Made by a program: the position numbers and the translations under genes
Notes under the pieces: generated by a model
Databases searched by the model: none
Told to the model about the DNA's origin: nothing
Seen by the model: the letters and a program-made list of their open reading frames with translations, nothing else
Assembly (NCBI GenBank): GCA_949130485.1
Contig: OX422184.1
Span: forward strand, 25,137,174 to 25,201,173
Direction of reading: 5' to 3'
Length of the DNA: 64,000 bases
DNA from: Agelas oroides
Lineage: Eukaryota > Porifera > Demospongiae > Agelasida > Agelasidae
In this document: positions 1 through 64,000 of the stretch, piece by piece
How positions within the stretch are numbered: position 1 is the first letter of the stretch
Layout: every line of letters begins with the position of its first letter

Positions 1-2779
1 CCTGCTCTCTTCCAGGTGGTGGCACGACCACTCTTGCTCCCCACAGCACACACCCATCTAGCACACTTAACTCCTCCTTCCTCCTCCAGTACGGCTGCAA
101 CTCTCCCTTCAGTTCTTGAGGGGGCCAACCGTGGAGCACGAATCTTCTCACTTGGGCCAGGACGGTGTCTTTATCAGTCCAAACTCTGATCTGCCTGGCC
201 GTCACAGGCGACACTGTGTCCAAGTGCTCCTGGAGCAATAGGAGGTTACCCGGGACTGGAACAACTGTCGGGGTCTGGGGTAGTGGCAAACGGCTGAGGG
301 CATCTGCATGACCTTGGTCCTTTCCAGGGCGGTAGGTGATTGTATATTCGTATGCGCTCAAGGTGAGGGCCCAGCGTTGGATTCGTGATGCAGCCATCGC
401 TGGCACTCCTTTCGACTCGTTCAACAGGTAGCTCAAGGGCTGATGATCCGAATAAATGAAGAAGTGTCTCCCGTACAGGTAAGTGTGGAACTTTTTCACA
501 GCAAACACAATAGCCAGCGCCTCCTTTTCAAGCTGAGAATAGTTCTTTTCAGCTGGTGCTAGTGTTCTTGAGGCAAACGCTATCGGTTTCTCCACACCAC
601 TCTCCATCCTGTGGGAAATCACTGCACCCAGTCCATATGGGGATGCATCGCAAGATAGAGTCAACTCTTTCTCCGAGTCGTAGTGAACCAAGAGAGTGTC
701 CGACTGTAGGGCTAACTTGGCCTGCTCAAACGCCTTCTGCTGCTCCTTACTCCACTTCCACCTTCTGTTCTTCTGGAGAAGGGCATACAGTGGGGACAAG
801 GTTGTTGACATGTTAGGCAAAAACTTGCTATAATAACTGAGAAGCCCAAGGAACGACTTGAGTTCAGTCACATTGTGTGGCTGCGGGGCTTCCTGAATGG
901 CTTTGATCTTATCAGCTGTCGGGTGGATTCCCGCTTCATTCACCTTGTGGCCAAGATACTCCACCTCTTTAGCCATGAACACACACTTTGGCTTCTTCAA
1001 CCTGACACCAGCAGTCTTTAGTCTCTCAAGCACTGCAGTCAAATTCGCCAGGTGTTGCTCCTGTGTCTCACCAGTCAGCAAGATGTCATCCATGTATGCA
1101 GCAACATAAGGGATTCCCTTGACCAAACCGTCAATTGCTCTCTGGAAGATCCCTGGTGCTGATGACACACCAAAGGGTAGTCTGTTGTACTGGAACAGTC
1201 CTCGATGGGTATTGATCGTTGTATACTGTTTGGAGTTCGTCTCCAGTGGCAGCTGCAAATATGCATGTTGGAGATCTAACTTTGAAAAGGTCTTTCCTCC
1301 CGCCAATGTAGCAAACAGTTCATCCACTCTTGGGAGAGGATATGAGTCGAGTCGAGAGGCCTGGTTCACTGTCAGACGATAGTCTCCACAGATGCGTATA
1401 GAACCATCACTTTTAACAACTGGTACGATGGGTGCTGCCCATTCAGCTGATTGCACGGCTTCGACTATTCCCTCTTCCTGCAGTCTATCCAACTCTGCCT
1501 CCACTTTCTGTTTGAGAGCAAACGGAACTGGTCTGGCTTTGCAAAAACGGGGCTGGGCCTGAGGGTCTACATCAATTCGAGCTTCCATGCCCTTGATCTC
1601 CCCTAACTCATTTTCAAATACCTCTGCATACCTCTGTAAGGTTTCCTGAAGTGCAGGTGTCTGCTGCAGCTGGTGTATCCCCTGCCAGTTCAGGCGGATC
1701 TTTTGGAGCCAGTTTCGACCCAACAGGCTGGCACCCATGCCTTGAACCACTAAAAGGGGTAGCTCCTCCAGCTGGTCCTCGTAGCTCACTTGTACGGAAA
1801 TGCTGCCAATCACTTCCAACTCCTCTCCACTGTATGTCCGCAGTTTGGTTGAGGATGGTTGGAGGGCTGGTCGATCGTGGGGCCATGTAAAATGGTATGT
1901 GTGTTCACTGATGACACTGACAGCTGCCCCTGTGTCCAGCTCCATCGTCATTGGTACTCCGTCCACTGTCACTAAGACTTCGATCGGGCTGGCTCGCTGA
2001 GAGTTCACAGGGAATAAGGTGTACGCTTCTTGCTCGCTTGCCGGGCTGCGTGTTTCACTTTCCAGTGCATGCGTTTGCTGCGGCTGTTGTCCGCTATTAC
2101 TGCACCGACCTGCAGCTGTGCCTTGCGTTCTCTTCATTGAGCGGCACACTCTGGCCAGATGACCTCGCTTCTTACACGAGTGACAAACAGTGTCTTTGAA
2201 TCGACAGTCTCGAGGTGCATGCCTCCCTCTGCACCGATAGCATGAGATTTCCATAGACCTTCCTGTGTCTGCGCGTGCTCGAGTTCCTCTCGGCGGTCCT
2301 CGTTTGGACGTCACAGCATTTACTGCCGTCATCGGGGGCTGTCGCTGCCCTTGGAGGTCTTTGGCGTTCTTGTCCGCGCTTTCTATGGCTTGTGCGAGGT
2401 TCTGAGCCTTCTGTAGCGTTAGATCAGGCTCCGCCAGCAATCGTCGCTGGGTGCTGCCGCTTGCAATTCCACATACTAGCCGGTCGCGTAGCATGTCCTC
2501 GAGTGATGCGCCGAACTCGCAGAACTCGGATAGTTGCCGCAGTTCCGCTACGAATGTTGCAACCGTTTCTCCCGGTTTTTGCGTACGGCTGTGGAACTGA
2601 AACCTCTGCACGATAACTGAGGGCTTCGGGGTATAGTGCGACTTTACCAGGGCCACTAGCTCATCATACGACTTCTCCGCCGGTTTTTTGGGAGCCGACA
2701 AGTTCCGGATCAACTTGTATGTTGCGGGGCCGCTTACAGTCAGTAGCACTGCCCGCTTTTTTTTTTTTTCTTCACTGGG
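1..2779 (-). CDS. gag-pro-pol polyprotein, partial (gag truncated at N-terminus, ends in pol before integrase)
   Basis: I translated one minus-strand frame from 2779 to 1 and found no stop. In order: the C-terminal half of a gag-like capsid; two CCHC zinc knuckles (CYRC...H...C near 2235, CHSC...GH...C near 2185); an aspartic protease with DTGA at about 1926-1936; a reverse transcriptase with the conserved FGVSSAP segment near 1160 and catalytic YMDD near 1090; an RNase H-like domain with CDASPYGLGAV near 640 and SDHQPLSYL near 440; then the linker leading to integrase, cut by the window edge. gag and pol share one frame, so no ribosomal frameshift is needed. An in-frame TGA lies at 2780-2782, just 5' of a run of 13 T (2757-2769) on the plus strand. 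The first roughly 100 gag codons expected between primer site and capsid are absent, and no ATG starts this frame there. This copy is therefore probably non-autonomous despite an intact pol. Confidence 0.93.
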
Positions 2780-2784
2780 TCATC

Positions 2785-2803
2785 AATCCCATCCTCGTCG
2801 CCA
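2785..2803 (-). promoter_or_regulatory. Primer-binding site complementary to tRNA-Ser(GCT) 3' end
   Basis: The plus strand reads AATCCCATCCTCGTCGCCA here, which is the 3' end of animal tRNA-Ser(GCT) including the added CCA, as I recall that tRNA. The minus strand is therefore the complementary 19-nt primer-binding site. It sits 4 nt inside the LTR edge, as expected for reverse-transcription priming. Confidence 0.75.
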
Positions 2804-2807
2804 AATA

Positions 2808-3057
2808 TGTGGTGTATTGCCTACTAGAGGCCACCAGTGCTTTGCACGCAGTTATTTAGACAATAACTTCAGAGACCATAGACTGAACTTTACGGAACAA
2901 CAACTCACAAAAATATTACAACTTCCAACTATATACAATAGAAGAAGACATACAAAAACGGATATAGATTTAATAACAGTCAAAGGTCAATATCTCACAA
3001 GGGGGCATGGCCCCAGACTCCCCCCCCCCCCCCCCCCCTACAATGCTGTGTGCTACA
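2808..3057 (-). repeat. 5' LTR of the gypsy-type element
   Basis: On the minus strand the segment starts TGTAGCACAC and ends ATACACCACA, giving the usual TG...CA termini with a short TGT/ACA inverted repeat. It is directly followed, after 4 bases, by a primer-binding site. It contains a run of 19 C on the plus strand (3020-3038), which probably varies in length. Boundaries are inferred from these termini only, because the partner LTR is off the window. Confidence 0.75.
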
Positions 3058-3468
3058 CTTTTCTTTTTCAACCTCCCAACCCGCTCATGGCAACCACTTG
3101 TTGCAGTCTCACTCCTGAAGCTCTCCCCTCCTTGGCAGCTATGCTTCTTCCCTCTTCCCTCCCCTCTCCCTCCCTCCTAAGTCTTTCCTCTCTCTCCCAC
3201 TCTCTCCCTCCCTCCTCCCCTTCTTCCCTCTTCCCTCCCCTCCTTCCTCCCTCCTAAGTCTTTCCTCTCTCTCCCACTCTCTCCCTCCCTCCTCCCCTTC
3301 TTCCCTCTTCCCTCCCCTCCTTCCTCCCTCCTAAGTCTTTCCACTCTTTCCCACTCTCTCCCACTCTCCTCCTCCCTCCCTCCCTCCCTCCTCCCCTTCT
3401 TCCCTCTTCCCTCCCCTCCTTCCTCCCTCCAAAGTCTTTCCACTCTCTCCCACTCTCTCCCTTCTCAC
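3058..3468. repeat. Polypyrimidine (CCTCCCT/CTCTCCC) low-complexity tract in intron
   Basis: From about 3120 to 3465 the plus strand is an imperfect tandem of CCCTCCTCC, CTTCCCTC and CTCTCCCACT units with several roughly 60-bp duplications, for example the repeated segment containing CCTAAGTCTTTCC. Long frames across it are repeat artefacts. It is the intron sequence between the RhoGAP exon and the gypsy LTR. Confidence 0.9.
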
Positions 3469-15750
<12,282 letters not shown>

Positions 15751-15757
15751 CTTGTGC

Positions 15758-15797
15758 CTGTGTGTGTGTGAGTGTGTGTGTGGGTGTGTGTGTGTGT

Positions 15798-15870
<73 letters not shown>

Positions 15871-15872
15871 TG
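15758..15872. repeat. (GT)n microsatellite upstream of F-BAR exon 1
   Basis: GT repeat with GAGT/GGGT interruptions. On the gene strand it lies immediately 5' of the ATG at 15750. Confidence 0.95.
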
Positions 15873-17845
15873 ATATTCTTATGCTACAGAAATATAAGGG
15901 GTGTACATAATGTAACTTATCTCAAACTACAATCTTGGTGAAGTTTTTCTCTAATAACACATGTTCAGTACAGCAGTAGCAAACCAAAGCGCATGTTTTA
16001 GCTTTAGCGCCGCAAACTACTCTCAAAAACTGCACAAAAAGCACTCAATAAGGGTTGTAGTGCCCAGAATCAGACGATTTCACTGAGCATTGCATCATCA
16101 GATTGCTGAGTGGAAGTGAGCTTGTCCTACCCCCCTGAGTGCACTTAACACATGTTCAGTACCACCCTCTCTCTCTCTCTTCCACACACACTGTCAAAAC
16201 CTCAGATCATTTCTTGTGGACACGGCCGCCCACCTCTGATATGACAAGCTACTACAATGTTTACACAGACATTCCACACAGTAAAGAGGTGTACGTTTGA
16301 CTGCTTGAGGCAAACATTTGAGGTCTTCTTCAAACTACAACTACAATTCCCTACCAGTATATAACAGCTATTAGAACATAATAACAGTATATATTCTGGA
16401 ATCTCATTGGTCAGGGCGTGGTCTCTAGATCACATAGATCCATGTGTGGTCTCTTTCCATGCTCTGTGGGCCTTGACTGTAACTTGATCATAGCTGTTGT
16501 TATGATAACAAACACAAATTTTGTGGTAAGTGTACAATTTTGTTGACATGTTTTAAATAAGTTAGACGCTTCATCCAATGGGATCTACACTTTTGGGAAA
16601 GTCCTTGAGTCGCCTCAGCATTGGGCCTTCGGGTTTCTAAATCATGTAGATTCCGCAAGTCCCTCCACCCTAACTAGGCTAGGTAAGCGAACTAGCCAGT
16701 AAGCAAAGATTGACATTCTGAAACTGCCTCAGAACTAAGATTAGAACATGAACATTCTTACAGATGGATGAGATTTCAGTAAAATTATACTCCACTTCAC
16801 TACTTCATTAGCCTGTGTGACAGTAGCCAGTAAATTGGCATTCTCTGCCAATGTGGCAGAAATGCTGAATAGTCTTCATCACATATTTCAATCACCATGT
16901 TTAAAGCGCCATATAATGCTGAACTTCCATTTATGGCAGCGTTGTGCAAACTTCATAGGCACAAGAATATCTGGTGCTACTACAAAGTACAGAGACCTTA
17001 ACAAATATACAATGCTTCAAATGTAGTGGTGTAATCCAAATATGCAATGGAATCATCTTTGATTTCTGCCGCATACAAAAGACATGCTTATATAGTTGTT
17101 CATGTGGGGGGCCAGTTCCCCAATATATCATGTGCACACATAAGTATTAAGTGTCTAGCTCAAAAATTTCCTGTAAGCATACTCCCAGACCCCTAGCTAC
17201 CGTAGACTTACACACACACCCACTACCCAGCCTCCCAAATGTGAAGTATCTTCCTATGTCACTGAGCAGGCCTGCTGACCATCTGCCAGCAGTTTTCAGT
17301 GTGAAATATAGCTGTTGCTACACTCCTTTAGTACCAGAATTACTCCATAAGCAGCCTCATTTTACCATATCAACCTAGCTTGCGTCATACCAATAGGACC
17401 AACGAATGACAAGATCGCAATTTCAATGCAGCAGGCAGTATCACATTTACCTCAGAATACTGTATAAACAGCCCACTTTACTGCTTGTATCATAGCAAGG
17501 TTACATGGGAAGCTGCAGATCAACAGATACGCAATGCACGTTACATACCGCCCGGTGTAAGGTGATCGATCCACAGTGACTCCTCCTGTAACTCACGCGG
17601 TAGTCGTCCTGGACCCGCCCCCTTTTAATTAGGGGAGTCTCGTTCCGCACTTTTGATCCCGCCGAGTGAAAGTTTGGTCTGGGTACGAGTCCCTGAATGT
17701 AATCACAAAAATTTTCATGCAAGTGCTGGAAAACAAGCACAATTAGACATTACGTTTCTATAAAACAAAGACTATAAACTGATGACTATAAGCATCTGCA
17801 GGCTATCCTGTTATGTTCTCAGTCTCGTTGATATAACGTATCAAG
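15873..17845. other. Intergenic, no gene recognised
   Basis: AT-rich sequence with dispersed-repeat traces. 16390-16520 (GGAATCTCATTGGTCAGGGC, GTGGTCTCTAGATC) resembles 32060-32130 (CTGATTGGTCAGAGTGTGGTC). 16880-16985 (GCGCCATATAATGCTGAAC, TGGTGCTACTA) resembles 4425-4475. No open frame with credible protein content was found. Confidence 0.5.
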
Positions 17846-20104
17846 TTAAACTTGAAGTGTGGCAATTTGTACTTCGTTTGTGTCTCCAGTATTAGTCTTC
17901 CCTCCCACCACCATCATTTTGTTGCCAGGGAGGACTGTCACTAGGCACCAGGATCGAGGGAGTGACATGTGGCTGATGATCTCCCAGGAGTTGTCTTGAG
18001 TGTTGTGTGAATAGATATTGTTAGTGTACTTTTCATGGGAATCTTCTCCACCAACTGCTAGCAGCTGTCCATTTAGTGTAACACAGGTGGAAGTAAACAC
18101 TGGCAGGTCAGCGATTGTGTGCCATACTGCTTCCTGTGACTGAAGGAGGGCATTCAGAGAGCAGGTGAACACTGACTTTGTCAAGACACCACGTTCGCCT
18201 CTCCCCCCAACTACTGAAGTAGACTTTGTCCCCACAGACTGTGGCTGAAGCTTGAGAGAGAGGGCAAGGCAGGCGGCTGGCTGTTGACCATTCCTGACTG
18301 TCAATGTCCATCACTTCTACTGTTCTTAGTACAGTATCCCCCTCTTCCTCTCCTCCTGCCACTACCAAGGCCTTTCCACTGCAGACAACAGCAGTATAAC
18401 TGCGTTTGGTTGGCATGTGTTTGAAGTACTCCACCCACTTCCCCGCCCCACCATTCTCCATGAAGCTGAGGAGTGTGTTGGTGTATTGATTAGACTGCCT
18501 CCCACCAACAGCAGTCACAAGGCCATTGACAACTGTGAGAGTGAAGCAGTCTCTATGACGCTCAGGGAGGTTACGACACTCAGGGAGGTTACACCACTCA
18601 TCTTTGTCTGAATCATATGATAGTACTTCTCCACTTTCAGTAAATCCTGGTCTAATGTATGCCATGTTACCACACACAGTGGATGAACCTCTGTGCATTG
18701 CGCGATCTGGTGTTTTACACATTTTCCAATTCCCTGACAGTTCTGTCAGCTGTTGTAAATGCTGGTTCTCTTCCTGCAACTGCTGGATCACTTTCTCTCT
18801 CTGCAGGAGGGTTTGTTGGAGCTGTGCAGTTGCCTGCCTACTAGCTGTCAGCTGTTGGTTCAACTCTTGAATACGCCTCTCCATGGCATCAATAACATGG
18901 TCTTTCTCTTGATAAACTTGCTGTAGCATTTTGTCTTTTTTAAACAACTTCTGTTGTAGATGTTGGTAATTCTCCCCCTGCGACTGTTGGTTCAGCTCTT
19001 TAAGTTGCTTCTCTGTGACTGTTTTGACCATTCGGTATCCAAACTGTCCCTGGGCTTGCTCTACCATTGCTGATAGCTATATACATTGAACAAATACAAA
19101 TTTTGACTCACTTTATATCCTTTCAGCACTGAACATTTACTTCATGCACCTTTTATATCAATTAATAACAACAATTAGCACCGAGATACACTACATGATT
19201 TATCCCCCCTGTATGCATGCTCAGCAAATTAACAGCATGAATCAACTATATGAATCAGCCGTCCTTTTGTTGGGAAGGGTCATCATTGCATATGGATAGA
19301 TTGCTAGTAGGATTAGAACTATATGCCAATGAATTAACAATCACTCTACACAATTAGGTATCTCCAAAGTATCCCAGAGAGAACTTACTGATGTGCTTTC
19401 CTCATAGACACACTGGTCCCCCACTGCCACTCGCAGAATGAGATACTGCTGGAAAAAGTCGGTGTCATTTTGTATTCTCCTAATAAGCGATGGGATCAAG
19501 TACGATGGAATGAGCCATGTCACTGAAAAACAGCCTTTACGAACACGATCAAGCAAGGCTGTTGGTGGGGAGTCAGGTACAAGATAATGGTAAGAGAACA
19601 ATTCCCACACTTCAGCAAGGTACTGCAAGGAGTGGTCAATGAATTTGGTTTTCCATTCTACTGGAGTGTAGTAGCGAGGATCATACTTGGCTCTCTGTGC
19701 TGGAGGATTGTCATGAACATCAATGTCAGCCTCAATATACTCTTCAATTGTGGTTACTAAGGAGTAAGCCTTGAGGTCTTTCATGTAGGTTTGCACCCAA
19801 CCCATGATCTCGGGATCACTAGAACCAAACTTCTTGGCAATTTGCACAAGTGGAGAGTAGTGGAAGTAATTCTACAGGTCATGGTGAGTGATGGCGTCAA
19901 AGACTTTTGCTAAACTGGTTGGTGATGGCGGGATGCAATGTCCTGGAGGGAATTGATTTATGACAAATGACCGAAACATTTCGGTATCGACTCCATTTTT
20001 GGACAGTTTATTGCACACTTTTGTCTGGAAATCTGCAAATTTGGCTTTGATGGCTTGTTGATTCTCACGGTTGAAAACAGCAACTTTACTCGGTACTTGA
20101 CCAG
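17846..20104 (-). pseudogene. Coiled-coil kelch-repeat protein gene, disrupted
   Basis: Two exons are clear: 19389-20104 and 17846-19076, joined in phase (EEST-S, then LSAMVEQ). An acceptor TATTTTGCAG at 20105 shows that at least one more exon lies upstream. The second exon encodes a glutamine-rich coiled coil (KQLKELNQQ..., REKVIQQLQEEN) followed by kelch-type beta-propeller repeats (VVNGLVTAVGG, ALVVAGG, GQLLAVGG, KMMVVGG). Two lesions are visible. An in-frame TAG at 19872-19874 separates ITHHDL from NYFHYSPL, where Trp is likely the original residue. A one-base shift near the GGGGGG run at about 18200 moves the frame from DKVYFSS to RGERGVLTKS. Kelch proteins usually act as scaffolds or ubiquitin-ligase adaptors; the role of this one is not known. 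Recent pseudogenisation is likely, but assembly error is possible for the homopolymer shift. Confidence 0.8.
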
Positions 20105-20706
20105 CTGCAAAATAGAAGTAAAGGCTGCACAATGCAGTTTGTGACTTCCCACTATCCCACTCTTTTTGCAGTCATTGGCAAACAGTTTTCAACTAATAAC
20201 TTCTAAGCAAGGATTTGGCATTCTAGTGCTAGGCAATCAACACATCCTATTTTGTACCGTCCAGTTTTGCTTTTCAGGATTTATCACTGTATGAAAAATG
20301 GAGGTTGATTTAATCCAAGAAATGTCATCTCAGTTGCAGTCTAAATTCATCCAGGTCTAGGCAGTTGCCCACCTCCTTTAGCCATATGGTTTTAGGGTTA
20401 CATTCCTTGTCCAGTGAAGGTTTCTAGCAAAAAATAAACTAGGTTGCAAATGAAATGAATTTCATTTTGTGATTGCATATTTGTGCCAAAAGGGGGTGGA
20501 ACTCAGGCTATATTCATGTGTTATTGGATGAACTCTGAAAAATATTCCTGCACTATGGGCTAACTTTTGGGCAGTATTTGTGTATTTTACACAAGTATTC
20601 ACACCTTATTGGAGCTTTGAGTAGCAAAGGCTGTAACCCTACACTGTGGTAAAAGTGGGAGGCAGTATAGGCCAAGGTCCTGCAACTGAGGTAAACCCAT
20701 CTTGGA
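20105..20706. other. Region upstream of the kelch gene, no exon recognised
   Basis: The sequence should contain the 5' exon(s) of the kelch-family gene, but no segment with a good ATG, coding content and GT donor could be chosen with confidence. Confidence 0.4.
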
Positions 20707-20710
20707 TTAA

Positions 20711-21678
20711 GGTAGGACAACCTTGAATCGCGAATCGGGCCGATCCCACTCATGAATAATTAATGAGGTCGGGTGACCATAATGGTGCGATTGAAATTCA
20801 TTGGCTTGTTTACACTTTCCCATGGCGACAACCGGAATCAACAAGGGGGGCATGTCCCTTTGATGTGGCCTGCGGCCCTTTGTAGTGGTCTGGCGGCACT
20901 TTCATGTGGCTGGGCGGAACTTTGAAGAAATCCTCCAACACTTAAAAAAAAAAAAAAAAACAGTAAAAAGATTTTCTAGCTCGTTGAATGTGATGGTTGG
21001 CTATTTGTGTGTGCAAAGCTTGCCTGAGTGGGCTTGAATGTTTGTGAGTGTGGTGGAAAGGCAGAGAGCCATCCTGGAAGACGGGTGTCATCACACAGTT
21101 GTCTGGCAAAGGTACTGTAGAAAGCTGACTTTTCAGGCTTGTAGGCCCCGCCCGATTTTATGCTAGTGGGAATGTGTGTAACTTGGCTCCATTCTAGGGG
21201 CAATGACAGGGAGTAGGTTTGTGGGCATAACTCCCTGGCCTGGAGGTGAGCAGGAAAAAGCATACGTAGTTTTGTAGGGGGTGAGTTGAGCTTTCTGAAA
21301 CTGGGCTCAGTGTTGGTTGGTTTGAGTGGAGGTGTGTCGAATTTTTCTTGAAAGCCAGCATAGCCAAAATTACTGCTTTTGAGGTCAAATGTGTGTTTTG
21401 GCCTGTAGACTGGAACTGAAGTGGTCCCAGGACAAACCCATACGTAAAGTTTTTACTTGTTTTGTGTGTGTGTTGATGATGTGGTCAGACTGGGGGTAGA
21501 GCCTTGGAGAGGGTGCAAATTTTTATTTTAGCTGAGGGACTAAAAATTGAGTTTTTTGGCATTATCAGCTAGAGAAAGCAGTTTGGTACAAACTTTTTGT
21601 GAATCTTGTGTACGCTTAGACACTACCCATCAGTCCGTCCACATGGCTCGGAGATTTGTGATTCAAGGTTGTCCTACC
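20711..21678. mobile_element. Non-autonomous TIR DNA transposon flanked by TTAA
   Basis: Both ends carry the perfect inverted repeat GGTAGGACAACCTTGAATC (20711 rightward, 21678 leftward), with partial similarity for a few more bases. TTAA lies directly outside each end (20707-20710 and 21679-21682). The TTAA target suggests piggyBac-like or Kolobok-like transposition. No transposase motif was found in about 970 bp, and an internal A17 run is at about 20945. Confidence 0.8.
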
Positions 21679-21943
21679 TTAAATCAATCTACATTTTTTC
21701 GGTGATATAGGGTTTTTGCTCTGAAGCCATAGAATTTTTAAAACAAATTTAACAAATTTTGATTTAGCACAGTTGCCTAAATTCAGGCATTTTAGGCAAC
21801 TTGAGTGTACTAAAATGGGAGGCCTGGAAATGAAGTTATGTCATTTCATCTCTCACACTTGTGAAAGAGCATAGCCAAAAAAGCAAGCTCCCTCTCTCAG
21901 GATTATTACACACCAAAGAAGACAGCTAGATATACCATGTTAC

Positions 21944-24900
21944 CTGAGTGTGATTGTGGGAGGAGATGAGGGGGAGGGGAGGTCACACTCTGAGGTTGCA
22001 GGGTGGAGTGGGGAGAGGGTGGACCTGTCGGGAGACAATATACAGCTCAACACACAATTGTGAACTCAGGAGAAAAAACACTGTTGAACTTACTCATTTG
22101 AATTTCTGTCTCTCCTTCTGGAATGGATGGCGTCTGATGGGTGTCTCTCACTACTAACATTTGTGGCACTGCAATAAACAAGGGCTATATACTTCATTTT
22201 AGATTGCCTACAGTGTGACAGCATGAACTACACATAGATACATGAAGATAGACAGTAACACCAAAATCTCATGAAAGCCACTTGACATACTACATGTTTC
22301 ATTGATAAATTTACTTTTAGGCTGTGCAAGTACTGGGATATAGTATAATGCAACCATCAAGGCATGCGTTACAAACATGAAGATCAGACAACAGTGCTTG
22401 TGGGATATAGCTATTAGGCATGACTATCTAGGGCAAAGTGAGCTAGAACGATGACTGGGTACAGAGAAGTTTTGACAGCATCTCAGTTCTGAGGGAACTT
22501 GATAAGATACAGTGCTAGGGTGAGCCTAATTTCTATTGCCACAGTACAGTACTAGCATTACATATCAGTATGTAGCATATCTAGCACTGTATTAATAATA
22601 AAACTGGCATTGCACTTCATCTTCACTTCATGTATTTCTGCAAGGGTTAGTATCACATAAGTAATAGTTATATCCCTCCCTGGGGGTGGTCGTTTTACAC
22701 ATTGGTGTCATAGCCCGACACCGACGTGCAATAACTATTATATAGCCTGTTACCTAAGCAACACCACTGTGGAAGAGAGATATGAGCAACATTCTTATAT
22801 GTTGCCTAGGTAACAGGTTATATCAGCTCTTTGAAAGCACATTTAAATGATACATCAGACCTTCTAATTTGAGAATTTTGTGTCTTTGGGGGAGGAATGG
22901 ATTAGTGATGGTGAAGATTAAATTAGAGGTTGGGCTAGAAGTGAAACTATAGTGGAATATGTGCTTGGGCTAGGTGTTTGGTTTGAGATTATGGCTAGGG
23001 GTAGACCACTCCTCTGTGCCTGCTGTGTATGAATATACAAGTACTTTATTACTGATCACGTGGTGCTGCCTTGCATGTTTCCCATATCTCAAAACTTTGT
23101 TTAACTCCTGTTGCATATGTTGGTTCTTTTTCTGCAACTCCTGGGTGTTTTCTCTTTTTGTAGGAGATTTGACTCAAGCTGATTTTTTCCTGAGTTGCTT
23201 GTTGAAGCGTTTCTTGGTCTTTCTCTTGCTGTAAATGTTGTTTCTATTCTATTGTAACATCTGGATTTTCATTTCTTGCACACGTTTTGCCTCCTGAATA
23301 ACTGCCAGCTGTTGGTTTAGTTCTTGAAGTTGCTTCTTCTTGGTCTGAATATCACAATGTTTTTCCAGATTTGCTTGTTCATATTGCTTCATCACTTGAT
23401 CTTTCTCTCGCAACTGTTCCCTGAAAATATTCCATCTCTTCTTCCTGCAACCCCTCAGTGACATCATCTTTCTCCCAAGTTACTTGTTGAAGTTTCTGTA
23501 TCTGTTGGTCTTTTTCTTGTAAATTCTGTTGTAATCCCTGTCTTACCAGTTTACTAATTTAAGAAATTGGTATATATAACTAGGTCTGAAATACATAGTG
23601 TACCCTGACATATAGCCTCCTGCATGTAAAGAGATGCCATTTTCACCCTCACATTTTATTGTTTGCAGCATGAAAAGCCCCCAACATTTTATACTGTGAA
23701 AGCTGGGGGCTTGTGAGTCGAGCCATTAACATATGACATACAACTGTACAAGTACATTTTGCTATGACATGTCTAACAAGCTGTGCATGGGAAGGTAACA
23801 AAATTAACTGCTTGGTAATTTCAATTGTACACAATCCTCAGAGTACTACAGAAAAATTTATTATAACTACAGTGCCATCTATTTATTATTATACAGCAGT
23901 TATGTGTACAAACATGAAGCTAGTATAGGGTCACATGCAGCAGAGATTTCCTTGATTTAGCGATTAGAGATGCAAGATTGCTCAGGAAACTAGCTAACTG
24001 AGATAATTATTACTATATGTATATACAACACACCAATACATAGGTGTAATAGGAGATAGAGAAGGAGATAATGCTGTGTAATGTCAGTGAGATTCTTTGG
24101 AAGATGTTTTGAATGTCTTACCAGTTTACTATTTTTCAAATTTAAGAAATTGGTATATATAACTATAGTGTACCCTGACATATAGCCTCCTGCATGTGAA
24201 GAGATGCCATTTTCACCCTCACATTTTATTGCTTGCAAGACAATAAAGTTACATGGTCTTCCCCTCGCTTTGTTCTCATGCACTCTTAGCAGAGCATGAT
24301 TAGCTAGCTATGAAATGCTTACATGGTGTTCTCCGTCCTTGCTCTGGGGCCGTAGTCCTATGAGTGTCAGAGAGAAAGAAAGAAATATGTTGTTAGACAG
24401 GTATACTCTGCATGTGGTTTGATGTGTGCATGTAGGAGGCTGACATTGTATCTTGCGTGCTAGATCTTGGAATCAAAGAATCAAAGAATCAATTTGATTT
24501 GTTGGCATAGTAACGGTAACATAAACAAAAGTCCATTCATATCTACAGTGCTGAAACTGACTCTTACAAGTCAGAAACTTATTGACTGTGAATTCGAGTT
24601 AAGTTTGTCTTCTTTAAATTTCATGTTAGATCCCCTGATGGTACAGTGGCTGTAGTGTCATTTTATAGCCACACCCAAAAGGGAAGTGAACCCTACATAA
24701 CTTGCTATACTAAGCACTAGTATGCAGTATGTTGTGACGCATACTGTACAGTACAGTAGCTACCAATCATTGTGCAGTACTTGGTCACATGAATGCTAAT
24801 AACTGATAGGAAACTGCAAGCTGTAAAGCCACAATTGCAATAGTAGAAGTGCGCCATTTTTTTATTGAGTTAATGTTGACACATATTGGACTCAAGGTGG

Positions 24901-27900
24901 CCATTGCAATTGGATATTTTTCTGCTGTTGAGTTACAAATCATAAAGTTGGCATCAGTAGCTATTTAATAAAATGCTTTCCTAGCTGCAAATCCTTGCTG
25001 ATTCACCAATCGAATGCACTCCAAATGTGCAATGGATGAACAACAAACATTTTACTACATAAACTTATTTTTTTCCTGGGTTATTAGTACCACACAATCA
25101 GTTTATCCTTACCTCCACATCACTGAGGGTGGATCCCCCACCAGCCTGATGGACGTATGCCCCATGATGGTCGGCTTTATACCTCTTCCGTAGGCTGGTG
25201 GGGGTCTCCAGATTGATGGCGATTGCCCCCCTCCCCTGCTCCACCTCCAAGTGAAACTGCCGCAGATGGGCCTGAACATCATTAAAGCTCCCCTTGTGTT
25301 GGAGTGTGTGTGCATGGGTGTGCATGTGTGTGCATGTGTGTGAAATATTCATTGCTCCTGAGGTGCTACTTAGTTTCAATTAGTAATAACACAGTGAAAG
25401 TGTATAACTACATGTCACATTATGTATGTGGAGTGAAGGAAGTCTCAAATACTCTTTTCTTTGTCAGAGGGTGTGGTCTGGGCATGAGACGACACGAAAC
25501 TTAAAATGGCACAAAATAATAAAGGCCACCACAATGACACCTGTCAATACATTTTACATGCACCAGGACAGGCTTAGAGTATCTTTATTCAGATGGAGAA
25601 ATAATTGCTATGGTATAAACATATGAGACTTTTGAAACAAAAATGACAAGAGTACGATAACATGAACTCACTTCTAATTCACTATAGTGCCGCTTCCTAC
25701 TGCTCCTACTGCTGCTGGTAGTACTGCTACTGCTATTGCTGCTGGTGTTACCGGTACACTGTAGTTCCACTTTAAGAACGTAATTCTCTAGTTCTTGGAC
25801 CTGTTGGGTTAAGATAAAGCAGAGCACCCAGAACACTGTATGCATTTTCAAGGAATTGTTTGGTTTATTGGACTATAGCATGGGAACAGTTGAGAATAAT
25901 TGGATTTGTGTAGGGTGACATTAAATACGTCAGGAATTCAACTTAAAAAATCCATACTGCCACAATCTAGCTGTATAGGTATGTACACCACTGTTGCATG
26001 CACAGGTTGTATGTTTGCTTACATACTGTAATGAAAGGCACTGAAGTGCCAAACCCTCGGCGCAGCAGACTCTCTCATGCTTGCCATACGTATTCTGTTT
26101 TGTTCCTGCCTATGCACAGTTTGCTCAAAGGTTTCAGACTCTCTCATGCTTGCTTTCTGCATTCTGTTTTGTTCCTGCCTATACAAAGTTCGCTCACGAG
26201 TTTCTGACGCTCTTTCACAGACCTTGTGCAACTTATCTTTAGCTTTCGTAGCTGATTTCACACTATCTGATTCTACTGATCTCATACGTTTCATAGCTTT
26301 CTCTCGCAAATTACACTCTGCTTTTCGTTTGGATTGAAAGACATGATCACAGCGTTCACATGTCTTCCGTCTTACAGGTACAGCAGCTTTACACTGCAGG
26401 CATACCTTTGTTGGAGGCATACTTACTGCCAATGGCCAATAATCGAACTCGCAAAGAATGTCTCTCCCAAGAACAAAATCGCCGCTAGCCACGTGGTCCA
26501 GATTCATACGCATGCGCGTTTTCCGTGGAGTAAAAAATGGCCGACTTATCATGTAGGCCTAGCCGTACCAACAGGAAACGCTCTAGCTTCGCAACGAAGC
26601 ATTTTCAGAGAAAATCGCTTAAAATTTTCGACCTTCATCCGCCGCTGAGAAGGTTAGTATCGTTTGTGGCACGAATAAAGTGAGATGTTGAGTAACAGAC
26701 CAGGGCCGTAGCAAGCTATTTCAAGATGGTGTGGCCAAAGTCTACATATACCGCTTGTAGGATTTAGGGGGGTTGGGGGCATGCTCCCCCAGAAAATTAG
26801 ATGCTAGGAGATGGCTTCTGAGGCCATTTTTAGGCCCCAAATCTCATATGTTCTGCATTTCTTAGCAAACAGAATTCTGCTACACGTATTCTTTGTGAGG
26901 TAGTGATCGCAGATTGCGCACGTAACTTAGTGCATGTAGCAGCTATACATGTGGAAGGCATGCCCCCACAGCAAAAAATTCTGCTTCTGAAACACGTGAG
27001 CAGACTTTGCTAAGAACAGCACCAAACACATCTGGCAAGCATGACAGCTTCTATTGTTCACGAGACAGTGATCGATTCTAGTCAACACACAAGTACTGCG
27101 CCGAGGGTTTGGCACTTCAGTGCCTTTCATTATTAATGTGAAGCAAAACCAGGTTGTTAATATTGTAACTTGACAGCTTGCTAATGAAATTATCAGCACT
27201 GGATGGCAGTGCACAACATTCCTCACAGAAATATAGCAGTGTACTTTATGGGACTTACATGGCATTCAAGATCATAGCTCTGTTGAAAAAAAGAGATAAA
27301 AAAGAACATAATATGACAGGACAATATTCATTAAAATCATCTTGTGATCTTTGATATAGGTACAAACTTTGTGACATGTGCCAAACTCACATGAGAAATC
27401 AGGGAGTCCATCTCTGCCTCAAGGTTAGCGTACTGTTGAGGTAAAGAGAGGCAAGCAGTGTAACAATTTACTCCCTCAAACATTTTCTCTCTATGTACAG
27501 GAAAATCAACAGCTTTGCCACATGTAGTTATGACATTTCCGAGTGTTATTTATTGAATGGGGTCAAGCCTGATTCCCAGGCCACTCCCAGATTTTATCTC
27601 ACAGCTGTGGAGAAAAAACAAGTTTTCTCCACAGCTGCGAGATAAAATCTGGGAGTGGCCTGGGGACGAAGCTACCTGCCACATTAGTGAGGTGAATGGT
27701 GGTTTTAAACGAAATATTAATAACTTCTTCAGCAAATAAAAGATTGTGTGTTCTCTAAATTGACATCCCCTAGTAGTATATGCCATGCTGTTATGTCATT
27801 CTATAATTAATGCTGTAACTTAATGTCACATGCTGCATGTGAACATTAGTAAAATGTTCATAGAGCTTGATTGATTTTATAGTATGCAGCCATGTGTTTC

Positions 27901-30450
27901 AGTGTGAACAAAGATGGTTTTGAAAGATGATCAGGATGGCCAGCTAGAGAGTGAGTAACTATCCAAGTGCTAGCAGGTGTTTAGGACAACCAATTGCCAC
28001 ATTGGGTCTATGTGTTGGACTGTTCCACTGTCATTTAGCTCAAGAGGTTTGAATATCTTTGTACTGTTGTCAACGTTAACCTCAGCCAATGGTATGCTAG
28101 CAGCCCTCATTCATCTTTCATCTCGTGTAAACACTTTAGGTATTCTTTGTGAATGCTCTCTATTTATGAAACAGAATTCCCTTTGATGTTCTCAGTTGTA
28201 AATCTTATTTAAGAGATGGTTGTATCACCATCTCTAGTTAGTAAAATTTGTGTCTTTTGTAGGTTAGATTTTGTATGTTTTTACATAGTAACGGTTTCTG
28301 TTTGTTTCTTTTGCTTGTTGCTGTATGTATTTTTGTCTGGTTTACTGTAACTTAAGTGTTTTTGTGTAGGGGAGCACTATTATAGGACCACCTCAGTGTA
28401 ACCCTTTCCTTGTCTGGATAACAATTCAACCCACCACACAAGGAAGAATTGAAGTTCCATTGCCATAGTCCGAGTTGTTCTCTTTTACCCATTCCAGTAT
28501 AAACACGCAAGTGTGAACAGTTTTCATTTGTTGTTGTAAATTATTGTGTTTATGTGTTCAATTTTAGGAGGTATGTTAGTACATATACAATCCACATAAC
28601 TCATGTTCTGTTCGGCTTCATTGCGTGCGTCCATTTCAGCTTGGAGCTGTTGAATAGGAAAGCATCGAATCACAACACATCTCATATGGCTTAGCTAACT
28701 TTGTGAGTTGTGCTAGTGGTCTTATTCTGCAAGCAGACTTATGTGCTCTCCAATAAACTTCACCCAAATGTATGAATGTCGTGTGTGCAGCTGTGGTATC
28801 TCATGTACACACATCTTTAATGATGGAGTGGAAAAAGCTATATAGACCTTAAGACCAACCAGTCTTTACTTATAAGCAACACATGCAGTGAATAACGAAT
28901 TCACCAATATCCAGCCAGCCAGTTGTAAATCTAGCTACTACTGTTAATACTTGCTGTCAGCCCTTTGAACACAATCATGTGCTAGACTCCACTGGACACG
29001 CCTAATATCCTGTGAGATATGTACCTTTTAACGCATCACTGTTTCAAACTCAGTATATTTTGATAGTGATTGAGGCCGTCCTCCAGGTCTTTCAATTGCT
29101 GCTCCAGTTCTGCCACCTTTTGAGATGTAAAGAAATACACAATCAGTAGAAGCAAGAATGTCTTTTCATGTACACTAGAGGGAGTCCTACCCTAAGGAGG
29201 TTCAAAGTGTGTTCCCTTGTAATCAAACACACCAAAATGGTGTCCTTGGGAAGGTATTTAACATGATATATAGCAGAAAGGTTTCTCAAAAATTGGAAAT
29301 CTTATGCACATGCATAAGATGTTGAACCTCCTTTTGTCTATGCATTGTATACTATGATGCATTGTGATTGCATGCAAATATTGTTTCATATACGATACAC
29401 ATGCTACAGATACAAGAGCAAGCAAAGACCATAATTATGTGTATCATCATCTGTAATGGTGTAACTAAGAGGGGCACTGAGGGCATGTGAGCCCCACCAT
29501 TCAGGTATATGCCATGCTAATGCTGCACTTATACGTAGCTATGTCTGCCTCTTAACATACTCATGTCTCAAGGCAAACATATTTCCTTCGATATAACTAC
29601 GTAGTTACACCATCTATGAGCCACCGTCATTTTAGTTTACTTTAAAACAATTCACTGAACAGAACAATGAACTTACACGATCCTCCTGCTTCTTCACTTC
29701 ACCTGCTAATCGTCTGGTCTATTGAAATAGGAAACAGTTCACTGATCAAAATTTTAATTCTCATGTGTGAATTGAAGACAATCATTGTATATATGGAACA
29801 CCATCCACCAAAACACCATACAAAGACAATGCATCTAGTCTCACTGCTCTATTGCTTGTATCTAAGAGAAGTAAATAAGTCTTGTACTGTTGTGTGTTGC
29901 ATAGCAACCAAACCTTTGGACTTTGAACTTTAATAATATTTGGTGTGGCAGTGCGGTAAATACTAGGGGTAACATCCAACAAATAATTTGCATTCCTTAA
30001 ACCTTAACCACTTTTTTCTCTGAAAAAGTGCACGTGTATAGTCTACACTTGCAAATAGCGTAAGCGTTCTCCAATTCTACAGATCATGCACAGATGTCTG
30101 TACGAACATGCATCACACATGTGCTCAAATTCATTCTGTGCAAATGCAATTTTGACCTTTGCTGTAGTCCAAACATTAGCGATGAAAAGTTATTGGTTGG
30201 AATTGAAGAACTGTATAACCATCACCAATATTATGAGGCAGCCTAAGAATTTTTGCATATAGCCTACACGTAGAACTCACTATCTGTTTTAAACTATCCC
30301 TTCTTCGCTTTGCCCGATTTAGCTCATCCTTCAGGTGCTGAACTTGAGCAGATGGTGGGGGCAGCGGCGGCGGTGGTGGTGGCGGGGGCAGTGGTGGCGG
30401 GGGAGGTGGAGGCGGTGGCAGCGGTGGTGGTGGACCTCTTGGTGGGGGTG
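21944..30450 (-). CDS. Proline-rich/coiled-coil protein built from heptad-length mini-exons
   Basis: Minus-strand exons with splice sites: 30281-30450 (polyproline, then VQHLKDELNRAKRRR), 29677-29718, 29054-29116, 28605-28646, 27391-27432, 27259-27279, 25672-25800, 25113-25292, 24323-24357, 22094-22168, 21944-22024. The five short exons are 42, 63, 42, 42 and 21 nt, all phase 0, and each begins at a heptad 'a' position with a hydrophobic 'd' residue usually at residue 4 (VAELEQQL, YANLEAEM, SYDLECH). Exon 25672-25800 continues VQELENYVLK and then becomes serine-rich. 25113-25292 encodes a compact segment with DVQAHLRQFHLEVEQGRG. The last exons are Ser/Pro-rich and phases agree throughout (ends 0, +2, +2, +2). 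I do not recognise the family. A cytoskeletal or scaffold role is only a guess from composition. The donors at 28604 (ATGAGT) and 29053 (CTGAGT) are non-canonical. Start and stop are not located. Confidence 0.65.
22171..23080. other. Intron, foldback remnant at 22739-22823
   Basis: TATAGCCTGTTACCTAAGCA and TTGCCTAGGTAACAGGTTATA form an 85-bp inverted repeat. No coding signal is seen elsewhere in this stretch. Confidence 0.55.
23085..23550 (-). pseudogene. Decayed coiled-coil fragment of the kelch family
   Basis: Read on the minus strand, short frames give LQQNLQEKDQQIQKLQQ, REQLREKDQVMKQYEQ, KKQLQELNQQLAV and ELQKKNQHMQQELNK, interrupted by frameshifts and stops. They match in style the coiled coil of the gene at 17846-20104 (KDKMLQQVYQEKDHV, QELNQQLTAS). 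No kelch repeats follow. It sits in an intron of the mini-exon gene and is probably a dispersed gene fragment. Confidence 0.7.
23539..24238. repeat. Direct duplication of about 120 bp (23539-23665 and 24116-24238)
   Basis: Both copies run TGTCTTACCAGTTTACTA..., AAATTGGTATATATAACTA, GTACCCTGACATATAGCC, CACATTTTATTG with small indels. They lie about 577 bp apart in the same orientation, in an intron. Confidence 0.88.
26031..26420 (-). CDS. Zinc-ribbon protein with tandem RESET/RQEQNR repeats, fragment of a transposon protein
   Basis: From a likely ATG at 26420 (MPPTKVCLQC) the frame encodes a CxxC-x10-CxxC zinc ribbon, a basic linker, then two copies of a repeat of about 22 residues (RERTLYRQEQNRMQKASMR and SETFEQTVHRQEQNRIRMASMR). 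The ORF then runs into the left terminal inverted repeat and ends there. Tandem repeats of this style occur, as I recall, N-terminal to helicase-like transposon proteins in sponges and cnidarians. No nuclease or helicase domain is present, so only an N-terminal fragment remains. Function is unknown. Confidence 0.5.
26031..27130. mobile_element. 1.1-kb DNA transposon with 35-bp perfect TIRs
   Basis: The left end 26031-26065 (ATGAAAGGCACTGAAGTGCC then AAACCCTCGGCGCAG) is exactly inverted at 27096-27130. A TA follows the right end and precedes the left end, so a TA target is possible. The interior holds a short minus-strand ORF (26083-26420) and, near 26700-26850, a copy of another dispersed repeat (GGGGGCATGCTCCCCCAGAA). 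It is probably an internally deleted derivative. Confidence 0.82.
27565..27674. mobile_element. 110-bp palindrome of the AGCCTCGTTCCCAGGC family
   Basis: AAGCCTGATTCCCAGGCCAC and GTGGCCTGGGGACGAAGCTA flank an almost perfect stem (CTCCCAGATTTTATCTC, CAGCTGTGGAGAAAA). The copy at 60033-60113 shares this interior. Confidence 0.9.
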
Positions 30451-31093
30451 CTGTGTGCAGGCAATAAAGATACTCATTCTAGGACAAACACTTTGTTATG
30501 TTTCATGTCACTGATGTACATCTATGACAATCATACCTAGCTTCCAAACCATCCACATGTTCAACTTAAGACAGAAAGATCATAACATTGTCATCATCAG
30601 GAGTCCATGAAGCTTTCGATGCTTGTAGTGGTTAGTTAATGCTTATTTGACAAAGTGCATTACTCTCGTACCAAGTCCATCACACCCCCAAGATTTTATC
30701 AGTTGTTCTACAATGTTTTTTAACAAACTGTACGTATGAAACTGCATATTGGACTACTGCAACGATGAGACTGCTGAGATATAAGTATAAGCGAGTTATG
30801 AATATTAATTTACATGCTAAAAAGTATGGCAGCCAAAGACGCTACGCCGCTATGGTTCCTACGCCACTGTACATCTCTGAGACTATATTTATAGATTGAT
30901 TGTTGGTTGCAGCTTGTAGATAAAACTGCACTTCATCATAATTAATATATGCAGTATGTGTATATATTTATATATATACTTGTGCTCTAGTTGAAAGAGG
31001 TATTTATAAAACTTGCAATTACTGTGTTGTGAAACTAAATTTTAAACAGCACATGACAGTATGTAACAATTATTATATAAGTACTGCACTTAC

Positions 31094-32391
31094 GGGGGTC
31101 CCTGGGGGAAAGGGCTGCAGGAGTCGCTTGTGGCGATTGCGGATGGTGGTGATGCCTATAGAGACATTAGGAAATGGATAAAGAGATAGATAGATAAAAT
31201 TTTCCATTTGAACAGGAAGTGATATAAGGAAATAATGGTGTGCAGGACAGTAAGGCCCACACATCGGCTTGCTTGGTACAAGTACAAGAACAAATTCGCA
31301 TGCCATCTGAAATGCACAGCACAAGATCTCAATGAGCCTTAATTGCTGTAGCTATATAATAAGCTCACTGTACTGACCAATAAGACTGGGGCGGTTTACA
31401 GCAGTATGTGCAATCTAAATATGTATTAATTTCTACACTATAATTATCAAAAGGTGTGCTCCAATTGTTATGTTTCTATTTTAAAACTGAAGTACCCAGT
31501 AGTATAATTTTCACTTAACGTATAACTATTTATGACCAAACACCAGGTTTAGCTGTCTCAATCCTTTGCTGTTCACAGATTGTTCATTCAGCTAGCGTGC
31601 ATGCAATGATGTCACTTCATCATCAGCTGCACATAATGTGTACTGTGTGTGATCAATCTTACCATGTGCCTTCCTGAAGTGTAGCTGCAGGTTCCTCGCC
31701 TGCTGGTAGGCCTTTGAGGAACCTGCAGCTCGGTTAACACTCCTGTCGGCAGCCCTTTTCCCCCAGATGTTGACCCAGTACCCGCCCCACCCCGTGCAGG
31801 CAGTTGGTTGCTCCTGTTGGATGAGAGAATAATGGCTATTAGTGAATGAGCAGTATCGCTGCACAGGTATATAACTGTTTTACCGAGTCTGCATACATGT
31901 AAGTACCATCCAGTACCATCGAAGTTGATTGGCTGTTGCTGTGCTATAACCCGTCCCTCCCATGTGCTTGTGCTTTCAATAATGTATAAAAACTGGACGT
32001 TTCCACTTAGCAATTTTTGCAGTGCTCCAATGGCTCTTGACAATTCTAACATCATAGCTAACAGTATTTGCTGCAACCTGATTGGTCAGAGTGTGGTCTT
32101 TAAATCTCATAGATTCATGCATGATCTCTATGTATAAAAATAGGTGTTGACTAATTGTATTGACAGTCACAACACAATTTAAGATTCCTCAACCCTTAGT
32201 ATTGCAACCCTTATGTGGATGACATTGAAAAGCTGTTTCTTATTTCACCTCTAACTGAGGAACATGGCCAGTAACTATACATCAATAATAGTACAACACA
32301 TGATAACACAACTCACTTCACAATGACAAAACATAAAACCCTCGTTGTCGCAATAATCTTCTATGTGATCTGCCAGGAGCCGGGGGGTTAT
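31094..32391 (-). CDS. Upstream exons, probably of the same unassigned gene
   Basis: Three minus-strand exons have good splice sites and join in phase: 32317-32391 (ITPRLLADHIEDYCDNEG...), 31663-31813 (CTGWGGYWVNIWGKR..., KAYQQARNLQLHFRKAHG) and 31094-31155 (ITTIRNRHKRLLQPFPPG). The product is compact and rich in aromatic and charged residues, unlike the low-complexity exons downstream. The 31094-31155 exon ends in phase 0 while the polyproline exon at 30281-30450 needs one leftover base. An exon is therefore missing between them, or these are two genes. A further candidate coding segment lies at 32440-32560 (LYLNEMDRWPNDWYYLSG), but its donor is unclear. I recognise no domain. Confidence 0.5.
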
Positions 32392-33804
32392 CTGTGATGA
32401 CAAGATATGCAGAAATGGTTGGGTAAAGGTATATCCGCAGCTGAAGTTTTGATGTTGTTGATACCTATCCTGGTAGCTAATTCTTGCATGCCTTTGTTGA
32501 GTACCACTAAGGTAATACCAGTCGTTAGGCCAGCGGTCCATTTCATTCAGATACAGGAAGTGCACGTAGAGCTACATTCCAGTGTGTAATTAACGCAATG
32601 AATACTTCCTGACGTTTCTACAAGCTAGCTCCAGCCAGCAATGGCAGAAACGAACCGGACTTGCGCCAGTTTGCGTAGAGGTACCTTTCTGCTGTTCATA
32701 AATGTACTTTGTATCTCGGTTTGAGAATGCCTTCCAGCGTTGCGACCGTTTTTCGCGACCTCGTCGCGGGGCGAGACTCGTGATATGCTACCGCATATTT
32801 TAGTACATTTTTTTTTGACTACCCGAACCCTGGTGATATATATATGTACGGATAGCCCATGGATAGCTCTACAAAATATGTAAAAATCAAAAACTTCCGC
32901 TCGGGCAGTTAGCAGTTACGCGGGCTCAAAGTTGGGCTGAAATATTATGCTGCGGTTTACATAATTGGCATGTTTACTGGTGCGTTCTAACTGGGAATGC
33001 TGTACAGAGAGATGCACTGGCCAAGGTAAAGTGATTTGAGTACCAAAAGTAAAGTAACTGACTTGGCTTGTATGCATTCAGGGTCCCCAAGTTGGAAGAC
33101 AAGCTATGTGATAGCTGATAGCTATAGTATAGCACAGCTAGCACCTGTTAACACACATGCTGGGTGGGATAATCAATCAGTCAGTAGTAGCAACCTCATT
33201 TTGTATCTGCTGTGCCATAAGAAATGGTACTGCAGATCCTGGGCTGGAGCACACGGAGCCATCGCTACTTGCCAGCCCTACACAACCCCCCACCCCCCTT
33301 TCTAAGGCAAGTTTGGGAAATAGCAATTTTGTGTTACAGTCTAACCCTGTAGGCAGCAGGGCAGTATTAGAGTGAGCTCAAAACAGTTACGCAGAGTGCA
33401 TTATACTGCATAATCCAGGTTGCCTATTGCAGGTGTGCGCTACAAGCATGCTGAAGACTTGAGGGCCAGCGTTCGTATTGGACTGGTCCTCCTTTGTGTA
33501 CAAGTAACGTTAAAGGCACAGTGTGACTTGCTACATGAGAGTGGGCACTGCTACTGACATTGGAGAAATTCTTTTAAAGTTCCCTCTGGGCACACCATCC
33601 AAAGATATACATGTCATCTGAAAGCTCTTTGCTACTCATACAAGCCCTCAGTGATGATGTGCCGCACTAAAGATGCAGTGGTGCTCTCCAACTTCATTGG
33701 CTCTTCAGCTGCTGGCCCAGGGACATTCTAGGATTTAACTTTTTGGCTCCCCCACCTGATAATGCTAAGGCACTAACACAAGTCATTGTCGTCACTATCA
33801 TTGA

Positions 33805-33958
33805 CAACAAGCCGTTAACGACAGTATGTTAGCATGCATATGCTAAACGGTATTTATACCAGCCCTAACCCAACCCTAACCCTAACCCAACCCTAACCAT
33901 ATAAATCACTGTATAGCATATGGATGCCAACGTACTGTCGTTAATGGAAATCCATTGA
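33805..33958. repeat. Foldback with telomere-like (CCCTAA) loop
   Basis: 33863-33898 holds about six CCCTAA/CCCAACCCTAA units. It is flanked by inverted arms: GTTAACGACAGTATGTTAGC on the left, and on the right the inverse of CCAACGTACTGTCGTTAATG. This lies in the spacer of the 2.5-kb palindrome. Confidence 0.85.
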
Positions 33959-34141
33959 CACCCTCCTTGTCATCTTCCTCTCTATCACTGTTGTCCTCCT
34001 CTTGCTCTTCTATATACTGGGATCTGCACTGAGTACCATTTCTTATGGCACAGCAGATGCTAAGGTTGCTACCACTGATTGTTTATCCCACCCAGCATGT
34101 GTGAAACATTAATGGGTGCTAGCTGAGATTAACTATCAGCT

Positions 34142-34378
34142 GCTTAGCCTCATGTTGGAATAGAGTTTAGATGTTTTTGAGGCGAACTGGGTGTGTGACT
34201 GAGGCATTTCAGTACCACCCGTGCAGCACATATAGAGGATTGTGGGGGCTGGTGGTTGTCCGTTTGTCGTAGCTCAGTCGCAGAGCACTGGCTGCACAAG
34301 CCAGGTGTCCTGGGTTAGATTCCCGGTGACTGCTGGCCTTTTCACTTTCCTCCGCATTTTGCCTCAAAAACATCTAAA
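34142..34378 (+). mobile_element. tRNA-headed SINE-like insertion with 9-bp target duplication
   Basis: CTATCAGCT occurs on both sides (34133-34141 and 34379-34387), and the left arm of the surrounding palindrome has the uninterrupted site. Inside, AGTTTAGATGTTTTTGAGGC (34164-34183) is perfectly inverted at 34361-34380. 34262-34333 has an A box (TAGCTCAGTCGCAGAGC) and B box (GGGTTAGATTCC) around a tRNA-like anticodon arm. The combination of inverted ends and a pol III-type promoter is unusual. Confidence 0.65.
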
Positions 34379-35359
34379 CTATCAGCTATCACATAGCCTG
34401 TCTTCCAACTTGGGGGCCCTGAATGCATACAAGCCAAGTCAGTTACTTACTTTTGGTACTCAAATCACTTTACCTTTCAGTTCACCCTGCACAGTGGCCA
34501 GTGCATCTCTCTGTACAGCATTCCCAGTTAGAACGCACCAGTAAACATGCCAATTATGTAAACCGCAGCATAATATTTCAGCCCAAATTTGAGCCCGCGT
34601 AACTGCTAACTGCCTGAGCGGAAGTTTTTGATTTTTACATATTTTGTAGAGCTATCCATGGGCTATCCGTACATATATATATCGCCAGGGTTCGGGTAGT
34701 CAAAAAAAAATGTACTAAAATACGCGGCAACATATCACGAGTCTCGCCCCGCGACGAGGTCGCGAAAAACGGTCGCAACGCTGGAAGGCATTATCAAACC
34801 GGGATACAAAGTACATTTATGAACAGCAGAGAGGTACATCTACGCAAACTGGCGCAAGTCCGGTTCGTTTCTGCCATTGCTGGCTGGAGCTAGCTTGTAG
34901 AAAAGTCAGGAAGTATTCATTGCGTTAATTACATACTGGAATGTAGCTCTACGTACACTTCCTGTATCTGAATAATTTCTATTGTTTTTGGACCGCTGGC
35001 CTAACGACTGTACAATCAGTTACCGGTAATCATTCATGATTACAGAAGTAATTTCTTACGTACTAAAATCAGCTCTGTGCACAAGTTGACACTTTCATAG
35101 CACTCACTCCATGGTAATAAGCTATTGTGGTTAAGTAAAAGCTGGAGATGCGCTTTTCCATTCTGAGATGCCATACATTTTTACAGGGTGCTGTACTATA
35201 TATGGTTGTCGTTTTTAGCCTCTATTTTTACTACTTAAACAGTAAATAGAGAGTTATAATGCTGCTCTGCATTCTACTATATCTACTTCTACATACACTC
35301 AATAAACCACAGATGGTGTATGTGTAAAGTCATCTACTGCACTGGTACATAATACTTAC

Positions 35360-35716
35360 GGGTGAATTCAGTGTTGTTCCACCTCCACGCCCCCGAACTC
35401 CTCGGCGACCAGGGCCTCCGCCTGCAGGTGGTCCACGACCAGGTCCTGGAGCTGGTCCAGGAGCAGGTCCTGGGGGAGGAACAGGTCCTGGAGGAGGAAC
35501 AGGTCCTGGGGGAGGAACAGGACCTGGGGGAGGAACAGGTCCTGGAGGAGGAACAGGTCCTGGAGGAGGAACAGGTCCTGGAGGAGGAACAGGAGCAGGT
35601 CCTCGAGCTGGTCCACGTGCAGGCCCTGGAGCTGGTCCACGTGCAGGCCCTGGAGCTGGTCCACGTGCAGGCCCTCGAGCTGGTCCACGTGCAGGCCCTG
35701 GAGCTGGTCCACAAAC
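35360..35716 (-). CDS. Proline/glycine-rich exon with PPPGPV repeats
   Basis: A single 357-nt exon with acceptor CTTGCAG and donor GTAAGT, phase 0, encodes 119 residues: PAPGPARGPARG-type repeats, seven tandem PPPGPV hexapeptides, then GRGPPAGGGPGRRGVRGRGGG. The 18-nt DNA repeat (GGTCCTGGAGGAGGAACA and variants, plus strand about 35465-35600) is nearly identical between units, suggesting recent expansion. It may be an N-terminal exon of the coiled-coil gene on the same strand, but the inverted duplication lies between and the junction is not shown. Collagen-like or SH3-binding behaviour is only a composition-based guess. Confidence 0.55.
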
Positions 35717-35719
35717 CTG

Positions 35720-36735
35720 CAAGGATTATTAATCGTATTACCACAGTGAACATTACAACTGGCTTCTATACCAAAGGAAATGAGTTCACTGTAACCAAAT
35801 TACATTATTTTTGTTGACAACTAAACCAATTGGGTACCTAGCTAAATGTCCTACTCTAATGAGCTACGAGCATCACCTTTCAGAAGTGATTCACCTACTC
35901 AGGCAAGATGCAGTGTATGTGGCTAACTGCTTGACAGTCTAGCCTAAGTGCTTCTTTAAGGCAACATCCCTATAGTGAAAACAGCTGCAGTCTTTTGGAC
36001 ACTTGCAGCCATAATTTAAGCCCTGTGCTTGTCCGCCTGGGACTGGCTACAATGCACATTCTTTATGCACTGAGCAATCAACTCAAAACTTCAACAAGTT
36101 GCTGCTGTGATCAATGTCAGCTGGTTAATCACTGCTGTTGAATTTTCTGGCCCCAAAATGAGATTTTACACTTGAATGCCTAATAGATCCATCTAGCTAT
36201 ATAACACAAGTTGCCTGTATACCTAGGAGCCACTAATTAGCTCTCAAAATTGTGACATTCTAATTAAACTTTATTGCAGTTGTTTGCTGTACAAGAGCCT
36301 ATTACAGGTGTGTGCATTCCAATCCTCCTGTCTCCTTATATGGGCTGGAATATTCTTATCACTCTATAGGCTAATTAGTCAGAAAGCAAGTTCATCTTGA
36401 ACACTCAGTGCTTAGCCATTATCTAAGAGGCAAGAATTTTTAAACTGATATGTTCACATGTAAACAGCAGAAAGTGGTTATCAAAGGGATTATTTTGTGA
36501 TAACCACAGCAGGGGTTTTACACAACATAAGAACAGTTGAGATTATAAAGTCATTGTAGCTAATCATTCTTAAAATTCGTATTTGTAGCTAGCTACACCC
36601 AACTTTACTACACACCCAAACTCGCCTCCACTTTAAACAGTAGAGTTTGATCATTTGCATCTTCATATTTGTAGTAGTAAGCTGTGTCTCATAAGCCTTG
36701 AATCATCTGCATGCATCTTGGAAGTTGTTTTGGGG
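35720..36735. other. Intergenic, no gene recognised
   Basis: AT-rich sequence. The only structure noted is a hairpin at 36474-36507 (GTGGTTATCA...TGATAACCAC). Confidence 0.5.
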
Positions 36736-36746
36736 TCGCATAGGCT

Positions 36747-38430
36747 TTGACTCTGCACGACCTTTCCAACACAATACTATTTCTCCTAGTACATGTGTCT
36801 GCATATTCAAATTTGTATCTTTCAACAGTAAGTGAGTCTCTTCCCATGGAGGGTGCAAACTCTCACCACACTGATAGTAGCCTCTCACATCTCCATAACT
36901 CTACTCTTTCCATTGTGTATTTCAATGCAAGGAGTGTCTTTCGCAAACTAGACAATTTAAAACTTGTTTGTGCAATACATCAACCCGATGTCATTTGTAT
37001 AGTAGAGTCATGGTTAGACAAGGAGATTTCCGACTCCGAGTTGTCACTAGATGGGTACAATGTAAGTAGAGTCGATAGGAATAGACATGGAGGAGGTATA
37101 CTTATTTTTGTGAAATCCACTCTTGTACTCAAAGTTGTTTTTAATGGTAATTGTAATCTTGAGTTACTTATTGTATCAGTAAGCAACAGCTGTAATAGAC
37201 AATGTTGTATTGGTGTTTTGTATCGCCCACCTGACTCTAATCATCTTGTTTTAGATAATGTCAACCATGTATTGTGTACAATGGATCACACCTTGTTTTC
37301 TAATTTTGTACTCTTAGGAGATTTCAACATAGATTACAACAACACCAGCCATCCATTTCACCATCATTTGCTTGGTTTCATGTCTACACTGTGCCTCACC
37401 CAAGTTGTATCTGAGCCTACCTGTCTGTCCTCACACAGTAGCACTTTAATTGACCTTGTACTTTTGTCTCAACCCCCCATTCTGATCTCATGTCATACAA
37501 TTCCTCCCTTAGCCAACTCAGATCACCATGGAATTCATTTGAAACTGAAAACTCGCAAACAAAACAGCAATATACATGCAACCCGTAGAGAGGTATGGAG
37601 ATACACTCATGCTGACTTTCCCAAAGCTAACTACTTATTGGATGAGCTGGACCTTGGACAGGTCTTTGTCCCGAGTGATATTGACCAGAGCTGGATTAAT
37701 TGGAGAAGCATTCCTGTCAATTATGGACATGTGCATTCCCCATGCTACCCTTCCAACTAGAAAATCGCTTCCATGGCTGACAAAGACTCTTGTTAATGCT
37801 ATGAAGAAAAGAAATTACTATTTTAGAGAATCAAAGCGGAGTGGAGATCTACATGCCTTTGCAAAGTACAAGACCTTGCGAAACTATATCGTCATGGCCC
37901 TTCGTGAGGCCAAACAAGCCTTTTTTGCATGTCTACAACCCACCAACAAGCATTTTTGGGGAACACTTAAGCAAATCAACAACACTAAGACTACAATACC
38001 TACTCTTACCTCCTCAAACAATGCACTTGCGGCTACTACAAATGCTGAGAAGGCCAACTGTCTGCATGAACAAGCACTTCTCGAGCTGTTTCAACACAGC
38101 TCTACCACAACTATCACAAAGTGAGTTTTTATATCTTGATCCTGATAAGTGCCCAAGTCATCTTCTGTGCAATGAGTCTGAGGTGTATGATCTACTTGTT
38201 GGAGTTGATGTCACCAAATCCACTGGCCCTGACAACATTGCTGGTCGTATGATAAAGAGCACTGCTTGCAGTATCACATCTGCAGTAACTGCCTTATATT
38301 CAATCAAACGATTAGACAAGGTAAAATTCCAAACGATTGGAAAACAGCACGTATCACACCTGTTCCAAAAGCATCTGATCACACACAAGTTGAAAACTAT
38401 CGTCCAATTTCCATTCTACCCATCTTTAGA
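36747..38430 (+). pseudogene. LINE (CR1/L2-like) fragment: AP endonuclease and start of reverse transcriptase
   Basis: The first frame (36747-37760) contains an APE-type endonuclease: LSIVYFNARSVFRKLDNL, VICIVESWLDKEIS, GGGILIFVKS, VLYRPPDS, FVLLGDFNIDY and the C-terminal SDHHGIH. A shift near 37705 leads to a linker (LPWLTKTLVNAMKKRNYYF, WGTLKQIN). Further shifts near 38070 and 38288 lead to the RT entry segment (VTKSTGPDNIAGRMIK, GKIPNDWKTARITPVPKAS, YRPISILPI). The copy stops there: no YADD box follows. Domain order and motifs fit CR1/L2-clade non-LTR retrotransposons. It is inactive because of the frameshifts and the missing RT core. Confidence 0.88.
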
Positions 38431-39440
38431 CTGCTTGCGTGTTATGGCACCAACAGGGGTAGCAGCTTTCAATGTAGGAGGTTTCACCTTGCACTCTCTC
38501 GTGCATCTGCCAACACGTGGAGAGTTCAAGGCATTGCAAGGTGAGCAGCTTCAGCAACTCCAGCAAAGTTTTAGTGGAGTGGACTACCTCATCATTGATG
38601 AGATGTCCATGTTAGGTAGGAAACTCTTTGGGCAGGAGTGTTAACTAAGGTTTTACGACAGGATGGACATGACAGAGAACAGGTAAGATTTCGAGAGCTG
38701 CTTCTTCACTTAAGGGATGGAGAGGTAAGTGTTGCAGATTGGGAGCTCTTGATGACATGTTGTCGTTCTCAGGTGGACAGTGCTGCTTGGATGATGCCCT
38801 TCACTTGCACCCTACAGTACAAGCTGTTGCCGAATACAACGTTGCCAAGCTTCGTAATGCTGGAGAGCCTATTGCCACCATCAGAGCGGTTCACACTGGT
38901 CCAAATGCCAGCAAAGCTTCTTCAGAAGACACTTCAGGACTTGAGCCAGTCACCTGCCTTGCTCGTGGTGCCAGGGTTATGCTCACCTCTAACCTATGGA
39001 CAGATGCTGGCCTTGTAAACGGAGCAATGGAACAGTCCAAGTCATTTGTTACCAGAGTGGAGGTCCACCTAGCCTTCCTGTGGCTGTGATGGTGAAGTTT
39101 GATAAACACTGGGATCCAACATTGCATGATGGAAGTGTTCCAATTGTTCCCCAACGACGTATTTGGATACAAGGAAGTATAGTGCATGTTCACGGCTACA
39201 GATCCCTCTCAAACTTGCTTGGGCAATCATGATACACAAGGCTCAGGGGCTTATCCTGGATAAAGTACCTGGTAGTTATTGATATTGGAAAGAAGGGGTT
39301 TAGTGCAGGTCTCACGTTTGTTGCATGTTCACATGTGGGTCACCTCTCAGACATAATGTTTGACCTTCCATTCACTTACCAGAACGTAAAGTTGAAGATG
39401 CTAGGCTTTGCTGACTGGAACGCACCAGCTTCCCTTCTTA
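38430..39440 (+). pseudogene. PIF1-family helicase remnant (Helitron-type), joined to the LINE
   Basis: Directly after the LINE sequence the plus strand encodes PIF1 helicase pieces in order: VMAPTGVAAFNVGGFTLHS, the Walker B region YLIIDEMSMLGRK, VLRQDGHDREQVRFREL, then in other frames AVHTGPNASKASSED, ARGARVMLTSNLWTDAGLVNG, the C-terminal IHKAQGLILDKV, and VIDIGKKGFSAGLTFVACS. The segment between MLGRK and VLRQDG that normally holds the GDFxQLPP motif is missing. Several frameshifts separate the pieces. PIF1-like helicases of this form are part of Helitron rolling-circle transposons or their hosts' PIF1 family. No Rep nuclease is visible. Confidence 0.85.
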
Positions 39441-40600
39441 AGCTTCAGCAACATGTTACATGCATTGCCAATGCTAGAGCCTGTTCGTAGCCCTTCCCTC
39501 TCTCCACACCTCTACTACCAGATGAACTACTGGCTACCAAACTGGGTGACATCTCTGCTGGGTCAACACTTCCCTATCATTCTGCTGCGCCCCTTCCTGG
39601 TTATACTACTGGGAGACTACATATATATACTTCTGTTACATATCCTCAATACTATTGGGCGTGCATGCTGTTTTGTTTACTCCATAACCTTATCCCACCC
39701 TCTCATACAAGGAAAAGGTGTGACTATTGTGTGGCTTCTTAGTTCAGTAACAAGCCTGTTCATGCTGTGGGAGCGGGCGTGGGAACGAGGCCGTACTCAA
39801 AACCACTAATTGCTTGTGTAAGAATTCACTACCGGTTGGTTCATTCATTATGGTTTTATAATTATGTTTGTGGGATCTACTGTAACACTAAGCTTCCCTT
39901 CAAAATTGAAAAGCTCAGTAAAAGAAGTCTGGATGATAGCTATAGTGCAATTCTGATACACACACTGTGCTCACACATTTGGTGTTTGTGAACACTGTGG
40001 CATGTCTGACTGTTGATTGCTAGCTCTGCTTTGAGTTCCAATGGACTTGATCTGCTGAGTCATATGATTATCGTGTTCCGTGACACATCTTGAAAACTAT
40101 TTGTGGGTGAGTCGCACTAGCAGTCATTGTTTGGTATAAGTATTCAGGGGCAGCGGAAGGTACTTGAGATCATAGGCGTGCACAGCAGTAGAGGGTTGGG
40201 GGGGCGAAGCATGCACAAAATTTATGATGTGCGGCACCAGCACTCAGAGTAGAAGCTGAACGTCCGCTTGACGAAGGGACTGAGTGGGTTGTTGGTTGTT
40301 CGACGTGGATTCCTGGGCTGTTGCTCCTTCAACTGAATCAATGAACTCCTGGGCTGCTGCTCCTTCGACTGGATGAGTGGACTTCTCTCTGTCTTGAGTT
40401 ACAAAGAATGTCTGATCTACGTATACTTGCTAGCTGTGGCCGTGTAGATAACGTGAGCATAGCATGGCGTCCGCCCCGCGACCAGGCCAGACGCCCCACC
40501 CCTCAGCTCCCCGGGCAGTTTGGGGGGGGGCGTACGCCCCCCTCCGCCCCCCCGTAGTACCGCCAGTGCTTGAGATTTGGGGGGTGCACCGATGATGGTG
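39441..40600. other. Intergenic repeats, no gene recognised
   Basis: 39765-39795 carries GGGAACGAGGCCG, a trace of the foldback family. 40480-40580 is GC-rich with a GGGGGGCGTACGCCCCCC palindrome. Nothing credible as coding sequence was seen. Confidence 0.5.
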
Positions 40601-40604
40601 CGTG

Positions 40605-43600
40605 TAGCCTCGTTCCCAGGCTCTCCCCGCGCGCGAACGAAAAATCGAAATGAAAGGGGAGAGCCTGGTAAAATTTATCACGTGAGAAACGTCATAGGTA
40701 GAGGAACTTAATTACATGTGGGCGAACGAATGAACTCGCCCACGCTGTATGGACAGAATACAGTTGCGATAGCTTTATTATTATTATTATTATTATTCAC
40801 CCCACAGAAAAGGAGTACAATTAAAAGAGTAGATACCTAACTATGAAGTAGACACATAATGCACAAATAAGTTCAGTTCAGAGGTCTGAAAGCCTGGTAC
40901 AAACAGTGAGTTATCTCTCAACTCTCTAACCAAATTAACTGAATCTAAAGAGATACTACTATATATGGCCGACAGAATGGGACTAGACGGCACTATGCTA
41001 CATTACCTGGCAGTACGGAAAGCTATGGTGAGCTTACACAGACCCGTACATTCGAAAATCACGCTAACCTACTCGCTTACCTGGCAAACTGACCGCTGTA
41101 CACCTCGGAGAATGGCTTTCAAGGCGCTATTAAACGCCAGGGCGGCCCTTTCCTAGGCTTTGCTCAAGTTTTCTCTGCGCTTATTGTTCGAAAAAACTGC
41201 CAGAACGGGCTCCTACTAAAAAACAGCTACGTACTGTACTGTCGATTATCGATCAACTACGTGCGTGGGCACATCGACGATCCGCCTATGCTCAATTAAG
41301 TCCTCTCTACCCTTCTCTCTACCCCTACGTCACTCACGTGATGAATTATTCCAGCCCTCTACCGCTTTTCCGTACTGGAATCTCGTTATGTACAGACTTG
41401 CTCATGAGAAAAAAATTACGGGTTTGCCCCAAATTTAGATTTTAACCCTCTCCCTACGAGATTTAACTTCACCGAATTTCTGCATGCATTGAGTATGCAG
41501 CACGTCAAGGGAGAAGAGAACAAGTAAGCAATGGTATCAGTATAGTATTAGAACTAGTCAGTATTGAATAGCAGAAAAGGGATGCATTTCTGGCAGCTGT
41601 GTACCTAGGGGGAAACAGACTGACGTTTCAGAGCAGCCTCCAGCAGCACTGAAAAAAGCTTGAATTATATTTTCTACCCATGAGCCTGGACTGGTCAACA
41701 CTCTTGTGTTTGGTGCACAATTAGTACGTAAACCCGCTGTGCAATGCTGTGGTGTGCATTTGTGCACTACGTTGCTGTACACTGCAATCTAACTATGCAC
41801 GTGTGTTGAAATCAGGCTTAAAAATGAAGCTATTTTATGTCTGTTCAATGTGCTAATGTTCCTATGCTAGAGGCAAAAAGTTATTCTCAGACTGATATGT
41901 TTTCGGAACTCAGACTTCAAAGGTCTAAGTGCGGTAACAACAGTGCCAGATCATCAGAGCAACAAGACATGCTGGGGCTGGGATAGTTTTCGACACCCGA
42001 AGCTATTGTAGTATGCGGGGATAGAAAATCATGTCCGAAAATACATTGTAAAAAAAACCCGTAACTTCTTTGCCGCCTCCAAAAAGGAAAGACTAAAATA
42101 CTTGCCCTTCCACTGGCCTTGCCTATGAACCCATGCCATGCTGCAGCAGTTGCCAAATTTGGCTAGCGATGTGATATAATACATGATTATCAGACTTGTC
42201 TGCTAGTAGAGTCCTTTTTCCGAGGATAGGAACAGATGTAGTATTTCTTTTGCTGAATCCCAGGTAGAAGACTGTTTGGAGTTGAATTTTCAAGTATATA
42301 CTATAAAACATTAGCCCACCTATCCTACAGTTCTTATGTCTGCTGGACCTCTGCGCACGCAATGAGAGTGCAACATTTCTTAAGTATCCAAGCATTAATT
42401 AATTCCTCTATCTGTAAATTTTGATGAAATCCTTACATTTGTGTAATCCATGCATGTGACAAATTTCTAGCAGCAGAATTAGCAGAAATTGTGAAATTGT
42501 GCATGGTTTAGAGCTTCAAATTGAACCCTCACTATGCATGTACATATTAAAATTATGCATACCTTCTGCAATGTCTTAAAATCCTTACCTAGTTCGATTG
42601 CACCGTTAATGTTGTGTTCTAATGTTACATATCAAGCAAAATTCTCATTTCTATACTGTTGCACTTGCATGTGAAAACCAGTCTCATACTACAAGCTCAG
42701 GGTGTGAGGAGAGCCTGGGTAGGAGACTATGATACACTTCCCCAATTTATTTCCATTGCAAAATGTAAACAAACAAGCTGTGCATATGAATATAATTATG
42801 TGGTAAACTTCTTTACAGGCTAAATGGGAAAATCCACATAATTATTTCATATCACAGCCTTTTGGTTTGTAATTTGCAAGGTCAACGCAAACAGCAGTGA
42901 AGACAGACATCCTTCTCAGAAACTATATACAAGTTCTCCCCTAGCACCCCTTTCAGAGCACCAGAGGACTCAGGACATACTTCCCCTAGCATCCCTCTCT
43001 TTGAGCACTGGAAAAGACAGCATACTCAAAGAGAGGCTGGGTATACATTTACACCTTTACTTCAAGTGTTAGACATCCCATCCGTAATCCTGTGCTATCA
43101 TCTCCAAGCTGGATAAAGCTTGCATTTGACTGATATTTACTTTTTCGATAAATGCATGATTGTATTTTTCAGTAACCACTTTGCCTTACCTGCCCAGAGC
43201 TTGTAGTGTGTGGCTACACTGACAGATAAACTATCCCCTCAAACTATCTTCCTGGCACTTATGATGAGGCAGTGTTCAACTTGCTCCTTTCGATTCTTTG
43301 TATGTTCTATCATCGAACATGGCAGCTATATAGCATGCACAGTTTTAACCTCCAAGCCCTGATTCCACATGCAAAATGTCTGCATGTGCACATGCTGCCA
43401 CGTAGAGTCAACTCTTGTTTTGTCCACTCTATCGTGTTCATAAACAATAGTATACTCGGACAAACACACACCACAGCATTGCACAGCAGGTTTACTAATT
43501 GTGCACCAAACACAAGAGTGTTGACCAGTCCAGGCTCATGGATAGAAAATATAATCAGTCAAGCTTTTTTCAGTGCTGCTGGAGGCTGCTCTGAAACATC

Positions 43601-43898
43601 TGTCTGTTTCTCCCTAGGTACACAGCTGCCAGAAATGCATCCCTTTTCTGCTATTCAATACTGACTAGTTCTAATACTATACTGATACCATTGCTTACTT
43701 GTTCTCTTCTCCCTTGACGTGCTGCATACTCTCTCAATGCATGCAGAAATTCGGTGAAGTTAAATCTCGTAGGGAGAGGGTTAAAATCTAAATTTGGGGT
43801 AAACCCGTAATTTTTTTCTCATGAGCAAGTCTGTACATAACGAGATTCTCCGTACTGCAAGCGACGGAAAGCTGGGCGGGGCCTGGGAACGAGGCTAT
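40605..43898. mobile_element. Composite foldback element with about 400-bp inverted arms
   Basis: The inner arms 41366-41768 and 43455-43852 are inverted copies (TCTCGTTATGTACAGACTTG, TTTAACCCTCTCCCTACGAG, CATTTCTGGCAGCTGTG, GTGTTTGGTGCACAATTAG). The outer ends carry the family signature: TAGCCTCGTTCCCAGGCTC at 40605, and GCCTGGGAACGAGGCTA ending at 43898. A minimal 65-bp palindrome (40605-40669) forms the left tip, and a (TTA)n tract is at about 40770. Minus-strand frames at 41917-42395 show no recognised transposase. Confidence 0.7.
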
Positions 43899-44007
43899 GG
43901 GGCGTGCGTAAGCACGCACACACTAGGGGGGTGTGGGGGGGCATGCTCCCCCAGAAAAATTTTCAAAAATTAGGTGCTGTGAGATCGCTTCTGAGGCCAT
44001 ATTTGTA

Positions 44008-46499
44008 GGTTCCTGTTAGGTACAGGCCGAATGCCGCATCCGGTGGGTGGAGCTATGGGCGTGACCTCGTCGCACTGCGGTGAAAACCCGTTTTTTGACA
44101 TCAACTCATTAAATATTCATAAGACAACTTCGCGCTGGCATTTGCATGGTGTTGTACTTTGACCTCGACTGCTGACTTTTGCTTGCTTGGCAAGGCACCC
44201 AACCAACTGTTCTACAGCTCTTTCTAAGGTATTCAGTAGAGATTTACAAGTGTGCCAATGCATCAGAATTCATAAGTTGATGTAAAACTCAGCAGGAGTC
44301 CATGTGGGTTGCATAAATTATGGCCTACTCTGGTTACACGTACGTGAAGTTCTTTAGACTCTCCATCCTGGGGCAACAGGCCTGTGTTGGAGTGGCATGT
44401 GTATTCTAAAAGTTGGTTGAAGATATTGGTAACGTTTGCATCTCCACAACCAGGTTACTGAGGTTTCACTCACTTGGTAAATACCTGTCATCTACATTTC
44501 GGTCATTTTTACCGTAATACAAGCACCCAACTTTGTGAGACAAATGCTAATGGTTAGCTGGGCACCTTGTTCGTTGAGGTCAAAATGCACTGCAGCACCC
44601 AGTATGAAAAAGACTGGATTCTAGCCACCAACTGATGAAAACACTCAGCCACTGCCTGTACATGTAGTGTCCTGAATGTACGTTCTAAACAAACTACACA
44701 GTCAAAGTGTACATGATGATACACCGAAGGGTTGAACACTTGTACTGTGGTAAATGTCTCCCCATCCAGCCTGGATAGTTACTTATATGCATAGAAAATG
44801 TACCAATACAGGGCCACTAGAAGAAAGTTGAGGAGTATGAGGCTGTTGGGTAAAATGCGTGAGGAAACTGACTTTTAGACCTACAGTCAGGAAATGCTCT
44901 TGTTGAACTTAAAACAGGTAGCTACACTGCAAGATAGGTACTTCAAACCTGAAGGTTCCCATGTACTGTTTTACATGATCACAACTATACAGCTAATCTA
45001 CCCGACTTTAGTCCGGGAATAAGAACACGCATAAGATGAGCATAAATCGCACCAAGTTGAACAAGTCGGCTGGAAAAAAAATCTGGCCATGGTCTGACCA
45101 GCCATACCAGTTCCAGTGCCTACATATAACTTTAAGTCCGCTAGCTTTGTTCTCAGGCCACCCTCAGATTTACAGATGCACTCTCGCTACTCATGGCCAT
45201 TATTAATAGCATTTGCAGGGAACAAAGTTCCATTCAGAAACCTGTACTATACCACTGAGTAAATCATTTTTATGCAGAAATGGTATTTCCATGTGAAATT
45301 TTGCCATCATAAATAGGATTACTTAGTACTTCCAACTTGTCAGAAAAACGTGCATGTATTCCTGATCAAGAAAGCAGCAAATAGTCTTATGTCAAGCCAT
45401 CCAGGCCTCCCAATGAAAATTTCTGGTGGATTGATTCAAATTCCTATAGTCAAGAAGGCATGTCTAGCAAAACAGGAATGGAGCACTGATGCATACAGTT
45501 CTCTATTTGTCACTATTCATTATACACTCTTTGATTTTGTTGGCCATCCGATATTCCAGTTGGAAAGCATCCTAATGACAATAACATTGAATCAAACCAC
45601 CAGAGGTCAGACATTGTGGAGAAGCCTACAGTCAGGCAGGTCAGGTTTTGATCACTTTTCTGCAGACCAAACATGCACATAAGCCAGTGGCGTAGGAAAG
45701 ACTTTCAAACTATACATAGAGTAGTGTGCGATTTATGTAACAATTTATGTAAACTTGGGGGGGGGGGGGGGGGGGGGGGGGGGGAGCACATGCCCCCGGT
45801 GCCCCCCTGGTTCCTACACCTATGTAAGCAATTTGAATTATAATACATGTAGAGTTGTAGATATAAAAACTAGTAAGCCGGGCCATCACCAAGAAGGTAG
45901 CCATCACTGGACAGACCTCATTCCTATACTGACAAAACTCAACGTTTTTATCAGGATTTCACTCTTTACAGCCATTTCAGTTCACTCCATAGGCATAATT
46001 CCTTCACTGTGATAAAGACAAAGATCCAACATGTGCCGATATTAAATGCTGGCCAACACATTTTCATGTCACCAACCAAACCGTTCACAATGAAACACAG
46101 GCATGTCGCCCCAGGATGGAGAGTCTAAAGAACTTCAGTAGCTATGTATACATGTACCAGAATAGGCTATAATTTGTGCAACCCACATGGACTACTGCTG
46201 AGTTTTACATCAACTTTTGAGTTCTGATGCATTGGCACACTTGTAAATCTCTACTGAATACCTTGCTTAGGAAGAGCTGTAGAACAGTTGACTGGGTGCC
46301 TTGCCAAGCAAGCAAAAGTCAGCAGTCGAGGTCAAAGTACAACAGCCATGCAAATGCCAGCCGCGCTGCGAAGTTGTCTTATGAATATTTAATGAGATGA
46401 TGCCAAAGCGGGTTATCCACTTTTCACGGCGGTGAGACAAGGTCACGCCCATAACTCCACCCACCGGATGCGGCATTCGGCCTGTACCTAGCAGGAACC
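44008..46499. mobile_element. Element B: 2.5-kb long-TIR DNA transposon, 9-bp target duplication
   Basis: ATATTTGTA flanks both ends exactly (43999-44007 and 46500-46508). The termini GGTTCCTGTTAGGTACAGGC and GCCTGTACCTAGCAGGAACC begin inverted repeats of roughly 400 bp (44008-44400 against 46085-46499). The interior has no recognised transposase; short frames (44554-44739 minus, 45350-45682 plus) are unassigned. A 9-bp duplication with long TIRs is typical of Mutator-like elements, so I infer a non-autonomous MULE-type element. It contains a small G-run MITE near 45681-45826. Confidence 0.85.
45681..45826. mobile_element. Small MITE containing a 28-G homopolymer
   Basis: CCAGTGGCGTAGGAAAG at the left and GGTTCCTACACCTATG at the right form an imperfect inverted repeat. 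45757-45784 is 28 consecutive G, followed by GCACATGCCCCCGGTGCCCC. Related sequence is at 55080-55158 (GGGGGGGCACGTGCCCCTGGTGCCC, split here by type). Confidence 0.7.
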
Positions 46500-46775
46500 A
46501 TATTTGTACCCAGAGGAGGTTGGAAGGTAGTAATTAGTGGTACGCGCGCGGAGTAGTACGCGCACACGCGCCTGCTTTAGGGATGACGTAATCGAGCGAG
46601 TCAATACAGATTTTCCATAGACAGGTGAAATCGATTTGCACCTCAGCGCTTCTTTTCTTCGGCGTGAAACTTGCTAAATGGATGGTGCCAGCTGTGCTGC
46701 AGATCGACCAGGGGGGCGCCCTTCAATCTGCATAGTCTTTGTGTGGCTAGTGGGATCCATCTCTGGTGTGTTTAC

Positions 46776-47791
46776 ATGGCAGACTCGTGTTCCGAATCCG
46801 AAGGCAAACGAAGCCGATCATCGACTCCCTCAAGCCAGCTTGAGTTGCTTGAGATCGGGAGACGGTACGAGTACCGTATACTATACCTAGTTTCAGCGCC
46901 ATAACAGTCAATCTGAGGCACGTTGTGGCAATGCATCCGGTATGTGTGGGAAAAGAATAAGCAAGCCCTGAAGCTACTGGACATGCTCGTGGGAGATGAT
47001 CCTGTGGCGCTCTCCAGCAGGAACAGTGGCGTTATCAGGGTTCTGAAAGGCTGCATTGTCAATGTAAGTTGCTTAAGCCACTGACATTACCCTTCACTTT
47101 ACTAATTTTGAGTGTTGATTAAAGCCTGGCAAGAGTGTGATGATAAAATTTTGTTGATCTTGTTATACAGGCCAGGGAGTTTTCATGTGAAATTGATATT
47201 CAAGATATGCGTATGGACTTCGAATTAGGTGTTTTTGTTGCATACAAATGGGAATGGGTGGACTTGGCAGAAGTTAGGGACAATGATGATGTTGACGATG
47301 TTGATGATGATGATGACCACGACCATAACACTGATAATGAACAAGGCAGCGATGATGGTGGTGAGGATGGAAACAGTGAGGATGATGGTGTACGCCTGCC
47401 ATACATAATGCACACAGTCTTTTTTAAGTGCATTGGTTCTAATCAAGAAGAGTCGTATCAACTTGCATTGCGGAAATCGAAGCAGTTGCTGAAAAGTGGA
47501 CAAGTGCCAGTAGAACTCCAACCCGAACCAACCAACCCCAAGGATTCACAAGCAATTGCATTTGTATGTCTGATAGATGGCAAGTGGGAGAAAATAGGTT
47601 ACGTTGTTCATGAAGCCCTCAGTGATGTTCATGCTGCCATAAAGAAGAGAAAAGTTTTATCTGTTAAATATGACTGGATCAAATTCATTACGGACTGGTC
47701 ACGAAGTGGTCCAGGATGGTTTGCTGGCATTGCCATAACCAGAGATGGTGACTGGTCCAGAGAGGTTATGAGATGTTGCAGTACACGTTAA
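46776..47791 (+). CDS. HIRAN-like accessory protein of element A
   Basis: The last exon (47171-47791, acceptor TTATACAG) is open to the stop. It has a strongly acidic stretch (47280-47390, Asp/Glu runs), then a domain with FFKCIGSNQEESYQ, a basic/hydrophobic stretch, EPTNPKDSQAIAFVC, KIGYVVHEALSDVHAAI and VKYDWIKFI. The pattern 'NPxDxxAIxV...IGYV' resembles HIRAN domains, which bind DNA ends or single-stranded DNA, although the similarity is read by eye. A preceding exon ends at 47063 in phase (RVLKGCIVN, then GTAAGT). The likely start is the ATG at 46776 (MADSCSESEGKRSRSS), but the splice out of this first exon is not resolved, and a stop in its frame at about 46902 requires splicing. It probably assists transposition. 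Confidence 0.6.
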
Positions 47792-47809
47792 TTTTTATAA
47801 CATACTGCC

Positions 47810-47940
47810 AACTCTTTGCAACTTTGACATTCATGATTATGTAATTAACAAAAGATTGTGATAAGAATATGAATAATTAGGCAAATGTTACTTCAATCAA
47901 TGTGTACACAATTAATACTGTCTACAGTTCATGATATTAT
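47810..47940. other. Convergent intergenic gap of element A
   Basis: The short AT-rich stretch between the stop codons of the two element A genes. It probably supplies both polyadenylation regions. Confidence 0.4.
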
Positions 47941-47949
47941 TATGCATAT

Positions 47950-50900
47950 GAATGTTCTGATAAGTGTTGCTGCACAGACCCAGGCGGTGTGGCAATTCTA
48001 ACGGTACATTGTGGTATGTCATTCTGATGGAACGTGCACTTGGAGTTGCAAGTGATGCACGACCGGTTATGAGACTGGAAGGTTGTTCTCGCCTTCGAAC
48101 ACGGTGCCTAGGATTCCGTTTCGGCTGTTGAAACTGGCTGAAGTCTGGCATGGGCCCTTCATAGAAGCGATCATGGCTTGAAGTGTGGTAGTAAAACTTG
48201 AGATCATGATTAGAGCATCGTTTCCATTCACGACTCTCAATATCAGTAGTAATTGCAATCAAAGATTCTCGTGTGATGCCACGAACACTACTGAGCCTCC
48301 TGTAAGTGTAAAGTATTTGACTATCATTGTCAGTATGTTACACTCAGTGTGCAATTACTTGACTATATGGTTACATTGTACACACATGTGCATACCTGTT
48401 CACTTCTAGGAGGCTGAAGTCATAGCACTCCTTGTGCCATGGCATAAGGTCATCAAGGAGAAAGTTGAGGAGATCATAGTTGTAGCGACAGCGTTGCAGC
48501 TCACTCAGGCCTTGCTCATCACATGCCCTTCTCCAGTTGCGAATAACCCTTATGTATTGTGCCTCAAATGTGTATCCATTTCCCAGCATGAACTGTTCCA
48601 TACTTTCACTGAACAGAACCTCAACATCTCTTATTGACTGCTTCCTTTGTCCTGTCAATGCTGGATACGTTAGACCGACTGTGGGGTCTTGCAGAGCCTC
48701 GGCAAATCTTTCCAACTCAAGTTCCTCTGGTCCACCTGCTCATGTACTCTGGCCAATTCTCTGTAAATGCAACAATGTTTATCCAGATAATGGAGATGAT
48801 GTTACACTGTTGGTGGGTTCTATTTAGAATGCGAAGTCTATCACATGCATGCACTGAGGATTTGGTAAGCAGACCTTAAATTCTGTCAGTATTGCTCTAC
48901 CCTAATGTGTACATACATGCGGCCAACAATAGATACATATACAAGAACAATAAGCTTGGGAAACACACCTTGAATACGTGTCCCTCGTCCTCTCGTTCAT
49001 GGAATTCTTTTCCAGTGATTGGGTGTATTTCTGGCACATAAATGTGCTGACGAAAAGGTACTCCATTGTCTTCCCACTGACAAACTTGGAACTTGAATTC
49101 TAGCTGGGCCAAAATTGATCGGAGCTGTTGGGTACGTGTCTCATCTCCTATATGTCACAAGTATGCATGCACAATTTTGCCTATCAAGAGACACAGTCTT
49201 CCACAGCAAACCTCAACATGCAAATTTATATTTCTTACCAGGTATCCAATTTGTTGGCGTGTATCCACTTGGGACTGTCCTTGGTCTGAGTCGTACAATA
49301 ATATCATCTTCCTTAGCACCCTCTTCTTTCCACTGCATTATATCCATCAGTAGGTGGGTAGAAACAGCTGGGTTTGGTAGCTTAGCTTGAACTGTACCAT
49401 CGGCAGCACCTATTGTTATAAACACATTGAATATTTGCAAAGTGATTGGTTACCCATACTTACGTAATGGAATTAGCATGTTCATCATCTTCCGCTGACC
49501 CATCTGGGCATACTTAGCCCGTGCTTGTACTCGAATCTGGAACACTGACAGTGGACGAGTATTTCCTTTCATTCGCATGCTGTTGAATTCACCATTGGTG
49601 ACTAGTCCTGACGCAAGAAAAAAATTATTATTATGTCAGGATGTGTTTTACACACACATGCATATGTGCACACACACACACAAATGCTGGTAGTGCACCA
49701 TTTAGAACATATCAGCCAAACACATAAACACTGGTAGTGCACTATTTTGACCAGCTACACGCATTCCTCTGTTGACCATCTCCTGTATCACCTTGTTGAC
49801 TAGTTCTCGAGCTTAATTGGGTGTCCGTCAATCCTACATATGGAATGCATTGTACTGGGAGAGCATATGGCTTGGCATTTCGCTCCTCAGGACTGATTAG
49901 AATAGCCCGTATGTGTGTAGCTGCAGTACGCTGGTGTTTGGAAAGCCCTTTGACAAACTCAGTGAGGCTTAGCTGTAGTGCTGTGATCTTCCGTGCCATG
50001 TTCAGCTCCACAAGGTCGATGTCAGAGTCTTGAAGGAGCTCCATTGTAACAATGATTTCAGTGACAATTTTCCGTCCACTTTCATTGAGACGTTGAAGTT
50101 CGTCAACTCTCCATGCAAGTTGGCGCAAAATTTTTTCCTGTGCTTTCCCCTCAGCTAGTTTGGTACTGTACTCTGTGTTTGTCTTCTCAAGAGCTACATG
50201 GATAATAAATTGCACAACAAAAATCTTTATCAATACAAGCAATACTATTGGTTTATACATACCAGATCCAGCAAAGCGGATGTCCTCCTCTAAGTTCTCC
50301 CTTTCTTTGCCAAACGTGCTATCAATAGCTGTCTTTCTGCCAGATCACTCATGTCACCAGTTATGTGGCTGAGCTCCCTGAGCCGCTTAAGGTAGGCATC
50401 ATGCATCTTTTGCACCTTCCCATCTGCAAGGTCAACATCACCGCTCCACACTTGCTGGACTGATTCCCCCAGACCACTTACAAGGTCACACCCATCAGCC
50501 TTAATCCACCATTGTGAATTTGGATGAACTTTGTGTGCCTCATCCAGTATGGCAGTCTGGGTTAGGTGATAAATACAGAATATTGAAAGCACTTTGCTAA
50601 ACAAGATCATCACTTTGATGTAGTTAGGAAGCAAGGAGAAGTGATTATCATCTATAGAAGAACATGTAATTGTGGATTCTAATACCTGGATTTCTGCACC
50701 AGTTGTAAATGAACTTTTTCCAATGTTCTCACGAATGGTTCTCTCAGATGGTGCTGGGATATTCATTCGGGCCTAACAGTAGGACAGTAAAGTGGTAAAT
50801 GACAGAAACAGTTACAGAAAATTGGCCTTGTTCAATCCGCTCATATCCAGTCGCAGGACCCCGGTGCAGCTTCGACCACTTATTGCCAAAGAGACAATAC

Positions 50901-52282
50901 ATGGTCTCAAGCCATGACATGTGGTCATCTGAACATTTGCCCTGCATCTGTCAAAATGACACAATTAAGTTTTCACAATTATAGCTAATCAAGTATCAAT
51001 ACTGACATACCTCACGATAGGAGTCGGAATTGTAGAAATCTACCATGTACTGTAGCAAGCCCATGGGCATTCTCTGCGCAGGGAATCGTGAATCTGATGC
51101 ATCCTCTCTAAAAGTCCCTAAACCCTGGGCAAGGTTATACAGGACATTTTCACGTCCACATGATTTAGGATGTTGCATTCCTTGAAGTGAAAGTGTAAGG
51201 TAGTCAGATGGTACATATAGTCCATGCTGTTGAAGGGCCAATGACTGGAAGAGACGAACGAGTAACTCGAGCTGCTGACTGGCAGGGAATGTCTGTATTC
51301 GATCAACAATGGACTCATGTGTGTCAAGCATTTCCACATGTAGAGGAGACAGGTCACTGAGTTGTTCTTCACCTGATGATGGGACTGTAGAAGTAGGAGG
51401 GGATGATGGCAGCATAGACCAATTTGCTATATGAGTTGCAAGTAGTTCAATCATGTCTTCGGATGGACTTGGGTGGTTTCTTGTCTCAGGAGATGGTGTC
51501 TTGAAATGTTCAGTATAAGCATCAAAAGGCTCAATGCTGCACTCGTGTGTGGTACGCTCTTCCGCGTCTACAGTAGACAGGTCACAGCATTCGTCATCTG
51601 TTGATGGGACTGGATAGGATGGGATGGTACTGTGCACCGATTCTCCACTTCAGTTGTGAGTGCTTGTGTGGACTGTCCATTGGTGTCTTCAAAAGAACCA
51701 GAGTGACTGCATGTTTTGGGAGATGGTGTCTTGGTTTGCTCATAAGTATGGGATGGTGGGGTTGAAGGTGATGATGGGGTTGAAGGTGATGATGGCCAAG
51801 GAACTGTTCCTGAATCTGGGGCCTTGAGAAATTCTGCAGCATCAGTTGGAGTGTGAAACTGCTTTTGAAGATTCTTGGTGACTTTTTACCGGCATGCTCT
51901 AGCTGAAATGTAACAAACACTGATAATAACAGTTTGCACTACATGTGTGATTGGTCTTACCTGTTCTTGTAGTATCACTGCCCCTCTCAGCTACAAACTC
52001 AGCAGCACTCTTCCAGAAATCCCCCTTTTTGGTGTGTGGCCACATGTCTCCATCAGAATGCAAAACAACAAACTCGACCAAGGCCCTCAGTTCTTCTCTT
52101 TTCCATCCGCTGTCAACCGTGCTACATGTACTCAGGACAGCCTCATCAAACGACAGCCTCTTGCTCGCAGATGCCTTCTTCTTCTTTCCTTTACGACAAG
52201 ACTTTCTCTTCCTAGGTTGCTGCGGTGTTATCCCGGTAGGCGAGCTTCGCACTCGCTTTCCACGAGTACTGGTATCCGCCAT
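47950..52282 (-). pseudogene. Transposase-type gene of element A, multi-exon, disrupted
   Basis: Minus-strand exons in order: ATG at 52282 (MADTSTRGKRVRSS), a basic KRKSCRKGKKKK stretch and a Myb/SANT-like segment (GWKREELRALVEFVVLHSDG) ending at a GTAAGA donor near 51961; a Ser/Thr/Pro-rich exon; then DYLTLSLQGMQHPKSCGRENVL; MSWLETMYCLFGNKWSKLH; ERTIRENIGKSSFTTGAEI; a conserved-looking WWIKADGCDLVSGLGES and WSGDVDLADGKV; KRLRELSH; AYALPVQC-type segment (KPYALPVQCIPYVGL); HPITGKEFHEREDEGHVFK; LTYPALTGQRKQSI; LSELQRCRYNYDLLNFLLDD; RFYEGPMPDFSQ. Lesions: a TAA after ARACR near 51893 and a frameshift near 51620. From memory of related proteins, a segment also appears to be missing between REWKRC and FYYHTSSHD (about 48200). 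SANT-like plus acidic-motif architecture suggests a DNA-binding transposase. The catalytic residues are not proven. Confidence 0.6.
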
Positions 52283-52526
52283 CGCAACCTCGCCTCTGAA
52301 TACCAATTCTCCCCACACTAGCCACACAGACTTTGCGGATTGAAGGGCGCCCCCCTGGTCGATCTGCAGGACAGCTGGCACCACCCATTTAGCAAGTTTC
52401 ATGCCGAACAAAAGAAGCGCTGAGGTGCAAATCGATTTCACCTGTCTATGGAAAATCTGTATTGACTCGCTCGATTACGTCATCCCTAAAGCAGGCGCGC
52501 GCGTGTGTACTCCGCGCGTACCACTA

Positions 52527-54467
52527 TAGTGGATCATGGATCGAGTGGGAGGGATTGGAAGCGGATCACGTGCGCCCTATCTTACAATACTTAGCGTGTA
52601 CGTGTTGAAACAGTCCGCGTTGTAGCGAAAGTGTGGAATTTGACACAATGTGGTTCGGTTTTGCACACCTCACCCGACTTGGAAGAGAAGAAGTAGCCGG
52701 TTTTTGCTAAGAAGAAGAAAGGACAGACAGAATAGGTATGTGTTTCGTGTTGTATTGTGATCTACTGTTGATATTTTCCATCGAGTAGACTGTTTTACCC
52801 CGTAGAAAGCGCAATAAAGCTGAATGCTTTTGTGGGCGCACAGAGAAGCTACCGTAAACGCTTTAATTAACGCGCCGTTAAAAAATAATTACGATCCGCA
52901 AAGGCGCCTTGTTCGGAGAGAAAAAAATTACTTCGGACCCTTGGGGCGCCTTATTTAGAGAGGCGCCTCCGAATTAGAGTGCAACTGACACCTTTCCGTG
53001 AAGTTGAAAGAGCTGAGTATGGCTACACTGACAACGATCGAATTTGAGTACGTTATTCGAGGCTATCATGAATACAAGCGCGTTTGGAGTACAGAGATTA
53101 AAGTAGAAGTAGAAATCAGTCGAAGAATTAGATGTCTCGAAAGTCACACGGGTCGGGTGCGAAATCTCTCTTAATAGAAAGCGCCGTTAAAAAATATTTA
53201 TGTCGTCAAGGGGTGCCCGCGTTAGAGCGAGAAAAATTAGTTTCTTGTCAAAAGGGCGCTTTCATTAGAGAGGCGCGTTAATTAAAGCGTTTACGGGTAC
53301 TGAATATATATCTTTCAGGGAGCCTGAGAGCTAGTTTTAGTGCTTGTACATTGTTTGGTGTACATTATTTTGAGTTTTACTTGTGTTGAGTTGCACAGTA
53401 GTTGGCATCACCAGTTGCTTCGTGCGTCTCCGAACAATGGACTTTGTGGGTGTACCCGATGGCCTTGAGAATATGTGAAATACTGAAAGCTTTACATCAT
53501 TTTACAAACCTACCATAGATGTAATGCAGGGTATGTATATATATATTTGTTGGCTATTCATAGCTTGATCTGTATAGAATCCATCTCTGTTCCTACCTCC
53601 TTCAACGAGTTGCCGCTAGGTATGCCATTATGCCATAGATAGTACTATGGGTTGCAAACTTGTCATGAGATGTTAGAAATCACTCATGGGTCTATACTGA
53701 CTGTATATAGGATGTGTGATGGTGTACAGAACTGGGCATAGATAGAAGAAGAACAAGGAGCAGAAATTCACCAAAACGTCATTTATGTAGTTGTATGCAT
53801 GTTGTGCAAGTTCATTGCCTGTAAGACTATTAATGTACATGAAATGCATCTACTATAGCTACTTGCCTATCAAATTTTCAGCAAGATGTGTTATTCTGGT
53901 TTGTTGCACCAGTCATTCAACAATAAGGCTTGATTTCTATAGCTTCTGCTGCTGGAAACTGGAAGCCATCATCACACAGTACTGTTGGTACTTGGTAGTG
54001 CTGTCAGGAACAGTTGCAGCTGATAATAAAATGCTTTATTAGCTATAGGACTACTGTGTTTTTAAGCGAGCCTCAGATCATAGTCTTCTTGAAATTTACT
54101 GTAGTAAAGTCATAGATCACTATCTATGGCAGAGGACATGCTATACACGAAGCTAGCTGGCTACTGTGGCTTTATTATCTTACCTGTGACTGTGGAAAAA
54201 GTAGTCTGCGGTACTACAACGGTAGCCATCATCCACAGATCTTTGAAGAAGTTATTACTCTCCGTCTTTGATAATTCAAACCTAGTCGACTGGCACTGAC
54301 TGATGGGCATGGATTAGAAACAGGAAGTACTTTCTGCGCTGTGTGTTAAAATCCGGTACAACGCGGACTGTCGGTGTGAACGGGTGCTAATATACGCCGT
54401 TTCCAATCCCTCCCACTCCACTATCTATGGTACCACCATAGATATATGACACGGAACTCCGTCTATG
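52527..54467. mobile_element. Element C inserted in the right TIR of element A
   Basis: GTACCACTA is duplicated at 52518-52526 and 54468-54476; the left TIR of element A has it once, so the insertion is certain. Near the ends, GAGTGGGAGGGATTGGAA (about 52549) is inverted at about 54398-54420, and ACAGTCCGCGTTGTA (about 52610) is inverted at about 54360, giving TIRs of about 90 bp. The last 40 bp contain a small CATAGA...TCTATG hairpin and a second GGTACCAC. No transposase is seen. The 9-bp duplication again suits Mutator-like elements. Confidence 0.82.
52852..53296. mobile_element. MITE D nested in element C
   Basis: CCGTAAACGCTTTAATTAAC at 52852 is inverted at the right end (GTTAATTAAAGCGTTTACGG, ending 53296). 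Inner segments (CGCCGTTAAAAAATA, GGCGCC, TTAGAGAGGCGC) are repeated between the halves. 445 bp, no coding capacity. Confidence 0.85.
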
Positions 54468-54500
54468 GTACCACTAATTACTAGCTTCCAACCTCCTCTG

Positions 54501-55550
54501 ATTGGTACCTAAATGCCACTAGTCCGACCACTGTAAAAAAGGAAAGGTTGTTTTGGCTCAATTTGGTTATCTCAGTTTCCTCTCACTTGTCTGCATTGTT
54601 AAACACAGTGATGTCCCACTGCCTGCTTTAGATTCCAAACAGATTAAGAACTTGATTAGGCTTTCCAGAACATTAGCAAATGTCATGGGAGAATACTTTG
54701 CTAATGAAATTGTCCAATCATGTGGAAAATGGTATGAAACTGAGGTAACCAAAATGGGTTAAAACTACCCACTTTTTCTTACAGTGACATAGAGTACATG
54801 GCGGGAGTAATACCACCGTTCGCCACGGTACATGTCAGTCGTCACGAGGCGTTTCAGTCACTATAGTCGTCGACCTTGTACGTGTCGGGCCTGATGAGTA
54901 GTCTCGCGGATCCAGACTAGTCTGGCTCCGCGAGACTACCTGATGAGGTGGGCATCTTATAGACGAACTGACAACTGGACAAGAACAGTTTCTACTTTGT
55001 ACTTCACTTTGAAACTAGTTCAGTGATTGCTCACTGCAAAAGCGGTCACAAAGGTCACCACCACACTTAACAGCTTGAAGGGGGGGGCACTTTGCAGCAA
55101 AATCTCTTCAAGGGGGGGGCACGTGCCCCTGGTGCCCACCCGGTTCCGCCGCCTATGGTATTAACATTTCTTCTGGTAGCTATATCCTAGCCAGGTAAAT
55201 CAATTTTTTAGGTACTGTCCAAATTTAAATTGAATAACAATTTTGCAGTCAGTAGCTAGCTTCATCATCTCTACTTTGCTTGCATACATTTTGGTATGCC
55301 ATAGATGCATCTTTACACATTTTTAAATGTTCTTCGACCAGAAAATGTGTAGTAGTAATTATCCATCACGTGATTTTCATATATTTCCGCATTCTCATCC
55401 TTGCGCAACAAATTTTAATAAAGCACATACACAGTTTTTTAATCCACAAAATTAGTATACTTATGCATATATATGTATGCATATGAATTATTTTTGATGG
55501 GCGCCTATATTACAAACTATATGGTATATACTTTTCTGCAGTCATTTCAA
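54501..55550. other. Intergenic with small palindromes
   Basis: 54898-54939 is a 42-bp near-perfect palindrome (GTAGTCTCGCGGATCCAGAC and its inverse). 55075-55158 is a G-rich repeat ending GGTTCCGCCGCCTATGG. The region upstream of 55554 is AT-rich; CTTTTCTGCAG at 55530-55540 could be an acceptor, so a 5' non-coding exon upstream is possible. Confidence 0.6.
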
Positions 55551-55553
55551 CAC

Positions 55554-58500
55554 ATGATGGGTCAGTCCACACTTGTGGCAGCACTGCTCATTAGCACACT
55601 CTCCTACTGCTCTGCTGAGAATGTGTACTGTGTCACCCCCACTACCACATCATGTTCATCCTGCCCTCACAGTTCAACCAACTGCACCACACTCTCTGAG
55701 TATGCACAAGAAGCTGAACTGTATTTTACCTCAAACACTACTATGGTGTTCTTGCCAGGTGACCATGTTCTTGATACAAATATCACAGTTGCCAACGTAG
55801 CTGGGTTGACCATGTGTGGAGAGTCCTCCTCAGGCAACGGAGCAACCATTGTTTGCAGTGGGTCAGTTGGCCTCCTCTTCACAAGTATGGTGGACTTCAA
55901 AATAGATTCGTTGGCTTTTACATCTTGCAGCAGGGAATATGTTACTCCACCAAGTTTTCTTCCAATGCCTACAGCTAATAATGTCCATGCGGCCCTACTT
56001 TTGCAATCTACACAATACGCTGAACTAGCTAACTGTTCTTTCCATCACAACATTGGCACTGCACTTGTAGTGAATAACACTAACATCACTCTGGCAGATA
56101 TGAACTTTGCACAGAACTATGTGTACTGCATAGGAGATGATAATTTAGGAGGAGGTGGTATCACTGCTTTCTGTAGCAATTTAACATTCACTGGGAACAC
56201 AACCTTTCTTGAAAATAAGGCATATTGTGGTGCACTAGACTATGGTGTTAGTGGTGGTGCAATCTTTGCATATGGCAATACTGTACTTAGCTTCAATGGA
56301 GCTAGTAGCTTCATGAACAATTCAGGAACTATTGGTGGTGCAATCTACATATCAGGCAATACTGCTGTACTGAGCTTCAATGGAACCAACAACTTCATCA
56401 ACAACGAAGCATACTTCTATTATGGTGGTGCAATTCAAGCAAGAAATGGTTCACTTAACTTCAATGGAACAAGCAACTTCATCAACAACTTAGCAGCTTT
56501 GCACGGCGGTGCAATCTCCACACATCATACTGTACTTAACTTCACTGGGACCAGCAAGTTTATCGGTAACTCAGCAGGTGATAATGGTGGTGCAATCATT
56601 ATAGATGCTAACAGTACACTAACATTCAGTGGAACCATTGACTTCACAAACAACAGACGCTATGGGGGAGGAGTATTCAATATATATACTTGTGGAGGTG
56701 GACTGTATATGGGATTCAGATCCACTTTATCCATTTTACCTAACACAACTGTGTATTTGGAGAACAATAATGCAACACGTGGAGGGGCTATCTGCGTTGC
56801 TGATGCTAGCCCTATAAGTTACTGTGCTCCACTTGCCCTGTACATACCAAAAGAAGAATGCTTCTTTCAACTCCCTGGCCAGAATCTGTCCAATGATGTT
56901 GATGTCCAACTTGTTTTCAAGAACAACTCCGCTGATATTGCAGGAAGTGTGTTATATGGTGGTGCAGTAGATAACTGCAAACTGACTGGACAGGACTCAC
57001 ATGGCTCTGGTGAAGTGTTTGACATGTTAGTCCATATTGAAGATGACAACACCACTTCAAGCATTTCTTCTGAACCATTTCGTATATGCCCATGTGTAAA
57101 CCACCATCCTGACTGCAGTAAGTCAGCTACTGAACATTTCACAGTGTATCCTGGTGATACATTTACTGTTTCAGTTGTTGCTGTTGGACAAAGAAATGGA
57201 ACAGTTCCTGCAGTAGTAAGAAGCACAATAAACAATGGTAAACTTCTAGATTCTCAATACCGCCAGCAAGCAAACACCATCTGCACTACACTCAGCTACA
57301 CTGTGCACTCACTGGAAGCAACAAAATTAGAGTTGATTGCAGATGGCCCATGTTCAACATTTGGTGATAAACTGAGTATTACATTCACTATGTATTACCA
57401 TTGCCCTCCTGGATTCAAAATTTCTGAATCAGCAAGAGCATGTGTCTGTGAGCCAAGACTTGTACATTATACACACCAATGTAATATAACCAATGGAGTG
57501 GGACAACTAACACGTGGTTCTGACCAACAGTTTTGGGTAGGGTATGATGATCATTCTCATGGTCTAATTCTGCACCCACACTGTCCCTTAGACTACTGTG
57601 TCTCCTATACTGTTGTCTTTCCTCTCAACAACACAGACTTACAGTGTGCAGACAACAGGTCAGGTCTCTTGTGTGGAGCATGCATGAAAGGTTACAGTCT
57701 GGTACTAGGCACATCTCACTGCAGGCAGTGCACCAACAGCCATCTTGTCTTACTCATTCCTTTTGCAGTGATGGGAGTAGCACTGGTCTTCTTGCTCCTT
57801 GTCTGCAAACTGACAGTGGCAACAGGAACACTCAGTGGTCTAGTGTTTTATGCCAATATTGTTGGAGTCAATCGTACAATCTTTCTACCAGTGGAATCTA
57901 CTGATGGTCTCTCAGTCTTCATTGCATGGCTAAACCTTGACTTTGGAATCGAAACATGTTTTTTTGATGGAATGGATGCCTACAGCAAAACATGGCTGCA
58001 GTTTGTGTTTCCTGTATATATTTGGGTGCTGGTAGGACTTATGATCTTTGTTAGCAATTACTCACGCAGATTTGCAAGGCTGCTTGGTAACAATCCAGTT
58101 TCTGTGTTGGCAACACTCATTCTTCTCTCATACACAAAGATCCTTCGTACATTGATCACTGTGTTCTATGTCACCTACCTTGAATATCCAACACACAACA
58201 GAAGGGTGTGGCTATATAATGCAAACATTGACTATCTCAGTGGCATACACATTCCGCTCTTCTTAGTGGCAGTACTTGTCTTCCTGTTCCTCTTTCTTCC
58301 TTACACTCTGTTGCTTCTCTTTGGTCAGTGGCTGCAAGTCATATCACACTTGAGGCTCTTCTCATGGGTCAAAAGTGCCAGGCTGAAACCTTTCATGGAT
58401 TCATACAATGCTCCCTACAAAGCAAAGCACCGCTACTGGCCTGGACTGTTGCTTGTGGTTCGCTTTGTTCTTCTTCTGGTGTTTGCTTTGAATCCTCAGC

Positions 58501-58994
58501 AAGACCCTAGTGTTAGCCTGCTAGCAATTGTAGTGGGAGCTGGTATTCTTCATATTTGGACCTGGGTCAGTGGTGGGGTTTACAGGAACTGGTGTTTAGA
58601 TGTCCTGGAAGGTTCTTATACTCTGAACTTGATTGTTTTATCTGCTACTACCATGATCTATCATGTCAGCTGCTCAGGAGGAAATCAGCTTGCAGTTGGG
58701 TACACCTCTGTCTCCATAACATTTGCAACATTCATTGGAATCCTTGCTTTTCAGCTGGCAAATGTGACTGGAACCACTCGATACCTTAAAAGGAAGTGCA
58801 TGGCTTTGAAAGTATCAAAAATTATCCAAAATAAAACTGAACCAAAGTCTCCTACAGGCTCCCTGCCAGACCGGTTCATAAACCCCGAAATGTATGAACC
58901 ACCATTACCCGCTCCACAAATACACATTACTGAGCCAACAGATGAAGCACAGAGAAGGCTAATTCCTGCATATACTTACGGCTCCATTAACTAG
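55554..58994 (+). CDS. Secreted/membrane protein: beta-helix repeat ectodomain plus multi-span membrane region, 1146 aa
   Basis: I take the start at the ATG pair 55554/55557 because it is followed by a clear signal peptide (MMGQSTLVAALLISTLSYCSA). A longer in-frame start at 55473 has no signal sequence. Residues about 30-200 are Cys/Asn-rich. Residues about 210-430 contain repeated GGAI...F-x-N-N-x-A units (SGGAIFAYGN, IGGAIYISGN, GGAIQARNGS, GGAISTHHT, GGAIIIDAN), typical of right-handed beta-helix or Pmp-like repeats. A Cys-rich motif (GLLCGACMKGYS...HCRQC) near residues 705-735 leads into about nine or ten hydrophobic spans to residue 1090 and a cytosolic tail. There are many N-x-S/T sites. 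The architecture suggests a surface receptor or adhesion protein; the ligand is unknown. No introns are seen, unlike the convergent paralogue. Confidence 0.9.
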   Translation: MMGQSTLVAALLISTLSYCSAENVYCVTPTTTSCSSCPHSSTNCTTLSEYAQEAELYFTSNTTMVFLPGDHVLDTNITVANVAGLTMCGESSSGNGATIVCSGSVGLLFTSMVDFKIDSLAFTSCSREYVTPPSFLPMPTANNVHAALLLQSTQYAELANCSFHHNIGTALVVNNTNITLADMNFAQNYVYCIGDDNLGGGGITAFCSNLTFTGNTTFLENKAYCGALDYGVSGGAIFAYGNTVLSFNGASSFMNNSGTIGGAIYISGNTAVLSFNGTNNFINNEAYFYYGGAIQARNGSLNFNGTSNFINNLAALHGGAISTHHTVLNFTGTSKFIGNSAGDNGGAIIIDANSTLTFSGTIDFTNNRRYGGGVFNIYTCGGGLYMGFRSTLSILPNTTVYLENNNATRGGAICVADASPISYCAPLALYIPKEECFFQLPGQNLSNDVDVQLVFKNNSADIAGSVLYGGAVDNCKLTGQDSHGSGEVFDMLVHIEDDNTTSSISSEPFRICPCVNHHPDCSKSATEHFTVYPGDTFTVSVVAVGQRNGTVPAVVRSTINNGKLLDSQYRQQANTICTTLSYTVHSLEATKLELIADGPCSTFGDKLSITFTMYYHCPPGFKISESARACVCEPRLVHYTHQCNITNGVGQLTRGSDQQFWVGYDDHSHGLILHPHCPLDYCVSYTVVFPLNNTDLQCADNRSGLLCGACMKGYSLVLGTSHCRQCTNSHLVLLIPFAVMGVALVFLLLVCKLTVATGTLSGLVFYANIVGVNRTIFLPVESTDGLSVFIAWLNLDFGIETCFFDGMDAYSKTWLQFVFPVYIWVLVGLMIFVSNYSRRFARLLGNNPVSVLATLILLSYTKILRTLITVFYVTYLEYPTHNRRVWLYNANIDYLSGIHIPLFLVAVLVFLFLFLPYTLLLLFGQWLQVISHLRLFSWVKSARLKPFMDSYNAPYKAKHRYWPGLLLVVRFVLLLVFALNPQQDPSVSLLAIVVGAGILHIWTWVSGGVYRNWCLDVLEGSYTLNLIVLSATTMIYHVSCSGGNQLAVGYTSVSITFATFIGILAFQLANVTGTTRYLKRKCMALKVSKIIQNKTEPKSPTGSLPDRFINPEMYEPPLPAPQIHITEPTDEAQRRLIPAYTYGSIN

Positions 58995-60030
58995 TTTTGT
59001 GTCCATTTGTCCCCAATCAAACTTAATACATAAAACATTAGGAACAAACTGTATATGCAGTACATTATAGTTTCACTTCGTGCAAATAACTTCATCTGAA
59101 CATGTATACTTGCTTGCCTTCTTGCATTTTGCGATGCATACTACTAAATTCACTCCCCACATGGTATAATTATTACATTTGCTCTCCATGGTATGTTTAT
59201 TTTGTGTCATACATTGCCGTGTCAAATGATACGTACATGTGTTAGCTTATTCCAAAGTAGAAGAGTGAAATTGACTAAATAGCCAAAGCTTTTTGGTTAC
59301 TTGAGAGATAGTCCAACAGGAATTCAAGGGAGGCTAGGAGATGGGGTTGATTACACGAAGTATCACCATGCAGCATTTACCAGGTAATCAGGACTACAAG
59401 ATAGTTTATATTTTAGGCATGCAGTGATGTTTGTGATGATTATAAACACGTCGTATGTACATAAGAACTTATAGAACTAGACAACAATGCTTGTGTGGAC
59501 TAGACTTGCACCAAGTATTCGATCACTTACTTACTGTGTAATCAGTTTATTAGGGAGCTACACTCTCTCCTTGTAATAGCTGTATTCTTGGCATGCATGG
59601 CAACTTACCTCTGGTTGCATTCAAACAGTCAACAGAATTTACTCCTAATTTTCTATTATTACATGTACATGCACTGGGATGTTTGTAAATGTATTACTGC
59701 TTACTCTTGTGTGTGTATATATTAGCTACGTTCTTGACTTATAATATTGCTTCTTGTTCTTTTTATTTGCCGGGCAGGCTTTGTATTAGCATTAGGTTGC
59801 TATTTGCCTTCACCTGTATGCCTCTGCATAAAAATTTATAGAGGAAAAAAAAAGCCTTTATGTGTACCTAAGTAGACGGGGGAGGGAAGGGCTCCTCAAA
59901 CAAAAGAGAGCTTTTCTTGCAGCATTAATCCATGCACTGGAATCCCAAATATTTGTGAAGTGAAAAGCTGCCATTCTTTGTATGGGATGAACAATGCCTT
60001 GTTTTGGGGACCCTCCCCTAGTAAACCAAA
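58995..60030. other. 3' flank and intergenic, no gene recognised
   Basis: AT-rich; the presumed 3' UTR of the beta-helix gene is the first few hundred bases. No poly(A) tract directly follows the stop, which would have been expected for a very recent retrocopy. Confidence 0.5.
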
Positions 60031-60032
60031 TG

Positions 60033-60113
60033 TAGCCTCATTCCCAGGCCACTTCCAGATTTTTATCTGACAGCTGTGCAATAAAATGTGGGAGTGGCCT
60101 GGGAGCAAGGCTA
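60033..60113. mobile_element. 81-bp palindrome of the AGCCTCGTTCCCAGGC family
   Basis: TAGCCTCATTCCCAGGCCAC and GTGGCCTGGGAGCAAGGCTA flank a stem shared with 27565-27674 (AGATTTTTATCTGACAGCTG). Confidence 0.9.
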
Positions 60114-60240
60114 AACAAGATGTAGGTAGGAGCTCTGGGTCCATACATACATGTGAGACATTACATTGTACAAGTTAGTATCAAAATCAAAACCATGAGG
60201 ATTATGAGTATTTTGTACACTGTAAGTCTTCGCAACAAGT

Positions 60241-60332
60241 TAGTCTCATTCCCAGGCCTTACTGCCATCCACTTTTTGATCACTTGCAGTTTTCGCAGGC
60301 TGTATCAAAACTGGGAAGGCCTGGGAACAAGG
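60241..60332. mobile_element. 92-bp palindrome of the same family, second subtype
   Basis: TCTCATTCCCAGGCCTTAC and AAGGCCTGGGAACAAGG flank TTTTTGATCACTTGCAG. This subtype is shared with 14650-15189 and 61652-61942. Confidence 0.85.
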
Positions 60333-60714
60333 ATGTATGTACAATTGTGGGGATTGCAGTAGGCAGCCATGCATACAGTGTGTGGCATGCAGTCATATGG
60401 CCTGTATTCTCTACGTAGCAACAGACATGTATCCTAAGTTTGGGCTGTATCAGTGGATGGAATTTGACACTGGTATTGAACTGTGCAGTCGTCACAACTA
60501 CATATTCAATGACGATAGATCTTAAAATTAGCTGTCATGGTAGTTGGCAAAATTTTAATTTGCAATGTTCAAATCACACTCTGGTAATCTTCAGGCAGGC
60601 TATAGCTATCACACAGGTACAAACATATTCACAAGACCAACTGAGGTAACTGAAATCAGTGCACTGTACTGGCTTAGTGATTTTCATTTTGTGTGTGTGT
60701 CTCTACTATCATCA

Positions 60715-60905
60715 GCCCAGCCTTCCATCCGCTTATTGCCAGGTAAAGATGTAACTAGACACCAGGATTGAGGTGTGAGCATATGGCTGCTGACCTCCCA
60801 GAAGTTAGTATTCATGAGGTATTAGTATGTCTACTGTCTCTCTTGTCTAGCCAACTACTAGCAGCTTTCCATTTAGTGTGACACAGGTAGAAAGTTTCAC
60901 TAGTA
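60715..60905 (-). pseudogene. Kelch-family gene fragment
   Basis: The segment is similar to 17914-18090 of the kelch gene: TTGCCAGGTAAAGATGTAAC and ACACCAGGATTGAGG against TTGCCAGGGAGGACTGTCAC and GGCACCAGGATCGAGG, then CTAGCAGCTTTCCATTTAGT against CTAGCAGCTGTCCATTTAGT. It has indels and no open frame, so it is a decayed partial copy. Confidence 0.75.
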
Positions 60906-60918
60906 GACTGACTTTGGT

Positions 60919-60921
<3 letters not shown>

Positions 60922-60997
<76 letters not shown>
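60922..60997. repeat. (CA)n microsatellite
   Basis: 76 bp of uninterrupted CA, immediately 3' of the kelch fragment. Confidence 0.98.
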
Positions 60998-60999
<2 letters not shown>

Positions 61000-61139
61000 A
61001 TGCTCTCATACTTCCAATCCCTTTATCGTTTGCACTTGCAATCTGAAGAGTGGGGGAACAGTGAAGGCCATATAGGTCATTTTAAGATTGCATTGTGCTG
61101 AATTACTGGACAGGGTAGATAAGGGGCTTGGTCACTTCA

Positions 61140-61405
61140 TCAGTCATGCATTCTCCCTCTTTTCCTCCTTTCCCTTCGTACCCCTCTCCTCTCTCCTCTC
61201 TTTCATCCTTCCCTTCTTCTTCCTCTCCTACCTCCGTTCCCATTCCTAGCTCTCTCTCCCTTCCTCTTTTTTTTTTTTCTCCCTGGCTCTCTTCTCTTCC
61301 CTTCCTAGCACTCTTCTTTTCCCACCCTTTCATCCTTCTCTGTTCTCCCTGCTTCCCCTCTCTTCCTCTCCTTTCCCTCCTCCTTCCCCTTCCTCTCTTC
61401 TCCAA
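61140..61405. repeat. Polypyrimidine low-complexity tract
   Basis: CTTCCCTTC/CTCTCCTCTC-rich sequence with a T12 run near 61270. Frames across it are artefacts. Confidence 0.9.
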
Positions 61406-61422
61406 AATTTAATATGCACACT

Positions 61423-61592
61423 CACGCACACGTGCACACACACACACACACACACATGCATGCACACACACACACACACACACACAGCCTGACGATGGTC
61501 CAAGGGTGGGTGGTCCTGGTACTGGTGGAAGGACAGGAGGAGGAGGAGGAGGAGGAGGAGGAGGAGGAGGAGGAGGAGGAGGAGGAGGAGGA
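61423..61592. repeat. (CA)n and (GGA)n microsatellites
   Basis: CA repeat with CATG interruptions (61423-61487), then unique sequence, then about 19 GGA triplets (61536-61592). Confidence 0.95.
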
Positions 61593-61651
61593 TTGTACAT
61601 TGATATGAAAATTTTGATGACATTCACGAATGTGCGGGTTGGTATGCAGGA

Positions 61652-61942
61652 GTAGCCTTGTTATGATACGAGGCTGTTCCCACCATCCAGTTTTTGGTTG
61701 CATGTATAAGACCTGGTACTTCATGTCCTGTGTGATGGAGTGACTGCAACATCTCTGGAGTGAGCTCATTGTTCCATGAGTGTATGAAGCATGTTCTCGT
61801 TCCTAGTGTTACTGAGTCTGGGAACAAGACTAAATACTGGCAATGTGAATAAGCTCCAGCTGGGCCATGCATTCCTGAAGTTTTTGCATACTGCAAGTGA
61901 TCAAAACTGGAGGTGGGAACAGCCTGCATGGAAAGGAGGCTA
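61652..61942. mobile_element. Foldback element of the AGCCTCGTTCCCAGGC family
   Basis: The left part (TACGAGGCTGTTCCCACC, CATCCAGTTTTTGG) and right part (TGCAAGTGATCAAAACTGG, GGTGGGAACAGCCTGC, GGAGGCTA) are inverted around about 190 bp. Confidence 0.7.
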
Positions 61943-62316
61943 AGAGTGTGTTTGCATGTGTGTGAGTAGCTAGCTGCATGATCCTGTAATTCATAGCTGC
62001 TCCCTTTCAGCATTGAGCATCATTGGCAGCAGCAGAGCTTTGAACGTGTAACCACATGACAAATATTAGCATTCTTTTACACACAGATCTTTGTTTACAC
62101 AATAACTTGCTGTGTGTAAAGGACATTCCAGGCACAACATGGTTGCCAGTACACAGTGTAATGCTATTACAACACTGCAAGAATAATAGGCAAATCTAAC
62201 TGCATGGATAATGGTAACCAAATGTACATGAAACATTCATTAAACAATCATTGTCATACAATGTTACAGAACTATTTATTAGTAGAGTCACAAGTATACA
62301 CAAGAGTTAGTCTTCC
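61943..62316. other. Short intergenic stretch
   Basis: No gene recognised; it probably includes the 3' flank of the minus-strand paralogue that ends at 62317. Confidence 0.4.
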
Positions 62317-63970
62317 CTATGCTTCAACCACTTCTTCTGTTGTCTCAGCAGTGGCATGTTCTTGTGGCATGTGGGATGGTAGTTCATACTCCTCTGGGTT
62401 GTTCAGCCGGTCTGGCAGGGAGCCTGTAGGAGACTTTGGTTCTGCTTCAGCTTTTTGTAGATTTCTGATTGCTACTTTCAAAGATGCACACTTCTTTTTA
62501 AAGTATTGAGTGATGCCAGTTACATCTGCCAACTGAAAGACAAGGATGCCAATGAATGTTGCAAATGCTATGGAGACAGAGGTGTACCCAACTGCATCCT
62601 GATTTCCTCCTGAGAGTTTGACAAAGAAAGTAGCAGCGGCCAAGATGATCAAGTTCAAAGCAAATGAACCTTCAAGAGCATCTAGACACCGATTCCTGTA
62701 AACCCCACCACTGACCCAAGCCCACAAATGAAGCATTCCAGTTGCTAGCTACTAGGATTGCTAGCAGGTTAACACTAGGGTCGTGCTGAGGATTGAAAGC
62801 AAACACTAAAAAAAGAATGAAGCGAAGCACAAGCAGCAGTCCAGGCCAGTAGCGATGTTTTGCTTTGTAGGGAGCATGGTATGAATCAATGAATGGTTTC
62901 AGCCTAGCATTGTTGACCCATGAGAAGAGCCTCAAGTGTGATATTGCCTGCAGCCACTGACCAAAAAGAAGCAGGACAGTGTAAGGAAGAAAGAGGGAGA
63001 GAAAGACAAGAACTGCCACTATGAACAGTGGAATGTGTTTGCCAGCAAAATAGTTGATATTTGCATCATACAGCCACGCACTTCTGTTGTATGTTGGGTA
63101 TTCAAGGTAGGTGATATAAAACACAGTGATCAGTGTGCGAAGGATCTTTGTATATGAGAGGAGGATGAGTGTTGCCAACACAGAAACAGGGTTATTGCCA
63201 AGCAGCTTTGCAAATCTGGGTGAGTAGTTGCTAACAAGAATCACAAGTCCTACTAACATCCAAATGTATGCAGGAAACACAAACTGCAGCCATGTTTGCT
63301 GTAGGCATCCATTCCATTGTAGAAACACATTTCAATTCCAAAGTCAAGGTTTAGCCATGCAATAAACATCGAGAAAACAACAGTGGATTCCGCCGGTAGA
63401 AAGATTGTACAATTGACTCCAACAATGTTGGCATAGAATACTAAGCCACCGAGTGTTCCTGTAGCCACTGTCAGTTTGCAGACTAGGAGCAAGAAGATCA
63501 GTGCTACTCCCATCACTGCAAAAGGAATTAACAAGGCAAGATTACTGTTGATGCACTGTTTACAGTGAGATGTGCCTAGTACCAGACTGTAACCTTTCTT
63601 GCAAGCTCCACACAAGAGGCCTGACCTGTTTGCACACTGAATATCTGTGTTGTTGCGAGAAATAACCACTTTATCGTTAGCACAGTAGTCAAAGGGGCAC
63701 TGTGGGTGGAGAATTAGTCCATCAGATTGATTATCAAACCCAATCCAAAAGTGTTGGCCAGAATCACGTGTTATTTGTCCTAATCCATTTGTTATATTGC
63801 AGTTGTTTGTATAGTGGGCAAGTCTTGGCTCACAGACACATGATCTTGCTGACTCAGAAATATTGAATCCAGGTGGGCAGGTTTGAGACAAGGTCACTTC
63901 AATTTGTAGTTTATCCTTAGGTGATGAACATGGGCTTCCTTCTGGGTATAAGTTCATGATCACACGCTGA
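62317..63970 (-). pseudogene. Paralogue of the beta-helix/multi-TM protein, C-terminal exon with two frameshifts
   Basis: From an acceptor (CTGTTTCAG at 63970) the minus strand encodes the same C-terminal region as 57330-58994: CPPGFNISESARSCVCEPRL, GLLCGACKKGYS, the membrane spans and the tail with PKSPTGSLPDRLNNPEEYE. Two lesions break the frame. Near 63300, AGCAAACATGG replaces AGCAAAACATGG of the other copy (one A lost). Near 62750, GTAGCTAGCAACTGG contains an extra TAGC, a 4-bp tandem duplication. Coding similarity is otherwise continuous, so the lesions are young or are assembly errors. The ectodomain exons lie beyond the window's right edge. The gene is convergent with the intact copy. 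Confidence 0.88.
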
Positions 63971-64000
63971 AACAGTGAAAATACTCTGTAGTTGAATGCG

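Follow-up and report, generated by a model that had tools for sequence, protein, structure and literature searches.

The window analysed here is a 64,000-nucleotide stretch of the genome of the sponge Agelas oroides, and it contains, at positions 46511-54500, a DNA transposon with long terminal inverted repeats (TIRs) and a 9-bp flanking repeat. Two genes lie between the TIRs: a multi-exon gene on the minus strand, which we read as a transposase gene, and a gene on the plus strand that converges on it, here called the HIRAN-partner gene. An earlier note on this DNA had proposed a distinct two-gene lineage, in which a protein with a SANT/Myb-like N-terminus is accompanied by a HIRAN-like partner. 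Our study bears this out: in addition to the element ends, the target duplications and both genes, we observed that the gene pair recurs in divergent families of the same genome.

Ends, target duplications and copies of the element

The left TIR (46511-46743, plus strand) begins with CAGAGGAGGTTGG; the right TIR, on the minus strand, finishes with CCTCCTCTG and is split into an inner part (52323-52517) and an outer end (54468-54500). The outer arms, 46511-46543 and 54468-54500, form an inverted repeat of 33 nt (97%), and the inner arms, 46555-46743 and 52323-52511, form one of 189 nt (94%). The outer and inner arms on the right stand apart because a nested insertion of 1.94 kb (52527-54467) sits there. 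This insertion is bordered by GTACCACTA at 52518 and at 54468 (52518-54476 with both borders), and it holds a high-copy inverted-repeat element of 447 bp (52850-53296). Without the insertion and one GTACCACTA copy, the element measures about 6.0 kb. The earlier note had given the extent of the transposon correctly but had not separated the nested insertion inside its right end. The flanks of the element, ATTTGTACC (46502-46510) and ATTGGTACC (54501-54509), agree at 8 of 9 positions, and both the long TIRs and the near-perfect 9-bp duplication described in that note are confirmed.

A TIR search of the 259-Mb, 141-contig genome returned at least 61 matches. The sister copy, L009 (C2:12460130-12466559, 6430 bp), carries both genes and is about 94-97% identical to the window element over long pieces, and about 95% overall. 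Its TIR is uninterrupted over 252 alignment columns (95%), and its target duplication is an exact 8-bp repeat, TAACCAAC. We fetched 17 further TIR-match loci, whose TIRs are about 70% identical to that of the window element; those with a resolved duplication mostly measure 330-480 bp. Eight of the 17 are flanked by an exact 9-bp duplication and one by a duplication matching at 8 of 9 positions; the remaining eight have none. In two of these eight (L021 and L023) both ends were found and the flanks are unlike, and in the other six no second end was found at fewer than 3 mismatches in 12. The divergent relative C18 has ends CA[AG]GGGGGGTCGG and the 9-bp flanks GTAATTAAC and GTGATTAAC, which agree at 8 of 9 positions and are the longest match from a scan of end offsets. 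Nine base pairs is the rule among the loci with a resolvable duplication, and L009 is the one 8-bp exception. The expectation that other copies would show a 9-bp duplication was borne out at eight of the 17 TIR loci but not in the sister copy, and a different duplication length, which had been named in advance as evidence against the proposal, was found once, in L009. Element ends were also sought in the C5/C2b/C2d family, where none could be fixed. Scans with one short peptide pattern confirmed no relative in viral contigs or in prokaryote genomes.

The transposase gene

The exon models of the minus-strand gene are predictions from splice consensus in L009, mapped onto the window; together with the sister copy, they uphold the multi-exon gene described earlier. 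Predicted exon 1 (51965-52282) encodes the first part of a Myb/SANT-like domain, exon 2 (51011-51903) is interrupted in the window by an in-frame stop and a frame break, and exon 3 (50820-50950) is short there, with 31 nt at its 3' end unmatched. The motif PSERTIRE lies in exon 4 (50686-50772), the first-D motif WWIKADGCD in exon 5 (50261-50556), and the block ATHI..IS..KPYALPVQC in exon 6 (49750-50194), the frames of the last two being broken in the window. Exon 7 (49462-49608) contains the second-D region, which reads VTNGEF in the window, and it is followed by exon 8 (49237-49410), exon 9 (48969-49146), with the DxxH-like motif EDEGH, and exon 10 (48395-48760). In the last exon or exons (47943-48298), about 155 bp of L009 are absent at 48203-48210, including the putative catalytic-E motif STTDDVECFF. 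With this motif deleted, the window copy is dead. The L009 transposase is also broken, in two exons. Between these two copies of the window element's family (A), the transposase dN/dS is 0.37 (860 codons, 31 synonymous and 39 nonsynonymous changes), as calculated over eight exons with broken or partial exons excluded, gapped codons dropped and two stops skipped.

The SANT/Myb-like N-terminus recognised in the earlier note is supported by a match of L009 to Myb_DNA-bind_4 (PF13837; E=9.4e-5), which at 23.2 bits is below the cut-off of 27. The same family is matched by C5 (E=0.0088), that is, by two of the three N-terminal reads; the C18 read has no Pfam match, and none of the three matches THAP. 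For the protein part encoded by exon 1, an AlphaFold model with pLDDT 64.5 places helices at residues 45-51, 62-75 and 87-101. No Pfam match was obtained with the whole L009 transposase read, no transposase match in PDB sequence searches, and no Pfam domain in the stretch between the second D and the E of the L009 read, where a GTP-binding insertion domain was looked for.

Two pieces of the transposase, each used as a query against the genome, returned 18 and 29 matches. The aligned relatives have in common the first-D motif WWIKADG[CV]D, the block ATHIxVxMIS..KPYAxPVQC, the second-D region VTDGEFNS and HPRASTTDDVECFF. The first D is conserved among copies. At the second-D position, three of the nine copies read have D (C5, C6 and C15b), five have N (both A copies, C21, C1 and C2c) and one has G (C14). 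A C precedes the site in the four copies from A, C21 and C1 that have N, and another base precedes it in the three with D. CpG decay may therefore have caused the change, an explanation that C2c does not fit. A DxxH motif is read in three of seven families (A, C21 and C6); C1, C2c, C5 and C14 do not show it. The distance between the two aspartates (D1 and D2) is about 230 residues in the lineage, compared with about 106 in L081, a P-like protein of the same genome.

In the core, the C5 relative matches TNP-like_RNaseH_N (PF21787) at E=0.0011, and three of the seven members, taken as aligned, match this family; six other Pfam families, none of them a transposase family, are matched by one member each, at E 0.037 or worse. 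Once the long insertion had been removed by hand, TNP-like_RNaseH_N was the sole Pfam family in all four trimmed core reads (C5 4.4e-5, C21 1.7e-4, A, from the L009 core, 5.3e-3, and C14 0.11), all four being below the curated cut-off (24.2 bits for the best, against 24.6). Run against the whole genome at E<=1, PF21787 and PF21789 yielded 67 and 70 matches, none at lineage loci; an exon-by-exon scan is thus not sensitive enough for so weak a similarity. The P-like proteins behind these matches served as partners in profile-profile comparisons. For the D1-D2 region the score was 32.1, and the best of 60 column shuffles reached 21.8; the E region, in this first test, scored 11.8 and did not exceed its shuffles (best 21.3). 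When four blocks picked by eye were tested separately, the number of shuffles (of 100) equalling the real score was 1 for SERT-D1, 0 for strand-D2, 4 for DxxH and 2 for E; it was 0 for the joined alignment, which spans the first two blocks only. The E block is in register with the P-type profile block, and in none of nine members did it match any Pfam family, PF21789, the C-terminal RNase H part with the catalytic E, included. P-like proteins encoded in this genome also have a motif similar to the SERT-LR motif upstream of D1. We consider this evidence for a distant P-type core good but not conclusive. The weak but agreeing profile tests suggest that the minus-strand gene encodes a transposase with a Myb/SANT-like N-terminus and a P-type RNase H-like core.

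The HIRAN-partner gene

The plus-strand gene has a predicted exon 1 at 46776-47063, aligned to exon 1 of L009, and an open predicted exon 2 at 47171-47791, which encodes an acidic stretch followed by a HIRAN-like domain. The frame of exon 1 is broken in the window, and in L009 this exon has one in-frame stop. Exon 2 matches PF08797 at E=1.8e-4 to 1.9e-4 (1.9e-4 in the window), scoring 21.6-21.7 bits where the cut-off is 24.7; the match spans about 60 residues with the core EPxNPxDxxAIAF...GYV, and it was obtained in three of four members, always below the cut-off. The convergent gene with an acidic region and a HIRAN-like domain, as first described, therefore stands, and its product appears, on this weak profile similarity, to be a small acidic protein with a HIRAN-like domain. 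PDB sequence searches gave no match for the HIRAN protein; its AlphaFold model was unusable (pLDDT 39.4), and Foldseek gave no match at E<=0.001.

A genome-wide search with exon 2 gave six matches at five loci (the window, L009, C5, C2b and C18). All five adjoin the transposase of this lineage. They fall into three divergent families with two arrangements of the genes, which converge in A and C18 but point away from each other in C5. The proteins of A and C5, about 40% identical, agree in their layout of acidic stretch, HIRAN-like core and GPGxxAGI tail; C18 retains the core and tail, at about 36%. Remnants of exon 1 were identified at C4 (E=2e-23) and, more weakly, at C15 (29 residues, E=3e-4). 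Copies without the plus-strand gene were also sought: of 18 transposase-match loci examined, among them the window and L009, HIRAN-gene sequence is present at 7. The 11 that lack it are mostly fragments, although one of them, C21, was covered for 7.9 kb. The HIRAN dN/dS is 0.45 between the two A copies (205 codons, 7 synonymous and 13 nonsynonymous changes), and 0.76 and 0.41 in two parts between C5 and C2b, with few changes. The dN/dS values of both genes, which rest on small numbers, agree with constraint in the past and subsequent decay.

Interpretation and comparison with known systems

Our results are best explained if the window element is a decayed, insertion-hit copy of a two-gene cut-and-paste transposon whose lineage is a distant relative of the P superfamily, and we consider this reading probable. 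The earlier comparison with Mutator was not supported. Mutator-like elements have 9-bp duplications and long TIRs, and these two features fit a MULE or Rehavkus-like element with unusual extra domains, as does the C/DxxH motif, which the cited part of PMC9587614 also places in MuDR. Such an origin is nevertheless very improbable, since a Pfam profile search of the transposase reads gave no match to PF10551 and the sole recurring transposase family is TNP-like_RNaseH_N. The MULE profile does work on this genome, as indicated by 119 PF10551 matches elsewhere, and the element is absent among the 119 matches listed genome-wide. A stronger competitor is a separate superfamily within the wider hAT/P/MuDR/Kolobok/Dada group, to which P would be no nearer than the others. 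Duplication length, D-D spacing and DNA-binding domain all differ from those of P, the C/DxxH motif is common to five superfamilies in the portion of PMC9587614 cited, the direct core comparison covered P-like proteins, and the genome-wide P-profile searches omit the lineage loci. Against it, PF21787 is the only transposase-family match, and the SERT-LR motif lies upstream of D1 as in P-like proteins of the same genome; we take this alternative seriously without favouring it.

It is also important to consider that the HIRAN gene could be a captured passenger that plays no part in transposition. HIRAN domains are found in host repair helicases, from which a passenger reading gains some ground, and it is further favoured by the lack of HIRAN sequence over 7.9 kb at C21 and by the C5 versus C2b dN/dS values. 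However, the layout conserved between A and C5, the core and tail retained in C18, the exon-1 remnants at C4 and C15, the adjoining transposase at all five loci and the dN/dS between the two A copies argue in the other direction, and we judge a mere passenger unlikely.

In the preferred reading of a P-related two-gene transposon, the Myb/SANT-like N-terminal domain would bind the TIRs. The predicted RNase H-like core would hold two aspartates about 230 residues apart, then a long stretch and a C-terminal putative catalytic-E motif, and its DDE chemistry would cut and join DNA with a stagger of usually 9 bp. The HIRAN-partner gene begins at the TIR opposite to that of the transposase gene, towards which it runs. 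The start codons at 46776 and 52282 lie inward of the TIR edges (46743 and 52323) by 33 and 41 bp; because both genes start just inside the TIRs, these probably drive both of them, and would act as their promoters. The HIRAN domain of HLTF binds DNA ends, and the HIRAN protein of the lineage may hold DNA ends, shield them, or bring repair to the gaps left by transposition. Going further, the lineage could constitute a superfamily undescribed so far and related to P, with a HIRAN-domain subunit in its machinery to hold or shield the DNA ends of transposon or target; this is a tentative proposal, and we would not expect it to hold in full. None of the titles and abstract openings listed in searches of open PubMed Central describes a transposon with a HIRAN gene, and a Repbase or Dfam entry may already exist. 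Accessory DNA-repair-type genes in transposons hint at which host steps limit transposition, and the HIRAN partner, if its role is real, would point to steps that follow the cut, in which ends or gaps are dealt with. MITEs with 9-bp duplications could also owe their movement to this lineage, which would broaden the duplication lengths and DNA-binding domains known around P-type transposases.

Among known systems, HLTF-type HIRAN proteins share with the lineage the weak PF08797 match over about 60 residues, whereas the HIRAN domain of the lineage is transposon-encoded and has no attached helicase in the reads. MuDR and Rehavkus elements are alike in their 9-bp duplications, long TIRs and a possible DxxH motif, and differ in that the lineage has no MULE profile match. 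Kolobok is a further case of DDE transposon lineages with accessory proteins, which in the cited part of PMC9587614 include KolX, exonucleases and a RecQ helicase; its duplications are shorter (TTAA, 4 bp; 3-5 bp in KolobokP), and no HIRAN partner is mentioned in that part. The closest likeness is to the P superfamily (P element, Galileo and THAP9), with a weak but exclusive TNP-like_RNaseH_N similarity and a recognisable order of SERT-LR, D1, D2, DxxH (in three of seven families) and E. The termini of the lineage start with CA, as do the ends of the Drosophila P element. Long TIRs can also occur in Galileo, according to the text cited (PMC4168063). Unlike P-superfamily transposases, which carry THAP in that same text, the lineage has a Myb/SANT-like domain, and it also has a second gene with a HIRAN-like domain. 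Its duplications are usually of 9 bp, whereas the cited passages give about 8 bp for P and hAT and 7-8 bp for Galileo (PMC3706591, PMC4168063), although the full copy L009 does have 8 bp. The D1-D2 distance of about 230 residues likewise contrasts with the 73 residues between D230 and D303 of DmTNP, as given in the part of PMC8230255 cited. Since these three P features (duplication length, THAP and D1-D2 spacing) are not shared, we class the lineage as P-like and outside P.

Nested insertion in the right terminal inverted repeat

The right terminal inverted repeat of element A, the decayed two-gene transposon, is interrupted by a nested insertion (52527-54467), which carries the 9-bp repeat GTACCACTA at both of its borders. 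Our study identified a second copy of this insertion, in pieces and with 82-92% identity, elsewhere in the genome (C23:5174657-5176217). Within the insertion lies a 447-bp inverted-repeat element (52850-53296), with ends near CCGTAAACGCTTTAATTAA and at least 38 other genomic copies at 92-98% identity.

Two-gene relatives of element A

Two-gene relatives were also observed at C5:7659350-7666216 and C2b:6840617-6844769 (loci L038, L049, and L050), where precise ends were sought and not found. Their inverted ends are long and rich in repeats, and the gene order of the C5 element is divergent.

Other repeats in the window

Tandem arrays with a strong purine/pyrimidine skew occupy 3144-12000, and GC skew is 0.54 over 10001-12000. 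Tandem units of 18 and 24 bp at 35421-35712 are possibly a coding repeat. The window also includes a short internal telomere-like CCCTAA run (33863-33898) and a near-perfect 42-bp palindrome without spacer (54898-54939).
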